Shown here piece by piece: positions 1-58,649 of a DNA stretch of 58,649 bases (the stretch's first letter is position 1; every line of letters starts with the position of its first letter). Source of the DNA: Flavobacteriales bacterium (GTDB lineage: Bacteria > Bacteroidota > Bacteroidia > UBA10329). Position numbers and translations under genes: made by a program. The stretch spans positions 1 through 58,649 of the forward strand of contig WGMW01000001.1 of NCBI GenBank assembly GCA_016124845.1, given 5' to 3'. The notes below the pieces were generated by a model. That model searched no databases, was not told where the DNA came from, and was given only the letters and a program-made list of their open reading frames with translations.

Positions 1-1
1 A

Positions 2-82
2 ACAGATGAAATGGTGAATGAATATCTGGAGCATCACAGAAGGAGTGATGACAATGGCGGAAGCAATTTCATCATTGAGTGA
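2..82 (+). CDS. C-terminal end of a probable IS200-like/RAYT transposase (5' truncated by window)
   Basis: An open frame enters from the left edge and encodes 26 residues ending NEYLEHHRRSDD...NFIIE before a TGA stop. The short helix with an EYLEHH-type motif and an Asn-rich acidic tail resembles the C-terminus of Bacteroidota REP-associated tyrosine transposases (IS200-like, Y1 family). The catalytic HUH and Tyr region would lie outside the window. The assignment is supported by two REP-type hairpins starting 3 bp after the stop, which is where RAYT genes usually keep their cognate repeats. The alternative is any unrelated ORF tail, because 26 residues cannot settle the family. Confidence 0.4.
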   Translation, partial: TDEMVNEYLEHHRRSDDNGGSNFIIE

Positions 83-84
83 AA

Positions 85-130
85 GACGACTTTCAGTCGT
101 CAATCAAACCTATGGACTTCCAGTACATAG
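85..130. repeat. pair of REP-like hairpins
   Basis: Two adjacent imperfect palindromes. The first (85-101) is a perfect 7-bp stem with the 3-nt loop TTC. The second (110-130) has a 9-bp stem with one mismatch and the loop TCC. Both share the core ACTTYCAGT. Paired short hairpins with a common core, directly after a putative RAYT tail, fit REP/BIME elements mobilised by that transposase family. The stems are seen in the sequence; the link to the transposase is inference. Confidence 0.6.
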
Positions 131-134
131 TGGT

Positions 135-356
135 TTAGTTCTTGGCCTTTCTGTTTCGAAGAATAAAAAATAAGCAGGACAATATAGACAGAATTAGGAT
201 GGTGATTTCCCCCAAACCCAAAGAAAGAAGCCAAATCTCTACGTTGTGTATCTCTGGTATCGTAAGCTGAAGGACGGATTCCAGTCCTAATAATAAACCT
301 ACAGAAAAGACAATCCAGACTCCAAGATGTACTAAAATGATTCTTTTAGGGCTCAA
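135..356 (-). CDS. small two-TM membrane protein, unknown function
   Basis: 73 residues with two hydrophobic segments (about residues 6-26 and 40-66) and a basic C-terminus ending RNRKAKN, so probably a small integral inner-membrane protein. The likely start is TTG at 356, because an in-frame stop lies just upstream and no ATG is available. It begins 12 bp beyond the pntB stop in the same direction and could be the last gene of the transhydrogenase operon. I recognise no family. Hydrophobicity and the operon-like position are the only support. Confidence 0.5.
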   Translation of the reverse strand: MSPKRIILVHLGVWIVFSVGLLLGLESVLQLTIPEIHNVEIWLLSLGLGEITILILSILSCLFFILRNRKAKN

Positions 357-368
357 GCCTTCAGAATA

Positions 369-1775
369 TCACAACCCCTTCAACTCACTCACCAACTCCG
401 TAAGCACCTTCTTGGCATCGCCAAAGAGCATGCTGGTCTTGTCGCGGTAAAAGAGGTCGTTGTCAATGCCAGCATAGCCCACGCTCATGCTGCGCTTGTT
501 CACTACGGTGTGTTTGGCATCTTCCACGTTCAGAATAGGCATGCCGTAGATAGGCGAGGAGGGGTCTTCCTTGGCGGCAGGGTTCACTACATCGTTTGCG
601 CCAAGAACAAGCACTACATCGGTGGTGGCAAACTCTGGGTTGATGTCTTCCATTTCCACCAGCTTGTCGTACTCCACGTTGCTTTCTGCCAGCAACACGT
701 TCATGTGTCCGGGCATTCGGCCCGCCACCGGGTGAATGGCGTATTTCACTTCCACACCGCGGCTTTCAAGCAATTGCTCCATCTCATGCACCACGTGCTG
801 TGCCTGCGCCACTGCCAAACCATAACCAGGAACAATAATCACCTTGCTTGAATAATTCAGCAAAACGGCAAGGTCGCTCGGGTTGGTCTGCTTGTATGAT
901 TTCTGCTCACCACTCGCTGCGGCTGCTGTTGCTCCGCCTGTACCGAATGCGCCAAAGATGACGGCAGACAATGAGCGGTTCATGGCCCGTGTCATTACTA
1001 CTGTAAGAATGGTACCTGCCGAACCGACAAGGATACCACCCGTTAGCATGGCCATATTGCCGTAAAGGAAGCCACCGAAGGCGGCTGCCATTCCCGTAAA
1101 GGAGTTCAGCAGCGAGATGACCACAGGCATATCTGCACCACCAATTGGCAGTACGAACATCACGCCATAGGTCAAACTCAAACCAAGAAGAATGTATACC
1201 CACATTTCAGGGTTGGTGTGAATGTGACCACCGGCCAAGCAGATGGTGAGGCCAACTGCCGCAATGATGAGTAGTGTATTGAGAATATTGTAGAAGGGCA
1301 GTCGGATATCCTTGTTCAGGTTACCGTTCAGCTTCAGGAAAGCGATCATACTACCTGCAAACGAAGTGCTACCGATCACAAGTCCGGCAAAAATGGTGGT
1401 GAGGATGAGCCAATCGCCCGTATGGATGTAATGCGGGAATTCGATGAGTCCGATGATGGCCGCACACGCACCGCCCATTCCGTTGAACAGCGAAACCATC
1501 TGTGGCATGGCGGTCATTTCCACACGTTTGGCAATGATCCAACCAAGCACCGAACCGATGACGATACCCGCGCCTATCCAAGGCAGGTTGTGCAGGTGCT
1601 GTCCGCTATCGTCCGTGTAGAGAAAAATGGTGGCAATGATGGCAATGGTCATACCCGCGGCCGCCCACAGGTTTCCGCTTCGGGCGGTCTTCGGACCGCT
1701 CATCATTTTCAATCCCAGAATGTACAATACCGATGCAATGAGGTACGCGATCTCCAATATGTAATCTCCCATCAT
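369..1775 (-). CDS. pntB: NAD(P) transhydrogenase subunit beta
   Basis: 468 residues, close to the roughly 460 of E. coli PntB. The N-terminal two thirds is a chain of hydrophobic helices forming the proton channel (domain II). The last ~180 residues are the NADP(H)-binding domain III, with GYGLAVAQAQHVVHEM, HPVAGRMPGHMNVLLAE and VLVLGANDVVNPAA. The enzyme uses the proton-motive force to drive hydride transfer from NADH to NADP+, supplying NADPH. Its ATG overlaps the stop of the small pntAb subunit, so the pntAa-pntAb-pntB genes are translationally coupled. Three separate genes, as in Rhodospirillum, replace the fused PntA of E. coli. Confidence 0.95.
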   Translation of the reverse strand: MMGDYILEIAYLIASVLYILGLKMMSGPKTARSGNLWAAAGMTIAIIATIFLYTDDSGQHLHNLPWIGAGIVIGSVLGWIIAKRVEMTAMPQMVSLFNGMGGACAAIIGLIEFPHYIHTGDWLILTTIFAGLVIGSTSFAGSMIAFLKLNGNLNKDIRLPFYNILNTLLIIAAVGLTICLAGGHIHTNPEMWVYILLGLSLTYGVMFVLPIGGADMPVVISLLNSFTGMAAAFGGFLYGNMAMLTGGILVGSAGTILTVVMTRAMNRSLSAVIFGAFGTGGATAAAASGEQKSYKQTNPSDLAVLLNYSSKVIIVPGYGLAVAQAQHVVHEMEQLLESRGVEVKYAIHPVAGRMPGHMNVLLAESNVEYDKLVEMEDINPEFATTDVVLVLGANDVVNPAAKEDPSSPIYGMPILNVEDAKHTVVNKRSMSVGYAGIDNDLFYRDKTSMLFGDAKKVLTELVSELKGL

Positions 1776-2095
1776 CAGTCTTTCTTAGCTGGTTTCTTCT
1801 TGAACATGTCCAACATGCGGTCGGTGACCACAAAGCCGCCTACTACGTTCAGCGTACCGAGTATCACGGCCAAAAAGCCGAGTATCAGGGCTATGATGTT
1901 GTCGGGCGATGCGGTTCCCATCACAATGATGGCACCGACTATCACCACTCCGTGAATGGCATTGGCGCCACTCATCAGCGGGGTGTGCAGCACGGCCGGC
2001 ACACTTTCTATGACTTCAATTCCGAGAATGATGGACAGAATGACGATGTAGATCATGTCCATGTGCTCGTAGGCAAATGCGAGGAGTGCTTCCAT
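1775..2095 (-). CDS. pntAb: NAD(P) transhydrogenase subunit alpha part 2 (membrane part)
   Basis: 106 residues with three to four hydrophobic helices, including the family pattern VPAVLHTPLMSGANAIHGVV, and a basic tail FKKKPAKKD. This is the transmembrane piece of the alpha subunit (domain II), which packs against PntB in the proton-translocating channel. In many bacteria it is fused to the NAD-binding domain, but here it is a separate gene. The stop overlaps the pntB ATG. About 150 bp of hairpin-rich intergenic sequence separates it from pntAa upstream. Confidence 0.93.
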   Translation of the reverse strand: MEALLAFAYEHMDMIYIVILSIILGIEVIESVPAVLHTPLMSGANAIHGVVIVGAIIVMGTASPDNIIALILGFLAVILGTLNVVGGFVVTDRMLDMFKKKPAKKD

Positions 2096-2143
2096 TTAAT
2101 AGCTTTTAGCTGTTAGGTTTTAGTGAATAGCGTTCCTCGATAC

Positions 2144-2214
2144 GTTCCGATGAAAAATCGGAACACTCGGAATGACCCTTGCGGTGGGTCACCCTGAGTG
2201 TTGCTGAAAGCAAC
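2144..2214. repeat. cluster of three intergenic hairpins
   Basis: Three stem-loops lie in a row between pntAa and pntAb: 2144-2164 (8-bp stem, loop gaaaa), 2174-2190 (gaccc/gggtc, extendable outward with mismatches to 2164-2200) and 2200-2214 (gttgct/agcaac). The phrase 'gggtcaccctgagtg...tcgaaggg' has a relative at 56905-56950 ('gggtcatcctgagtg...tcgaagga'). It is therefore probably a dispersed repeat. It lies inside an operon and could affect mRNA stability or the relative expression of pntAa and pntAb. Confidence 0.5.
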
Positions 2215-2242
2215 TTATCGAAGGGTGTGAGGTGGGTAATCA

Positions 2243-3373
2243 TCAAGCGTTGGTAGTTTCTTTCGGTTGTACGGATGGATGAACAGGTTTTCCATCGCGG
2301 ATGATGAGCGAACCAGCGGTAATCTCATCTTCCATGTTCCAGTTGAACTGGTTGTCGGTTGTCAAATGGAGTAGGAAGTTCGAAACGTTCTTGGCGAAGA
2401 GTTCGCTGGCGTTCATCGGTAGGGTAGCAGGGAGGTTTCCTTCTCCGATGATGGTGACACCACCAACACGAACCGTTTCATTCAGTTTGCTTGCCGATAC
2501 GTTTCCACCCTGCGAAACCGCCATATCCACGATAACCGCTCCCGGTTTCATCTTTCTAAGCATTTCATCGGTAATAAGCAATGGGGCTTTTTTTCCTGGG
2601 ATGAGAGCCGTGGTAATGACAAGATCAGCTTCAGCAACTTTAGCAGTTACAACTTCTTGTTGCTTCTTCAAGAACTCTTCCGAAACGTTGGTTACGTAAC
2701 CGCCAGCCATATTCACGCTGTCGTCTCCCGCCACCTCAATGAACTTACCGCCAAGGGACTGTACTTGCTCCTTGGTTTCTGGACGGATATCCGAAACCCA
2801 AACGTTTGCACCCAATCGTTTAGCGGTAGCAATGGCCTGAAGCCCCGCAACACCAGCACCGAAAATGACAACCGTGGAAGGTTTGATGGTTCCAGCAGAG
2901 GTCATCAGCATCGGGAATATCTTGCCCATTTCACCACCACCAAGCAACACTGCCTTATAACCGGCAAGGTTCGCCTGCGAACTCAAAACGTCCATACTCT
3001 GCGCCAGTGATGTTCTTGGAATGGCATCCAATGAATAGGCATTCACACCTTGTGCTTCTAAGGCTTTCACCACATCAGGATTTGTAGCTGCAAACAGCAA
3101 GGAAATGAGCGTGGAACCAGCTTTCAGTTGCTTGGCCTCATCTACGGTAGGCGGATTCACTTTCGCAACCACATCGCATTGGTATGCATCTGCTTTCGAG
3201 CCAACGTTGGCATCGGCATCGGTGTAGTTGGCATCCGAGAAAAAGGAACCGTCACCAGCCCCACTTTCCACTACTACTTCAAATCCTTTTGCTTTCAGTT
3301 GCTTCGCGATGGTTGGCGTAACGGCCACCCGCGTTTCGCGTCCCTGTGTTTCCTTCGGTACTCCTATTTTCAA
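2243..3373 (-). CDS. pntAa: NAD(P) transhydrogenase subunit alpha part 1 (NAD-binding)
   Basis: 376 residues, the length of a split PntAa. It starts MKIGVPKETQGRETRVA, the alanine-dehydrogenase/PNT N-terminal motif. It carries the Rossmann dinucleotide signature VVIFGAGVAGLQAIATAKRL near residues 168-187, and IVDMAVSQGGN later. This is peripheral domain I, which binds NAD(H) on the cytoplasmic side. The start is TTG at 3373: upstream of it the frame hits a stop without any ATG. A -7 box lies 24 bp upstream. First gene of the pntAa-pntAb-pntB operon. Confidence 0.93.
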   Translation of the reverse strand: MKIGVPKETQGRETRVAVTPTIAKQLKAKGFEVVVESGAGDGSFFSDANYTDADANVGSKADAYQCDVVAKVNPPTVDEAKQLKAGSTLISLLFAATNPDVVKALEAQGVNAYSLDAIPRTSLAQSMDVLSSQANLAGYKAVLLGGGEMGKIFPMLMTSAGTIKPSTVVIFGAGVAGLQAIATAKRLGANVWVSDIRPETKEQVQSLGGKFIEVAGDDSVNMAGGYVTNVSEEFLKKQQEVVTAKVAEADLVITTALIPGKKAPLLITDEMLRKMKPGAVIVDMAVSQGGNVSASKLNETVRVGGVTIIGEGNLPATLPMNASELFAKNVSNFLLHLTTDNQFNWNMEDEITAGSLIIRDGKPVHPSVQPKETTNA

Positions 3374-3397
3374 GATGTCAGGATTTTTGATTCACAT

Positions 3398-3405
3398 CAA
3401 ATGTA
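3398..3405 (-). promoter_or_regulatory. putative -7 promoter box for pntAa
   Basis: On the minus strand this reads TACATTTG, an exact match to the Bacteroidota -7 consensus TAnnTTTG. It is placed 24 bp before the TTG start of pntAa and downstream of the preceding terminator. No convincing -33 TTG at ordinary spacing was found. Confidence 0.5.
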
Positions 3406-3443
3406 TTAGAAATTAGACAGTTACGACATCAAGCAAATGACCA

Positions 3444-3471
3444 ATAAAAAAGGCATCTAAAAGATGCCTTT
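3444..3471 (-). terminator. Rho-independent terminator after the FKBP gene
   Basis: Perfect 10-bp stem (aaaggcatct/agatgccttt, 3449-3471) with a 3-nt loop. On the minus strand it is followed by a run of T. It sits 28 bp past the stop of the SlyD-like gene and upstream of the pntAa promoter box, so it separates the two transcription units. Confidence 0.85.
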
Positions 3472-3498
3472 ACAATTGATTTTGGTCTAAATCAACAT

Positions 3499-3990
3499 TT
3501 AATGATGGTGATGCCCTCCCGGACCATGTGCATGTCCGTGATCCAATTCCTCATTGGTCGCATCGCGCACATCCACCACTTCCACTTCAAAATGAAGCGT
3601 TTCGCCAGACAATGGATGATTAAGGTCGAGCGTTACATGCTCGCCATCTATTTTGGTCACTTCGGCTATGCCGATGCCTTCGTTGGTCTCCACACGCACC
3701 TGCATGCCTACTTCAAGCTTCTCATCACCATCTGGCTGAAAACTTGCCAACGGTACAACATGAACGTTATCCTCACTTCGGTGTCCGTAACCTTTTTCTG
3801 GGCTAACAGATGTGATAATCTTATCACCGATCATTTTCCCTTCCAATGCTTCTTCCAGACCTTCTACCAGATTTCCGATGCCATGGATGTATGCCAATGG
3901 GTCATGTCCTTCCGATGAATCGAGAATTTCTCCTGAATCATCTTTTAATGTGTAATGGATAAGTGCTACTTTGTTCTTCGTAATGCTCAT
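3499..3990 (-). CDS. FKBP-type peptidyl-prolyl cis-trans isomerase, SlyD-like
   Basis: 163 residues from the ATG at 3990. The frame is open upstream, but the extra 11 residues are not FKBP-like. The N-terminal VALIHYTLKDDSGEILDSSE and YIHGIGNLVEGLEEAL are the FKBP half-motifs. The central block around SPEKGYGHRSEDNVHVVP is the start of the insert-in-flap chaperone domain, followed by the second FKBP part (LDLNHPLSGETLHFEVEVVDV). The tail GHAHGPGGHHHH is a metal-binding histidine cluster as in SlyD. The role is cytoplasmic prolyl isomerase/chaperone with possible nickel binding. It is transcribed divergently from the Crp/Fnr gene and ends in its own terminator. Confidence 0.9.
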   Translation of the reverse strand: MSITKNKVALIHYTLKDDSGEILDSSEGHDPLAYIHGIGNLVEGLEEALEGKMIGDKIITSVSPEKGYGHRSEDNVHVVPLASFQPDGDEKLEVGMQVRVETNEGIGIAEVTKIDGEHVTLDLNHPLSGETLHFEVEVVDVRDATNEELDHGHAHGPGGHHHH

Positions 3991-4043
3991 AACAGTTATT
4001 TTGCCGCAAATTAGGAAAAGCATACTACCATCACGTTAAGCAA

Positions 4044-4694
4044 ATGACACCAGCTATAGAACAGATTCTCTCAAAACATTTCCCAACGCTTTTAGATACC
4101 GACCTTATTGAGGGTATTAAGGAGCATGCCATCTACCGTGAAGTTGACGAAGGCGACCTGCTGATGGATATCGGAGGGGTTATTCATAATGTACCGATGA
4201 TCATTTCGGGTTCGGTAAAGGTGATGCGCGAAGATGAGGAGGGGCGTGAGCTCTTGCTTTATTATCTCCGCTCTGGCGAAACCTGTGCCATGTCGCTCAC
4301 TTGCTGCATGGCGTTCAAACGAAGCGAGATTCGTGCGGTAGCACAGGAAAAGGTGACCATGCTTGCCATTCCGGTGGAGTATATGGATGAGTGGATGCGA
4401 TTCCGTGACTGGCGCAGTTTTGTAATGAACACCTACCGTTTACGCTTTGAGGAGTTGCTGGAAGCATTGGACAGCATTGCGTTCCTGAAAATGGATGAGC
4501 GGTTGCTGAAGTATCTTCACGAGAAATCAAACGCCATGAATACGGATGAGATACTTATGTCGCATCAGGAAATTGCGGTTGATCTGAACTCTTCGCGCGA
4601 AGTGATTTCACGTATTCTGAAGCAGATGGAACGCAAAGGGTTGGTTAAACTGGGGCGCAACAAGATATGGTTGCTGACCGAGGCTGAGTATTGA
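4044..4694 (+). CDS. Crp/Fnr-family transcriptional regulator
   Basis: 216 residues. Residues ~20-130 form a cyclic-nucleotide-binding beta-roll fold (LLMDIGGVIHNVPMIISGSV...LLLYYLRSGETCAMSLTCC). The C-terminal helix-turn-helix reads MSHQEIAVDLNSSREVISR then ILKQMERKGLVK. Three cysteines lie in ETCAMSLTCCM after the beta roll, a pattern often seen in Bacteroidota Crp/Fnr proteins that may sense redox or a ligand other than cAMP. The classical N-terminal FNR cysteine set is absent. The ATG is 53 bp from the divergent FKBP start. The target genes cannot be told from the sequence. Confidence 0.88.
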   Translation: MTPAIEQILSKHFPTLLDTDLIEGIKEHAIYREVDEGDLLMDIGGVIHNVPMIISGSVKVMREDEEGRELLLYYLRSGETCAMSLTCCMAFKRSEIRAVAQEKVTMLAIPVEYMDEWMRFRDWRSFVMNTYRLRFEELLEALDSIAFLKMDERLLKYLHEKSNAMNTDEILMSHQEIAVDLNSSREVISRILKQMERKGLVKLGRNKIWLLTEAEY

Positions 4695-5237
4695 TCAATC
4701 CGTCTTCGAGAATTTTCGAATAAGATACATTCCCACAACCAAAACAAACGAGGGAATCATCACGTAGTAGAATTCTGTCTGCAATACTTGCAGACCACGT
4801 TCGGTAAAGAAGTCACTACCAATAGGTGACACTTCGATCGGTCGCCAAGGCAGGAAATATCGAGTGTTATCGAACGGAGCGAAGAAGGCCACGCCCAATC
4901 CTCCATTGGTCATAGCATCAAGAATACTGTGCGAAACACCGCAGCAGAAGAAGTAGAAACCGATACTGAGGCTTGCGCGTGTGGCAAATGCCAGATTGGA
5001 GTAGAAGACCCGAACAATGAAAAGTCCCTGCAAATAGGCGAACAGCAATGAATGGAAGAACCCTCGGTGTCCGAACGGATGTTCGTACGGAATTCCGAGT
5101 TTGAACATGATGACATCGATGTCAGGGAACGTGGCACAGAAGATTCCCAAGGCGAAGTACTTGAACACTTCCTTTTTAGGATAGCGCACCGTGCCTAAAG
5201 CGCCAGCCGCTATTGCATGGGAAAAAATGGAAGCCAT
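4695..5237 (-). CDS. YdjM-family (DUF457) membrane-bound metal-dependent hydrolase
   Basis: 180 residues with the family N-terminus MASIFSHAIAAGALG, an FPDID motif, HPFGHRGFFHSLLFAY and SHSILDAMTNGG. The conserved His and Asp residues are those expected to bind metal in PF04307 (YdjM/YbcI) proteins. Four to five hydrophobic segments place it in the inner membrane. The family is annotated as a metal-dependent hydrolase without a proven substrate, though the motifs resemble phospholipase-C-like folds. It converges on the Crp/Fnr gene with no intergenic base between the two stop codons. Confidence 0.82.
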   Translation of the reverse strand: MASIFSHAIAAGALGTVRYPKKEVFKYFALGIFCATFPDIDVIMFKLGIPYEHPFGHRGFFHSLLFAYLQGLFIVRVFYSNLAFATRASLSIGFYFFCCGVSHSILDAMTNGGLGVAFFAPFDNTRYFLPWRPIEVSPIGSDFFTERGLQVLQTEFYYVMIPSFVLVVGMYLIRKFSKTD

Positions 5238-5353
5238 AGGGGTTGTCTTCTATTTGACAGAAAAGTAATCAAAAATGCAATGCTCGAGGTAATAAGAGCT
5301 ATGCTTGCATTGCATCAAAGGAACGAAATAGCACCCATAATATCTCAAGAAGA

Positions 5354-5860
5354 TCACTTCACATGGATGCGATGACCGACCGAATCTTCAAAGAAATGAT
5401 GGAGTGTAAACATCTGCTCGGCACCGATCTTCTGTCCGAACTGCGCAATGACGTACAGAACAACTGCTGCCACAGCCAAAAAGGGAAGAACCCAAAGGAT
5501 ACTTGCATCCTGATCGAGGGAATACTTTGAGAACCCATACATGCCAATGAACGTGGCAACGATGGCAAGAGCAGCATAGCCATAGGTGAAGAACGCCCAA
5601 ACAGTAGGGTTCGGGCCGTACAGACCGCGGATGACGGTTTTCTCAGAATCGTCTTCATCCACCTCAAAGGAAAGGCTCAACTGTGGCGACCAGAAATGCT
5701 GATCCTGCGGACGGATGCGGAGTACGATAAAACCTGGTAGGATCTTGGCAGAACAACCACAGTCCATCTCAGCGATATGCTTGCGGACCAGTTCTCCAAC
5801 TTCCTCAGGCTTGAGGTTGTAGGTCTCCTTGAATCGGGGTCGGATGTGGAGGCTGCTCAT
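5354..5860 (-). CDS. two-TM protein, conserved-looking, unknown function
   Basis: 168 residues. A soluble N-terminal half (about 1-85) has FKETYNLKPEEVGELVRKHI and GCSAKILPGFIVLRIRPQDQ, which suggests an alpha/beta fold with a CGC motif at ~34-36. Two transmembrane helices follow (about 90-112 and 120-142), then a short tail ending HHFFEDSVGHRIHVK. No signal peptide. The arrangement suggests a cytoplasmic domain anchored by a helical hairpin. I recognise no named family. It follows the CxxC gene in the same direction, 47 bp away, and may be co-transcribed with it. Confidence 0.7.
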   Translation of the reverse strand: MSSLHIRPRFKETYNLKPEEVGELVRKHIAEMDCGCSAKILPGFIVLRIRPQDQHFWSPQLSLSFEVDEDDSEKTVIRGLYGPNPTVWAFFTYGYAALAIVATFIGMYGFSKYSLDQDASILWVLPFLAVAAVVLYVIAQFGQKIGAEQMFTLHHFFEDSVGHRIHVK

Positions 5861-5907
5861 AGCATATCAATGCTAATTCATCCAATCCGAAAAATAAATG
5901 ACGTACG

Positions 5908-6501
5908 TCAGACAAGAATGGGGCGTCCTTTGAACAGCTCTTTCAGTTCGGGTGGGCCGCTGAAATACTTGTCAGTAAAGCCGTCCATGAATCCCAAAGA
6001 CTCATTCGAGAACAATTCGATAAGGTCATCCTGGGCTTGACCGCTGATCATGTATGGAGCCACTTCCGGTATGATCCGATCTCCGATGCAGCGGGCGCAA
6101 AGCGTGTATTCGTAGAGTTCTTCCTTTGGTAGACTTTTAATTGAACATGAATCCGTCCATTCGGAAATATTGAACGGTGTCGATTCTTCTTCATCCTCTG
6201 ATGGCTGCCAAACAGGCCGTGAATGATAGTTGAATTTCTCACCGAAATACTTGGCGATCGCAGCTTTTGTGGAGTCAGAAAGCTCCTTTTCCAGCGAGCT
6301 CATGCAGCCTGCGCAAAGCGCGTACTCGAATACAACCGACTTCAATTCCATCTCAGGATAATGACGAATGGCGCGTTCGATGGAATATGGACGTGCCTCT
6401 TCCTGCAGATTGCATTCGCACATAAGGCAATTGGTAAATGGTGCGCCTGTTTCCGAGTTGTAAAACTCCTTGGGTATTTCGGGCAGTTGATGATAATGCA
6501 T
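5908..6501 (-). CDS. CxxC-motif protein with duplicated zinc-ribbon-like halves, unknown function
   Basis: 197 residues from the ATG at 6501; a longer TTG-started frame to 6522 would overlap a probable promoter. Three CxxC/CxxCxC knuckles are visible: CLMCEC near residue 25, CAGC near 64 and CARC near 137. A lone Cys in TDSCSIKS lies before the third. The segments FEYALCAGCMSSLEK and YEYTLCARCIGDRI look like an internal duplication, so this may be two zinc ribbons with one ligand lost in the second. The rest is acidic and helical, with no signal peptide or membrane segment. Divergent from the DUF349 gene. No known family recognised. Confidence 0.7.
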   Translation of the reverse strand: MHYHQLPEIPKEFYNSETGAPFTNCLMCECNLQEEARPYSIERAIRHYPEMELKSVVFEYALCAGCMSSLEKELSDSTKAAIAKYFGEKFNYHSRPVWQPSEDEEESTPFNISEWTDSCSIKSLPKEELYEYTLCARCIGDRIIPEVAPYMISGQAQDDLIELFSNESLGFMDGFTDKYFSGPPELKELFKGRPILV

Positions 6502-6565
6502 GCCCAAATATCGGCTTTGCAATATTAAATGAGGCCACGTTACTTTGCATTCCCTTTACGAACAA

Positions 6566-8281
6566 ATGAACACACAGGAAGAAATTATTGCGCGGATGGA
6601 AGAGCTGCTGGAACTTCCAGTAGATGAGACCATGCGCGAAGCGAACGAGCTAAAGTCTGCGTTCTACAAATTGAACTCAGATAAACTTGCTCAGCAGAAA
6701 TTGGAGCACCGAGAATTGGGTGCCCGCATGGAGGATTTCATTCCTGTGCCCAATCCGCTGGAAGACACGTTCAAGGAGGTTTTCAGTCGCTACCGCGATA
6801 TGAAGGCCAAATTTGTGCATCAGAAAGAAGAGGCGGAAAAGAAGAATCTGGCGGAGAAGAAGGAGATTCTCGAAGGGTTGAAGCATCTCATCGACAATGA
6901 GGAGAACATTGGAAAGAGCTTCGATCGCTTCAAAGATTTTCAAGACAAATGGAAGGCCATTGGCCCGATTCCGAGCGAAAAAGCAGCCGATCTGAACGCG
7001 GCCTACAAATCGGAGGTGGATCGTTTCTATTACAACATCGGCATCAACAAGGAACTGAAGGAATATGATCTTGCCAAGAATTTGGAGATCCGTGATGCCA
7101 TTGTTTCCAAGTTGGAGGAGTTGCAGACCGCTGAGGTAATCAAAGATGTGGAATTCATCTTGGCGGCAGCCAAAGAAGAATGGGATGAGGCCGGACCGGT
7201 AAAACAAGAGGTTTGGGAAGGTCTCAACGACCGTTATTACGAAGCGCTCAAAACGCTTCATAAGAAGATTCAGGATTTCTACTCAGAGCGCAAATCTGAG
7301 ATGGAAACCAATTTGGAAGCGAAGCAGGCAATGGTGGCGCGGGTTCTCGAATTGGCATCACAGGATCATGGTTCGATCGGTAAATGGAACAAGGCCACGG
7401 ATGAAGTGAACAAACTTCGCGAGGACTGGAAATCCATTGGAATGGTGGAGCGCAAGTTCAACAAGCAGGTTTGGGATGAATTCAAGAAGGCGCAGGACGC
7501 ATTCTTCGGTGCCAAAAAGGAATTTCTGGGCGAAGCCCGTGAAGAATTCAAAGACCACAAGACTGCCAAGGAAAAACTGATCGAAGAAGCACTTCAACTG
7601 AAGGATAGCACCGAGTGGAAAGACACCACCGAGAAGTTCAAAAAGTTGCAGAACCGTTGGAAGAAGATCGGTTCTGCCGGTCCGCGGGATGAGAACAAGC
7701 TTTGGACGAAGTTCCGAGGTATTTGTGATGAATTCTTCGCATCCAAAAAGGCGTGGTACGATGGCATGGACGAGCGTCAGGAAGCCAATCTGAAAGCCAA
7801 AGAAGCCGTTCTGAAAAACATGGCCGAGGTGAAATTGGAAGGTTCGGATGAGGAGAAATTGGCCATGATAAAAGCCTTGGGTGATGAATTCGCGGCCATC
7901 GACCATGTTCCCAAGAAAGACATCAACCGCATCAATACGGCTTACGAAAAGGCCATTCAGGTGCTTTACAAGCAAGTTGACCTGAAGAAAGACGAAGTGG
8001 CCAAGGTGCGTTTCCAGAATAAGGTGGAACGACTTTCAGATAGCGACAAAGGTGCCGATCAACTCAGGAGGGAAGAGCAGTTCCTTCAGAAAAAGCTACG
8101 AGAGAAGAAGGATGAGTTGCTGCAGTACGAGAACAACATGGCCTTTTTTGCCAATGCCAAGGCAGACAATCCGCTGCTGATCAGCGCCAAGAAGAACATC
8201 GAAAACCTACAGAAAGAGGTCGATTCATTGACCGAGCAGGTAAAAGTGCTTCGGGTTTCGATGCGAAAGCTTCAGGCTTAG
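6566..8281 (+). CDS. DUF349 repeat protein
   Basis: 572 residues from the ATG at 6566; the TTG at 6545 coincides with a TACTTTG box and is unlikely to be the start. The protein is almost entirely charged helix. It carries four or more DUF349 units of about 70 residues, each with a W-K-x-I-G type core: DKWKAIGPIPSEKA, EEWDEAGPVKQEVWEGL, EDWKSIGMVERKFNKQVWDEF and NRWKKIGSAGPRDENKLW. Long coiled-coil segments lie in between and at the C-terminus. DUF349 proteins are cytoplasmic and poorly characterised; a role in nucleic-acid or stress-related scaffolding is only a guess. The 3' end overlaps the convergent gene by 4 bp. Confidence 0.85.
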   Translation: MNTQEEIIARMEELLELPVDETMREANELKSAFYKLNSDKLAQQKLEHRELGARMEDFIPVPNPLEDTFKEVFSRYRDMKAKFVHQKEEAEKKNLAEKKEILEGLKHLIDNEENIGKSFDRFKDFQDKWKAIGPIPSEKAADLNAAYKSEVDRFYYNIGINKELKEYDLAKNLEIRDAIVSKLEELQTAEVIKDVEFILAAAKEEWDEAGPVKQEVWEGLNDRYYEALKTLHKKIQDFYSERKSEMETNLEAKQAMVARVLELASQDHGSIGKWNKATDEVNKLREDWKSIGMVERKFNKQVWDEFKKAQDAFFGAKKEFLGEAREEFKDHKTAKEKLIEEALQLKDSTEWKDTTEKFKKLQNRWKKIGSAGPRDENKLWTKFRGICDEFFASKKAWYDGMDERQEANLKAKEAVLKNMAEVKLEGSDEEKLAMIKALGDEFAAIDHVPKKDINRINTAYEKAIQVLYKQVDLKKDEVAKVRFQNKVERLSDSDKGADQLRREEQFLQKKLREKKDELLQYENNMAFFANAKADNPLLISAKKNIENLQKEVDSLTEQVKVLRVSMRKLQA

Positions 8282-9054
8282 TTCTCCTTCAGTTTCTGCA
8301 ACATCTTCTTGGCCTGAATATGCAATGAGCGATCTTCGAGCAAGTATTCCTGCTCAGGTTGCATGGATAGCGCTCGCATCAGGTAGCTTTTGGCTTCTTC
8401 TTCTTTGCCGTTTTCAACCAGTGCTTCTGCGTGGTAAAAGTTGTTGCCAATGTCATCGGGGTATTTGTCAACCACTTTGGTGGTCATCACCAACGACTTC
8501 TTCTTATCGGGCCAACTGAGAATGAAAGGGATTTTCGGAACTCTGAGGTTCAGCACGGCCAACGCTCTTTCTGGAACCCCTTTTCTGAACTCTGGATCGA
8601 GTTTGATCAACGCTTCCATCTGCGTTTTGACCTTATCGACCACACCTTCTTTTGCAGCACGGAAAACACCCATCACTTCGCCCCATTGTCCAAGTGCGCT
8701 CAAATATTCGAAGCGCAGTTCTTTGTCAATCGGGTATTTCGGTACGTACTTGTCGCCCAATTCTTTGGCCAACTGAAACGTTTTCCGCTTGTCGCTGTCA
8801 CTATCCTGCGTAAAACGCGCCTTGAAAATGTAGCAGCGCATCAGGTAGATAACTGTTTCCCGTTCATTTTCATGATTGTTCAAAGCAAGCTGAAAGCTGG
8901 TAATTGCTTTATTGATATGCGCTGGATTGGCCTTGATGCCGTTGGCACCGGAAGTACGGCTGTTGTACCATCGTAGTCCTTCCTCAAAATTTTCTTGCGC
9001 AAATGTTGCGGTGAACATGAGCAGCGAAGAGAGTAGGAGAGCCGTGGTTTTCAT
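8278..9054 (-). CDS. secreted TPR-like helical repeat protein
   Basis: 258 residues. A signal peptide (MKTTALLLSSLLMFTATFAQ) is followed by helical repeats such as HINKAITSFQLALNNHENE and GNNFYHAEALVENGKEEEAK with TPR-like spacing. The C-terminal part reads YLMRALSMQPEQEYLLEDR. It is probably periplasmic and involved in protein-protein contacts. It sits immediately downstream of the VWA/CoxE gene in the same direction, 89 bp away, and could be a late member of that transcription unit. It converges on and overlaps the DUF349 gene by 4 bp. The function is unknown. Confidence 0.75.
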   Translation of the reverse strand: MKTTALLLSSLLMFTATFAQENFEEGLRWYNSRTSGANGIKANPAHINKAITSFQLALNNHENERETVIYLMRCYIFKARFTQDSDSDKRKTFQLAKELGDKYVPKYPIDKELRFEYLSALGQWGEVMGVFRAAKEGVVDKVKTQMEALIKLDPEFRKGVPERALAVLNLRVPKIPFILSWPDKKKSLVMTTKVVDKYPDDIGNNFYHAEALVENGKEEEAKSYLMRALSMQPEQEYLLEDRSLHIQAKKMLQKLKEN

Positions 9055-9143
9055 TTAATAATGGTTGAAGAAATTGGTTGCAATGCATGCATTACAAACG
9101 GTTCTCAATATCGAAATATTATTCGAAAATTGATTTAAATCAA

Positions 9144-10367
9144 TTACCTGAAATTCTCCTCAAGGTTCGGGTCGATGGTCGATCGTTTGTTGGAAGTTTT
9201 CAACATGTTCATGGCCTTGGTCAGGCCTTCCATGGTAAGCGGAAACATGCGATCATTCACAGCACGCTTCAGAATCTGGGTCGATTCGGAATAGCGCCAA
9301 CCTTCCTCTGGATTCGGATTGATCCAAACGTGGTGTTTGAATTTCTGCGTGATGCGTTCCATCCACACCATTCCTGCTTCGGGATTGTTGTGTTCCACAC
9401 TTCCGCCAGGTTGCAGAATCTCCCAAGGCGACATGGTCGCATCACCAACGATGATCAACCGATAATCGTCATTGAACTTGTGCATCACGTCAAATGTGGG
9501 CGTGATATTGTTGAAACGTCTGCGGTTCTCCTTCCAAAGTCGTTCATAGAGGCAATTGTGGAAGTAGTAGAATTCCAAGTGTTTGAACTCGTATTTCGCT
9601 GCGCTGAAGAGTTTTGAGCAAAGCTCGATGTGGTCATCCATCGTTCCGCCAATGTCGAACAGCATCAGCACCTTCACATTATTCTTGCGCTCTGGCCGCA
9701 TCTCGATCTGAAGGAAACCTGCGTTCTTGGAGGTCTTCTTTATTGTGGTGTCAAGGTCTAATTCCTCTTCGTGGCCTTGCCGCGTGAAAACACGCAACCT
9801 GCGCAACGCCATTTTAAGGTTGCGCGTGTTCAGTTCTTCCTTGTCGCTCAGGTCACGGAACTCGCGTTTGTCCCAAACCTTCACCGCACTTCGGTTTCGG
9901 CTTCCCGCTTGCCCAACTCTATAACCCGCAGGATTGTAACCATAGGCTCCGAAAGGCGAAGTTCCAGCGGTTCCGATCCATTTATTTCCGCCTTGGTGGC
10001 GCTCTTTCTGTTCTTCCAACAGTTCCTGAAAGCGCTTGGCGAGTTCTTCCAAGCCGCCCATCGCTTCGATCATGGCTTTTTCCTCATCTGTGAGGTTGTT
10101 CTCAGCCATGTACTTCAGCCAATCCTCCTGGATTTTGGCCAGATCTGGAACGGAAAGTTTCATGCTACCAGCCACGTACTGACTGTAAATGGCATCGAAA
10201 CGGTCTAAATGCTCTTCATGTTTGATGAGCACGCTGCGCGCCAACGAGTAGAAATCCTCCACGTTATCTCCGAATCCGCCTTTCAGCGCCTCCAACAAGG
10301 TCAGATACTCCCGCAGGCTGACTGGAATGCCTTCTTGTTTGAGTTTGAAAAAGAGTTGGAGGAACAA
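9144..10367 (-). CDS. CoxE-like VWA-domain protein, partner of the MoxR ATPase
   Basis: 407 residues. The N-terminus MFLQLFFKLKQEGIPVSLRE and the middle RFQELLEEQKERHQGG are typical of CoxE-family proteins. A C-terminal von Willebrand A domain starts near residue 235 with LMLFDIGGTMDDHIELC, and IIVGDATMSPWEIL supplies the later MIDAS acidic residue. The MIDAS reads DxGxT instead of DxSxS. Such proteins work with MoxR AAA+ ATPases in metal-centre insertion or protein remodelling. The start codon is TTG at 10367, 12 bp after the HEPN stop. Two upstream broken copies of this start keep ATG, so the native start was probably lost on insertion of cargo. Confidence 0.88.
   Translation of the reverse strand: MFLQLFFKLKQEGIPVSLREYLTLLEALKGGFGDNVEDFYSLARSVLIKHEEHLDRFDAIYSQYVAGSMKLSVPDLAKIQEDWLKYMAENNLTDEEKAMIEAMGGLEELAKRFQELLEEQKERHQGGNKWIGTAGTSPFGAYGYNPAGYRVGQAGSRNRSAVKVWDKREFRDLSDKEELNTRNLKMALRRLRVFTRQGHEEELDLDTTIKKTSKNAGFLQIEMRPERKNNVKVLMLFDIGGTMDDHIELCSKLFSAAKYEFKHLEFYYFHNCLYERLWKENRRRFNNITPTFDVMHKFNDDYRLIIVGDATMSPWEILQPGGSVEHNNPEAGMVWMERITQKFKHHVWINPNPEEGWRYSESTQILKRAVNDRMFPLTMEGLTKAMNMLKTSNKRSTIDPNLEENFR
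10281..10366 (-). repeat. 86-bp direct repeat, copy inside intact coxE
   Basis: This 5' segment of the VWA gene is repeated at 12180-12265 with 82 of 86 positions identical by eye. The shared sequence ends exactly at the second base of the start codon: this copy continues to TTG, the other to ATG. The two copies bound a 1.9-kb unit with both toxin-antitoxin pairs. Confidence 0.9.
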
Positions 10368-10379
10368 CGGATTGGCGAG

Positions 10380-10730
10380 TTACGATTGTTGATTGATGAT
10401 TTCCTCGATGTCTTTGAGGTTTCCTGAAAGATGATTCTTCGCAACATCCCAAAGAATTTCGTAATCGATGCCGAAATATTCGTGCGAAATACGATTCCGC
10501 AGATAGTACATTTCAAGCCATGGAACGGACGGATATTTTTCGCGCAATTCTGCTGGTAGTTTTTTCGCGGCTTCTCCGATGATCTCAAAATTTCTGACCA
10601 CGGCATCAACTGTTTTGTAATCACGTTTGAAGGTTTCGAAGTCGAATCCATCAATGTATTCTGCAATGCGAAGCATGGATAGCTTCATGTCTTCCAAATA
10701 CAGCTGATATGAACGATTTTCTTTCTTCAA
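10380..10730 (-). CDS. hepT: HEPN-domain RNase toxin, HepT/DUF86 family
   Basis: 116 residues of all-helical HEPN fold, with the catalytic motif RNRISHEY at residues 78-85, i.e. Rx4HxY, intact. In characterised MNT-HEPN pairs this is a ribonuclease toxin; the Tyr of the motif is AMPylated by the partner nucleotidyltransferase to switch it off. It begins with TTG, overlapping the stop of the upstream mntA by 4 bp (TTGA), so toxin and antitoxin are translationally coupled. It ends 12 bp before the TTG of the VWA gene and is therefore embedded in the moxR-coxE transcription unit. Confidence 0.9.
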   Translation of the reverse strand: MKKENRSYQLYLEDMKLSMLRIAEYIDGFDFETFKRDYKTVDAVVRNFEIIGEAAKKLPAELREKYPSVPWLEMYYLRNRISHEYFGIDYEILWDVAKNHLSGNLKDIEEIINQQS

Positions 10731-11020
10731 TCGATCGGGACAACGGATGAAAGGATTTCAGTGCGCAATTGTTCTTTCAGCGCATTCTTGGTCACAAGGT
10801 CGATCTTTCTTCCAAGTGCTTTTTCCAAGAATATCTCCAAACCGAAGAACTTCCAACCGATCGGTCGTTCCAGTTCAACAAGCAGGTCAATATCGCTTTC
10901 TTCCGTTTGCGTTCCATCTGAGAACGAACCGAACACACCGATCTCTTTCACGCCATACTCCTTTTTTAGAATTGGCTTGAGTTGTTTGAGTTGATCAAAT
11001 ATTTCGGTTGAAACTGCCAT
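10727..11020 (-). CDS. mntA: MNT-family nucleotidyltransferase antitoxin
   Basis: 97 residues of the minimal nucleotidyltransferase fold. The signature G31-S32-x10-D43-x-D45 is intact, and a third acidic residue is at D74 in RKIDLVTK. Active MntA enzymes transfer AMP from ATP to the HepT toxin. The start is ATG, about 64 bp after the decayed coxE copy at 11051-11109. It overlaps hepT by 4 bp. Both catalytic motifs look functional, so the pair is predicted active. Confidence 0.9.
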   Translation of the reverse strand: MAVSTEIFDQLKQLKPILKKEYGVKEIGVFGSFSDGTQTEESDIDLLVELERPIGWKFFGLEIFLEKALGRKIDLVTKNALKEQLRTEILSSVVPID

Positions 11021-11050
11021 TGTATCAAAGGTAACCCGAAATCAGTTTCT

Positions 11051-11109
11051 GCCTTCTTGTTCGGGTTTTAAAGAGTTGGAGGAACATGAGTTAAGTATGA
11101 GATTTTAGT
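11051..11109 (-). pseudogene. decayed remnant of the coxE leader and start
   Basis: From 11087 down the minus strand reads ATGTTCCTCCAACTCTTT, identical to the first six codons of the broken coxE copy at 12266. After a 2-bp gap and substitutions it resumes matching at gccttcttgtt (11051-11061). Upstream of the ATG a further ~22 bp also match the leader of that copy, 23 of 29 positions counted over the junction. This is a second, older scar of the VWA gene start, now lying between cargo genes. The reading frame is not maintained. Confidence 0.8.
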
Positions 11110-11441
11110 CGTTTAACCCACTCAGCTGGTAGGGTTGGAAATTCATCTCTATTCACAATTACAGAAGACAATTTCTTAGCAAATATTGGTCTGCTAAATA
11201 GTTTTAGGTTTTGTTTTTCTAATGAGTTTATTCTGGAAATGATTTTCTCCATAGACCATTTACCAGATTCTAACAAATCATAAATCAACTTATCCGAATC
11301 CGAATTTTCTCTAAAGCATGCAACATGATACTTTGGAACATGGTTCTCATAAACAATCCATTCGCCATAAGATTGGTCTGGAAGATCAATGACTTCCTGG
11401 ACTCCAAATGGCGATTTATAAGCTGTGATATGGTACTTCAA
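11091..11441 (-). CDS. orphan cargo protein, unknown function
   Basis: 116 residues with a probable TTG start at 11441 (an in-frame TGA lies just upstream). Soluble and mixed alpha/beta by appearance: YHITAYKSPFGVQEVIDLPD, EWIVYENHVPKYHVACFREN, then a helical middle and a basic C-terminus EWVKRLKSHT. The last codons and the stop lie inside the block homologous to the coxE leader (11081-11109), so its present C-terminus was probably created at the insertion junction. The coding sequence looks more AT-rich than moxR and coxE. No family recognised. Its position between moxR and coxE remnants mirrors that of the DUF695 gene. Confidence 0.6.
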   Translation of the reverse strand: MKYHITAYKSPFGVQEVIDLPDQSYGEWIVYENHVPKYHVACFRENSDSDKLIYDLLESGKWSMEKIISRINSLEKQNLKLFSRPIFAKKLSSVIVNRDEFPTLPAEWVKRLKSHT

Positions 11442-11455
11442 TTTTCAGTCTCAAC

Positions 11456-11570
11456 AATCTATACGTTAATCGCTGGCATTATTCGCTTTCTTACGCGAAC
11501 ATTACTTTCCAGCAGCATCAGATCCAGCCCATTTTTGATGAGAAATGAATCATGCAGCCTTCTTTCCTGA
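11456..11570 (-). pseudogene. remnant of the moxR 3' end and its spacer
   Basis: Translated in one frame this stretch gives ERRLHDSFLIKNGLDLMLLE, which aligns with the C-terminus of the intact MoxR at 12829 (ERRLPPHLGSLIKNEQDLML...). The nucleotides match over the block catcagatcc...ttgatgag, and the TAA stop is conserved at 11491-11493. Part of the spacer beyond it also matches (GCGATTA..ATAGA). Divergence is larger than for the 86-bp coxE duplication, so this is an older copy. Confidence 0.75.
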
Positions 11571-11714
11571 CCGCTTGAACAGGGCATCGAATTTCTTCCG
11601 TACCTGTTCCAATTGTCGCTGGTATTCTGCTTGGTCTTTTTCATGGAGCTCGGACAGTTCATCTCTCCGCTTCCGCATGAATTCAACCGCCTTAAAAGAT
11701 TCTTTTTTTGTCAT
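11550..11714 (-). CDS. small putative antitoxin paired with the PIN toxin
   Basis: 54 residues (MTKKESFKAVEFMRKRRDEL..., ending KRSGKKAA), highly charged and helical. It begins with an ATG that overlaps the stop of the PIN-domain gene by 4 bp (ATGA). The KAVEFMRKRRDEL segment resembles the short helical antitoxin-like proteins that accompany Bacteroidota PIN toxins. The order is toxin first, the reverse of the usual VapBC order. The last codons overlap the moxR remnant, so the C-terminus may have been reshaped at the junction. Function is inferred from size, charge and coupling. Confidence 0.6.
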   Translation of the reverse strand: MTKKESFKAVEFMRKRRDELSELHEKDQAEYQRQLEQVRKKFDALFKRSGKKAA

Positions 11715-12160
11715 GGTCTTGAGATTTCCAATGGCGAACGAATTTCAATGTTCTGATGACCGTGTCTCAAATTTACGGAATTGAAGATCCGAATACGATT
11801 CAAGTTCACAATATGCTTGAAGTTCCAACTTATCAGTACATCCACGTGATGCAGCGTGGCCATGGCAATATGGTTGGCATCTTCAATGGATTTATCGGTT
11901 AGCCCACCTTCCGAAACATACATGTTGGCAAGGTTTTCAGACTCCTTATTGCCTTGAATGAGCATGGCTCCGTCATCAATCATCTTGAACATCAGGTCAG
12001 ACACCCGTTGCGGTGCAGGTTCCATTTCCAAAATGGTGAGGTCTGAAATTACTGCCTGATGGATTCCTGCCCGAAGGTCTTCAATCAGTGGAATTGTCCA
12101 TTTTTCGAACTCCTTGTCGAAGTAGCCGCCAAAAACGGAAGTGTCGAGGTACAGTTTCAT
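11711..12160 (-). CDS. PIN-domain toxin, VapC-like
   Basis: 149 residues starting MKLYLDTSVFGGYFD, the PIN N-terminus with catalytic D6. Further acidic residues are E45 in LTILEMEP and D94 in SIEDANHIAMA, followed by the characteristic VDVLISWNFKHIVN strand-helix. Members of this fold are Mg-dependent ribonucleases, often acting on tRNA or rRNA, and are neutralised by a small partner. It starts 11 bp after the short coxE remnant (12171-12266) and is coupled by ATGA to the 54-residue gene. The active-site acids look complete, so the toxin is probably functional. Confidence 0.85.
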   Translation of the reverse strand: MKLYLDTSVFGGYFDKEFEKWTIPLIEDLRAGIHQAVISDLTILEMEPAPQRVSDLMFKMIDDGAMLIQGNKESENLANMYVSEGGLTDKSIEDANHIAMATLHHVDVLISWNFKHIVNLNRIRIFNSVNLRHGHQNIEIRSPLEISRP

Positions 12161-12170
12161 TGATTTCTGT

Positions 12171-12266
12171 TCAAATGTTTTTCAATGCCTCCAACAAGGT
12201 CAGATACTCCCGCAGACTGACAGGAATGCCTTCTTGTTTGAGTTTGAAAAAGAGTTGGAGGAACAT
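12171..12266 (-). pseudogene. truncated N-terminal copy of coxE (31 codons)
   Basis: An ATG at 12266 opens a 31-codon frame beginning MFLQLFFKLKQEGIPVSLRE and ending EALKNI before TGA. Its first 29 residues are identical to the VWA protein at 9144-10367. It is the original-looking start, with ATG and leader, 38 bp after the DUF695 stop. The rest of the gene has been displaced 1.9 kb downstream. Whether the short peptide is translated, or its stop couples to the PIN gene 10 bp on, is unknown. Confidence 0.9.
12180..12265 (-). repeat. 86-bp direct repeat, upstream copy
   Basis: Partner of 10281-10366, with four mismatches by eye. After the shared 86 bp this copy diverges at codon 30 and reaches a stop. 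Outside the repeat on its start side lies ATG and a ~22-bp leader that is also recognisable at 11087-11109. Confidence 0.9.
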
Positions 12267-12304
12267 AAGTTAGATGTCAGGTTTTAGTATTGAGACTTGG
12301 GAAT

Positions 12305-12790
12305 CTACTCGATTAAACCAGAAACCAATTCCCATTCAAGGTCTTTCTCTAAACTAAAGTTCAGTCTTCGAATGGCATTGAGCTCGTCAAAAAATGAATT
12401 GAATTCTTCCTTGTTGAATTTTGGGTCACTCAGGTAGAAAATAATGTCACGATAATCTTTTTTTGTAACTCTTCCGATGAAATGTACTGTGTGTTTCCGA
12501 TTTAGAAAAGCCTCGATTTCATCCTCCATATCGTTTAAAATCTTGGCTTCTGAATCCGTTGGAAGGTCGTTCTCGTTTTTATCTTGGAACTCAATCGTGA
12601 TTTGCGCACACCACCCATAATATTTCTTATTGTAGTAATTGTTGTAGGCTTGATTTACAATTGATATCCCGTAAAATCCATTTTCATCATTGATTTCAGA
12701 GCCTACGAACTCTTCACCAGGAAATATCGGATCTGTTGGACCATAGGTCTTCTGTGGTTCTTTCTTGCCACTGAACAACTTTCCAAACAT
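12305..12790 (-). CDS. DUF695-like cargo protein
   Basis: 161 residues with no signal peptide. The C-terminal half has HTVHFIGRVTKKDYRDIIFY and YLSDPKFNKEEFNSF, like the 'GRVT...REIFFY' core of DUF695 proteins. The N-terminal part has GFYGISIVNQAYNNYYNKKY and a strand pattern WCAQITIEFQDKN. The function of DUF695 is unknown. It begins 38 bp after moxR and ends 38 bp before the ATG of the coxE remnant, so it occupies the same slot as the 116-residue ORF in the decayed module. It looks more AT-rich than the flanking genes. Confidence 0.65.
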   Translation of the reverse strand: MFGKLFSGKKEPQKTYGPTDPIFPGEEFVGSEINDENGFYGISIVNQAYNNYYNKKYYGWCAQITIEFQDKNENDLPTDSEAKILNDMEDEIEAFLNRKHTVHFIGRVTKKDYRDIIFYLSDPKFNKEEFNSFFDELNAIRRLNFSLEKDLEWELVSGLIE

Positions 12791-12828
12791 TGGCTAATCT
12801 TTAAGTTCTATTCACTAATCGCCAGTCT

Positions 12829-13647
12829 TTACCCAAACATCCTCTCAAGCAACATCAGATCCTGCTCATTCTTGATGAGTGAACCCAAATGTGGCGGAAG
12901 TCTTCGTTCGCCTTCTTTCGGTTCATCTTTCAGGAGGTCATCGCGGAGTAGGAGTGAGATCCAATCCACCAACTCGCTGGTGCTTGGGCGTTTTTTGATG
13001 CCGTTCACTTTACGGAGTTTGTAGAATTCACCCAACGCACGGTTCAAAAGGTCTTCCTTCAATCCTGGATGATGCACGTCCACAATTTGCTTCATCTGTT
13101 CTTCCTCTGGGAAACGGATAAAGTGAAATAGACATCTTCTCAAAAATGCATCTGGCAATTCCTTCTCGTTATTGGACGTGATGATAACGATCGGGCGTTT
13201 CTTGGCTTTGATGGTTTCGTTGGTCTCGTAGCAGAAGAACTCCATTTTGTCCAACTCCAACAGCAAATCGTTCGGGAATTCAATATCAGCTTTGTCAATC
13301 TCATCAATTAGCAGCACAACCGATTCATCCGAATCAAAGGCTTCCCAAAGTTTTCCCTTCACAATGTAATTGGAAATGTCATGCACCTTTTCGTTGCCCA
13401 ATTGGCTATCGCGCAAGCGCGAAACAGCATCGTATTCGTACAAACCTTGCTGTGCCTTGGTGGTTGATTTGATATGCCACGTGATGAGTTTCTTACCCAG
13501 GGCATTGGCAATTTCATGTGCCAGAAGGGTTTTCCCTGTTCCTGGTTCGCCTTTTACCAAAAGTGGTTTCTGCAAGTGAATGGAAGCGTTCACTGCCACT
13601 TGCAGCTCGTTGGATGCGATGTATGTTTTTGTTCCTGTGAAGTTCAT
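12829..13647 (-). CDS. MoxR-family AAA+ ATPase
   Basis: 272 residues. Walker A is GEPGTGKTLLAHE near residue 37, Walker B is VVLLIDEIDKADIEFPND, sensor 1 is VIITSNNEKELPDAFLRRC, and a helical lid domain ends RRLPPHLGSLIKNEQDLML. MoxR ATPases act as chaperones together with VWA proteins; the matching VWA/CoxE partner is at 9144-10367 on the same strand, 2.5 kb downstream beyond the cargo genes. Such pairs are normally adjacent. A diverged piece of this gene's 3' end reappears at 11456-11570. Confidence 0.92.
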   Translation of the reverse strand: MNFTGTKTYIASNELQVAVNASIHLQKPLLVKGEPGTGKTLLAHEIANALGKKLITWHIKSTTKAQQGLYEYDAVSRLRDSQLGNEKVHDISNYIVKGKLWEAFDSDESVVLLIDEIDKADIEFPNDLLLELDKMEFFCYETNETIKAKKRPIVIITSNNEKELPDAFLRRCLFHFIRFPEEEQMKQIVDVHHPGLKEDLLNRALGEFYKLRKVNGIKKRPSTSELVDWISLLLRDDLLKDEPKEGERRLPPHLGSLIKNEQDLMLLERMFG

Positions 13648-13673
13648 TTCATTTCAATTCAATGCTTTAAAGG

Positions 13674-13772
13674 CTGATACGAATTACGAATCGTGTACGA
13701 ATATGACGAATCAAGCTGAGTAGTACTCAGAGCGCATTCGGATATTCGCGTTTTATTCGTAATTCGTATCAG
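13674..13772. repeat. 99-bp imperfect palindrome between aroE and moxR
   Basis: The outer arms (13674-13691 and 13755-13772) are perfect 18-bp inverted repeats (ctgatacgaattacgaat). The inner arms cgaatat.gacgaat / attcgg.atattcg pair with few mismatches. A central hairpin ctgagt-agt-actcag lies near 13717-13731. The whole can fold into one long stem. It fills the space between the aroE stop and the moxR start. It could be a MITE-like element, a terminator, or both. Confidence 0.7.
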
Positions 13773-13778
13773 GTTTAA

Positions 13779-14519
13779 TCAGCTATTATTCCAGATCTTC
13801 CAACTTTCCTCAGCCTGTCTTTCCAACATCCGAAGTCCGTTAATGGTTGTGGCACCCCGTTTTCGGCCGTGCTTTAAAAATACGGTCTCTGCGGGATTGT
13901 AGATCATGTCGAACAGCACGTGTTCGGGCGTGATGGATTCGTAGGGGATGTCGGGTGCGGCATTCACGTTCGGGTACATGCCCAAAGGCGTGCAGTTCAC
14001 AATGATGGAATGTTCCCAAATGTCTTCGGGAGTGAGTTCCTCATAAGTGAAGTCGCCTTCATCATGAGTTCGAGAAACACTCTGGCATTCAATTCCAAGG
14101 TCTTCAAGCACGTGGAAAGCGGCTTTGGCAGCACCGCCAGTCCCAAGGATCAATGCCATGTCGTGGCCTTTGGTGTATGATTCGATGCTCTCCTTGAATC
14201 CGATGATGTCCGTGTTGGCGCCTGTAAGCGTGTAATCGCTCCCAACGCGCTGAATACAGACCGTGTTCACCGACTGTATGAACTTTCCGCAATTTCCAAC
14301 GATATTCAATCGGGGAATAATGGCCGTTTTGTACGGAATGGTCACATTCAAACCGACCAGATCGGGTTCGCTTCGGATGATGTCATCGAGTTCGTCAAGC
14401 GATTCAATTGGGAAGTTGCAGTACTCCGCATCGATTCCCTCCTTTTGGAATTTCTCGGTGAAGTATTGCTTGGAGAACGAGTGGGAGAGAGGGTAGCCGA
14501 TAAGTCCGAATTTCCTCAT
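13779..14519 (-). CDS. aroE: shikimate dehydrogenase
   Basis: 246 residues from the ATG at 14519. The N-terminus FGLIGYPLSHSFSKQYFTEK holds the shikimate-binding SxS motif. NVTIPYKTAIIPRLN contains the catalytic Lys, and ALILGTGGAAKAAFHVLEDL is the NADP-binding loop. NCTPLGMYPN and the C-terminal GLRMLERQAEESWKIW complete the family pattern. It reduces 3-dehydroshikimate to shikimate with NADPH in aromatic amino-acid synthesis. The gene is somewhat shorter than E. coli AroE (272), which is normal for Bacteroidota. It follows the DUF368 operon on the same strand after a repeat-containing gap. Confidence 0.93.
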   Translation of the reverse strand: MRKFGLIGYPLSHSFSKQYFTEKFQKEGIDAEYCNFPIESLDELDDIIRSEPDLVGLNVTIPYKTAIIPRLNIVGNCGKFIQSVNTVCIQRVGSDYTLTGANTDIIGFKESIESYTKGHDMALILGTGGAAKAAFHVLEDLGIECQSVSRTHDEGDFTYEELTPEDIWEHSIIVNCTPLGMYPNVNAAPDIPYESITPEHVLFDMIYNPAETVFLKHGRKRGATTINGLRMLERQAEESWKIWNNS

Positions 14520-14524
14520 GTATT

Positions 14525-14722
14525 TCACGCAGAGACGCAGAGACGCAGAGAATAATCCATCGAAAGAGATGATTTTGCCTGCGAAAGACTGCAGTTGTTT
14601 GAAAAAGTGAACTGATTCATCTGTGAGTCTGACTTTTGGAAAAACATTTTTTTGGCCACAGAGGCACAGATTTTCACAGATCTCACAGAAATCTTCAGCG
14701 ACAACCTCTGTGCTTCTGTGGC
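14525..14722. repeat. dispersed cgcagag/cacagag repeat with inverted arms
   Basis: The 230-bp gap between DUF368 and aroE holds a triple 'acgcagag' motif (14525-14552) and a 16-bp inverted repeat with one mismatch, gccacagaggcacaga (14655-14670) against tctgtgcttctgtggc (14707-14722). The same word family recurs at 54611-54790 and 56529-57112. Translated ORFs over these tracts are low-complexity and not counted as genes. Confidence 0.65.
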
Positions 14723-14751
14723 TATTTCATGTTGCTTGTGCATAAGGAAGG

Positions 14752-15741
14752 TCATCCTTTCTCAGAGGCCATTTTTTCCATGATGAACACAAGCGCGAAG
14801 CCTGAAATGCACAGCGCAATGGCCAGCCACAGCTGCGATGACACGCCATACAGTTCTTCGAAATGCATGGGCGAAACGTTCGATTGTAAGAACGGAACTT
14901 CCTCACCATGGCTATTGATCCGGAACTCAGTGGTTTCCTTCCAAGGCCAAACTTTGTTCAACGACCCGATCATAAAACCTGTAAGCAAAGCCATGGTCAT
15001 GCTATATGCTTTCTTGAACATCCATGACAAGAAATTCGAAAAGGAAATGATACCGACCACACAACCCAGAATGAATACGATAATGTTAGTTCCGAATTTT
15101 ATAATAGATTCAATATCAACCGATTTTAATCCATCAACTAAACCACTTATCGACCCAAGAACGATGCCGTAGGCACCCATCAACAATAGAATGAAACTGC
15201 CTGAAATTCCAGGTAGGATCATCGCGCAAATAGCAATCATTCCGGCCAAAAAGATGTAGATCAATCCATCGGGCATTTGCGATGGTGCAGCAACCGTGAT
15301 GTAAAAGGCAATGGCGCTTCCAGCAAGCAAAGCTGCAATCTCCTTCACGCCCCAAGTTTTAATGTAGCGACCAATGATCAGGCTCGAGGCCACGATCAAT
15401 CCGAAGAAGAAAGCCCAAAGAAGAACAGGATAAGCGTCAAGCAGATACGTGATGCCTTTTGCCAAGGTCACCACGCTGGTGAAAATCCCTGCAAGTAAAA
15501 CCACAAGAAACGTGGCGTTTGTCTTCTGCCAAGTGGCTTTTATGCCTTCGTCTTTCAGGGTTTTGAGCACAGAAAGATTGAAGCCTTTGATGGTTTCGAG
15601 TAGCTCTTCGTAAATACCTGTGATAAAGGCGATGGTTCCGCCAGAAACGCCTGGAACGACATCGGCAGCACCCATGGTCATGCCTTTCAAGTAGAGAAAA
15701 ACGAAGTCTTTGGTGCTCCGCGAATTGTTTTCAGATGCCAT
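14752..15741 (-). CDS. DUF368 membrane protein (PopT-type undecaprenyl-phosphate translocase family)
   Basis: 329 residues with about eight hydrophobic segments. The family N-terminal motif is MGAADVVPGVSGGTIAFITG, and ILPGISGSFILLLMGAYG follows near residue 175; this repeated PG-SGG/PGISGS pattern defines DUF368. Members of the family have been shown to move undecaprenyl phosphate back across the inner membrane for reuse in cell-envelope synthesis. The ATG overlaps the rhodanese stop by one base (TGATG). It is the last gene of a four-gene overlapping operon. The C-terminus IMEKMASEKG is cytoplasmic-looking. Confidence 0.87.
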   Translation of the reverse strand: MASENNSRSTKDFVFLYLKGMTMGAADVVPGVSGGTIAFITGIYEELLETIKGFNLSVLKTLKDEGIKATWQKTNATFLVVLLAGIFTSVVTLAKGITYLLDAYPVLLWAFFFGLIVASSLIIGRYIKTWGVKEIAALLAGSAIAFYITVAAPSQMPDGLIYIFLAGMIAICAMILPGISGSFILLLMGAYGIVLGSISGLVDGLKSVDIESIIKFGTNIIVFILGCVVGIISFSNFLSWMFKKAYSMTMALLTGFMIGSLNKVWPWKETTEFRINSHGEEVPFLQSNVSPMHFEELYGVSSQLWLAIALCISGFALVFIMEKMASEKG

Positions 15742-16058
15742 CAGTATTGTTCCAAACTGTCATCGATCTCGTTGGCCCAGGCCAGAATGCCGCCTTTCAG
15801 ATTGTACAGATTGGTGAATCCTTTCTGCATTTCCAGCGCGCTGATCACATTGGCCGACCGCGCACCGCTTCGGCAGTGCACAATGACAGGAATATCGGTC
15901 TTTATTTCATCCATTCGGTTCAGAATTTCGCCCATCGGAATGTGATCTGCCCCAATGCTGCAAATCTCAACTTCCCATGGCTCGCGCACATCGATCAGCT
16001 GGAAAGTCTCTCCAGCATCTTGCATCTCCTTCAATTGCTGAACCGTAACTTCTTTCAT
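15741..16058 (-). CDS. single-domain rhodanese-like protein
   Basis: 105 residues, one rhodanese domain. QLIDVREPWEVEICSIGADH is the CH2A motif and IPVIVHCRSGARSANVI is the active-site loop, with the catalytic Cys in CRSGAR. GLTNLYNLKGGILAWANEID closes the fold in the usual way (the first residue of that block is F in the protein). No signal peptide, so cytoplasmic. It likely transfers sulfane sulfur or carries persulfide. It overlaps the upstream synthase by 4 bp (ATGA) and the downstream DUF368 gene by one base, so its expression is tied to both. Confidence 0.9.
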   Translation of the reverse strand: MKEVTVQQLKEMQDAGETFQLIDVREPWEVEICSIGADHIPMGEILNRMDEIKTDIPVIVHCRSGARSANVISALEMQKGFTNLYNLKGGILAWANEIDDSLEQY

Positions 16059-16864
16059 TTCTGTTTCTTCTTTGCCTTTGCCAAAACCTTGTTCACCTCA
16101 ATTCCTTGAGGTAGGAAATTGAAGAACGTATCGCCACGAACACCCAAACGCAGTGTTTCCAACGGAATCACTTCATTCGGAGCAATGTTTCCCAAGTTCA
16201 CGTTATGGCCTAACTGGTTGATGAACCAAACTTGTTGCGCCTTCTGCGGAGCTTCCCAAAGAATGTTGTCAGCAGGGATCACATCCAGAATCTTGCTGAT
16301 AAGCGAAACGTGTGCAGAGCCGTTCGGGCGGTAAATGCCAACATTGCCGCTTTCGCGGGCTTCCGCGATCACTTTCCATGAACCTGCTTCCAGTTCAGCT
16401 TTCATCATGTTCTTCCATTTGTTTGGATGAATGATGATGCCGGCTTCTTTGGAACCCACTTCAGAGAGCACTCGGAAATTCTTCGCCAAGTCACTGATCA
16501 GGTCGCACTTTGAAGTGTGTTTCAGTTCGATAGAACCATCAGAAACTTCAACGGTATCCAACTTCCATTTGTCAAGAAGCCGTTTGTAATCGTCATACTG
16601 ACCACGAATAAGAAATGCCTCGAAAAGTGTTCCTCCGAGATAGACTTTCGCACCAGCTTCCTGATACAATTTGATCTTCTCAGGAATGTTCGTGGAGATG
16701 AGCGAAGTTCCGAAACCGAGTTTGATCAGGTCGATGAGATGACCGCTGGCACTCAGAAGGTCTTCTGCTTCGCGCAGGCTCAAGCCTTTGTCCATGACCA
16801 TGGTCACGCCAGCCTCGCGTGGTTTGGCAGTCCGTTCGGGAATGTGCTTTAATTCGAAATTCAT
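16055..16864 (-). CDS. phosphosulfolactate synthase (ComA)-like protein
   Basis: 269 residues, TIM-barrel-like. Family features include KPREAGVTMVMDKGLSLREA, HLIDLIKLGFGTSLI, GAKVYLGGTLFEAFLIRGQ and DTVEVSDGSIELKH. ComA adds sulfite to phosphoenolpyruvate to make phosphosulfolactate. In archaea this leads to coenzyme M. In Bacteroidota it could feed cysteate for sulfonolipids, but no partner enzyme of that route is seen in this window. The start overlaps the TPR stop by one base (TAATG) and the end overlaps the rhodanese gene by 4 bp. The sulfur-handling neighbour is consistent with sulfur metabolism. Confidence 0.85.
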   Translation of the reverse strand: MNFELKHIPERTAKPREAGVTMVMDKGLSLREAEDLLSASGHLIDLIKLGFGTSLISTNIPEKIKLYQEAGAKVYLGGTLFEAFLIRGQYDDYKRLLDKWKLDTVEVSDGSIELKHTSKCDLISDLAKNFRVLSEVGSKEAGIIIHPNKWKNMMKAELEAGSWKVIAEARESGNVGIYRPNGSAHVSLISKILDVIPADNILWEAPQKAQQVWFINQLGHNVNLGNIAPNEVIPLETLRLGVRGDTFFNFLPQGIEVNKVLAKAKKKQK

Positions 16865-18270
16865 TACTGTCCGTAGATCTGAATGAGATCCATAACCCTT
16901 GGCATGTTCACCGCCTCGGGATATTGCTCGAACAAAAGTAGATGTTTGCTGAAATCCAATTCCAACCCGTTCTGGAGGAAGTTCAAACCCTCAGAAACCT
17001 GCCCCATTGCCAGCAAAAATGCTGCTTCGTGATAGTGCAATTCAGCATTTTCAGGATTCACTTTCAGCGCTTCCATCAGCGTTTCAGCTCCCAATTCGCG
17101 ATCAACGTGGTTAAAGGTCAATTCAGCTTTGGAAATCCAATAACGGAGGTCTTCTGGATTCAATGAGGTCGCCTTTTCCAGGGCATCAATGGCATCTTCA
17201 TAATCGCCCGTATGTTCCTTCAGATCCGCATAGAAATTCCAGTATTCGGGGTCGGTAGCATCAACTTCAAGCGCCTTTTCAATGTAAGGCAGACACTCTT
17301 CATAACGCTCCTGCTTTTCGCGTACAACCGCCATTCCATACCACGCTTCCGCATGAAATGCATCTGATTCTGCAATTTCCTTGTAGCGTTCAAACGCGAG
17401 GTCGTAATCTTCACGTCCTTCCGAACACTCAGCGATACCGATCAACGCATCAGCATTATCCTCATCGATGAGAAGCACTTCATTGAAGTGCTCTTCGGCC
17501 TTGTCCCAATTTTCGACCTCCAAATAGCAATCACCGATCTCCTGCTGCGCCATCATGTGCTTCTCGTTCACTGCTAAGCACAGGTCGAGAGCCCAAATGG
17601 CATTCTCGAAATCCTTCTTTTTCATGTAGAAGGTGGCCAAGTTGTACCATGCGTTGTACTGGTACGGATGGTCATCCAAATACTTGGTGAAGAACTCGAT
17701 GGCCGCTTCGGTCTCGTTCATGCTATCGAAAAGGAAGCTGATTTCATAGATCAACCCGTTGTCCTCAGGACTTTCGAGCAATCCGAGTTTCAGTTGGCTC
17801 AAGGCTTCCGCCTGATTTCCCAAGGACTGATATTCGTACGAAAGCATCAACCGAATATCAACGGTGTGTTCCGCAGATTCCAATGCACGATTGAAAATCT
17901 CAACCGCTTGTTCATGCTTTCCCAACTTGCTGAAGATGCCGCCTTTGGTAATCAGCATATCAGGATTGTTCGGCATGATGGCCTCCAACAATTGGATGGA
18001 TTTCATCGCTTCTTCATAATCGCCTTTCAAGGCAAGAATGTCGGCACGTTTCAGTTCAAATTCGCTGCTGTGCGGGTGTTGGTTCGATGCAAGCTCAAGT
18101 ACTTTCCACGCCTTTTCGAGTTCGAGACTTTCCATGTAGTGCTCAATGAGGTTTTCCATGTCCTCAACGTCAAAATAATACTGGTCGTCATTTGCGAGCA
18201 TGTGCTCGAAACGCACAACACACTCGTTCAATCGCTCGTCCTCCCTTTCTTGTTCCGAATCAGAATGCAT
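16864..18270 (-). CDS. tetratricopeptide-repeat protein
   Basis: 468 residues made almost entirely of TPR units. Examples are YNAWYNLATFYMKKKDFENA, AQQEIGDCYLEVENWDKAEE, ALIGIAECSEGREDYDLAFE and EYWNFYADLKEHTGDYEDAI. An acidic N-terminus (MHSDSEQEREDERLNE) and no signal peptide indicate a cytoplasmic scaffold. It is the first gene of the operon with the ComA-like synthase, rhodanese and DUF368 translocase. The leader of about 170 bp separates it from the divergent glmM and probably holds both promoters. Specific partners are unknown. Confidence 0.85.
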   Translation of the reverse strand: MHSDSEQEREDERLNECVVRFEHMLANDDQYYFDVEDMENLIEHYMESLELEKAWKVLELASNQHPHSSEFELKRADILALKGDYEEAMKSIQLLEAIMPNNPDMLITKGGIFSKLGKHEQAVEIFNRALESAEHTVDIRLMLSYEYQSLGNQAEALSQLKLGLLESPEDNGLIYEISFLFDSMNETEAAIEFFTKYLDDHPYQYNAWYNLATFYMKKKDFENAIWALDLCLAVNEKHMMAQQEIGDCYLEVENWDKAEEHFNEVLLIDEDNADALIGIAECSEGREDYDLAFERYKEIAESDAFHAEAWYGMAVVREKQERYEECLPYIEKALEVDATDPEYWNFYADLKEHTGDYEDAIDALEKATSLNPEDLRYWISKAELTFNHVDRELGAETLMEALKVNPENAELHYHEAAFLLAMGQVSEGLNFLQNGLELDFSKHLLLFEQYPEAVNMPRVMDLIQIYGQ

Positions 18271-18415
18271 GGGCTACGGTTTTGTCAAGAGTAAGCATTA
18301 TTTGTGCGTAGAGCCGAACATCGATGCCTGTTATTTTCAACATCGGATGTTCAAAAAAATTATAAAAGGGCGGCAAAAATAGATGATTGAAACGGATGCG
18401 GTCATAGGGCAATCC

Positions 18416-18423
18416 TACTTTTG
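18416..18423 (+). promoter_or_regulatory. putative -7 promoter box for glmM
   Basis: TACTTTTG matches the TAnnTTTG Bacteroidota -7 consensus and lies 20 bp before the glmM ATG. The nearest TTG upstream (18387) is spaced further away than usual, so the -33 element is uncertain. Confidence 0.45.
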
Positions 18424-18443
18424 CCCAAGAAATTGACGAACGC

Positions 18444-19844
18444 ATGACATTGATCAAATCCATTTCAGGAATTCGGGGAACTATTGGAGGAAAAGTGGGC
18501 GATGGCCTCACTCCGCTTGACGTGGTGAAATTCACTTCAGCTTATGCTGAATTTCTCAAGAAACGTGCGGGCAAGTCCGATTTAAGTGTAGTTGTCGGAC
18601 GGGATGCGCGTATCTCAGGAGAAATGGTGAGCAGCTTGGTAATTGGAACGCTTACTGGTTGCGGCATTGATGTGGTTGACCTTGGACTTTCCACCACACC
18701 AACGGTGGAAGTAGCCGTTCCAGCCGAGAAAGCCGATGGCGGAATCATCCTTACAGCAAGTCACAACCCGAAACAATGGAACGCGCTGAAGCTTTTGAAT
18801 GAGAAAGGTGAGTTCATTTCGGGTGAAGATGGTGCGGAGCTTCTTGCTATTGCTGAAAGTGAGGCGTTTGATTATGCTCAGGTTGATAAGCTTGGCGAGG
18901 TTCGAAAAGTGGATGATTACATCGAGCGTCACATTCAAATGATTCTTGATCTGCCATTGGTTGATGTCGATGTAATTCGCAAACGGAGTTTCCATGTGGC
19001 CATCGACTGCGTGAATTCAACAGGTGGAATTGCGCTTCCAAAGCTGTTGAAGGCCTTGGGAGTTGAAAAAGTGACAGCATTATATGTGGAACCGACAGGT
19101 CAGTTTCCACATAACCCCGAACCGCTGCCCGAGCATTTGACAGAGCTTTCCTCAACCATCAAGAAAAGCAAAGCTGATGTGGGTTTTGTGGTCGATCCTG
19201 ATGTTGACCGTTTGGCGATGGTCTGCGAGGATGGCGACATGTTCGGTGAAGAATACACACTCGTTGCGGTGGCAGATTATGTACTTAGCCAAGCCAAGGG
19301 AAATACGGTTTCCAATCTTTCAAGCACCAGAGCGCTTCGTGATGTGACCGAAAAGGCGGGCGGCTCTTACGCTGCGGCTGCAGTTGGCGAGGTGAACGTG
19401 GTGACCATGATGAAAGACACGAACGCTATCATTGGTGGCGAAGGAAACGGTGGTATCATCTATCCTGAATTGCATTATGGACGTGATGCGCTTGTCGGTA
19501 TCGCACTATTCCTCACGCATTTGGCAAAGACGGGTAAAACAGCAAGTCAATTGCGCGCTTCGTATCCTAACTATCACATTTCTAAGAATAAGATCGAGCT
19601 GACGCCTGAAACGGATGTGGATGGAATCCTGAAAGAAATGGAGAAGAATTACAGCTCGCGGCCAGTCAATACGATCGATGGCGTGAAGATCGAGTTCGAC
19701 AAGGAATGGGTGCATTTGCGCAAGTCGAATACGGAACCGATCATCCGTATTTACAGCGAAAGTGAAAACGAAAGCACGGCCAATAATTTGGCAAACAAGA
19801 TTATTGCAGACATCAAGGAATTGATGCGTGCCAAGGCGGAGTAA
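18444..19844 (+). CDS. glmM: phosphoglucosamine mutase / phosphohexomutase
   Basis: 466 residues of the alpha-D-phosphohexomutase fold. The N-terminus SISGIRGTIGGK is followed by the phospho-serine loop ILTASHNPKQWN, with the catalytic Ser at 106. The metal-binding loop is VVDPDVDRLAMV, and the C-terminal phosphate-binding loop reads LRKSNTEPIIRIYSE. The enzyme converts glucosamine-6-phosphate to glucosamine-1-phosphate for peptidoglycan and LPS precursors. The SGIRG start and length match Bacteroidota GlmM-annotated proteins; a phosphomannomutase activity cannot be excluded. Followed 75 bp later by the cysteine desulfurase in the same direction. Confidence 0.88.
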   Translation: MTLIKSISGIRGTIGGKVGDGLTPLDVVKFTSAYAEFLKKRAGKSDLSVVVGRDARISGEMVSSLVIGTLTGCGIDVVDLGLSTTPTVEVAVPAEKADGGIILTASHNPKQWNALKLLNEKGEFISGEDGAELLAIAESEAFDYAQVDKLGEVRKVDDYIERHIQMILDLPLVDVDVIRKRSFHVAIDCVNSTGGIALPKLLKALGVEKVTALYVEPTGQFPHNPEPLPEHLTELSSTIKKSKADVGFVVDPDVDRLAMVCEDGDMFGEEYTLVAVADYVLSQAKGNTVSNLSSTRALRDVTEKAGGSYAAAAVGEVNVVTMMKDTNAIIGGEGNGGIIYPELHYGRDALVGIALFLTHLAKTGKTASQLRASYPNYHISKNKIELTPETDVDGILKEMEKNYSSRPVNTIDGVKIEFDKEWVHLRKSNTEPIIRIYSESENESTANNLANKIIADIKELMRAKAE

Positions 19845-19919
19845 TTCGCGTTTTTGTCCAAGGAAATGCGATATTGAACTCGCTTTCTGTCTAATTATGC
19901 AGCAAATTTCAACAACGGA

Positions 19920-21062
19920 ATGAGCATCTATCTCGATAACGCGGCCACCACACAAATGGACTCTGAGGTCATTGATGCGATGACCGAAGTGATGAAGAAC
20001 ATTTACGGAAACCCATCCTCTGTTCACGGATTTGGTCGTCAGGCGCGTGCCGAAATAGAGAAGGCGAGGAGGAAGGTCGCTTCGTTTCTTAAGGTTTCGC
20101 CTGCTGAGATCTTCTTCACTTCTGGTGGCACGGAGGCCGACAACATGGCCATTCTGTGCAGCATCCGTGATCTGGGTGTGAAACGTATCGTCACTTCTAA
20201 GTTGGAGCATCATGCGGTACTTCATTCGGTGGAAGCTGCCGAAGCGAAAGACCATGTGGAAGTAGCGTATGTCAAACTCTCGGAGAAAGGGCATATCGAC
20301 CTGAACCATTTGGAGGAATTGCTTCAAAGCGGTGAAAAGACCTTGGTCTCGTTGATGCATGCCAATAACGAGATCGGAAACCTCATCGATCTTAAAAAAG
20401 TGTCTGAACTCTGTAGAAAGCATGGTGCATATTTCCATTCAGATACAGTTCAAACCATGTGTCATTACGCGTTTGATCTATCAGAATTGGATATTGACTT
20501 TATCACCGCATCAGCGCATAAGTTCCATGGCCCGAAAGGCATCGGCTTTCTGTACATCAATTCAAATGTTCGTATCAAACCAATGATCCATGGTGGAGCG
20601 CAAGAGCGTAACATGCGCGGTGGAACCGAAAACATTTACGGTATTGTTGGTTTGGCCAAAGCCATGGAAGTGTCATTCGAGAATCTGGAAGAGCATAAGC
20701 GATATGTACAGAGTCTGAAGACTTATATGTTGGAACGACTGAAAGACGCCATTCCAGCAATAGAGTTCAACGGTGATGCAGAGGGAAACTCGCTTTACAC
20801 AGTTCTAAATGTCAGCTTTCCCGATACTCCTATTTCGGAGATGTTGCTTTTCAACCTTGATATTTTAGGAATTTCAGCCTCAGGCGGAAGTGCCTGTTCA
20901 TCAGGAAGCAATGTGGGTTCGCATGTGCTTGCGGCACTCGAAATAGACCACAAGCGCCCAGCCATCCGTTTCTCATTCAGCAAATTCAATACAAAAGAAG
21001 AGATTGACATTACGGTGGAGAAACTTGCAGAGCTATTCTCCAAGCAGTCGGTAGGCTCTTAA
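19920..21062 (+). CDS. cysteine desulfurase (NifS/IscS family)
   Basis: 380 residues, PLP aminotransferase class V. Visible motifs are IYLDNAATTQMDSEV, the PLP-lysine region ITASAHKFHGPKGIGFLYI, HGGAQERNMRGGTENIYGI and the catalytic Cys loop SASGGSACSSGSNVGSH. It removes sulfur from cysteine as an enzyme-bound persulfide for Fe-S clusters, thiolated tRNA or other cofactors. The lack of a long loop insertion points to a class I (NifS/IscS-like) protein and not SufS. No scaffold gene follows, so the pathway is open. The next gene has its own promoter box. Confidence 0.92.
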   Translation: MSIYLDNAATTQMDSEVIDAMTEVMKNIYGNPSSVHGFGRQARAEIEKARRKVASFLKVSPAEIFFTSGGTEADNMAILCSIRDLGVKRIVTSKLEHHAVLHSVEAAEAKDHVEVAYVKLSEKGHIDLNHLEELLQSGEKTLVSLMHANNEIGNLIDLKKVSELCRKHGAYFHSDTVQTMCHYAFDLSELDIDFITASAHKFHGPKGIGFLYINSNVRIKPMIHGGAQERNMRGGTENIYGIVGLAKAMEVSFENLEEHKRYVQSLKTYMLERLKDAIPAIEFNGDAEGNSLYTVLNVSFPDTPISEMLLFNLDILGISASGGSACSSGSNVGSHVLAALEIDHKRPAIRFSFSKFNTKEEIDITVEKLAELFSKQSVGS

Positions 21063-21159
21063 AATGGCGCGGCCATTTGTGCTCAGGTCGGTGGGTAATG
21101 TATGAGTTTTCCCCAAAATCGTGTGGATAAATATCAAAGTGCTCAACGGATCGGATGTC

Positions 21160-21167
21160 TACCTTTG
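21160..21167 (+). promoter_or_regulatory. putative -7 promoter box for the T9SS cargo gene
   Basis: TACCTTTG, an exact TAnnTTTG match, 25 bp before the ATG at 21193 and about 100 bp after the desulfurase stop. It implies independent transcription of the secreted protein. Confidence 0.5.
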
Positions 21168-21192
21168 GCCTGTTAACTAACGTTACATCGAC

Positions 21193-22113
21193 ATGAAAAA
21201 ATCATTACTCTTTATATTGGGGCTTGCTGGCACAACCTTTTCGGTCATCGGCCAGAACCAACAGCCACCTAATCCAAGCTTTGAAACGTGGGAAACACTT
21301 CCTGGTCCAATTTCCAATACCTACGTTGAGCCTGAGAACTGGAACACTTCCAACGAGTGCACGGCCATCATCAACCAGTTTTCGGTAAGTAAATCGAGCG
21401 ATGCTCATACTGGCAGTTTCTCCGCAAAGTTGGAAACTAAAAGCAGTTCGTTTCCTGGTGTTATTATCAATGGAGTTCTTACTACGGCAGATATGATCTG
21501 TTTGGCTCAGGGCGGTGGGCAGGAAGGTGGTATTGCTTACACGCAGGAAATGACACCGGATAGTATCGTTGTCTGGTACAAGTATGCTCCAGCAACCGGA
21601 GATTCAGCCTACTCGCAGATCATGTTCTTGGCCAATAACGATCAGGACACCGTTTCGTACACGCGAGTGAATATTGTAGGAAACGCATCAGAGTGGACAA
21701 GACTTTCCGCTCCTTTGAACCCGACAACTGGAACTCCTGAGAAATTGAGTCTGTTCTTCAGTTCAAGCTACGGAGATGGTTCTCAGGGTCAGGCCGTTGT
21801 GGGGTCGGTACTTTTTGTGGATGACGTGGAGCTCATTTACAATCCGGCAGGGATAAATGATGATTACAACAATTCCAAGTGGAATGTTTACCCGAATCCG
21901 GTGATCAATGAATTGAACGTGAGTGTGGCACCAGGGCAAAAAGGCAAATTGGAGATTCTGGATGTGACGGGTAAGCGTGTGAGACTTGTGAAAGTTTCAG
22001 AAGCTACCAGAAAGATCGATGTAAGTCAATTGGCAACTGGAATTTACCTGTATCAATTCAAAGATCTGAATGATCGACCGATCCGAACCGGTAAATTGAT
22101 GGTAAATCCTTAG
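21193..22113 (+). CDS. secreted protein with T9SS type A sorting domain (PCMD/lectin-like)
   Basis: 306 residues. A signal peptide (MKKSLLFILGLAGTTFSVIG) is followed by QQPPNPSFETWE and EPENWNTSNECTAI, a start typical of PCMD-like carbohydrate-associated domains. A jelly-roll-like body contains DSIVVWYKYAPATGDSAYSQ and SVLFVDDVELIYNPAG. The last ~75 residues are a type A T9SS sorting domain (NVYPNPVINELNVSV, GIYLYQFKDL). It is exported by T9SS and probably attached to the cell surface. Its substrate is unknown. It lies upstream of a TonB-dependent receptor but is separated from it by a terminator. Confidence 0.85.
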   Translation: MKKSLLFILGLAGTTFSVIGQNQQPPNPSFETWETLPGPISNTYVEPENWNTSNECTAIINQFSVSKSSDAHTGSFSAKLETKSSSFPGVIINGVLTTADMICLAQGGGQEGGIAYTQEMTPDSIVVWYKYAPATGDSAYSQIMFLANNDQDTVSYTRVNIVGNASEWTRLSAPLNPTTGTPEKLSLFFSSSYGDGSQGQAVVGSVLFVDDVELIYNPAGINDDYNNSKWNVYPNPVINELNVSVAPGQKGKLEILDVTGKRVRLVKVSEATRKIDVSQLATGIYLYQFKDLNDRPIRTGKLMVNP

Positions 22114-22133
22114 GGATCCGGTCAATGGTTTTT

Positions 22134-22172
22134 AAAAGGGAGACGAACATCAGCACGATGCGTTTCCCTTTT
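22134..22172 (+). terminator. terminator between the T9SS cargo gene and the TonB receptor
   Basis: 12-bp stem with one G-T pair (aaaagggagacg, 22134-22145, against cgtttccctttt, 22161-22172) and a 15-nt loop, ending in a T-rich run. It lies 20 bp after the T9SS gene stop and 17 bp before the receptor start. Confidence 0.7.
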
Positions 22173-22189
22173 CCTTTAAAAGATTGAGC

Positions 22190-24772
22190 ATGCGGAAAGT
22201 CTTATCCATATTACTTGCAGGATTTTCAATTGGAAACGCTGTGGCGCAAGACACAGGAACACTCTCAGGCACCGTTTACGATGAGGAAACGGAAGAGACG
22301 GTCATCGGGGCACATATCGTATCGTTGGAAGATCATACAATAGGTGCATCTTCAGATATTGAAGGGAACTATTTCTTTACGATGCCTGTGGGCAGACACA
22401 AGGTGATCTGTTCCTACACAGGAATGGAGCCGGATACAATAGAGGTAACTATTGAGAAAGGGAGAAAGACCGTCCAGAATTTCACACTCGGCATGCATTC
22501 GGAGCAGTTGGGTACCGTGGTTGTCTCTGCCGGAAAGTTTGAGCAGAAACTGGAGGAGTTGACCGTGACCATGAATGTGATGAAGCCTGAGATCATCGAG
22601 AATCGGAACTCCACCAACATCACATCAGCACTTGAACAAACTCCCGGGCTCACGATCATGGATGAAGAACCACAGATCCGCAGTGGTAGTGGCTACAGTT
22701 TCGGTGTTGGTAGCCGTGTGGCCATTCTGGTAGATGACCTGCCAATATTGAACGGAGACATCGGAAAGGCAGAATGGAGTTTCATTCCGATAGAGAATGT
22801 GGAACAGATCGAAGTGATAAAAGGTGCTTCATCTGTGCTTTACGGATCTTCTGCGCTCAGTGGCACCATTAATGTGCGAACAGCTTACCCGAAAGATAAG
22901 CCGCTTACGAAAGTGAACTTGTATACGGGATTCAGAAGCGCCATCTTGAGCGATGATGCGTCATTCGGTACGCGCTTTGCCAATTTCTTTGGACTGGATG
23001 CATCGAAAGCCAACGGTATGAAATGGTGGGACGGTGTGGCAAATTTCTCGGGTATGAACTTCCTTCACTCAAGAAAGATCAAACAGCTCGATCTTGTGAT
23101 CGGTGGAAACTTCCTCTACGATTACGGATACCTCGGACCACAGATGCCGTTGGCGCAACTGGATTCGTTCAGAGCTTCATATCCGCTCACGCTTTCCGGT
23201 TATGTGAATCAACAGGATCCGACCGATACGATAAAGGATATTTCAAATAAGGATGTCCGAGAACTAAGGGGAAGATTCAATTTCAACTTGCGATACCGTA
23301 ACAAAAAGGTGAGTGGATTGAACTATGGATTGAACGGTAACTTCATGCGTAGCAGCAAGAACTTCTCATTGGTGTGGCAGGCAACTGAGCGCAACAGTGA
23401 TGGCAGATATCGTTCCTATCCTGGAACGATGACGCTGACGGAGATCTTCACATTCTATATAGATCCATTCATCAATTACCTTACATCCAGAGGTGTTAGG
23501 CATACGCTGCGTTCGCGCATTCTTTACAACAACAGCAATAATTCCAATAATCAATCCGTACAGAGTACGGTTTATTTCGGAGAGTATCAGATTCAACGCA
23601 CATTCAGCAAGATGCGCGACCTGAATATGATCGCAGGTGTTGCGGGAAGCTATACACATTCCAAGTCGCAGATCTTTGTTGGCGGAAATCCTTCAGGAAT
23701 CAATAATGCCAAGAACTTCAGCATGTATATGCAATTGGACAAGAAGTTCTTTAAAGTCCTGAACCTGTCTGGTGGTGTTCGTGGCGAGTACTTCCAGATA
23801 AATTCCACCGAGTTTGTGGTAAAACCTGTTTTCCGAATGGGACTGAGTTGGAAAGCTGGTCGCGAGAGTTACGTCCGTTACTCGTATGGTCAAGGCTATC
23901 GTTTCCCGACCATTGCCGAAAAGTACATTCTCACTACTTCTGGTGGATTGGGTGTATTCCCAAATCCGGATCTAAAACCCGAGACCAGTTGGAACATGGA
24001 GCTTGGATTCAAACAGGGGTTCAAATTGGGTAAGTTCTTCGGCTATTTCGATTTTGTGGGATTCTGGCAGGAATACCAGAACACGGTTCAGTTCGTGATG
24101 GGACGTTATGACCCGAATGTGATTCTTCCAGGATTCAAATTCCTGAACACAGGAAGAACACGCGTCAGAGGAATTGAGACCTCTGTGATGGGCGGAGGAC
24201 AGTTCACCAAATCATTCGGTATGAACCTGATCGTTGGATACGTTTATACACTTCCAGAAGCGGTAAACCCAGAGCAAGTGTTTTACACGGACACAACTGG
24301 AGGGACGTTGCAACAGTTCACGCATTACAGCACTTCCATCGATTCAACGAAAATCCTCAAGTACCGTTTTCAGCATTTGGTCAATTTGGATATCGAGTTC
24401 AAATACAGGAAGTGGGCGCTTGGATATACCTTCCGTTACTACAGCTACATGAAGAATGTGGACAAGATCCTTTACGCGCTTGACTCAAGTATCAAGGAAG
24501 CGTATGGCCCTGATCAATTCGACACAGGGATCATCAATTATCGTGGGGATCACGAGGCCACGGATTGGCAGAATCAGACTGACCCGAAGTACACCATTGC
24601 CGATAAACACCATGGCAATTACGTAATGGATGCGCGTTTGAGCTTCCAAGTGAATGAGTGGCTGAAGGCAGCATTCATTGTCAATAATATGCTCAACCGT
24701 TCTTACTCGCTTCGCCCATTGAAGATGGAACAGCCGAGAACTGCAAGTATTCAGTTTACGGTTAAAGTTTAA
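22190..24772 (+). CDS. TonB-dependent outer-membrane receptor
   Basis: 860 residues from the ATG at 22190 (a TTG two codons earlier is less likely). Signal peptide SILLAGFSIGNAVAQ, then a carboxypeptidase-regulatory-like domain (GTLSGTVYDEETEETVIGAH, about residues 25-110). A plug domain follows with GSGYSFGVGSRVAILVDDLP and IEVIKGASSVLYGSSALSGT, then a ~22-strand barrel with YVRYSYGQGYRFPTIAEKY and a terminal aromatic strand ending TASIQFTVKV. It imports a substrate, such as a siderophore, vitamin or glycan fragment, using TonB energy. No SusD partner is adjacent, so an iron- or cofactor-type ligand is more likely than glycans. Confidence 0.93.
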   Translation: MRKVLSILLAGFSIGNAVAQDTGTLSGTVYDEETEETVIGAHIVSLEDHTIGASSDIEGNYFFTMPVGRHKVICSYTGMEPDTIEVTIEKGRKTVQNFTLGMHSEQLGTVVVSAGKFEQKLEELTVTMNVMKPEIIENRNSTNITSALEQTPGLTIMDEEPQIRSGSGYSFGVGSRVAILVDDLPILNGDIGKAEWSFIPIENVEQIEVIKGASSVLYGSSALSGTINVRTAYPKDKPLTKVNLYTGFRSAILSDDASFGTRFANFFGLDASKANGMKWWDGVANFSGMNFLHSRKIKQLDLVIGGNFLYDYGYLGPQMPLAQLDSFRASYPLTLSGYVNQQDPTDTIKDISNKDVRELRGRFNFNLRYRNKKVSGLNYGLNGNFMRSSKNFSLVWQATERNSDGRYRSYPGTMTLTEIFTFYIDPFINYLTSRGVRHTLRSRILYNNSNNSNNQSVQSTVYFGEYQIQRTFSKMRDLNMIAGVAGSYTHSKSQIFVGGNPSGINNAKNFSMYMQLDKKFFKVLNLSGGVRGEYFQINSTEFVVKPVFRMGLSWKAGRESYVRYSYGQGYRFPTIAEKYILTTSGGLGVFPNPDLKPETSWNMELGFKQGFKLGKFFGYFDFVGFWQEYQNTVQFVMGRYDPNVILPGFKFLNTGRTRVRGIETSVMGGGQFTKSFGMNLIVGYVYTLPEAVNPEQVFYTDTTGGTLQQFTHYSTSIDSTKILKYRFQHLVNLDIEFKYRKWALGYTFRYYSYMKNVDKILYALDSSIKEAYGPDQFDTGIINYRGDHEATDWQNQTDPKYTIADKHHGNYVMDARLSFQVNEWLKAAFIVNNMLNRSYSLRPLKMEQPRTASIQFTVKV

Positions 24773-24792
24773 GGGAATGAACTTGATACGGA

Positions 24793-24822
24793 AAGCCCGA
24801 AATCGAATTTCGGGCTTTTTTT
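24793..24822 (+). terminator. Rho-independent terminator after the TonB receptor
   Basis: Perfect 11-bp GC-rich stem (aagcccgaaat/atttcgggctt) with a 3-nt loop, followed by seven T. It sits 20 bp past the receptor stop and abuts the stop of the convergent desaturase. Confidence 0.92.
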
Positions 24823-25774
24823 ATGCTGCAAGCTTTATGATTCTCAGGTAATTCGGTTCCAGCAGGCCATTGTCGAAGTAGCCGCGTTCTTTCAACAGTC
24901 GATGCATCTTTGGCAGATTGTAGCTGGGTACGGTCATAAGCAGGTGATGCTCCGCATGATAGTTGACATGGTGCGGAGCAAACAGCATTCGCTCCACGAA
25001 ATTGGCATACGTGGTGCGCGTGTTCTTCATATTATCATTCCTGTCTGGAACAACGCTGTGCTCCGCAATGGAGCGGATGCGCAAACAGAACTGATAGGTA
25101 GTGAAATAAGCTCCGACCCAAAGCAGATAAAGCCAACCGTTTCCTGTTGCCCAAAGTGCTGCCCACATTGCAAAATTGACCACTATCGGGCCTGACATAT
25201 TTCTGAAAAAGATGAACACATGTCCAATTCCTTTTCGTTCCTCTTTCGGAATGCGTTCAACTCTTCCGCCCAAGTTGAATCGCCACAGACCAGATTGAAT
25301 CATGATCAACGCAAAAAGGATCTTGACCCCAGTAAGTCCGATCAGATCACGAAAAATCTTTCGTACAAGGCTTCTGCTTCCAGCTGGATAACCCTTGGTC
25401 AGATCAATGTCCGGGTCGATGTCCTCGCCCGTATGAGAATGGTGCGATAGGTGATAGGGGCGGTAACGCTGCACGTCCAGGAAAATGGGAAAGCCACCGA
25501 AAAGGTTTCCAGCGATCTCGTTGGCGCGTTTCGTTTTGAACTGTGCGTAATGCGAAGTGTCGTGCATGATGATGGCGCACGCCAACTGCTTTCCTCCAAA
25601 CATGAACAGCGAAAGGATAATAGTGAACGGATTTGGCCAGATTCCAGCAATTGCGAAAGCCACAACGATCCAAAACCAAGTGTCGGCTATTTCCAGCGCA
25701 GCCTTCCAATCCGATTTCTGCAAGAGCTCTCGGATCTCTTCTTTGGTCAGAAAATCGTTTGCATTAACGTTCAT
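24821..25774 (-). CDS. membrane fatty-acid desaturase family protein
   Basis: 317 residues with the three histidine boxes of membrane desaturases/hydroxylases: HDTSHYAQF near residue 70, HLSHHSHTGEDID near 108 and HVNYHAEHHLL near 273. They alternate with four to five transmembrane helices. The boxes bind a di-iron centre that uses O2 to introduce a double bond or hydroxyl into lipid chains or related hydrocarbons. The acyl substrate cannot be told from sequence. The ATG overlaps the stop of the upstream coiled-coil gene by 4 bp (ATGA), an unusual partner for a desaturase. Convergent with the TonB receptor. Confidence 0.9.
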   Translation of the reverse strand: MNVNANDFLTKEEIRELLQKSDWKAALEIADTWFWIVVAFAIAGIWPNPFTIILSLFMFGGKQLACAIIMHDTSHYAQFKTKRANEIAGNLFGGFPIFLDVQRYRPYHLSHHSHTGEDIDPDIDLTKGYPAGSRSLVRKIFRDLIGLTGVKILFALIMIQSGLWRFNLGGRVERIPKEERKGIGHVFIFFRNMSGPIVVNFAMWAALWATGNGWLYLLWVGAYFTTYQFCLRIRSIAEHSVVPDRNDNMKNTRTTYANFVERMLFAPHHVNYHAEHHLLMTVPSYNLPKMHRLLKERGYFDNGLLEPNYLRIIKLAA

Positions 25775-27321
25775 TTCGATGTCTCCAGTTCAAACACGGC
25801 TTTAGTGATGTCATCATCATCACGGAAATAATACACGCCCCCCCAATTATACACAACCTTCTTGTACACGTATGTCATGCGCTCGCGCTTCATGGTTATC
25901 TGGGTGATGGTTCTGTTCACTTCCTCAATCACTTCTTCGGTTCGTGAAACGACATTACCAGCATCCTTGATGGCAAGGCTTTTCCGTTCTTCCTCCATTT
26001 TGGCCACGGCTTCACTACGCTCGCGGTTTTGCGCCTCCGCAACAGATTTGGCCTGTGCCTGTGCCCGTTGCTCGGCTTCATAAGCCTCTTTGGCTTTTCG
26101 TTTCCGCTCCTCCTCAAACGCAGCTTCCGATGCTTCGCGCTTCTTTCGCTCTTCCTCTGCTTTGAGTGCTTCTTCCTGTCGCTTTTTTTCTTCTTCGGCC
26201 TGTTGCTGAGCAGCTAACCGTTCCTCCTCAGCTCTACGCGCATCTGCCTCGCGTTGGCGCCTTTCAATTTCCAGGCGTTCCAGTTCCGCTCTACGTTTTT
26301 CTTCCTGCGCAGATTTTTCTGCGGCCAAGCGCATTTCTTCTTCCAATTCGGCCTTCTTGCGGGCACGCTCTTCCGCATCAGCTTTTGCAGCTTCTGCGGC
26401 TTTTGCTTCCTGTTCCGCTTTTTGCTCAGCAGCTTGTCGAGCCTCTTCTTCAGCTTTCATGGCAGCAGCACGGGATTCTTCTTCGGCTTTGGCCTTTGCC
26501 AGTCGCTTTTCCTCTTCCTGTTTCGCTTCCAGAGCTTTGCGTTCATCTTCTTCGGCTTTCAGTTGGGCAAGGCGTTTCTCTTCTTCCAATTTTGCCTGCG
26601 CTTCCCGTTGTCGTTCTTCCTCCAGTTCATTCTGTCGGGCAAGCTCTTCCTGACGTTTTTTCTCGGCTTCTTCGGCCTTTTTCCGCTCTTCCTCTTCGCG
26701 CTTGCGCTGTTCTTCGGCTGCCTTGGCTTCTGCTGCTGATCGTGCTTCTTCCTCCGCTTTTGCTTTGGCCTCAGCCGCCAAGCGTGCTTCTTCAGCTGCT
26801 TTGGCCTTGGCTTCGTCATCGGTCTTTTTTACACCTTCCTTTTTGGCAGTTTCATATTCCTTGTCGAAGTTGATGAGTGCCGAACGTATGCTCTTGGTGT
26901 AATCCGTATCGTAGGTGAAAGCATCTTCCTGCGGATTATAGAACCACTTGGCCACAGGCTGGTTGAATATGACCGTATTCACGCCTTCATACTGCTCGAA
27001 TATCTCCACCTCAAAATCGAAATCGAGGTCTTCGCCTTTGATGTCTTCAGGCACATTCTTGGTGCTGATCTCAATCCGTTTGGTGATGTAACCAGGCTTT
27101 TCGAACGTGATCATGTAGTTCTTGCCGAACGCCAGTTCAGGAATCATCTTCGCCTTACCTGGTTCAAAAACCTCTTTGGACTTACCGTCCTCTGTGATCG
27201 TCACTTTCGAACCATCGAATCCACCATTGTCCACTTTGAACTTGATGAGAATGGCAAGGTTTTGTGCCAATCCCATCTGTGAAACAAAAAGGAATAGAAT
27301 CAGTAAAAATTTTCTGAACAC
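25771..27321 (-). CDS. secreted TolA-like Ala/Glu/Lys/Arg coiled-coil protein
   Basis: About 516 residues if it starts at GTG 27321 (MFRKFLLILFLFVSQMGLAQ as signal peptide); the frame is open to an ATG at 27381, but that start adds 20 non-signal residues. The N-terminal ~120 residues are a globular beta domain (VDNGGFDGSKVTITEDGKSK, NYMITFEKPGYITKRIEIS). Residues ~175-450 form one long charged helix of repeated EEERKKAEEA-type heptads. The C-terminal domain ends YVYKKVVYNWGGVYYFRDDD. The shape suggests a periplasm-spanning rod with a head at each end. It is coupled to the desaturase gene by ATGA. Function unknown. Confidence 0.75.
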   Translation of the reverse strand: MFRKFLLILFLFVSQMGLAQNLAILIKFKVDNGGFDGSKVTITEDGKSKEVFEPGKAKMIPELAFGKNYMITFEKPGYITKRIEISTKNVPEDIKGEDLDFDFEVEIFEQYEGVNTVIFNQPVAKWFYNPQEDAFTYDTDYTKSIRSALINFDKEYETAKKEGVKKTDDEAKAKAAEEARLAAEAKAKAEEEARSAAEAKAAEEQRKREEEERKKAEEAEKKRQEELARQNELEEERQREAQAKLEEEKRLAQLKAEEDERKALEAKQEEEKRLAKAKAEEESRAAAMKAEEEARQAAEQKAEQEAKAAEAAKADAEERARKKAELEEEMRLAAEKSAQEEKRRAELERLEIERRQREADARRAEEERLAAQQQAEEEKKRQEEALKAEEERKKREASEAAFEEERKRKAKEAYEAEQRAQAQAKSVAEAQNRERSEAVAKMEEERKSLAIKDAGNVVSRTEEVIEEVNRTITQITMKRERMTYVYKKVVYNWGGVYYFRDDDDITKAVFELETSK

Positions 27322-27381
27322 CGTTTGTATTGGCCAGATTATTGTCAAAGCGTTAAATTTAAAAGAAGAAATTCCTTCCAC

Positions 27382-27804
27382 TTGAGTTCAAAGCTGATCT
27401 TTTTCCTCTGTCTGTCCACATTTCTGCTGGCAACCAATGCAATAGCACAAGATGTGCCAGCTAAGTTGATGGCTTTCAATGAGGCGATCGGTAAAGAGTA
27501 TAACGTAACCAATAAGGGAAAGATGCTGTTGGTGGAAGGTTTCCGAGAAGGGAAACAGGTAAAACTCGATAGGGTGAACGTGTTTGACCTCGACCTGGAA
27601 ACGTTGAAGTATTCTGAGGCCGATCGGACTGTTTCTGTCAATTGCTACGATGATATAGATGGTTGTGTTGAACAGAAACTTCTCCTTGATAAACGTAAAA
27701 GCTATCGAAAGCGGTTGGTTTTCGGATTGAATGAAGATGCCGCTTCGGATGAGATTTTAGAAAAGCTGAAGGCACTTTTAACGGATATGAGTAAAACGTA
27801 TTGA
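27382..27804 (+). CDS. small secreted protein, unknown function
   Basis: 140 residues from a TTG at 27382, which gives a clean signal peptide (SSKLIFFLCLSTFLLATNAIAQ region). An ATG further upstream at 27325 would run into the divergent coiled-coil gene and add a charged non-signal stretch. The mature part has VTNKGKMLLVEGFREGKQVK and ADRTVSVNCYDDIDGCVEQK, with two Cys possibly forming a disulfide. The C-terminus is helical (LEKLKALLTDMSKTY). It leads a three-gene run with the TPR and Cys-rich proteins, 1-6 bp apart. No family recognised. Confidence 0.7.
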   Translation: MSSKLIFFLCLSTFLLATNAIAQDVPAKLMAFNEAIGKEYNVTNKGKMLLVEGFREGKQVKLDRVNVFDLDLETLKYSEADRTVSVNCYDDIDGCVEQKLLLDKRKSYRKRLVFGLNEDAASDEILEKLKALLTDMSKTY

Positions 27805-27805
27805 C

Positions 27806-28309
27806 ATGAAACGATTGGTTTTTCTTTTAATGATGGTGATTGCCAGCACCACATGGGCGCAGGATGCGGATGTACTGTTCGGCAAAGCCGAGAATCTGTT
27901 TGCAAATGGCGACTATCAGAACGCAGCCAACCTCTATACGAAGGTTCTCGCTGGGGACCCAGAGAATATGAACGCCTATTTGAGACGAGGATTTTGCAAT
28001 TCCGTGCTCAAAAAATATGACGAGGCCATTGCCGATTTCTCGGTAGTGATCGATAAGCATTCTGATCATCCATTTGCTTATATAAGTCGTGGAAGTGCCT
28101 ACAACAAGACGGAGGATTTCAAATCGGCACTCATCGATTTTGATAAGGCATTAGCGCTTGATCCCGAAAATCAGGAAGCGTACAATAACCGTGGTTGGGC
28201 AAAAAATGGGATGGGACTTTATAAAGAAGCCTGTGCCGACTGGAAAAAATCGAAGCAGCTTGGCAATGAAGAAGCCAAGATCATCCTAAAGAACAATCAT
28301 TGTAAATAA
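27806..28309 (+). CDS. secreted TPR protein
   Basis: 167 residues. Signal peptide MKRLVFLLMMVIASTTWAQ, then four TPR-type units: ADVLFGKAENLFANGDYQNA, NAYLRRGFCNSVLKKYDEAI, PFAYISRGSAYNKTEDFKSA and EAYNNRGWAKNGMGLYKEAC. A short C-terminal NNHCK follows. It is probably a periplasmic protein-binding module. It starts one base after the stop of the preceding secreted protein and ends 6 bp before the next gene, so the three are co-translated. The partner is unknown. Confidence 0.85.
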   Translation: MKRLVFLLMMVIASTTWAQDADVLFGKAENLFANGDYQNAANLYTKVLAGDPENMNAYLRRGFCNSVLKKYDEAIADFSVVIDKHSDHPFAYISRGSAYNKTEDFKSALIDFDKALALDPENQEAYNNRGWAKNGMGLYKEACADWKKSKQLGNEEAKIILKNNHCK

Positions 28310-28315
28310 CCTATC

Positions 28316-28711
28316 ATGAAACTGACCGCAACTATACTATTTGCCCTGAGTCTGTTTGTTTCAGACGTGAGGAATGAACCCACCGCAAATGATCAGCAGA
28401 GCTACACCGACTGTGTGGTCAAGTATCGGTCCAACTGGGGCGAAGATTGCTCTCAATGCGTAAAGTGGAACGATAGTTATGTGGTCTATCTCAAGAATAC
28501 CTGCACGGAAGCCATAGATGTGATGGTGTGTGTGCAAGAGTCCAATAAAGAATGGAGACGTTTTCAGCATTCAGGAATGGCTTCTGGCGATTCTCTTCGC
28601 GCTTACGCATGCGAAGGAACGGGAAAATACATGGCGTGGGGCAGAAGAGCAGGGGACGAGAGTGTCACATTCCCAACCATTGAGGAAGTGAATAAGATGT
28701 ATTCGGATTGA
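28316..28711 (+). CDS. small secreted cysteine-containing protein, unknown function
   Basis: 131 residues with a short hydrophobic N-terminus (MKLTATILFALSLFVSDV). The mature part has at least six Cys in a compact region (YTDCVVKYRSNWGEDCSQCV, YLKNTCTEAIDVMVCVQESN, YACEGTGKYMAWG), consistent with two or three disulfides in the periplasm or outside. It is the last gene of the three-gene run from 27382. Its stop abuts the convergent DUF4442 gene. No family recognised. Confidence 0.65.
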   Translation: MKLTATILFALSLFVSDVRNEPTANDQQSYTDCVVKYRSNWGEDCSQCVKWNDSYVVYLKNTCTEAIDVMVCVQESNKEWRRFQHSGMASGDSLRAYACEGTGKYMAWGRRAGDESVTFPTIEEVNKMYSD

Positions 28712-29194
28712 TCATTTACGCGGTTTATACCGCATACTGATGGTCAGATCGAATTTGGCCACAGGTTCAGCCCCGTGTTTTGAAGGAACCGTTGCCACCA
28801 CTTGAATGGAAACGTTCTTCCGTTCGCCATCTTGGATGGTCTCGTTAAATGCTGACAGCACTTTCTTGCCATCTAAACAGGTGAAATAAACATCACCATC
28901 GGCACGCGTGAGGAATTCCGCATTCAGATTCTTGAACACAACAGAAACATTCTTCTTGGTTTTGGCCAAGTAATCGAATGCGATCCAAGCCCCCGTAACA
29001 TCTGCACCTGTGGCAAGCGCACCGAAATACATGCTGTTCAGGTGGTTGCGTGTTCTGCGATTCAGCGGAATACGTACCACCGTTTTGTCTTCTGTGTATT
29101 CCACCAGTTTTGCTTGCACAAAACCGATAAGACGGATTTTAAAAAGGCCAACCAGTTTGAATCTCAGGTTGGCCTTTTGAATTTCATTCAGCAT
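28712..29194 (-). CDS. DUF4442 hotdog-fold thioesterase-like protein
   Basis: 160 residues. The core RIPLNRRTRNHLNSMYFGAL, then TGADVTGAWIAFDYLAKTKK and SVVFKNLNAEFLTRADGDVY, matches the DUF4442/PaaI-like hotdog layout, with the helix following 'HLNSMYFGAL'. Proteins of this group are predicted acyl-CoA or acyl-protein thioesterases, but DUF4442 itself has no settled substrate. It lies 5 bp downstream of the PorP/SprF gene in the same direction, which may only reflect compact packing. Confidence 0.8.
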   Translation of the reverse strand: MLNEIQKANLRFKLVGLFKIRLIGFVQAKLVEYTEDKTVVRIPLNRRTRNHLNSMYFGALATGADVTGAWIAFDYLAKTKKNVSVVFKNLNAEFLTRADGDVYFTCLDGKKVLSAFNETIQDGERKNVSIQVVATVPSKHGAEPVAKFDLTISMRYKPRK

Positions 29195-29199
29195 CAGCG

Positions 29200-30687
29200 C
29201 TATTTCTTCTTCAGGTCTTCAGCGTCAATTCGGTACTTGTGTACCCATGCATCAGGAACTTCCTTCTTACGAAGTTTCTTCATCTCTTTCAGCGCTGGTT
29301 TCAGACTGTCGAATTTGCTGGAATACACGTAGAACCACTTGCGCTCGTCATTGTAAACGATGATCGCATCACGTCCTTTCGACTTCCAGATGTCGATGGC
29401 CTTCCAAGCGTTTTCCACTTTTCTGAAGGATTCGATCACTACGTAGTAACCGCTTTCAAGCTCGGTCTTCTTCATGCCCACGCTACCGTCATCTTCGCGG
29501 TAAGGAGTGATCTGCTGAAGCATGCCTTTCAACTTGTTGGTGTCAATCATTCGACTGTTCACATCTTCGATCTCTTTGTTCAATTGATCGATCTCACGCT
29601 TCAATCTATCAAGGTCGTCATCATGCTGATCAACACGCTTCTTCACGCCATCCACTTCCACTTCAAGCGAATCCATCTTAGAACCGAGAACGGTTTCAAG
29701 TGAATCCATCTTGTTGTTGAGGAGTTCGTTGTCTTGATTCATGCGCTCCATGTCATCTTCAAGTTTCTTGAACTTCTTCTTGAAACCATCCAATTTGAAA
29801 CCGAGCATGATCTCGTTTGACCAAGGAGCACCAGGATTTCCATCAATGCCATTCAACGTGAAGTCATAAGCATATCCGAATGTGAACTTGTCAGCGATCT
29901 TGAAGCCAATGGAGGCAACGGGACCAGTTTCGGCTCGCCATGTAAAGGTGGCCCAAACGATGTCCTTGTACCCGAATTTCAGGTTCGCATCATACGAAAT
30001 GTTGGTCTTGTAAGGAAGCCAACGCACCAATCCTGATGGGGCGATCAACCACTTGTCCTTGATCCAGAAATCGTAACCTGCATAGAATCGGAAGTGACGG
30101 GAAAGATCATAGTTGTAGGTATTGTCCTTCGCACGAATCTGACCAACGGTTTCAATTACATGTGGAGAAGCAACGCTGATCTCCAATCGGTTCTTCCAGT
30201 TATATCGGATACCTGCATCCATATCGAAGGATGTGCTTCCAGTATTGCCATTCGCAAGAATAGGATCGTTCGGATTCTCGACCACCGCTTTATCGAAATT
30301 GAACTGAGTATGATTAATACCCACACCCAAACCGAGAGACAATTGATGGTCGGTGGCCAATTTGATGTCGTGGGCGTAAGCCAATTTGGCGTTCACCGTT
30401 GACATGAAATTCGTTTTGTCGTAAACGATATTGGTACCGATGTTCGTGTTCTTGCCCAAAGGCGTGTGCAAACTCACCAGGCCAGTTGTAGGTGCGCCTT
30501 GCACGTTGGTCCATTGGTTTCGATAGTTGATGTAGCCTACCAGACCTTCGCTGTAACCAGCATTGGCAGGGTTCAACAGGAACCTGTTCTGTAGGTACAG
30601 GCTGGACAGACGGGTCTGTTGGGCGGTTGCATCCCAAACTTGGCCAAGAAGCCCGATCATCAATAACGTAACGTATATCTTTCTCAT
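29200..30687 (-). CDS. PorP/SprF-family outer-membrane protein with coiled coil and SPOR-like tail
   Basis: 495 residues. Signal peptide, then SSLYLQNRFLLNPANAGYSE and NYRNQWTNVQGAPTTGLVSL, the PorP/SprF family start. A beta-barrel portion runs to ~residue 300. Residues ~305-400 are a coiled coil (DDMERMNQDNELLNNKMDSL, DRLKREIDQLNKEIEDVN). The C-terminal ~80 residues (YYVVIESFRKVENAWKAIDI, DERKWFYVYSSKFDSLKPAL) resemble a SPOR-type peptidoglycan-binding repeat. SprF-like proteins are needed for T9SS export or anchoring of SprB-type adhesins; the gene follows two T9SS substrates here. The extra coil plus SPOR-like end suggests a link from barrel to cell wall. Confidence 0.85.
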   Translation of the reverse strand: MRKIYVTLLMIGLLGQVWDATAQQTRLSSLYLQNRFLLNPANAGYSEGLVGYINYRNQWTNVQGAPTTGLVSLHTPLGKNTNIGTNIVYDKTNFMSTVNAKLAYAHDIKLATDHQLSLGLGVGINHTQFNFDKAVVENPNDPILANGNTGSTSFDMDAGIRYNWKNRLEISVASPHVIETVGQIRAKDNTYNYDLSRHFRFYAGYDFWIKDKWLIAPSGLVRWLPYKTNISYDANLKFGYKDIVWATFTWRAETGPVASIGFKIADKFTFGYAYDFTLNGIDGNPGAPWSNEIMLGFKLDGFKKKFKKLEDDMERMNQDNELLNNKMDSLETVLGSKMDSLEVEVDGVKKRVDQHDDDLDRLKREIDQLNKEIEDVNSRMIDTNKLKGMLQQITPYREDDGSVGMKKTELESGYYVVIESFRKVENAWKAIDIWKSKGRDAIIVYNDERKWFYVYSSKFDSLKPALKEMKKLRKKEVPDAWVHKYRIDAEDLKKK

Positions 30688-30714
30688 TCGAGTAGGATTT
30701 CGTGTTTAGGTCTT

Positions 30715-32754
30715 TTATTTCAAAATACTGACTGCGCCATCAAAGCGATCATCGCGTCCGTCACATTCAATAATGTAGTAGTAAGTGCCGTCAGGAAGCT
30801 TGTCTCCCGCAAAGTCGGTTCCTTTCCAATCGTTCTTGTAAGCGTTGGAATTGTAAACCTCAACACCCCATCTGTTGTACACTTTCAGAAGACAATCCGA
30901 ATAGCTGTCGATGTTTCCGACATAGAAACGGTCGTTTGTACCGTCACCATTTGGTGTGAAGAGGTTCACTGGCTTCAAGTTGTAATCCATCAGCACTTTC
31001 ACATTCACAGTATCCTGAGATTCGCAACCATGAAAGTCAGTTCCAACCACGATGTAGGTGATATCTTCTGAAGGATTGATGCTCGTTGGCATATCTGTGG
31101 TTGAATTGTCCAGATAGGTTTCTGGAGACCATACATAGCTGTTAGCACCCGATACCCAAAGCGGAACATCCTCTCCCAAACTAATGGTGGTGTCATTGCT
31201 CGATGAAAGCACAGGAAGCAGCCAACTCGTCACATCGATGGATGTCTGTCCTTTACATCCATGCTCGTCTGTTATCAGCACTTCATAGGTGTCTGTTGTA
31301 TCTGCCTTGATGCTCTGGGTGGTTTCGCCTGTACTCCAAAGTGTTGGAGTTCCAACGGGATCAACTGTCAGGTTCACCGAACCGCCATAACAGAAGTAGA
31401 GGTCGCCATCCGCTGTTATAGCTGGTTCAGGCAGCGCCCATACGTTCACGTAATGCTGAACAGTATCTCTACATCCATCAGTTGTATAAGCAACCATGGT
31501 CACTAAGAAGCTGTCTGGCTGAATGTAGTTGTGGAACGGGTTGATACCACCATCCGTGTTCTGGTCGCCCAGATCCCAATAGTAGTTCTGAATGGTTGAA
31601 CCTTTTGGATCGGTGATGTTTGTGAAATTGGTCGTGTTTCCAATGCATACTTCGGTAAACGTGAAGTCAGCTGTTGGTGTAGGATGAACCGTTACCGTTT
31701 GGGTCAACGTATCGGCACAGCCGAATGACGTTGTTCCGATGAGACGAACTGAAGCTGCTCCTGCACTGCTAAAGGCAAATGCTGGATTTTCGTCTGTTGA
31801 AGTTCCTTCCTGTCCGAATGTCCAGTTGTATGAAATGGTGCCGACCACGTTCTGAGAAAGGTTGGTGAACTCAACCAATGTGTTCTGACAAGCGTTGTCA
31901 AATGTGAACAGTGCAATCGGGTAGGGGGCGATGGTAACCAGTTGGAAGGTGTCGTTCACACATCCCTGATCGGAAGTTACACGCAGACCGATCTGGTAGT
32001 TTCCATCCGAAATGAACTGATTGGTGATGGAAGCTCCCGAAGCATCATCAAAGAGTCCATTTCCATTCAGTTCCCAACCGTAACTCGTTATTTGACCTGA
32101 GGAAACGGTGCTGATGGCCGTCAATTCGGTCTCATCACCCAAACAAACATTTGCGGTTGAGAATTCCACGGTAGGCATTGGGTCAACAGAGACATTCTTA
32201 TTGGTGGTTGATTGACAACCTTGGTCAGAGGTCACTTGAAGGCCAACCACATAAGAACCAGCAGTAACGAAATCATGGGTTGTAGAACTTCCGCTCGCGT
32301 TATCGTAAACACCGTTGTTGTCAAGGTCCCATTCCCAACTGACAATTGATCCAGAAACAATGGTGGACTGATCTACAAACTGAGTGGCGGTTCCTTCACA
32401 GACATCAGCAGCTGAAAAACTTGCGGTTGGAACAGGGTTAACCGTGATCAACTTGTAAACTCCTTGTGGTGCATCCATGTCGGTCACAATTTGAAGACCT
32501 ACGTTGAACACGCCAGGGCTGTTGAACGTGTAGTTGATGGTTGGACCGAATGCATCGTCAAATTGTCCATCTGCATCGAGGTCCCAGTTCCAGTTGGTGA
32601 TGGTGGCACCGCCCGAAACCACGGCAGTACTGGTAAAGGTTGTTTGTGAACCTTCACATACCAGTGTGGTCGAATAGTCGACCACATCAACGGTGGCGTT
32701 GGCATTGAACGCGATCAGCGTCAGTATTGCAAACAGGATTCTCATCTTTTTCAT
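30715..32754 (-). CDS. PKD-domain protein with gliding-motility-type (T9SS type B) C-terminus
   Basis: 679 residues. Signal peptide MRILFAILTLIAFNANA, then about five PKD-like repeats of ~85 residues, e.g. SIVSWEWDLDNNGVYDNASG, TITNWNWDLDADGQFDDAFG and QNYYWDLGDQNTDGGINPFH. An Ig-like region (LYFCYGGSVNLTVDPVGTPT) comes next. The C-terminal ~90 residues, NLFTPNGDGTNDRFYV to KLPDGTYYYIIECDGRDD, form the CHU_C / type B T9SS sorting domain. It is a surface-exposed repeat protein, probably an adhesin or a matrix component. It sits 13 bp after the giant adhesin gene and 27 bp before the PorP/SprF gene, as one operon. Confidence 0.9.
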   Translation of the reverse strand: MKKMRILFAILTLIAFNANATVDVVDYSTTLVCEGSQTTFTSTAVVSGGATITNWNWDLDADGQFDDAFGPTINYTFNSPGVFNVGLQIVTDMDAPQGVYKLITVNPVPTASFSAADVCEGTATQFVDQSTIVSGSIVSWEWDLDNNGVYDNASGSSTTHDFVTAGSYVVGLQVTSDQGCQSTTNKNVSVDPMPTVEFSTANVCLGDETELTAISTVSSGQITSYGWELNGNGLFDDASGASITNQFISDGNYQIGLRVTSDQGCVNDTFQLVTIAPYPIALFTFDNACQNTLVEFTNLSQNVVGTISYNWTFGQEGTSTDENPAFAFSSAGAASVRLIGTTSFGCADTLTQTVTVHPTPTADFTFTEVCIGNTTNFTNITDPKGSTIQNYYWDLGDQNTDGGINPFHNYIQPDSFLVTMVAYTTDGCRDTVQHYVNVWALPEPAITADGDLYFCYGGSVNLTVDPVGTPTLWSTGETTQSIKADTTDTYEVLITDEHGCKGQTSIDVTSWLLPVLSSSNDTTISLGEDVPLWVSGANSYVWSPETYLDNSTTDMPTSINPSEDITYIVVGTDFHGCESQDTVNVKVLMDYNLKPVNLFTPNGDGTNDRFYVGNIDSYSDCLLKVYNRWGVEVYNSNAYKNDWKGTDFAGDKLPDGTYYYIIECDGRDDRFDGAVSILK

Positions 32755-32767
32755 CCTTCTGTATTTC

Positions 32768-35700
32768 TTATCTGATTACATCAAATCTTAGCACGGTCTG
32801 TTCGTTCTCGCTGACCAAGCGCAGGTAGTAGATACCATTTGAAAGACCGTTCACATCGATTGATATTCGGCCCGTCTTATCCAATCCATTTACGGTTGTG
32901 CTTTTCAAAATCTGACCCGTAGTTGAGATCACATCCACATACAGTTTGGCTGTGATGCTTGAACTTGGCTGAACAAACAGTTCTGAATTTGCTGGGTTCG
33001 GGTAGATGGCGAAATTGAACGCTTCGGCATCGGCAATTCCAGTCTGAAGCGTATTGATGCTGACCGTGTAAACATCCTCGCCACAGTCATTGGTCACGGT
33101 CAGAGTAACCGTGTAAGTACCATGATGGTCGTAAACGTGTACTGGAGATTCGGCTGTTGATGTGGAATCGTCTCCGAACGTCCACATGTAAGAACTTCCA
33201 TTTGCAGAAGTGTTGCTGAACAGAATCGCAGTGCCACTTACTGTGTAATCGAAATTGGCAACTGGGAGCAACGTTGAGGCTTCAACATCAACCGTGGTAG
33301 ATTGCGGACAACCATTCACATCGGTGACAGAAACCGTATAAGTGCCGTTGGTAAGGTTCACATAATCGCCATTCGTCTGAAGGCTACCACCATTGAGGAA
33401 GTAGTTGTAAGAAGGAGTTCCTCCCTGCGCTGTCACATGGATCTCGCCAGCATATTGCCCTTCACATGCCACACCAACTACTGTATCTACTGTAATGCTG
33501 ATGAGTTCAGGACTCACCAACGTAACCGTGTCCGTATCGGTGCAACCGTTAGAGTCCATCGCTACGATCAAGTGGTTTCCTCCATTCAGCCCGCTCAGGA
33601 TTTGATTTGATTGGAAGGTTGCTCCTCCGTTGGACGAGTAGGTGTAGCCTGGAGTTCCTCCCGTTACCATTACCGTAACCGTTCCGCTCGATTGGTTCGG
33701 ACAAGCTGGGTTGTTGTTCAGCGTTCCCGTAATGTTTACGGCAGTAGTAGGCTCAGTAACATTCACGGCAACGCTGTCAACACATCCATTCTGGTCTTGT
33801 GCATACAGCGTGTAGAAACCTGCGGCATAACCGCCAAACGTATTGCCCGTCACGAAACTCGCGTTGTCGTCCGAATACAGATATGTTGGCGTACCGCCAT
33901 TTCCCACAAGCATCACTTCACCAGATGATTCGCCCAAACAGGCTGCATTGGTAATATTTGCCGTAAGAACGAATGCAGCATTTGGTTGCGAAACGATAAC
34001 TCCTTCAGAGGCTGTGCAACCATTGGCGTCACGAACAACGGCAAGGTAGATTCCACTTGAGAGGTCTGTAAAAGTTCCTCCATTTGCGAAGAAGTTGCTA
34101 CCGCCATCAACCGAGTACTCATAACTTGCAGTGCCGCCATCGGCAATGATCTCGATTTCCCCTGTCATCTCACCAAAGCACGCCACAGGGCTTGAATTGG
34201 TCTCAACCGTCAGTTCTGTCGGCTCTGTCAGCGTTTCACTAAGGTTATCTGTACAACCGTTGGCATCTCTAACAGTCAAGGTGTAAGAACCAGCACCAAG
34301 GCCATCAAACACACCAGAACCTTGGAAACTCACGCCATCCATGCTGTACTGGTATGGAGATGTTCCAGATGCAGCAGCTACTTCAATCGAGCCACTTGCC
34401 TGTCCGTTACACAGCGCATTTTCACTATTGATGAGCGAAAGCATCAAAATGCCTGGCTCTGTCAACGTAACGTGAATGGTATCGGTACAACCGTTCGCGT
34501 CCATTGTCCCTACAATGTAATTGCCAGCCGCAAGGTTTTCGAACATATCGGCTACATCATACGTGCCGCCATCCAAGTTGTAGCCGTATGGCGAAACGCC
34601 ACCAGTTGAAGCTACGCTGATGCTTCCTGAGTTGTCTCCGTTACACAGAAGGTCGGAAGACGCAACCAGACCAAGTTGAAGTATGGGTGGTTCGGATAGA
34701 ATGATGGTCGTGTCGAAAACACAGCTGTGCGCATCCACGATCTCAATATCATGAGACCCTGCAGCCAACCCACTGAAAAGACCGCTCGATTGCGGTGTTC
34801 CAGCATCGACCGCGTACGTGTACGGAGCAGTTCCACCAGTTCCAACTACTGAGATCTCTCCTGAGTTGTCACCGTTGCAAAGGTTGTTCTGCATTCCCAA
34901 AAGGTTGATTCCCAGCGTGTCGGCAGGTTGATCGACCGTGGTCGAAACCGTGAAGGAACAACCGTTGGCATCTACGGTGGTCACATCATAATTCCCAGCA
35001 GATAGCCCCGTGAAGGTCAATCCCGATTGTGGCGTGCCGTTGTTCAGGCTCAACGCCAAAGGAGGCGTAGGACTGCCAAGAATTACTGCTGTTATTGAAC
35101 CCGTCATCTCGCCATAGCAGGCAACATCTGTAGGTGTCAAAGTGAAATCGGGCAGGTCGTAGATCTCAATCTGTTGCGTCAACGAATTCACACAGAACTG
35201 AGAGCTTGTAACGGTCAATGTCACATCATACGTTCCGAAAGTGCTGTAGGCATGATTCACATTGGAAAGCGTGCTGCTGTTTCCATCACCAAGATCCCAA
35301 TTGTAAGTTCCTGATGAAGATGTGTTGACGAAATTGGCTTGCGTGCCTTCGCATACGTTTGAGAATGTGAAGTCCACATTTGGAAGACTGTTCACTGTGA
35401 CATCGGCCGTATGCGTGTCAATACATCCGTTATTGTTGGTTGTGGTGAGAACAACCGTATAGGTTCCACCAGTTGCGTAAGTGTTTGACGGGTTGGCATC
35501 CGTTGAGGTATTTCCATCGCCAAAATCCCAAGCATAGGTCAATGTCCCAGCACCTGTGCTCAGGTTGGTGAAGACCGTTGCATCGCCTTCACATGCAGTG
35601 GTAGCAGAGAATAGGGCAGTAGGTGAGTCAGCCACATTGACAGAGGTTGTGGTCACATCCTCACAGCCATTGTCCGAAGTAACCGTAAGTGTTACGGTGT

Positions 35701-37600
35701 ACGTACCGCTTACTGCATACGTATTACTTGGGTCTTGGTCTGTGGAAGTGTTTCCGTCACCGAAATCCCAAGCGTAGGTCAACGTTCCAGCATCAATGGT
35801 CGAGGTGTTGGTGAATGCGGTTGCATTGCCTTCGCAAGCTCCAACATAGGTGAATGAGGCCGTAGGAACAGGAGTTACATGCACCGTTTGTGTGGAAGTG
35901 CTTGAACATCCGTTGGCAGAAACAACCGTCAACGCCACATCATACATGCCCGTATCGGCAAATACATGTATCGGGTCCACGAGTGTTATCTGACCGCTGC
36001 CATCATCCATGTTCCAGGTCCAACTGCTGATGGAATAACCTGAAGTGATGGTAGATTCGTCTGTAAAGAAAACAGATTCGCCTGCGCAGGCAGGAGAAAA
36101 GCTGTAATCTGCAACAGGTGTTGCATCAACCGTTACCGTAAACGAGCATGAGTTGGTGTTGCCGGCCACATCCTCAATTCCCCAGTCTTGCGTGGTCGTT
36201 CCAATTGGGAACGTACTGCCAGAAGTAAGTCCTGTTGCATCGGTTTGCGAAATGGTATAGCCACAATTGTCTGAACCTGTTACTGCTGCATAGGTCACAG
36301 TTGCACCACTTGCATCAAGCGAACACACGGTAATGTCTGAAGGACAGGTGATGCTCGGAGTTTGATTATCTTCAACCGTTACCGTTGCCGTACAGCTCGA
36401 AACATTGCTGTTCACGTCCGTTATTGTCAAAGTGACCGTGTTTGTACCGATGTCCGAACAGTTGAAAGATGTCTGGTCCAGCACCTTGGTAGCAATCGCA
36501 CAGTTGTCGGTAGAACCATTGTTGATGTCACTCACCAAAAGTGTGGCACTACCTGAACCGTCCAACACCAAGGTCTTGTCTTGACACACGGCATTGGCAG
36601 CCGTGGCATCAACAACCGTTACCGTGGAAGTACAATTGTCTGTATTTCCGGCTGGGTCTTCTGCCGTAAGGGTTACCGTATTGGGGCCAACATCTCCACA
36701 ATCAAATTGTGTAATGTCAAGTGAAAGGGTCACGGAGCAGTTGTCAGAACTTCCATTATCAATATAGTAGGTGAAGATCGAAACGTCCCCCAGACCATCC
36801 AGATCTATTGAAATATTCTTACAGACAGCAACAGGGGCTTCATTGTCCTCAACTGTAACGGTAGATGTACAGGTGGAAGATCCCCCATTATTGTCAGTAA
36901 TGGTCAGAGTAACTGTATTGGCACCTAAGTTCGAACAATCAAATGAACTTACATCCAGACCAAATGATGCCACACCGTATGCATTATCAAACGAGCCGTT
37001 ATCAACATCCGGACGTTGCAGCACTTTAGAGTTGAACACAAAGTCAGAAGTTGCACTTGTATTGTTCCGTCCTCCAGCGTATGGGTCTCCGTCATTTTTC
37101 TGAAGAGAGAAAGGAGCCGCACTGCCATCTGCAATAACCACGGTATACTGGCTTCCAGAAACCACATCGACCGTTTCTTTCAGCACGAATTCTGTTGAAG
37201 TTCCTGCATTGAAGGAGATCGGATTGGAATATGTCATTTGAGTGAGAAGTGTACCACCGAGTCCCTCACCCGAATAAATACTGACAGTTGCTGTGGTGGT
37301 AGGGGCATAGGCTGAACTGAAAGTGAGTCCTACGCTGTGCAGAACACCATCGGTACCAGCGGTAAATGACTGCCACGCCATGTTGCCAGTGAACGATCCG
37401 GCCTGAACCGATTGGCTTACATCCACCTGTGGTGTGGTACTCCCGATGGCAAAACTGTAGTTTCCTGTTCCATCAAGCTGAACAGTAAGGTCTTGGCAAG
37501 TGGCCGTTGGGCCATTGGGTATTGGAGGAACCGCTGGATTCAACGAAAATCCGTCCGTAAACACACCAAGTAATATGAGGGTAGGTAAAAGTCTTTTCAT
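32768..37600 (-). CDS. giant surface adhesin with PKD and SprB repeats, T9SS type A
   Basis: 1610 residues. Signal peptide ~1-19. The N-terminal region (~25-230) carries CQDLTVQLDGTGNYSF. Four Cys-rich repeats follow (~25-430, e.g. VCQDKTLVLDGSGSATLLVS, TVTVEDNEAPVAVC). A HYR-like unit (~435-500) precedes about four PKD domains (~500-830, e.g. LTYAWDFGDGNTSTD). Eight or so SprB repeats (~840-1450) carry the motif CNGDNSGSISVASTGGVSPY...DANGCTDT. One more PKD follows (~1455-1520). The type A sorting domain (YPNPANSELFVQ, GLSNGIYYLRLVSENE) closes the protein. It is likely secreted by T9SS and used in adhesion or gliding. First gene of the adhesin-PKD-SprF operon. Confidence 0.9.
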   Translation of the reverse strand: MKRLLPTLILLGVFTDGFSLNPAVPPIPNGPTATCQDLTVQLDGTGNYSFAIGSTTPQVDVSQSVQAGSFTGNMAWQSFTAGTDGVLHSVGLTFSSAYAPTTTATVSIYSGEGLGGTLLTQMTYSNPISFNAGTSTEFVLKETVDVVSGSQYTVVIADGSAAPFSLQKNDGDPYAGGRNNTSATSDFVFNSKVLQRPDVDNGSFDNAYGVASFGLDVSSFDCSNLGANTVTLTITDNNGGSSTCTSTVTVEDNEAPVAVCKNISIDLDGLGDVSIFTYYIDNGSSDNCSVTLSLDITQFDCGDVGPNTVTLTAEDPAGNTDNCTSTVTVVDATAANAVCQDKTLVLDGSGSATLLVSDINNGSTDNCAIATKVLDQTSFNCSDIGTNTVTLTITDVNSNVSSCTATVTVEDNQTPSITCPSDITVCSLDASGATVTYAAVTGSDNCGYTISQTDATGLTSGSTFPIGTTTQDWGIEDVAGNTNSCSFTVTVDATPVADYSFSPACAGESVFFTDESTITSGYSISSWTWNMDDGSGQITLVDPIHVFADTGMYDVALTVVSANGCSSTSTQTVHVTPVPTASFTYVGACEGNATAFTNTSTIDAGTLTYAWDFGDGNTSTDQDPSNTYAVSGTYTVTLTVTSDNGCEDVTTTSVNVADSPTALFSATTACEGDATVFTNLSTGAGTLTYAWDFGDGNTSTDANPSNTYATGGTYTVVLTTTNNNGCIDTHTADVTVNSLPNVDFTFSNVCEGTQANFVNTSSSGTYNWDLGDGNSSTLSNVNHAYSTFGTYDVTLTVTSSQFCVNSLTQQIEIYDLPDFTLTPTDVACYGEMTGSITAVILGSPTPPLALSLNNGTPQSGLTFTGLSAGNYDVTTVDANGCSFTVSTTVDQPADTLGINLLGMQNNLCNGDNSGEISVVGTGGTAPYTYAVDAGTPQSSGLFSGLAAGSHDIEIVDAHSCVFDTTIILSEPPILQLGLVASSDLLCNGDNSGSISVASTGGVSPYGYNLDGGTYDVADMFENLAAGNYIVGTMDANGCTDTIHVTLTEPGILMLSLINSENALCNGQASGSIEVAAASGTSPYQYSMDGVSFQGSGVFDGLGAGSYTLTVRDANGCTDNLSETLTEPTELTVETNSSPVACFGEMTGEIEIIADGGTASYEYSVDGGSNFFANGGTFTDLSSGIYLAVVRDANGCTASEGVIVSQPNAAFVLTANITNAACLGESSGEVMLVGNGGTPTYLYSDDNASFVTGNTFGGYAAGFYTLYAQDQNGCVDSVAVNVTEPTTAVNITGTLNNNPACPNQSSGTVTVMVTGGTPGYTYSSNGGATFQSNQILSGLNGGNHLIVAMDSNGCTDTDTVTLVSPELISITVDTVVGVACEGQYAGEIHVTAQGGTPSYNYFLNGGSLQTNGDYVNLTNGTYTVSVTDVNGCPQSTTVDVEASTLLPVANFDYTVSGTAILFSNTSANGSSYMWTFGDDSTSTAESPVHVYDHHGTYTVTLTVTNDCGEDVYTVSINTLQTGIADAEAFNFAIYPNPANSELFVQPSSSITAKLYVDVISTTGQILKSTTVNGLDKTGRISIDVNGLSNGIYYLRLVSENEQTVLRFDVIR

Positions 37601-37711
37601 GAATTCAATTTCAGAACATGCACAACTTTAAAAGAGGGTCGCAAAATAGTAAAAAGGAAGACGAAACTTGAAAGTTGATAGATCAAGTTACCAATAACCT
37701 CGATTAACGGC

Positions 37712-38500
37712 TCAGTAACTAACTGCCACGTAGTAACCTGAATGGTTACGGATGTTGAGAACGTACTGATTATCGAAGATGAGATACTGGCCTTTCACTC
37801 CGGTAAGTACCCCTTCCATTGTTGGTTGTTTGGCGAGTTGGATGCTTTTCACCTTCGCAGGCGTGTCGAGTGTAGGGTAGTGGAGATCCCAGACCTGAGC
37901 ATCATCATTCACATACTGCTTCAGTTCGGTAGGTAGAAAGCTCTTGGCCTCTTGCTTTTTCTGAAGGAGGTCTTCTTGCAGCACCTCGTTCTTCAGCATA
38001 CGTTGCCAATTGGTCTTGTCGTTGTAATGGTCCTTCAATGCCACCTCTATCAATCCTGATAATTGGCGGTACGGAACCTCTGCCAAGATGATAGCTTGGC
38101 TGGCACCTTGATCTATCCAACGTGTCGGTATCTGCGTAGAGCGTGTAATTCCGACTTTCAATCCGCTACTGAGCGCCAGATAAACGAAATGTGGTTGCAC
38201 ATGATGCTGCATCTCCCATTCAGGGTCGCGGCCCTTGCCCAAGTGGCCTTCGCACAGTTCGGGTCGCACAATACATTCGGCATTTTGCGGAGCATTGGCA
38301 AAGCACGGGTAGCAGAATCCCTGACCGAAAGCCTTCTTGGTTGCTCGACCACAGGCCACACAGTTGATGCGACCATCGAACTCGATAACCACCTTTTTAC
38401 CAAGCAGTTCATTGATGTTCAGTTCCCCATCTTCCAACCTTAGGCTGTACTGAATAGGCTCACCGTACTCAGTATGCATCTTATGCAGGTTTCCTTGCAA
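37712..38500 (-). CDS. DUF2797 protein with zinc-finger-like Cys motifs
   Basis: 262 residues with a TTG start at 38500 (MQGNLHKMHTEYGEPIQYSL, the family opening); the frame is open further upstream but has no ATG. A cysteine cluster CVACGRATKKAFGQGFCYPC, with further Cys in AECIVRPELCEGHLG, looks metal-binding. VYLALSSGLKVGITRSTQIP and WIDQGASQAIILAEVPYRQL resemble a GIY-YIG-like core. DUF2797 has no established function. It stands alone between the adhesin operon and the VOC gene, with its own leader. Confidence 0.8.
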   Translation of the reverse strand: MQGNLHKMHTEYGEPIQYSLRLEDGELNINELLGKKVVIEFDGRINCVACGRATKKAFGQGFCYPCFANAPQNAECIVRPELCEGHLGKGRDPEWEMQHHVQPHFVYLALSSGLKVGITRSTQIPTRWIDQGASQAIILAEVPYRQLSGLIEVALKDHYNDKTNWQRMLKNEVLQEDLLQKKQEAKSFLPTELKQYVNDDAQVWDLHYPTLDTPAKVKSIQLAKQPTMEGVLTGVKGQYLIFDNQYVLNIRNHSGYYVAVSY

Positions 38501-38597
38501 CTTATATTGATTGGTTCTATCTGGAAAAGATAAATATTTGGGGAATCTTAGATGAGTTTTTGCGAATCAATTCAGAACTCACAGTTATCCGTACACC

Positions 38598-38999
38598 TCA
38601 CGCCTCCTCATAAACAGGCTCCCAAAGCTCTATCTTGTTTCCTTCGGGATCGAGAATGTGTACGAACTTGCCATACTCGTATTCGGCAATCTCATCGCAG
38701 ATGGTTACGCCAGCGGCTTTCAATTCCTCAACCAGTTCTACCATGTTTTCCACGCGGTAGTTGATCATGAACTCACGCTTTGACGGTTCGAAATACTTCG
38801 TGTCTGCCGCAAACGGACTCCATTGAAGTGAGCCTTTCTTGTCCTTTTCTTCCAGTAATCTGAACTCGAAAGTGCAACCATAATCGTTGGTGGCAAGACC
38901 GAGATTTTCGGCATACCATTTCCGTTGTTCTGCTGGGTTTTCGCTTTTGAAGAAGATGCCGCCAATACCTGTAACGCGGCCTTTTTTGGATGATGACAT
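38598..38999 (-). CDS. VOC-family (glyoxalase/bleomycin-resistance fold) protein
   Basis: 133 residues from the ATG at 38999; an earlier start at 39029 would include a TACTTTG box at 39019-39025. GRVTGIGGIFFKSENPAEQR and WYAENLGLATNDYG form the first babbab half. NYRVENMVELVEELKAAGVT and KFVHILDPEGNKIELWEP, with the conserved Glu, form the second. Proteins of this fold are metal enzymes or binding proteins with many substrates, which cannot be told here. It lies 30 bp after the SpoIIE phosphatase but has its own possible -7 box. Confidence 0.85.
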   Translation of the reverse strand: MSSSKKGRVTGIGGIFFKSENPAEQRKWYAENLGLATNDYGCTFEFRLLEEKDKKGSLQWSPFAADTKYFEPSKREFMINYRVENMVELVEELKAAGVTICDEIAEYEYGKFVHILDPEGNKIELWEPVYEEA

Positions 39000-39029
39000 A
39001 ACGTGAGAATTAGCTCCCCAAAGTAGCAT

Positions 39030-40547
39030 TTAAACCCTGAAACCGATCAGGCAAATATCATCTACTTGAAAACTGCCGTTCTTCCATTCATCAAAAAAGG
39101 AAACAAACCTCTCGTGCTGCTCAGGCATGCTCAGGCATGAGAATTCTTGGAGCTTTTCGCGGAAACTGCGCTTGCCCAAACGCTTATCGCGCTCGCCACC
39201 AAACTGGTCGTAGTAGCCATCGGACGTAATGTAAACGTGGTCTCCTTCTTCCAATTTGATGGAAATAGGGTTGAAGTTTCTGTTCGGTTTTCCGATGCTG
39301 ATGCCGCCTTTATCCGTTCGGTAATCCGCCACCGCGCCTTCGGTCACCACATACACGCATAGGTTGGCGCCAGCGGCTTTCAACGTATTCGTTTTCTTAT
39401 CGAAACTGCACATCACCATGTCCATTCCATCTTTGATGTCAGGATTTCCACTACGGCTCAGGTCTTCATGGAACATGCGGTTGGCGTTGTTCAAGATCAC
39501 TTCTGGATCGCGGTAGCCGACAAGGTCGATGGAGCGCTGCAAGGCCGAACTGGCCAAGATGCTCATGAACGCGCCTGGAACGCCATGTCCCGTGCAATCG
39601 ATAACGGAGAAGATGATGTGCTGGTCTGATTCCTCTACCATGTAGAAGTCGCCCGAAACCGTATGCAGCGGACGGTACATTACGAACAATCGGTCTTTGA
39701 GCTTTGCAAGCACATTATCCTTCGGCAGAACCACCTGCTGAATGTTCTTGGCGTAATTGATCGCGTCCTGCATATTGCGGTTCTGCTGTTCTGTCTTGTC
39801 CAGAAGCCCTTCGATCTGAACCTCGTATTCGCTGTTCATTTTATTCAGGAAGAAATATCCTGTACTGACCAACGCAAGCCCCAGAACAGACGAGATGCTT
39901 ACGAAGAACGGGTCTTTGATGATGGGTTCGGCCACGCCCAATCCTGCTCCCATCAGATCCATGATCTGATTGTAGAACAGCAGCACCAACACGTTGATCG
40001 TGAATGAGATGAACAGGTGTTTCCGTTCTTCAAATCCGAATAAGATAACGGGCATGAAACTCAACGCGATCTGAAAATAGCGGGCGACATAAAAACTTGC
40101 AGGATGCACCGATTCGGGATGCATGGCGCGAATATGACCCACAAAAATGACGGAGAACAGCGGCAGGGCCGTGCTCAGAATATGGCGCGAAAGCACGCGG
40201 TTGTCCAGATAGTTCAAGAACGGCACCAGCCAGGTGACCCCGAGTAACAACAGAAACCAGTTGATGGTGGCCTGTGGCGAACCGATGGCAAGGAAGCCAC
40301 CCGTAAGCAGAAGCGCGATAATAAAAATGATGACCGAAACCTGATTGGTAAGGATGATCTTACGGGAGAAGTAAGGTGTGTCATTTTGGCTCACGCCCAA
40401 CTCCGAAACGAGTTTCCACGCTTCGCTGAACCATGATGCCACGGCATTTGTGGGACGTTCGGATGTGGTCTGGATGGTATCCACGACTAATGGAACGGAT
40501 GAGAGCTTGAATGGTTCGGTCGTTGGGCGAAAAGACCTATTCCTCAA
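39030..40547 (-). CDS. membrane SpoIIE-type PP2C serine phosphatase
   Basis: 505 residues. Residues ~60-245 contain six to seven transmembrane helices (7TMR-like sensor region). A helical linker NRNMQDAINYAKNIQQVVLP follows, then a PP2C/SpoIIE domain from ~290 to the end with GDFYMVEESDQHIIFSVIDC, TGHGVPGAFMSILAS and DHVYITSDGYYDQFGG. The metal-binding Asp residues (GDFY, DCTGHG, SDGYYD) are present. Such proteins dephosphorylate anti-anti-sigma factors or act in other partner-switching cascades. The N-terminus overlaps the thioesterase gene by 11 bp. The signal sensed and its protein target are unknown. Confidence 0.9.
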   Translation of the reverse strand: MRNRSFRPTTEPFKLSSVPLVVDTIQTTSERPTNAVASWFSEAWKLVSELGVSQNDTPYFSRKIILTNQVSVIIFIIALLLTGGFLAIGSPQATINWFLLLLGVTWLVPFLNYLDNRVLSRHILSTALPLFSVIFVGHIRAMHPESVHPASFYVARYFQIALSFMPVILFGFEERKHLFISFTINVLVLLFYNQIMDLMGAGLGVAEPIIKDPFFVSISSVLGLALVSTGYFFLNKMNSEYEVQIEGLLDKTEQQNRNMQDAINYAKNIQQVVLPKDNVLAKLKDRLFVMYRPLHTVSGDFYMVEESDQHIIFSVIDCTGHGVPGAFMSILASSALQRSIDLVGYRDPEVILNNANRMFHEDLSRSGNPDIKDGMDMVMCSFDKKTNTLKAAGANLCVYVVTEGAVADYRTDKGGISIGKPNRNFNPISIKLEEGDHVYITSDGYYDQFGGERDKRLGKRSFREKLQEFSCLSMPEQHERFVSFFDEWKNGSFQVDDICLIGFRV

Positions 40548-40986
40548 ACTTCAGCAGACTGAACGCCCCGCGCGCAATGGCCACCGTTCCTTTCGATTCC
40601 TGATACAGTTTCACATCGGCTTTGATGATCCGCTTGCCCACTTTCAGCAATTCCGCTTCCGCGTAGATGTCTTCCTTGATGGCTCCGCTCAGATAATCAA
40701 TGCGCAGATCGATGGTGTTGAGTTTGTCTCTCGCGTCCGTAAGAACCGTGGAAGCCGCAATCCCCGCTGCCGAATCGGCAACGCTGGCAATGATGCCGCC
40801 ATGCCATAGTCCTTGCAAAAAATCGCCAATAAACTCTTCCTTGAACGGCACATGTATCTTGGCGAAGCCTTCCTTCAGTTCAAGGATCCTGAATCCGAAA
40901 ATGCGATTGGCAGGCATGTGCTGCTCAATCGCCATTCGGATTATATCCCACTTCTGTTGGTCGCTATCGTAGGTAAGTCCCGCCAA
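40537..40986 (-). CDS. PaaI-like hotdog thioesterase
   Basis: 149 residues. The catalytic-helix segment is FLQGLWHGGIIASVADSAAG, in the position of the usual HGG...D motif of PaaI thioesterases. LNTIDLRIDYLSGAIKEDIY is the central strand and GTVAIARGAFSLLKFEE ends the fold. It is predicted to hydrolyse acyl- or aryl-CoA thioesters in the cytoplasm. It starts 2 bp after the RND permease stop and overlaps the SpoIIE gene by 11 bp. The operon placement is tight, though no functional link to efflux is evident. Confidence 0.88.
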   Translation of the reverse strand: MAGLTYDSDQQKWDIIRMAIEQHMPANRIFGFRILELKEGFAKIHVPFKEEFIGDFLQGLWHGGIIASVADSAAGIAASTVLTDARDKLNTIDLRIDYLSGAIKEDIYAEAELLKVGKRIIKADVKLYQESKGTVAIARGAFSLLKFEE

Positions 40987-40988
40987 AA

Positions 40989-43900
40989 TTATTCTGCAAC
41001 CGAAGGTGTGGGAACCTCAGGATTTGTGAAGGCTATGATGACACGTTCAACCAGAAGATACATGACAGGGACAATGATCAATGTGAGGAACGTGGCGAAC
41101 GAAAGTCCGTAAACAACCGTCCACGACATCGGTCCCCAGAAAGCAACGTTGTCACCTCCGAAGTAGATCTGCGGGTCAAGGTCGCTCATCAGTGTATAGA
41201 AGTTGATGTTCATACCTGTCGCCAAAGGCAGCAGTCCGAGTACGGTTGTAATGGCCGTAAGCAATACAGGACGCAGACGCGTTTTGCCACCTTCCACAAT
41301 ACATTCGATGGCCTCGTTCAGCGGAAGCGTACTTCCTTCAGGCATGCCCAATTCCTCACGCTTACGAGCACGGGTCAGGTCAATGTAGTCGATGAGAACA
41401 ATCGCGTTGTTCACCACAATGCCAGCCAGCGAAACGATACCGATTCCTGTCATGATCACGGAAATAGTGTCTCCGAAGATGATGATGCCCAAGAACACAC
41501 CGATGGTGCTGAACGCCACAGAACCGATGATGATCAATGGTTTGATGGCCGAGTTGAACTGTGACACAAGGATCAACACGATCAGGCCAATGGCGATCAT
41601 GAAAGCTTTGCCCAAGAAGGCTGCCGCTTTCTGCTGTTCTTCGTTTTCTCCAGTAAAACGAAGTGTATATCCTTCTGGAAGTTGGTAGTCTCCAAATTGC
41701 TCCTGGATCTGCGCATTGATGTCGGTGGCATTGTAGCCTTCGATCACATTCGACCAAATGGTGATGGTGCGATTCTGGTCTCTTCGTTTGACCGAACCGA
41801 ACGAACTGGAGAACGAAATATCTGCCACAGACGAGATGGGAACCTGCTTGATCTTGCCTGTGGTCATATCGCGGAAGGTGATCTTTTGGTTGAGAAGCGA
41901 GGCCACATCATAACGATACTCGTTCTGCAATTTCAAGATGATCGGGTATTCATCCTCGCCTTCTTTGAACTTACTGATCTCTTTTCCGAACAGAGCGGTT
42001 CGCAATGTTCCACCGATCTGTGCGGTGCTCAGTCCGAAGGTTCTGGCACGTGCTCTATCGATGTTCACCAACAGTTCTGGTTTGCCAGTTTCAAGATCGA
42101 GTTTCAATCCTTCCACACCTGGGATCTTCTGTTCTTCGATCTTGCCTTTTAGTTCTTCCGTAAGCGCAATCAGTTTATCGAAATTCTCACCGCTCACTTC
42201 AATGTTGATCGGTTTCCCTGCGGGAGGTCCTTCACGGTTTTTCTGAACGTTGACGATGATTCCAGGACGTTTGCTCAGCTTCTCGCTCAAGTCGCGCATC
42301 ACGGTAGAACTGGAAATACCTTCCCGCTGCTCAAATGGTTTGAACGAGATGGTGATCTTGGCCTTGTTTGGCGTTTCGCCTGCTGGAGGACCATCGCGTG
42401 GGTCGGTAGAACCCGACCCGATGTTGGTCATCACCGAATTGACAGAAGCCATGTACGGCTCGATGATCTCATTCACCTCGGCTTCAATATCAAGTACCGC
42501 TTCGTTGGTCTTTTCAATGTCTGTTCCCGTAGCCGATTCGATGAAAACGTTGATGTATTTCGGATCGTTGGCAGGGAAGAACTCCACCTTTGGACCGACA
42601 ATTCCAACAATCACAAATGACGCAAGAAGCAGAACCACCGTTCCACCGAAGAAAGCGAATGGCCTCCAAGAGGTGAGTGAGAAACGCAAGGTTTTCAGAT
42701 ACCAGTCTTCCAGCACCACCAAGAAACTGTCTTGGAACCAGAAAGAAACAGGGCGGAGAATGAACGCATTGACCACCGTCAGAATGGCAAGGGTGGCGAG
42801 TATTGTTCCCAACGAAAATGTGCTGTAGGTGTTATCGCCAATTTTCAGTCCGCCTTCGGCATCGACCAAGTAACATATCGCACTAAACAGTACTTCAATA
42901 CCAACCGTGATCAAAAGTGATTTCAAATTGATCTTGCGGTCTTCTTCCTTCTTCATAAACAGAGCCGCAAATACTGGGTTGATGACCAAGCCCACGATCA
43001 ACGAAGCACCCAATACTGCGATCAACGTCATCGGCAGGTACTTCATGAATTCGCCCATAATGCTGTTCCAGAAGAGCAGTGGGAAGAAGGCGGCCAATGT
43101 GGTGGCGGTAGAGGAGATGATCGGCACGGCAATTTCGCCTACACCATATTTGGCGGCATCCATTTTTGACATGCCCTGCGAGTACAGTCGGTAAATGTTC
43201 TCGATGGTCACAATACCGTTATCCACCAACATACCAAGCGCCAATATCATGGCGAAAAGCACCATCATGTTGATGGTAACGCCCATGGCCGCAAGAATGG
43301 TGAAGCTGAGCAGCATCGATAATGGAATGGCAATACCCACGAAGAGTGCGTTGCGAAGACCGAGGAAGAACAGCAATACAAGCACAACCAGGATCACACC
43401 TGAATAGATGTTGTTTTCCAAGTTCAGCAGCTGTCCACGTACCTGATCGCTTTGATCGTTGGTAATGGTGATCTTGAGGTCCGAAGGGAAGTTGTGCTTC
43501 TTGGCATCGGCCAGAATGGCAAACACCTGATCGGTGGCATTCAGCAGGTTTTCACCTGATTTCTTCACAATATCAAGTGAAACAACAGGATCGCCACCCA
43601 AACGCGCGTAACTGTTACGGTCCTTGTAGCCGTCCTCAACCATGGCGATGTCGCGCAGGTAGATGATGTTCCCGAATTCGGCCTTCACAATGGTGTTCAT
43701 GATCTGGTCCATATCTCGGTATTCCCCAGAAACACGGATGGTTCTTCGCGTACCGTCCATCAGGATGTCACCGCCAGAAATGGTCATGTTCTCGTAGCCG
43801 ATGGCGCTTTCAATGTCGTTGAAGCTGACCTCAACCTGCTCCATTTTATTGACATCGACATTGATGTTGATCTCGCGTTCCAGCGCTCCTCGGATGTCCA

Positions 43901-44459
43901 CCGATGAAAGCTCCGAGATGGTTTCCATGCGGTCCTGCAACAGTTCTGCGTAATCTTTCAGGTCATCCAAGCTGTAATCTCCCGAAAGGTTGATGTTCAT
44001 AACGGGCATTTCCGACATGTTCACATCCATGACCATCGGATCCATGTCGAGGTCGGTCGGAAGCTCATTTTTGGCCTTGTCAACCGCATCCTTTACATCT
44101 TGGAGCGCGTCATCCACATCCACATCCGTGGTAAATTCCACAATGATGATGGAATTGTCCTGAACGGAAGTAGAAGTGAGTTCGTTGATGCCTTTCAGCG
44201 GTTTGATCTCATTCTCGATCGGTCGTGTGATCAGGTTCTCGATATCCACAGGCGAGTTCCCTGGATAGACAGTACGAACGTAGATCTGCGGCATCACCAC
44301 CTCGGGGAAAAGCTCCTTCGGCATGGTGGAGTAGGCGAGAAGACCTCCCACAACAATAAGGATCGTGAGGATGAGGATGCTGGTGCTGTTGTTGAGAGAG
44401 AGGGTCGATAGCCCGAACTCCTTCAGCATACCTTTCTTTTCTGTTGTTTCGTTGCTCAT
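40989..44459 (-). CDS. RND-family efflux permease (AcrB-like)
   Basis: 1156 residues, longer than the usual ~1040. The N-terminal TM1 is followed by PKELFPEVVMPQIYVRTVYP and large periplasmic porter domains. TM2-6 contain LALGMLVDNGIVTIENIYRL, which carries the proton-relay Asp in TM4. Between TM6 and TM7 (about residues 510-590) two extra hydrophobic helices appear (LLITVGIEVLFSAICYLV and FSLGTILATLAILTVVNAF). The second half mirrors the first. It pumps drugs, metals or lipids with a TolC-type channel and an adaptor, both encoded upstream here (45750-47162 and 44594-45730). Confidence 0.93.
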   Translation of the reverse strand: MSNETTEKKGMLKEFGLSTLSLNNSTSILILTILIVVGGLLAYSTMPKELFPEVVMPQIYVRTVYPGNSPVDIENLITRPIENEIKPLKGINELTSTSVQDNSIIIVEFTTDVDVDDALQDVKDAVDKAKNELPTDLDMDPMVMDVNMSEMPVMNINLSGDYSLDDLKDYAELLQDRMETISELSSVDIRGALEREININVDVNKMEQVEVSFNDIESAIGYENMTISGGDILMDGTRRTIRVSGEYRDMDQIMNTIVKAEFGNIIYLRDIAMVEDGYKDRNSYARLGGDPVVSLDIVKKSGENLLNATDQVFAILADAKKHNFPSDLKITITNDQSDQVRGQLLNLENNIYSGVILVVLVLLFFLGLRNALFVGIAIPLSMLLSFTILAAMGVTINMMVLFAMILALGMLVDNGIVTIENIYRLYSQGMSKMDAAKYGVGEIAVPIISSTATTLAAFFPLLFWNSIMGEFMKYLPMTLIAVLGASLIVGLVINPVFAALFMKKEEDRKINLKSLLITVGIEVLFSAICYLVDAEGGLKIGDNTYSTFSLGTILATLAILTVVNAFILRPVSFWFQDSFLVVLEDWYLKTLRFSLTSWRPFAFFGGTVVLLLASFVIVGIVGPKVEFFPANDPKYINVFIESATGTDIEKTNEAVLDIEAEVNEIIEPYMASVNSVMTNIGSGSTDPRDGPPAGETPNKAKITISFKPFEQREGISSSTVMRDLSEKLSKRPGIIVNVQKNREGPPAGKPINIEVSGENFDKLIALTEELKGKIEEQKIPGVEGLKLDLETGKPELLVNIDRARARTFGLSTAQIGGTLRTALFGKEISKFKEGEDEYPIILKLQNEYRYDVASLLNQKITFRDMTTGKIKQVPISSVADISFSSSFGSVKRRDQNRTITIWSNVIEGYNATDINAQIQEQFGDYQLPEGYTLRFTGENEEQQKAAAFLGKAFMIAIGLIVLILVSQFNSAIKPLIIIGSVAFSTIGVFLGIIIFGDTISVIMTGIGIVSLAGIVVNNAIVLIDYIDLTRARKREELGMPEGSTLPLNEAIECIVEGGKTRLRPVLLTAITTVLGLLPLATGMNINFYTLMSDLDPQIYFGGDNVAFWGPMSWTVVYGLSFATFLTLIIVPVMYLLVERVIIAFTNPEVPTPSVAE

Positions 44460-44481
44460 ATTCGTTTCGATTCTTTAATCC

Positions 44482-44575
44482 CCCGTCACTTCGTTTCTCT
44501 TCGTGACACCCCCTTGGAAGGGGGAACTGCGCTGATCCTTCCGCCTAAGGCGGATGCCGAGGTACGAGGCGGAGG
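44482..44575. repeat. palindromic spacer between adaptor and RND permease genes
   Basis: The 134-bp gap holds the perfect palindromes 44509-44524 (ccccctt-gg-aaggggg) and 44540-44554 (tccgcct-a-aggcgga), the second followed by an imperfect echo 'gaggcggagga'. These words are typical of dispersed Bacteroidota intergenic repeats; a related 'cccctcttcgagaggggg' lies near 56751. It is inside an operon, so it may alter permease expression relative to the adaptor. Confidence 0.5.
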
Positions 44576-44593
44576 ATTTGATCAATTTCATAT

Positions 44594-45730
44594 CTACCCT
44601 TGAACTTTTACAAAATCGCCATTGGCAATTTCATTGAAACCTTCCACAACCACTCGGGTGCCTTTTGAAAGTCCTTCCACGATCATGGTGTGGCCTTCGC
44701 TGGTGCGACCCGTCTTCACGTAGGTTTTCACCGCTTTCGGCCTTCCTTCTTCTTCCTTCACCACAAATACGAAGTCGCCTTTGGCATCCTTACCAATGGT
44801 GATCGCTGGCACGACCAACGCACTATCAGCTTCAAAATCTTTGATGCGCAGCACCGCCACGCCATTTGGTTTCAGAATACCTTCTGAGTTCGGGATTCGA
44901 ACTTCCACCTCAAATGAGCGGTTGGCTGGATTGATGATGTTTCCAACAGTGGCGATCGGAGCCTTGGTGGAATAACCGAAAGAAGGGAATTCCACATCTA
45001 CCATGGCTCTTGGTCGCACCGACTGAACGTAGTTCTCCGAAACATCCACCTTCACTTTCATCTGCTTCATGTTCACCATGGTCAGCACAGGCATTCCAGG
45101 TGCGGCCAGTTCTCCCACCTTCTGGTTCACTACGTCCACAATACCGTCAAATGGCGCTTTAATGATGCTCATGCCCATTTGCGCCAGCAGCGTTTCCTTT
45201 TTCTTAATGAGGCTTTCCAAGTTGTTTTTGGCCTGCAGATACTGCATTTCCGAACCGATCTTCTGCTCCCAAAGGTTGGCCTGACGGTTGTAAACGGTCT
45301 GCGCCAGCTCAATGCCATTGTTCACTTCATCCAAGCTTCTTTGAAGCACGCTGGTATTCAGTTTCACCAGCACCTGACCAGCAGTTACGTGGTCGCCATC
45401 GTTTACAAGGATCTCCTTGATCTGACCTCCCTGTTCTGGGCTTACGCGCGCCATCTCCATGGCCTCGATGCTTCCGTTCACATTGAAGAAATGCTCGAAG
45501 TGCTGCGGCACTAACTCCTTGACGGCCACAAGGATACCTTCATCCTCTTGTTTCAGTAACGAAGAATCGCCCTTCATCAGTTCTTCCTCCATTTTATTGA
45601 TCTCGTTCTGGAGTTTGGCCAGTTCTACCTTTTTGGCATCAAGGGCCGCCTTTTTTTCTTCAAGCGTCTTTTCGCCTCCGCAGGCGCTCAATCCCAATAG
45701 GGCAGCAAGTATAAAAATGTGTGTTCTCAT
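44594..45730 (-). CDS. RND efflux periplasmic adaptor lipoprotein
   Basis: 378 residues from the ATG at 45730. A lipobox signal peptide MRTHIFILAALLGLSACGG puts it at a membrane as a lipoprotein. A coiled-coil stretch (EEKKAALDAKKVELAKLQNE) comes before the barrel-sandwich domain RVSPEQGGQIKEILVNDGDH and its second half MSIIKAPFDGIVDVVNQKVG. The helical hairpin lies in between, and beta-barrel and MP domains follow. It bridges the permease and the TolC-like channel. A longer start at 45763 would overlap tolC and lose the lipobox logic. Confidence 0.92.
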   Translation of the reverse strand: MRTHIFILAALLGLSACGGEKTLEEKKAALDAKKVELAKLQNEINKMEEELMKGDSSLLKQEDEGILVAVKELVPQHFEHFFNVNGSIEAMEMARVSPEQGGQIKEILVNDGDHVTAGQVLVKLNTSVLQRSLDEVNNGIELAQTVYNRQANLWEQKIGSEMQYLQAKNNLESLIKKKETLLAQMGMSIIKAPFDGIVDVVNQKVGELAAPGMPVLTMVNMKQMKVKVDVSENYVQSVRPRAMVDVEFPSFGYSTKAPIATVGNIINPANRSFEVEVRIPNSEGILKPNGVAVLRIKDFEADSALVVPAITIGKDAKGDFVFVVKEEEGRPKAVKTYVKTGRTSEGHTMIVEGLSKGTRVVVEGFNEIANGDFVKVQG

Positions 45731-45749
45731 AGTGTTGATGGCGTTTCTA

Positions 45750-47162
45750 TCAGTTGTTTTCAAGTACTTTTTTCAGTTCGAGTTTGGCATCCATGGCAGA
45801 GAAAAGCGTGTTCACGTATTCTGCCTGGGCCTGAATGAGTTGGTTTTCGGCCGTGGTCAGCTCCATGCTGGTGGCCAATCCTTCCTGGTATTTTACCAAG
45901 GTCTTTTGTTGGATGCGAGAGGCAAGCTCGATGTTCTCCTGACTTACCTCCAATTGTTCCAATGCAGAACGGAAGTTGTCCTTGGCGGTAATGGCCTGAA
46001 GCGTCAAAGCCTGTTCCATGTCTGCCAGTTTGTTCTTGATCTTCTGCTGTTCCAACTTGGCCTTTTTCATACTGGCCGCAGCACCGAGGTTATCCCAGAT
46101 AGGAACTGTCAGTTTCACGCCCCAAAGCGTTTGTGGGTACCACGATTTGCTGAAATCGAAGAAGTCGAACTTCTGACGGTACGCCTGTCGCTTGTAATCG
46201 AAAAACGCATTCAGTCGTGGGTAATATTTGGCCTCTTCCAGTTTGACGAGGTAGCCGTGCATTACCACATCCTGCTTCACCAGATCATAAGCAATATTGT
46301 TGTTCAGGTCCAGGTCCATGGTCAACAGTTCGTCAGGTGTTTGCATGGTCCAGAGCGTCTCAAGGTCGGTTGATAGGGCGATCTCCGTTTTCACAGGCAT
46401 TCCCATCTGGTATTTGAGCATGTTGAGCGTGGCCGTGTGCTGTCGCTCGGCCATGTTCAATCTGTTCTTCAACCCGTTGATCAACAGATTCAATTGTTCC
46501 AGATCCATCTCTTCCGCAAAGCCGTTCTCGTAGAGGGCTTTTGTGTCTGAAACCGTTTTCTCCGTATTGGCAATGTTCTCTTTCAGAAGACGGACATTCT
46601 CCTTGGCGATCTGCGATGTGTAATACGACTGCGCCACGGTGGTCTTGATCTCGTTCTTGGTCATTTTGGCCATGTCGCGGGTCATCTTCTGATAGCCTTT
46701 GGCGCCTTTCACCCCAATGATGTAAGAACCATCGAACAGTTGCAACGTGGCCGTTGCACCAATGTCCATGTTGTACTTCTGCCCGAATTTGAACGTGGTA
46801 GGCTGGTTCGGGTCGGTCTGTGGTGCATTGATAGGAACACCCGTTGCCTGCGAAACCCCGCCCAAGAAGGTAGTGAGGTAATCTGGGAAGAACGAGTTTC
46901 CAGAAGTTACCGTGGTTGGCAGTTGAATGAAGTTGTTGAAGTTCAACGCTCCATTGATTTGCGGTAGTCCGCGGGCTGCCTGGATCCAAACATCCTTATC
47001 GGCCTGCTCAATATTAATGTCTGCTGTCTTTGCCTTCTGGCTGTTCTCCCAAGCATATTTTACGGCTTCTTCCACACTCAGGTCCATCACGCTGCCATCT
47101 TGGGCCAACGCCTGGTGAACAAATAGAATGCTGCTTAGAACAATGAGGATGGTCTGTCTCAT
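45750..47162 (-). CDS. TolC-family outer-membrane efflux protein
   Basis: 470 residues. Signal peptide (ILIVLSSILFVHQALAQ), then two repeats of the long helical barrel, each opening like LSVEEAVKYAWENSQKAKTA and ending in QKTLVKYQEGLATSMELTTA, the classic TolC motif. The beta-strand parts form the outer-membrane channel. It forms the exit duct of the tripartite pump with the adaptor and RND permease downstream. It follows the TetR gene by one base pair and precedes the adaptor start by 19 bp, so it is co-transcribed with both. Confidence 0.92.
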   Translation of the reverse strand: MRQTILIVLSSILFVHQALAQDGSVMDLSVEEAVKYAWENSQKAKTADINIEQADKDVWIQAARGLPQINGALNFNNFIQLPTTVTSGNSFFPDYLTTFLGGVSQATGVPINAPQTDPNQPTTFKFGQKYNMDIGATATLQLFDGSYIIGVKGAKGYQKMTRDMAKMTKNEIKTTVAQSYYTSQIAKENVRLLKENIANTEKTVSDTKALYENGFAEEMDLEQLNLLINGLKNRLNMAERQHTATLNMLKYQMGMPVKTEIALSTDLETLWTMQTPDELLTMDLDLNNNIAYDLVKQDVVMHGYLVKLEEAKYYPRLNAFFDYKRQAYRQKFDFFDFSKSWYPQTLWGVKLTVPIWDNLGAAASMKKAKLEQQKIKNKLADMEQALTLQAITAKDNFRSALEQLEVSQENIELASRIQQKTLVKYQEGLATSMELTTAENQLIQAQAEYVNTLFSAMDAKLELKKVLENN

Positions 47163-47163
47163 A

Positions 47164-47793
47164 TCAGAATATAGGATGCTGCGTGTCTAACGTTTTGAAT
47201 TTGTCTTTCAGGTATTCGATGCCCTTATCGCTGGCAATGCCGCGGATGTGGTAGCGGATGGCCTCGAAATACACATCGGTGGGACTGTACTTGTTGGCCG
47301 GGAAGAACTTTTGGTCAAATATCAGATCCATACGGCCAACGTAAAGCGCTGCTACAATTGGAATATTGATGTTGTCGCGGTATAGTCCTTGCGCAATGCC
47401 ATCTTCCATATTTCGGGTAAGCGAACCCAATATGGTTTTCAGTTTGTATTCCTGATAGATGATGAATGCCTTCGGGTAATATTTCTCCAGATCGAAAAGG
47501 ATGGAGGGATGCATCTTCTGTAAGTGTTCGCTTACTCTCTGCGAGATAAGGAACATCTCCTCGATCGCATTCTCACTCTCCCCGTGCATCGCCTCCAATT
47601 CGCAAATGTCCTGGTCGATGTAAAACTGAATACCCCTTGCAACCAGTTCCGATTTATCAGGCACCACTTGGTATAGCGTCTTCTTTGAAATGCCCAAATG
47701 GCGCGCAATGTCATCCATGGTCAGGCTTTTTACACCGTACTGCATAAAGAGTGCAATGACCTGCTCGATGATATTTTTTGCTTTCGCTTCCAT
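47164..47793 (-). CDS. TetR/AcrR-family regulator
   Basis: 209 residues. The N-terminal helix-turn-helix is YGVKSLTMDDIARHLGISKK followed by TLYQVVPDKSELV. The helical ligand-binding core (residues ~60-200) is variable, as in the family. It probably represses the efflux operon it leads (tolC, adaptor, RND permease), being the first gene and starting 12 bp downstream of a -7 box. Autoregulation would follow from this arrangement; no clear operator palindrome was found in the short leader. Confidence 0.9.
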   Translation of the reverse strand: MEAKAKNIIEQVIALFMQYGVKSLTMDDIARHLGISKKTLYQVVPDKSELVARGIQFYIDQDICELEAMHGESENAIEEMFLISQRVSEHLQKMHPSILFDLEKYYPKAFIIYQEYKLKTILGSLTRNMEDGIAQGLYRDNINIPIVAALYVGRMDLIFDQKFFPANKYSPTDVYFEAIRYHIRGIASDKGIEYLKDKFKTLDTQHPIF

Positions 47794-47804
47794 TTTTGGC
47801 GGTG

Positions 47805-47812
47805 CAAATGTA
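47805..47812 (-). promoter_or_regulatory. putative -7 promoter box of the efflux operon
   Basis: Reads TACATTTG on the minus strand (TAnnTTTG consensus), 11 bp before the TetR start. The leader would therefore be only a few bases long. Confidence 0.5.
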
Positions 47813-47957
47813 TAGCTTAAAAAACCACGGAAACGATTTTAATGTTAAAAGTTTCCAAAGTTTTCGATGATGAGACATTAATAGTAGGATAAGGTTCAGG
47901 CGGAGCGAAAAAACATTAGCAAGGATACCGTTGGTTCGAGGTGAGATTAAGATAGCT

Positions 47958-48950
47958 TCAGCAAAAGAAATACGCCCGTTCTCCAAGCAGATCTTTAAGC
48001 TCCGCCTGTTCTTGCGGATTGGCCACCGACACAATGACCTGCGGGTTTTCCAGTTCAGAGAGGAATTGCTCAGAGCGTATTTCCACTCCATAAATGAGAT
48101 GCCCGATCTTCTTGGGGTTGTTGCACACCCAATGGAATGGAACGTGGTTTTCCGTCAGCAACTTGGCCAAGGATTTGCCTTTGCTTCCCGCGCCCCAAAG
48201 CACCAAAGGCCGTTGCGGGTCGTGGTCGAGTTTTAAGAACCAGTTGAGCTTCAGTTCCAAGAAGCGGTTGTCGGCATAATGCGGATGATTGCGTGACGTG
48301 CGCGAGGAATGGTCGCGCCAATGGTGCAGCACCTTCGTGGTTGGAATCACCTTCAATCCTTGCGCGTAGAAACGGAAGCAGAGGTCGTAATCCTCTGGGT
48401 AAGTGTCCAGTTCGAAGGCTCCGCAACGGTCAAGGTCTTCGCGATACACCATCCAGCAGGGCGATGGGATCACACATTCCTTGTAGATCTCCGTGTAGTT
48501 GTTGCCTTCCGCAGTGAGGCCGTTCAGCCATTGTTCATACTTACGATAGCCGTCTCCCAGTTCATTTTTGGAGAAGTATTCTACGAGTCCCGTGGCAAGA
48601 TTTCCCTTTCCTACATCCAGTAGATTCTGCTTCAGCGTTTGCAGTTTCTGCGGAACCATGCGGTCGTCCGCATCCATTCGTGTAATCAGTTCACCAGAAC
48701 TGTTGGCGTAAGCCGTTCGCAGCGCATCAATGATCCCCGAACCATTACGATCAAGAACGTTGATGCGCTTGTCCCGCTCCGCGAACCGATTAAGTATGGT
48801 TGGACTATCGTCTATGGAGCCGTCATTCACGGCAATCAGTTCCCAGTCGGTTTCTGTTTGCTCGATGATGGAATTCAGGCACTCTTCCAGAAACGGGCCA
48901 GCATTCTTAACTGGCATCAGAATGGAGATCTTGGTTCTTTCCGAACTCAA
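47958..48950 (-). CDS. family 2 glycosyltransferase with C-terminal Rossmann-like domain
   Basis: 330 residues with TTG at 48950, overlapping the protease stop by 4 bp (TTGA). The GT-A part has ISILMPVKNAGPFLEECLNS and ELITRMDADDRMVPQKLQTL, whose MDADD is the metal-binding DXD. The C-terminal ~90 residues are separate: RPLVLWGAGSKGKSLAKLLT, with a GxGxxG-like loop, then VIVSVANPQEQAELKDLL. That pattern resembles a nucleotide- or sugar-binding Rossmann module as in PglD-like proteins. The acceptor is unknown; surface polysaccharide or protein glycosylation are both possible. Confidence 0.85.
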   Translation of the reverse strand: MSSERTKISILMPVKNAGPFLEECLNSIIEQTETDWELIAVNDGSIDDSPTILNRFAERDKRINVLDRNGSGIIDALRTAYANSSGELITRMDADDRMVPQKLQTLKQNLLDVGKGNLATGLVEYFSKNELGDGYRKYEQWLNGLTAEGNNYTEIYKECVIPSPCWMVYREDLDRCGAFELDTYPEDYDLCFRFYAQGLKVIPTTKVLHHWRDHSSRTSRNHPHYADNRFLELKLNWFLKLDHDPQRPLVLWGAGSKGKSLAKLLTENHVPFHWVCNNPKKIGHLIYGVEIRSEQFLSELENPQVIVSVANPQEQAELKDLLGERAYFFC

Positions 48951-50767
48951 TTCTTTACCAGTTTGATGGCCTTGCGGTCTTTGTCGTTGGAGAGCTCCAA
49001 GATGTAAACTCCGCTTTGCAAACCATTGGACGGCACATGCAGCACGCCATTGGGAGCGGAGTAGGACTGTAGCCGTTGTCCCAGCGCATTGTAAAGATTG
49101 GCGCTGATGCCCTTGTCGGAAACAATACGCAAAGGTTGTGTTCCGGAGGCGAACCCTTTGGTGTTGAATACGCGGAAAGTTTCTTCCTGCGGATTCACTT
49201 CATCAATACCGATGGAAGCGGGCAGCAGTCCTCGATCGAACATGCGCTGGTAGATCGGGTCGTGGTGCGCGCCTCCGAAAAGCAGCGTATCGGCCTGAAT
49301 GAATGCCAGGGCAGCCTGCGGCATGGTCATTCCGGTTGCAAAACTGTACGTGGTCTGAAGCATGATGGCATCGGTGGCCTCACGGCCGATGTCGCCCCAG
49401 ATCTGCATCAACGTGGCCGACCAGATGTCGGCATCTCCATAAAGATTGTTGGTAAGGTCTTCCGGGTAATGGTCGTTGCTTACCGAACTGCGTCCGCCCC
49501 AATACTCATTATGCCCATCCCACGTAAATACATCCGCCCAACGAAAGGTACTCAGGTAGCGCGAATACGAGGACGCAAAGTAATCTCCCAGCGCCTCATC
49601 CAGCGCAGACCGTTCAGAACCGCCAACGTTCGTGTTGGGAGCTGCTGAATTACTGATGGCGTGACCATATTCGTGAATAATGACATCGGCATCCTCCGCA
49701 TCATCCACACCGCCTTCCCCGAATTTGAGTTGAGGTGGATTGAAAGCTCCGTTGAAATTGGAATTGTCGGCACCATTGAGCGCATGCGGATCCACATCTA
49801 TTCGGTAATTGGCAAGATCCGTAAAACCCAACGATTGGATGTATTGCTGGAATGTGGTGAGGTGGTAAAAAGCGTTTCCGTCCTCAAAACCTGATTCGGC
49901 ACGCGTGTAATTGAATTCAGGAGTTATGCTTGTAACGGGTGCAACGTCAGGGAACGAGAAGTCACGTATCTGCACGAAATCGTTGCGCAGAAAGAAGGTG
50001 TCGTTTTCAAACGTGGCGGGCACTTCAACAGCGATCCGCTCGGCATTCAATTGCAGAATGTCTTGATCGCCCGCATCTGCATAGGGCGCACCATAGTTTT
50101 GATGGGCAGTGGTGAGTGGATCCGGATTGAAAACCCAAACGGTAACGGTAGTGTCCTGTGGTGCAGCATAGCAGAGAAGGTCGTTCTGGTAAACAACTTT
50201 CACGTCCTTGTTCAGAACCAACTCATAGTAACGATCGGTTTTTTCTGCCACTTCCAAACGGATGGCCGGTATCAACAGCCCATTCTCCTCAAAATAAACT
50301 TCCTCCAAATTATAATGATCCAAAATACCGTTGTGCGGTTCGCGGTAGTGTACGGCCAACCCTTCATGATATGGACCATGGTCGGGGAAAGTGGCATCCA
50401 CATCATTCTGTATGCCGAAGGTGTGATCGAACAGACTCAGGATCTTTCCGTCATTGCCCACATTCAGTTTTACGGAACCACGGAACACCTTTCGGCCATT
50501 CAGGGTCTGCACAAACCGATAATGTTTGGCCTTTGGGCTTTGAGCGAAATTCTCAAGGGCCAACCCGACATTCGGTGCTTTGAGGTTATCGACCTCATCC
50601 ATCAGAAACTGCTTGATCTCCGTGGTGTCTGTGCCAAGTGTGCCGGCAGGCTGGCGCATGAGCGCGTCCTTGCGGTCAATGGGCGCAATATCATCATCAA
50701 TGGCCACCCATTTCTGAGCGATGACCAATTGAGGGACAAAAAGCAGTATGAACAGGCAAAACCTCAT
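48947..50767 (-). CDS. T9SS-sorted M4/M36-type zinc metalloprotease
   Basis: 606 residues. Signal peptide (FCLFILLFVPQLVIAQ), a propeptide-like FTP/PepSY region (HYRFVQTLNGRKVFRGSVKL), then the catalytic domain. The zinc motif is IIHEYGHAISNS near residue 365 and the downstream Glu helix is SALDEALGDYFASS. The C-terminal ~75 residues form a type A sorting domain (GISANLYNALGQRLQSY, LQSGVYILELSNDKD). It is exported by T9SS and anchored or released outside to degrade proteins. It is coupled to the glycosyltransferase by a TTGA overlap. Confidence 0.9.
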   Translation of the reverse strand: MRFCLFILLFVPQLVIAQKWVAIDDDIAPIDRKDALMRQPAGTLGTDTTEIKQFLMDEVDNLKAPNVGLALENFAQSPKAKHYRFVQTLNGRKVFRGSVKLNVGNDGKILSLFDHTFGIQNDVDATFPDHGPYHEGLAVHYREPHNGILDHYNLEEVYFEENGLLIPAIRLEVAEKTDRYYELVLNKDVKVVYQNDLLCYAAPQDTTVTVWVFNPDPLTTAHQNYGAPYADAGDQDILQLNAERIAVEVPATFENDTFFLRNDFVQIRDFSFPDVAPVTSITPEFNYTRAESGFEDGNAFYHLTTFQQYIQSLGFTDLANYRIDVDPHALNGADNSNFNGAFNPPQLKFGEGGVDDAEDADVIIHEYGHAISNSAAPNTNVGGSERSALDEALGDYFASSYSRYLSTFRWADVFTWDGHNEYWGGRSSVSNDHYPEDLTNNLYGDADIWSATLMQIWGDIGREATDAIMLQTTYSFATGMTMPQAALAFIQADTLLFGGAHHDPIYQRMFDRGLLPASIGIDEVNPQEETFRVFNTKGFASGTQPLRIVSDKGISANLYNALGQRLQSYSAPNGVLHVPSNGLQSGVYILELSNDKDRKAIKLVKN

Positions 50768-50772
50768 TTATG

Positions 50773-50780
50773 CAAAGATA
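50773..50780 (-). promoter_or_regulatory. putative -7 promoter box for the metalloprotease
   Basis: TATCTTTG on the minus strand, an exact TAnnTTTG match. Only 5 bp separate it from the ATG at 50767, so the transcript would be leaderless or nearly so if this start is used. Confidence 0.5.
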
Positions 50781-50831
50781 GAACGTAAAGCACGGCCTGA
50801 GGTTGACGGCCTAACAGCTGAGATGCAGCTC

Positions 50832-50942
50832 TCAGAAACTGACCATGTTCGCTGCCCACCATAAAGTTCCAGCAGAAGAAGCGGTAATAAAAAGTGCTAC
50901 TGTGCCTTTTTTGAGGAGGGCGAGTACGAATGTGGAAGTCAT
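50832..50942 (-). CDS. possible 36-residue membrane peptide
   Basis: An ATG at 50942 opens a short frame (MTSTFVLALLKKGTVALFIT, ending WWAANMVSF) with one hydrophobic segment and two Lys. It lies in the 406-bp gap between the LolA-like gene and the metalloprotease. The rest of that gap holds no recognisable gene. The composition resembles small Bacteroidota membrane peptides, but no promoter or homologue is visible, so this remains tentative. Confidence 0.25.
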   Translation of the reverse strand: MTSTFVLALLKKGTVALFITASSAGTLWWAANMVSF

Positions 50943-51173
50943 TGAATTATTTGCGTTTTGATGCTCTAAAGTTCGCATCTGGTTTAAAAACGAATGTCAC
51001 TTTAGTTACCAAATACACGCAATTTGGTTATACCGTTTGTCGATTTCTGTTGAGGGAATAACCTGCAAACCCCTTCCGTCTTTGACCGAAAGTTATTCTG
51101 TCTTGGCAAATGCTTGGCTCTTGTACAGGAGGATTGACCAATCTAATTCAAAATGAAAATGTTGATGACCTTT

Positions 51174-51863
51174 TTAAGAATCCTTATCCTCAAATTCAGC
51201 ATCATCGATCTTCTTGTTCAGCTCCAAGTTTGAGATGGTCATGAGCACATGGCCTGTCTCGTACTTGCTCTGACCTTCTTCTTCCCGAACGGGCTTACTG
51301 CTGAAATCGCCACTGATGGCCTTGGGCATTTTGAACCGTTTGAAATCGGCCTCAAACTCCATGGAAGTAGGAATGAACTGGTCGGCAGAAGCATAGCTGT
51401 TGGTGTATTTCACCGTTCCTTCCCGCTTCAGCGTCAATTCTGAAAGGTGAATGCGGTTGTCGTCTTTCCCGATCAGCAGTTTCATCAGCACCAGGTCCTC
51501 GCTGTTGTTGGGAATGATATTGATGACGTTGCAATCGATCCCGTTCACAGTTGCCGTACCCGCGAAAATGGCCATGTAGGCCGATTCATCACTCAGAATC
51601 TCCAACTGAGAGAACGGGTTCTGTTTGGGCAGGAAGATGAGTCCTTTGGTACGAACACGGAACTTATCGGGCTTCTTGTAGATCATCTTGCCCGATATGC
51701 GGTCGATGGCCACTCCGGGGATGTCGAATTTCATTTCCACATCGCATTTCAGGTCATGGATGGCATCGAACCTGCTACGGACCTTTTCCAAAATGGCATT
51801 GGCATCCTGCGCAAAACCTGCGTGCCACAGGACAAGCAGCGATAGGGTGATGATCGTTCTCAT
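51174..51863 (-). CDS. LolA-like outer-membrane lipoprotein carrier family protein
   Basis: 229 residues. Signal peptide (IITLSLLVLWHAGFAQ), then a LolA/DUF4292-type half-barrel: ANAILEKVRSRFDAIHDLKC, SGKMIYKKPDKFRVRTKGL and QLEILSDESAYMAIFAG. LolA chaperones lipoproteins from inner to outer membrane; members without a LolB partner also occur in export of other lipids. The ATG overlaps the ABC permease stop by 4 bp, so it belongs to the exporter operon and may carry or sense its substrate. The exact cargo is unknown. Confidence 0.8.
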   Translation of the reverse strand: MRTIITLSLLVLWHAGFAQDANAILEKVRSRFDAIHDLKCDVEMKFDIPGVAIDRISGKMIYKKPDKFRVRTKGLIFLPKQNPFSQLEILSDESAYMAIFAGTATVNGIDCNVINIIPNNSEDLVLMKLLIGKDDNRIHLSELTLKREGTVKYTNSYASADQFIPTSMEFEADFKRFKMPKAISGDFSSKPVREEEGQSKYETGHVLMTISNLELNKKIDDAEFEDKDS

Positions 51864-52699
51864 TGAATGATGTCTTTATGATTGAAGTGATATTGGGTAA
51901 TGCCAAAAAACAGGGCGGAGTGAAAGAGTAGAACTCCTGCCGACCGCATGATCTCGGCCATGGGCACGGGGTCGGAGAACAATCTGCGCCATAGGTGCAT
52001 GTGATTGGTAAAGAGAAATGGCAGTATCGGGTCGAAAAAACTCATCTCGAAACTGCTGATGACGGTAAATGCGATGATCACCACCATGGTAAGAACAATG
52101 GGACCCACGCTGTTTTCCGAAAAGGCCGAGAACATCAGCGAAAGCGAAGCCACCGTGGTAAGACTGATGAACGCAAAGAGAAACGCTGCGATGAACCGCC
52201 AGAACAGATCGGCATTGCGCAGTACCACCAATCCGTCCGCATTCAATACCAACAGGTCGCCAGGGCCGAATACGACCAACGAAACCCCGTAAGCGAAGAT
52301 TCCCAACAGGAGGAGAATTCCCAGCACGTAGAGCATGGCCGTTATCCATTTGTAGGTGATGAATTTGAAGCGGCTGATGGGTTTGGTAAGCGCATAACGC
52401 AAGGTTCCCATGGCCGATTCGCCCGAAATGAGGTCGCCTGTGACCAATGCCACCAGCAGCGGCAGTTGGATGATGAGCGTTTGCAGAATGATGAAACAGA
52501 TAAGATTTCCGTTGATGATGGTTCCCTCCAGCGAGAACACCTGATCGAAACTCTGGAAAAGCAGGTCGATGTATTCGCTGCCCGTAAAGTAGAACGAAGT
52601 GTCGATAAGCACCACCAACGCCACAATGGAAGCCATGCCGATATAACTTCTCGGGCGGGCAAATGCTTTGATGATCTCTGCCTGTAAGATGCGGATCAT
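51860..52699 (-). CDS. ABC-2 type transporter permease
   Basis: 279 residues with six hydrophobic segments (e.g. MASIVALVVLIDTSFYF, QTLIIQLPLLVALVTGDLIS, LYVLGILLLLGIFAYGVSLV). The segment SGESAMGTLRYALTKPISR is the ABC-2 motif preceding a membrane helix. It is the integral-membrane part of an exporter, working with the ATPase gene it overlaps by 4 bp (52696-52699). The LolA-like gene downstream also overlaps by 4 bp. The substrate is not deducible. Confidence 0.88.
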   Translation of the reverse strand: MIRILQAEIIKAFARPRSYIGMASIVALVVLIDTSFYFTGSEYIDLLFQSFDQVFSLEGTIINGNLICFIILQTLIIQLPLLVALVTGDLISGESAMGTLRYALTKPISRFKFITYKWITAMLYVLGILLLLGIFAYGVSLVVFGPGDLLVLNADGLVVLRNADLFWRFIAAFLFAFISLTTVASLSLMFSAFSENSVGPIVLTMVVIIAFTVISSFEMSFFDPILPFLFTNHMHLWRRLFSDPVPMAEIMRSAGVLLFHSALFFGITQYHFNHKDIIQ

Positions 52700-53598
52700 G
52701 CTGCCGTGAGTTTGAGAAAGTAGTCTTCCAGTTTCCTTCGGTGATCCAGTCGGTAGATCTTCCTCTCGGCATGGATCAGTTTTTCCACCACATGCGGTAT
52801 CTGTTCCACATCTGCCTGAAAGATCAACGTCTTCCCATCCAAGGTCGGTTCGTAACCGAGACTCTTCAATGCTACGTTGGCCGCCACTTGGTCGTCCGTT
52901 TCCACGCTTACGGTCACCGTGTTCTTGGCAAGCAGTTCAGAGACCTTACCCTGTGCCACACATTTCCCGTGGTTGATGATGGCCATGCTGTCTGCCATTT
53001 CCTCAATTTCAGAGAGAATGTGCGAAGAGATGATCACGGTTTTCCCGAACTCCTCCTTCAGTCGGATGATGAGCTGGCGAAGTTCAATGATGCCCTTCGG
53101 GTCCAATCCGTTGGTAGGTTCGTCCAAAAAGATCAGTTCAGGGTCATTCAGCATGGCCTGAGCAATTCCCAGCCGTTGGCGCATGCCTTGCGAGTAGGTG
53201 GAAACGCGGTCGTTCTCCCGACCTTTCAGTCCCACCAGTTCGATCATCTCATCCAAGCGTTCCTCACCGATCACATTCGGGAAGTATTGGGCCGCCACCT
53301 TCAAATTCCATCTGCCGCTCAGGTACGGGTAAAACTTGGGTTCTTCGATGATGCAGCCGATGCGCGGAAGCACCTCATTCAGGTCTTTCAGCTCCATCTT
53401 GCCGAAGTAGCGCACCTTCCCAGCGCTTGGGCGTATCAGTCCCACCAGCATTCGCATCATGGTGGTCTTGCCTGCACCGTTCGGCCCAAGAAGGCCAAAG
53501 ATCTCTCCCTTGCGCACTTCCATGTCCACGCCTTTCAGGGCATGGAATGTTCCGTAGTACTTCTGCAGGGCGGCTATTTGCAGGATGGTGTCCGACAT
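52696..53598 (-). CDS. ABC transporter ATP-binding protein
   Basis: 300 residues from the ATG at 53598; a longer frame to 53709 adds 37 residues unlike the family. Walker A GLLGPNGAGKTTMMRML, signature YSQGMRQRLGIAQAML, Walker B LIFLDEPTNGLDPKG and the H-loop SSHILSEIEEMAD are all present. The C-terminal ~80 residues are the extra domain usual in CcmA/DrrA-like export ATPases (TVTVSVETDDQVAANVALKS). It powers the ABC-2 permease that follows. Divergent from the SOUL gene, 110 bp away. Confidence 0.92.
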   Translation of the reverse strand: MSDTILQIAALQKYYGTFHALKGVDMEVRKGEIFGLLGPNGAGKTTMMRMLVGLIRPSAGKVRYFGKMELKDLNEVLPRIGCIIEEPKFYPYLSGRWNLKVAAQYFPNVIGEERLDEMIELVGLKGRENDRVSTYSQGMRQRLGIAQAMLNDPELIFLDEPTNGLDPKGIIELRQLIIRLKEEFGKTVIISSHILSEIEEMADSMAIINHGKCVAQGKVSELLAKNTVTVSVETDDQVAANVALKSLGYEPTLDGKTLIFQADVEQIPHVVEKLIHAERKIYRLDHRRKLEDYFLKLTAA

Positions 53599-53708
53599 CT
53601 GTTCCGTTTGCAGGGAAACAACGCTTGCTCCAAAAGGTTTTCGTTTCGGCCCCCGCCTGTGTGAACCAACGCACCATGGATCTGTTAGATGCACATGATG
53701 ACGCATCA

Positions 53709-54325
53709 ATGAAAAAAGTATTCATCGCGCTTGGTGTACTGCTTCTGATCTTGGCAGCTGTGCAGGCATATATAAGTTCAAACATGGCAAAGACAGAGAC
53801 ACAACCCTACGAAGTACTTTGGAAGCAACAGCAGGTGGAAGCCCGCTACTACCCATCGGCCATCATGGCCACCGTGCATGGTTCATCCAACGAATATCGC
53901 AGCAGCGCCAATCAGCATTTCCGTGTGCTTGCAGGCTACATTTTCGGTGGGAATGAGAAGAAGCAGTCCATTGCCATGACCTCGCCCGTACACATGACCT
54001 TTGATGGCTCAGGTTCCGAAATGAGTTTTGTGATGCCCAAAGGAATGGAGATGGAAACGCTGCCCAGGCCCAACGACCGTGGCATCCGATTCCGCGAAAG
54101 CGGGGAGAAGTATGTGATGGCCCTCCGGTTCGGTGGTTGGCCAATGACCGCAGCATCCGAAAGCATACCGACCAACTCATGGCCAAGCTCAGTCAGATGG
54201 GCATCGAACCTATCTCGTCCCCTTGGTACATGGGTTACAATCCACCATTTCAGCTGTTCAACCGAAGGAATGAAGTGGCCGTGGAGATTCCCAAAGAACA
54301 ACTTCCGATGTTGAAAACCAGCTGA
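53709..54325 (+). pseudogene. SOUL-family heme-binding protein with a frameshift
   Basis: From ATG 53709: a membrane anchor or signal (MKKVFIALGVLLLILAAVQA), then SOUL core QPYEVLWKQQQVEARYYPSA and AMTSPVHMTFDGSGSEMSFV, then KYVMALRFGGW. At 54137-54142 (TTGGCC) the frame breaks. One extra G would join it to ANDRSIRKHTDQLMAKL and YNPPFQLFNRRNEVAVEIP in the next frame, which is the expected SOUL C-terminus ending at 54325. The single missing base could be a true mutation or a sequencing error in a G run. The protein should bind heme or related tetrapyrroles in the periplasm. Apart from the shift it looks complete, about 205 residues. Confidence 0.8.
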
Positions 54326-54332
54326 ACCGCTG

Positions 54333-54554
54333 TTACTGATCTTTGCCTTGCTGTTTTCTGCGTCTCCAGATGACATAGAGCACCATCACCACGATCGGAA
54401 CAATGACATAAATGATGATGTTGGTCCAATTGTCCAGCCGCACCGGGTCACCATTGGGTTTACCGATGTTGCATGGCTGTTGCGCATAGGCGGAAAAAGC
54501 GTTCAAGCACCCGAAAAGCACGGGCAACCAACTGTATTTGCGTTTGTTTGGCAT
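54333..54554 (-). CDS. small exported single-TM protein, unknown function
   Basis: 73 residues. A signal peptide (YSWLPVLFGCLNAFSAYAQQ) is followed by PCNIGKPNGDPVRLDNW and one transmembrane helix (NIIIYVIVPIVVMVLYVIWR), with a basic cytoplasmic tail RRRKQQGKDQ. A short periplasmic segment between the signal and the helix carries one Cys. It converges on the SOUL gene, with 7 bp between the stops. No family recognised. Confidence 0.65.
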   Translation of the reverse strand: MPNKRKYSWLPVLFGCLNAFSAYAQQPCNIGKPNGDPVRLDNWTNIIIYVIVPIVVMVLYVIWRRRKQQGKDQ

Positions 54555-54610
54555 ACCCTTAAGTTAGCATTTACTGGCAGAATTCCAATACGGATCATTC
54601 GCTCCGCTCA

Positions 54611-54790
54611 TGGTGTTTAACCGCAAAGACGCCAAGGTTGCGCAAAGAGCGCGTAGAGTTTTATTCGCTTCGCTCATGGTCTACATCTCGCAAAGGCGCA
54701 AAGGCGCAAAGAGATTCGCTCCGCTCATCAAGGTGATCACACAGAGAAGAACGGAGAGACTGAGTTGCACAGAGTATTCGCTTCGCTCAT
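54611..54790. repeat. dispersed cgcaaag / ttcgcttcgctcatg repeats
   Basis: The 418-bp gap before the symporter holds short words repeated with variations: aaagacgccaagg, gcgcaaagagcg, cgcaaaggcgcaaaggcgc, and a ttcgcttcgctcatg word at 54666-54680 and 54778-54791. The same words fill 56529-57112 on the other side of the symporter. No credible gene is seen here. Confidence 0.7.
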
Positions 54791-54852
54791 GTGGGTTGTT
54801 TCGCCAAACTACACCGAGATTCATTCGCTAATTCCTTATCTCTCTATCTCTT

Positions 54853-54940
54853 GTCAACTCTATCAACTCTATCAACTTTATAAACTCTGTAAACTCTGTA
54901 AACTCCATCAACTGTATCAACTGACTCAACTAACCCAACT
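54853..54940. repeat. degenerate 9-bp tandem repeat
   Basis: About nine to ten units of tcaactcta / aactctgta-type words follow one another just upstream of the symporter. It starts about 120 bp and ends 34 bp before the ATG at 54974. Units differ by one to three bases. Copy number could vary by slippage and alter promoter spacing. Confidence 0.75.
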
Positions 54941-54973
54941 TGTCGTAGTTTAGCGCGTAACCAATTTTGAACC

Positions 54974-56512
54974 ATGGATTTCAGCATTATCGACCTCGCC
55001 ACCTTTGTCGGCTTCATCTTATTGGTCATCGGTGTTTCGCTCTGGGCGGGACGAAAAGAGGAGACCTCCGAAGATTACTTCCTTGCGGGAAGAGGACTTA
55101 CGTGGTGGATGATCGGGCTTTCGCTCATTGCTTCCAACATTTCCACCGAGCATTTTGTAGGGATGGCAGGGCAGGGCTACATGGCCGATATCGGGCTGGC
55201 CATCGCCAGTTACGAATGGATCGCGGCCCTGTCGCTCATCATTGTGGCACTGTTCCTCTTGCCGCGCTTCCTGCGGTCGGGCATCTACACCATTCCTGAG
55301 TTTTTGGAGTACCGTTACAACAAGTGGCCGCGCATGATCATGGGCTTCGGACTGCTGTTCATGTACGCGGGCGTTACCATGGCCACGGTGCTGTATGCAG
55401 GTGCGCTGGCCATGAATACCATCTTCGATATAGACATGACCGTAGGCGTGTGGGTCATCGGGGCCATTGCGGGGTTATATACCGTGTATGGCGGACTGAA
55501 GGCCGTAGTGTGGTCCGATGTTTTGCAGGGAACGGCTCTGCTCATCGGGGGTGTCATTGTCACCTTTTTGGCCATGGATGCTGTGGGCGGATGGGACAGC
55601 TTCGTACAGATGTCGTCAGGGCGTTTGCATACCGTGCTTCCTGCCGATCACCCCGAACTACCTTGGACAGCCGTGTTTGTCGGTGGCATGTGGTTGCCCA
55701 ACATCTTCTATTGGGGGCTGAATCAGTTCATTACGCAACGCACCTTGGCGGCCAAGAGTTTGGCAGAAGGGCAGAAGGGCGTGCTTTTCGGGGCCAGCCT
55801 CAAGCTCATCATGCCTATGATCGTGGTGTTTCCGGGCATCATTGCCTTCGAACTCTATGCCGACCAGATCCCGAACGCAGACCTTGCCTACCCAACACTG
55901 CTCAAGAACCTGTTGCCCACGGGGTTGATCGGAATCATGTTCGCGGCCCTGTTCGGTGCCACCATGAGCACGCTGGATTCGCTGCTCAATTCCGCAGCCA
56001 CCATCTTCACCATCGATTTTTACAAGCCGCTGATCAAGTCCGATGGCGATTCCAAGCATTACATTAGAGTCGGTCAGGTGGTGACCATTGTCTTTGTGAT
56101 CATCTCTTGTCTTTGTGCTCCATTTGTAGCCAATTTTCAAGATGAAGGTCTTTACAAGTACATCCAGATGTGGTGGGGAAGTATCCAACCGGGAATCGTT
56201 GCGGCTTTTTTCCTCGGACTTTTTTCCAATAAAATTTCGCCTGTGGCCGTGACCGTTGGAATGCTCGCCAACATTCCGATCTATCTTCTCATGCGAACTT
56301 ATTTCCCCGAGACATCCTTCCTACATCATATGGCTTACAGCTTCTGCTACGTTTCCTTGATCATGATGGTCATTTCCGCTTTCAAACCGGATACCCGCGA
56401 GATCACCTATCCCGTAAACGAAGGCTACGACATGAAACCCAGCCGTACCGTACTTGTTTGGAGCGCGTTGATCTTCCTAAGCACCGTGGCGCTTTATTGG
56501 TTCTTCAGATAA
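54974..56512 (+). CDS. sodium/solute symporter (SSS family)
   Basis: 512 residues with about thirteen transmembrane helices. SSS/SLC5 features are SEDYFLAGRGLTWWMIGLSL and ASNISTEHFVGMAGQGYMAD near the N-terminus, and MPMIVVFPGIIAF plus ALFGATMSTLDSLLNSAATI in the middle, with the Na+-site Ser/Thr in STLDSLLNSA. The nearest relatives by pattern are sugar or myo-inositol symporters (SGLT-like). It couples inward sodium flow to sugar or organic solute uptake. It is monocistronic and enclosed by repeat-rich DNA on both sides. Confidence 0.92.
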   Translation: MDFSIIDLATFVGFILLVIGVSLWAGRKEETSEDYFLAGRGLTWWMIGLSLIASNISTEHFVGMAGQGYMADIGLAIASYEWIAALSLIIVALFLLPRFLRSGIYTIPEFLEYRYNKWPRMIMGFGLLFMYAGVTMATVLYAGALAMNTIFDIDMTVGVWVIGAIAGLYTVYGGLKAVVWSDVLQGTALLIGGVIVTFLAMDAVGGWDSFVQMSSGRLHTVLPADHPELPWTAVFVGGMWLPNIFYWGLNQFITQRTLAAKSLAEGQKGVLFGASLKLIMPMIVVFPGIIAFELYADQIPNADLAYPTLLKNLLPTGLIGIMFAALFGATMSTLDSLLNSAATIFTIDFYKPLIKSDGDSKHYIRVGQVVTIVFVIISCLCAPFVANFQDEGLYKYIQMWWGSIQPGIVAAFFLGLFSNKISPVAVTVGMLANIPIYLLMRTYFPETSFLHHMAYSFCYVSLIMMVISAFKPDTREITYPVNEGYDMKPSRTVLVWSALIFLSTVALYWFFR

Positions 56513-56528
56513 GTGTCTGTCTCTCGAT

Positions 56529-57112
56529 AAGCCGCAAAGGGTTTTATTACACAGAGGAGAATAGAGAAGGAGAGAGCCACAGAGCGTGTTCGCTTCGCTC
56601 AGTTTGGTTTCACACAGAGCCACAGAGCCGCAGAGAGTGTTCGCTCCGCTCACTGTCATTTCTCGCCAACTGCCAATGGCCGAAAGCCAAAAGCTATTTT
56701 CACACAGAGCCGCAGAGATAAAGAGAAAAGGCCGGATCGAGCGCTTTCCCCTCTTCGAGAGGGGGCAGGGGGTGTGTTTTTTTTGCCAATGGCCAATAGC
56801 TATAAGCCAAAAGCTGCTTTCACGCAGAGGCGCAGAGGAGCAGAGGTTCGCTCCGCTCACGGATGGTTCTCGCAAAGCCGCAAAGACGCAAAGGAGTGCG
56901 CGGGTCATCCTGAGTGATTTTCCTTTTTCGGGAAAATTGTATCGAAGGATTTTCACGCAGAGGCGCAGAGGAGCAGAGTTTCGCTTCGCTCACGGTTTTT
57001 CACACAGAGCCACAGAGCCGCAGAGAGTGTTCGCTCCGCTCACGGTCATTTCTCGCAACTAAGCGCAGCGGTCTCATTGCCAGAGGCGGTAAAGGCGCAA
57101 AGGCGCAAAGCA
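56529..57112. repeat. cluster of dispersed cagag/tcgctccgctcac repeats
   Basis: The 800-bp gap after the symporter is almost entirely repeat. One 56-bp unit (cacacagagccacagagccg...) occurs at 56611-56666 and 57001-57056 with a single mismatch. A second unit beginning cacgcagaggcgcagagg occurs at 56821 and 56954. The word ttcgctccgctcac recurs at 56640, 56847 and 57030. A palindrome cccctcttcgagaggggg is near 56751 and a 'gtcatcctgagtg...tcgaagga' element at 56905-56950. Open frames across it are low-complexity and rejected. Confidence 0.8.
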
Positions 57113-57261
57113 ACCCACCGGTCAGTAAATTATGTCCTTTGGCCATGAGCTTCCTTCGGTCGGTTCTAGTGTCCCCCAAGCAGGACGATCGGGAACTAAG
57201 CGTAGCGTTCTCACCGTAGAAACAAAGCTGCTCGCCCAGACCACTGTTAACGGAATCGGAT

Positions 57262-57294
57262 AAAAAAAGAGGCTGCCCGATAAGGCAGCCTCTT
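57262..57294 (-). terminator. Rho-independent terminator of the collagen-like gene
   Basis: 11-bp GC-rich stem (aagaggctgcc/ggcagcctctt, 57267-57294) with a 6-nt loop. On the minus strand it is followed by seven T. It lies 22 bp past the stop of the collagen-like gene. Confidence 0.92.
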
Positions 57295-57316
57295 CCGTTG
57301 TCATTCATGGCAGATA

Positions 57317-58649
57317 TTATCTCTGACCATCGGCACCGACCGGATGCTTTTCAGCTTCCTGTTCAGCGATCTGAGCCTTACGCACAAATTCCTGATCATC
57401 CTTGGATGCACCATACAGTTCAGGATGCAGGTACGTTCCCTTCAACTCCTTCTCCAATTCGGGCACAACTCTGTTTGCATTGGCATACTTGTCTGCCCGC
57501 ACACCCGTTACAGACCAGCTCACTTCAACATTCGGTTCATTGGTCTGAATTACAAATCTGTTGTTGCTGATTTTTTGCTTCACAATTGCTTGGGCAAATG
57601 TTCCAATAACCGTCAGTTGATACCTGAAGTCTTTGTTTGCCGCTTCAAAATAGCCCGGTAGCTCTACCGTAGCATAGCCGTTGGCATCCGTGGTAGCATT
57701 GCCGCTGTAGATGTTCATCATATCGGGAGATTCCACAAAACTGTGTACCAGGTATTTGTTTGTCGGATCCAAGGGATGATCGATCTTGAACGTTCCCCCA
57801 CCTTTGGAAATGTTTCCAGTTACATTAAGATCTCCGGTAATGGTCATATTGCCGTTAAATGAAGACAGCCCATCCACGCTCAAAGGAATAGATGAGATAT
57901 TGTTGTAATCTGTTCCCAACCGCAGGTTGCGAATGTTGGTGTACCCACTTCGGTTTACGCGTATGGCCGTATCACCGAAGGTGGTACATCCTCCTGTAAA
58001 GTAGATGGAATTGGTAGTACCATTATGCACGATCCGTATTCCACAATCACCACCACTGTAGGCAATATCTTCCGAGAATATGAGTCCTCCTGAATAGACT
58101 TCGTTGAAGTTGCCGATATGGCCTATGGAAAAAGAGCTTGTTGAATCGGTATTGCCAACCGCCATTGTGTGGTGCGGATTTGTCAGTCCTACACCGACAT
58201 TGCCTGTATTTGACTTGGAGATGTCTGCTCCCGTGAGTGTCCAATGACCACTGTTGTTGACCAATGGCGAAAGGTCTGTGGTAGTGGTGGCTCCGGCCTC
58301 GGTGATCTCAAGGTCCATCCCATTGAGGACTACTGAAGAAATCAATTCATTGGTAGAATCGGCATCTGCATCATTGATACTGACAGTACCACCTCCATCA
58401 CTCAACGTCAGGTCGCTGCCAGATAGCGAAAGTGTCTGCGCAATACCAACGCCTGTCGGTCCCGTAGGTCCTGTGGCACCATCCGCACCGTTTGTTCCTG
58501 CTGCGCCTGTGGCTCCTGTAGGTCCTGTTGGACCAGTTACACCGTCAGCACCGTTTGTTCCTGCTGCGCCCGTGGCTCCTGTAGGTCCTGTTGGACCTGT
58601 TGCACCATCTGCACCGTTTGTTCCTGCTGCGCCCGTGGCTCCTGTAGGT
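57317..58649 (-). CDS. collagen-like repeat protein, 5' end outside the window
   Basis: At least 443 residues, open at the right edge. The N-terminal visible part is Gly-X-Y collagen-like repeats ([17 protein letters not shown]), about 21 residues per unit. Next come beta-rich fibre segments ([39 protein letters not shown]). The C-terminal head has [20 protein letters not shown] and [19 protein letters not shown], a module found on many large bacterial surface or tail-fibre-like proteins. No T9SS sorting motif is seen at the C-terminus. It is likely a trimeric stalked surface fibre. A perfect terminator follows the stop. Confidence 0.8.
58460..58649 (-). repeat. 63-bp tandem repeats coding collagen-like units
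   Basis: The block tttgttcctgctgcgcc recurs at 58491, 58554 and 58617, exactly 63 bp apart, and reaches the window edge. Each unit encodes 21 residues, so gain or loss of units keeps the frame. Confidence 0.92.

Follow-up and report, generated by a model that had tools for sequence, protein, structure and literature searches.

A PorP/SprF barrel joined to a coiled coil and a SPOR domain: a probable T9SS type B shuttle with a built-in wall anchor in a Flavobacteriales bacterium

We analyzed a stretch of 58,649 nucleotides from a Flavobacteriales bacterium (contig WGMW01000001.1, assembly GCA_016124845.1; hereafter the window). Its minus strand carries a run of three genes (Table 1). The gene for an adhesin with a T9SS type A sorting domain comes first, followed after 13 bp by the gene for a PKD protein with a type B sorting domain and, after a further 27 bp, by the gene for a PorP/SprF protein with a SPOR end. 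The 1610-aa adhesin contains SprB repeats together with PKD and HYR domains, and its type A sorting domain was matched by PF18962 (E 1.1e-13) and TIGR04183 (32.8 bits, cut-off 23). The 679-aa protein contains PKD domains, and its type B sorting domain was matched by PF13585 (91.1, cut-off 27) and TIGR04131 (52.4, cut-off 35 bits). The first-pass annotation had placed two T9SS substrates, one of type A and one of type B, ahead of the PorP/SprF gene, and these scores above the cut-offs agree with it.

Table 1 Features of the three-gene run, in positions of the window.
Feature	Position	Strand	Basis
PorP/SprF, coiled coil and SPOR fusion, 495 aa	29200..30687	(-)	ORF and domain profile matches
PorP/SprF outer-membrane barrel, aa 21-297	29797..30627	(-)	profile matches
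Coiled-coil linker, aa 300-392, probably periplasmic	29512..29790	(-)	heptad test, coiled-coil-type matches
SPOR domain, aa 412-482	29242..29454	(-)	PF05036
PKD-repeat protein with T9SS type B sorting domain, 679 aa, probable cargo of the fusion	30715..32754	(-)	
Type B CTD of the 679-aa protein	30724..30966	(-)	
SprB-repeat/PKD/HYR adhesin with T9SS type A sorting domain, 1610 aa	32768..37600	(-)	
Type A CTD of the 1610-aa adhesin, aa 1532-1606	32783..33007	(-)	

The barrel of the 495-aa protein was found to be complete. TIGR03519 matched residues 1-298 with 203.6 bits (cut-off 90.55), covering positions 1-291 of the 292 in the profile, and PF11751 matched residues 21-297 with a score of 189.4 (cut-off 22.3). 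In residues 300-392, the best heptad hydrophobic bias was equalled in none of 500 shuffles, and a low-confidence predicted model placed helices at 302-348 and 357-377. PF05036 matched residues 412-482 with a score of 26.3 against the gathering cut-off of 21 (E 1e-5), and the score rose to 30.7 bits when the last 90 residues were scanned alone. The coiled coil and SPOR-like end described earlier were thus both recovered. Among the best 25 of 28 matches in the 495-aa protein, no TPR, PD40 propeller, CarboxypepD_reg or OmpA domain was observed; the protein was not classed as PorE, though it may work in a PorE-like manner. The genome of the window has 11 PorP/SprF matches and 8 SPOR matches, and the two coincide in the 495-aa protein only. 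With a SPOR in 1 of the 11, the extension departs from the typical PorP/SprF protein, as had been claimed. The tail is real, lies above chance and is no general feature of PorP/SprF proteins.

Subsequently, the spread of the fusion was examined. We found at least 61 distinct PorP-SPOR fusions in at least 47 of 395 genomes, under 18 family codes; the loci were chosen among the best matches listed and long frames, and hence the number of genomes is a lower bound. The fusion frame was open in six genus-mates, in two of which it is cut at contig ends, and no match was found in G007 and G008, two of the nine genus members. In comparisons with four genus-mates, conservation of the SPOR end exceeded that of the linker every time, once by 1 point; it exceeded that of the barrel in three cases and fell 4 points short of it in the fourth. 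dS was saturated or uncomputable in 9 of 12 comparisons. In a tree, 57 of 60 fusions fell within one supported set of 66 rows. The set includes nine non-SPOR rows, among them six PorPs of the family f37 whose SPOR lies in the neighboring gene. A single clade of the 60 fusions and those nine rows was not rejected (p-AU 0.942). Named genome contigs yielded three loci when scanned, and L049 among them is a barrel match without a SPOR tail; a scan of viral contigs gave no relative. PorP-SPOR proteins form an old family. The two genus-mates without a match might hint at an error of assembly or annotation, or at gene decay; however, the fusion recurs across separate assemblies with open frames in six genus-mates, it spans 18 family codes and both of its ends are conserved, so that such an origin is hardly credible.

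We compared the gene neighborhoods of fused and unfused PorP genes using local domain models. Genes were counted as directly adjacent when they were consecutive same-strand ORFs no more than 600 bp apart; ORFs below 130 aa without a domain match were skipped. L171, L176, L178 and L255 had identical ends and were dropped from the fused-locus survey. The unfused control consisted of 56 ORFs, namely 54 from nine genomes and two (L217 and L218) adjoining SPOR loci; one PorP each from G004, G053 and G093 was not included, and the 64 unfused loci of the fused-locus survey were kept out, since some had been chosen for a SPOR. The nine control genomes belong to f1, f4, f34 and f46 and the two loci to f18 and f37, so the control and the fusions, with their 18 codes, are not matched by lineage.

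A type B gene lay directly upstream in 59 of 60 decidable fusions, as against 18 of 56 unfused PorP genes. At L206 an extra gene separates the type B gene from the fusion, and L066 stops at a contig end. A PorE-like gene lay directly downstream in none of 57 decidable fusions and in 9 of 55 unfused PorP genes. When only loci linked to a type B gene were considered, the corresponding values were 0/30 and 5/17 (Fisher p 0.004, for loci that are not independent); because the loci are related by descent, such p values are indicative at most. Furthermore, Pfam found no OmpA, SPOR or PD40 in ten downstream neighbors on the same strand that had no match to the local models, a scan covering neighbors of at least 300 aa within 600 bp; four more downstream neighbors, two with 403 aa and two with 517 aa, lie farther away than that. 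The absence of PorE was scored in the adjacent gene, and a PorE encoded elsewhere could still work with the fusion.

The wall-binding modules at related loci were also compared. In f37, an unfused PorP was followed by a TPR-PD40-CarboxypepD_reg-SPOR protein in all six loci fetched (one such neighbor was called by Pfam and five by the local PorE-body model). PorP-OmpA fusions were observed in G073 and G078. The genome of the window itself has, at L053, the ordinary order of type B gene, PorP and PorE with an OmpA end, so that this OmpA anchor type and the SPOR type of the 495-aa protein occur in one genome. OmpA and SPOR substitute for each other, both as fusions to PorP and on PorE-type proteins encoded separately. 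This interchange supports, by comparison, the model of PorE as an anchor.

The SPOR glycan-site glutamine is preferred in SPOR domains but does not strictly define them. We located its position in the tails by motif spacing. All 62 fused tails have Val or Ile at the position matching the key glutamine Q270 of RlpA (Val417 in the 495-aa protein), as do all nine tails on PorE-body proteins. The R309-equivalent position was Tyr in 57 of the 62 fused tails. The glutamine of the first strand was kept, as judged by eye, in three of the four other SPOR stretches of the same genome. The Trp at the place of DamX W416, likewise assigned by spacing, was kept in all 56 aligned fused tails, and the place of RlpA F274 held Phe in 57 of 62 and Tyr in 5.

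The assignment as SPOR rests on curated profile scores, with PF05036 matching all 17 tails scanned alone, and not on structure models. A full-length prediction from a three-row alignment had a mean pLDDT of 35.6, and its barrel was unusable. The model of the tail was of moderate quality (pLDDT 59.1, pTM 0.54); its order fits the RNP-like beta-alpha-beta-beta-alpha-beta arrangement, with a short last strand. A Foldseek search with this model gave nothing below E 0.001; the top row was the SPOR domain of CwlC, at a weak E of 0.11, and that of DedD ranked fifth. In a second structure comparison, the SPOR domain of RlpA was found with Z 6.0 and an rmsd of 2.8 over 69 residues, amid many tied alpha-beta rows. 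A sequence search of solved structures gave the CwlC SPOR domain 1x60 with E 1.6e-4, ten other rows having E 0.2 to 0.9.

The lost glutamine and the Tyr at the R309 position would be accounted for if the tail had kept the RNP-like fold, had lost glycan binding and now served as a docking domain for a periplasmic partner, for example GldJ, the PorK/N ring or a protein of the wall. In the model outlined in excerpts of PMC9143113, PorP and PorK are associated. Yet the same tail replaces the peptidoglycan-binding OmpA end on PorE-type proteins, the Trp and Phe described above are conserved, and most SPOR-glycan contacts are made by the main chain, according to the available text of PMC6895207. A docking role thus appears rather unlikely.

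Taken together, these findings suggest that the 495-aa protein is probably a type B shuttle of the T9SS whose own chain includes a PorE-like wall anchor, keeping its type B cargo in place, the binding to the wall being predicted. The domains, the gene order, the conservation and the interchange of anchor modules are observed; the shuttle role, the choice of cargo and a static fate would follow by analogy with homologues in the literature. SprA is encoded in the genome of the window, and the 679-aa protein would be exported by Sec and then translocated via SprA. The PorP/SprF barrel would pick up its type B CTD and remain bound as a surface mount. An even-stranded barrel would leave the C-terminus on the periplasmic side, where the coiled coil could bridge the gap and the SPOR domain could fasten the complex to peptidoglycan; in this way the exported protein is probably tethered to the wall. 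With one chain doing the job of PorP and PorE, the cargo is expected to be static and not moved by the gliding motor.

A linked type B CTD gene directly upstream of PorP/SprF is common but not universal. PorP/SprF carries the type B protein of such a linked gene, as described in excerpts of PMC9143113 and PMC12618676, and accordingly the 679-aa protein is the expected cargo and not the 1610-aa adhesin. The type A adhesin is expected to have PorV as its carrier; it would be exported on its own and may dock onto the type B protein. The first-pass annotation had proposed that the fusion could tie the adhesin to peptidoglycan: the role as a wall anchor is backed by the related neighborhoods, but the cargo it named should be exchanged for the type B protein.

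The type of glycan bound could also set the location. Known SPOR domains bind denuded glycans that are enriched at the septum (PMC6895207, excerpts), and the OmpA domain of PorE has been found with a bound stem peptide instead (PMC7192894, excerpts). Binding of stem-less glycans by the tail would direct shuttle and cargo to the division site or new pole, a special case compatible with the anchored shuttle. The presence of both anchor types in one genome points in this direction, but the glutamine and the R309-type residue are missing from the tail, and we regard such placement as unlikely. More broadly, and quite doubtfully, Bacteroidota might decide what becomes of a secreted adhesin, and where it is displayed, by exchanging a wall-reading module on its shuttle: none for cargo moved by the gliding motor, OmpA reading stem peptides for general static display, and SPOR with an aromatic glycan face of its own for another wall state, for instance at the septum or new pole. 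If so, one cell could sort several type B adhesins to separate zones by the anchor alone. That PorE decides between a mobile and a static fate of type B proteins is a postulate in the accessible parts of PMC9143113 and PMC12618676. An anchor within the chain makes this question testable by deleting or swapping one domain, which leaves in place any free-standing lipoprotein on which secretion itself may depend.

Among the closest known systems is the PorE-PorP-PG1035 complex of Porphyromonas gingivalis; type B proteins linked to PorE are proposed to be static (PMC9143113 and PMC12618676, both in part). Shared features are a PorP-family barrel, a type B cargo, which is predicted for the 495-aa protein, and a periplasmic wall-binding module proposed as the anchor; however, P. 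gingivalis has its anchor on a lipoprotein of its own, composed of TPR, propeller, CRD and OmpA domains (PMC9143113, in part), whereas here the coiled coil and the SPOR domain lie on the barrel chain. As in SprB-SprF of Flavobacterium johnsoniae, the shuttle gene is directly downstream of a type B adhesin gene. SprF has no adjoining PorE-like gene and its cargo travels on helical tracks, and a SPOR end on SprF is not mentioned in the available portions of PMC9143113 and PMC12618676. No description of PorP/SprF joined with SPOR was found in the open-licence literature, and an earlier mention elsewhere is possible. The tail is a SPOR domain by curated score, as are those of FtsN, DamX and RlpA, which have the glycan-site glutamine (PMC6895207, in part); the tail of the 495-aa protein has Val417 and is carried by a probable outer-membrane secretion shuttle. 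Outer-membrane proteins of the OmpA/OprF type likewise combine a barrel with a periplasmic peptidoglycan-binding end, but the 495-aa protein differs from them in its barrel family, in the fold of its anchor and in a barrel that would handle secreted cargo.

Three closely spaced genes on the minus strand of the window encode products of 1610, 679, and 495 aa. The 495-aa protein contains a complete PorP/SprF barrel (TIGR03519, 203.6 bits against a cut-off of 90.55), a charged helix with a strong heptad pattern that was equalled by none of 500 shuffles, and a SPOR domain (PF05036, 26.3 bits against a cut-off of 21; 30.7 bits when the last 90 residues were scanned alone). The curated scores and the heptad test confirmed the first-pass annotation, which had described a PorP/SprF protein with a coiled coil and a SPOR-like end after two T9SS substrate genes. 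The same genome encodes SprA and has 11 PorP/SprF matches and 51 type B sorting domain (CTD) matches, some of the latter below the cut-off; a SPOR match coincides with a PorP/SprF match only once. A DUF4442 gene directly follows the fusion gene; neighbours of 159-160 aa occupy this position in the related loci L064-L067, with none in L069. A 536-aa protein with about 300 charged residues rich in Ala, Glu, and Lys gave no match in the Pfam scan, and ORFs of similar size were found at the equivalent position in L064, L066, and L067.

Coordinates and features of the genes discussed
Feature	Location	Strand	Size	Remarks
Type A adhesin	window	minus	1610 aa	SprB repeats, PKD and HYR domains, type A sorting domain
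PKD protein	window	minus	679 aa	type B sorting domain
PorP-SPOR fusion	29200-30687	minus	495 aa	barrel, heptad-patterned helix, SPOR
DUF4442 gene	28712-29194	minus
Charged protein	25771-27381	minus	536 aa
PorE-type protein, SPOR replacing OmpA end	L218:5252-7234; L228, L235, L237, L241, L243			directly after unfused PorP; six f37 genomes
PorP/SprF barrel with C-terminal OmpA	L202:5287-7584		765 aa
PorP/SprF barrel with C-terminal OmpA	L203:1-2972		990 aa	cut at contig end
PorE-type protein with SPOR and OmpA	L247:5087-7876		929 aa	SPOR at 152-213, OmpA C-terminal
PorP fusion with two SPOR stretches	L201:4298-6460		720 aa	type B gene before it
Second PorP	L246:1763-3475; L249:5735-7729; L253:5781-7346			directly after PorP-SPOR gene

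The tail is present in seven of the nine genomes of the genus, the window's own counted; no tail match was obtained in the other two (G007 and G008). Within the class, a tail match at E ≤1e-6 was observed in at least 134 of 395 genomes, other SPOR proteins included. The fetched loci held 61 distinct PorP-SPOR fusions from 47 genomes and 18 family codes, so that at least 47 of the 395 genomes carry one. Scanned one by one, the 17 tails used in the model alignment all matched Pfam SPOR. When ten other fusions were scanned full-length, five passed the SPOR cut-off, L071 was slightly below it, and L064, L070, L080, and L215 gave no SPOR row at E 0.001. The linkers range from 70 to 372 residues, with TPRs in those of L204 and L205.

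A same-strand type B gene lies directly upstream of 59 of the 60 decidable fusions, whereas this was the case for 18 of the 56 unfused PorP ORFs used as the control; in the sole exception, L206, one gene intervenes. A PorE-type gene directly downstream was found for none of 57 decidable fusions, compared with 9 of 55 unfused PorPs. Because the local OmpA model had been built from the window's genome, ten larger downstream neighbours of fusions from other families were also scanned with Pfam, and none was PorE-like. Four of the ten were SprB-repeat proteins (L230, L234, and L239 of f20, and L244 of f6), that of L230 ending in a type A sorting domain over the cut-off; accordingly, a second gene order exists in which an SprB-repeat adhesin is found beside the type B/PorP-SPOR pair. 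The SprB-repeat protein is upstream of the pair in the window but directly downstream of PorP-SPOR in f20 and f6. The window order (type A - type B - PorP-SPOR) was observed for 17 of the 59 type B-linked fusions, mainly in f1, f4, and f46; in this count, 14 loci offered no visible gene further upstream, and the type A frame was cut or short in some others. In three loci, the PorP-SPOR gene is directly followed by a second PorP with a charged linker and an unassigned C-terminal domain, judged by eye to be similar to a carboxypeptidase-regulatory-like fold; the two such tails scanned (L246 and L249) gave no Pfam row.

SPOR and OmpA substitute for one another, fused or separate, as indicated by the following loci. 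At L053, in the window's own genome, type B and PorP genes are followed by a PorE with PD40, CarboxypepD_reg, and OmpA. In f37, the third protein is TPR/PD40/CarboxypepD_reg/SPOR, assigned by Pfam in L218 and by the local model in five more loci. In G073 (L202), a PorP-OmpA fusion follows a type B gene, and in G078 (L203) such a fusion occupies the whole short contig. Finally, a PorE-type protein in G374 (L247) carries both domains and is preceded by type B and PorP genes. Family f14 also has proteins of 406-420 aa (L081, L224, and L226) in which local models place SPOR close to the N-terminus and give an OmpA end; no PorP adjoins them within the fetched stretch.

Of the 60 fusions in a 125-barrel tree, 57 fell within one supported set of 66 rows; the remaining nine rows of the set are PorPs, six from f37 and three from f20, the latter with long tails of a different kind. 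A tree constrained to keep the 60 fusions with these nine had a higher likelihood than the unconstrained quick tree. The simplest history on this quick tree would be one ancient fusion that was split later in f37. The PorP-OmpA fusions fall elsewhere, in positions that are unsure because their branches are long.

In published accounts, PorP/SprF shuttles take over the type B protein at the SprA translocon and retain it, and type B proteins are proposed to be static with PorE and mobile without it (PMC9143113, PMC12618676). PorE is bound by PorP in P. gingivalis, and a crystal structure of the PorE OmpA end contains a stem peptide (PMC7192894). By analogy with these homologues, the shuttle and anchor roles may extend to the window protein, and the PorP-SPOR fusion would be the PorP and PorE device within a single chain. 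The 495-aa protein is best read as a shuttle of the PorP/SprF family whose own chain includes a PorE-like anchor. The earlier suggestion that the fusion could tie the exported adhesin to peptidoglycan was partly supported, the expected cargo being the type B protein instead.

The glycan site of the tail was compared with that of the RlpA SPOR domain, whose contacts with denuded glycan are mostly main-chain, with Q270 and an arginine patch in addition (PMC6895207). Positions were matched by motif spacing, without structure alignment, and anchored on F421 (F274 in RlpA), a place held by Phe in 57 and Tyr in 5 of 62 fused tails. By this spacing, Tyr453 stands at the place of R309, with Tyr in 57 of the 62, and the place of Q270, Val417 in the window fusion, has Val or Ile in all 62 and in all nine tails on PorE-body proteins. 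The replacement of Q270 and R309 was counted against the wall-anchor reading. W481, equivalent to DamX W416 by spacing and strand order, is conserved in all 56 aligned tails. Judged from sequence, the putative glycan site in the tail is a SPOR variant of its own, with an aromatic character.
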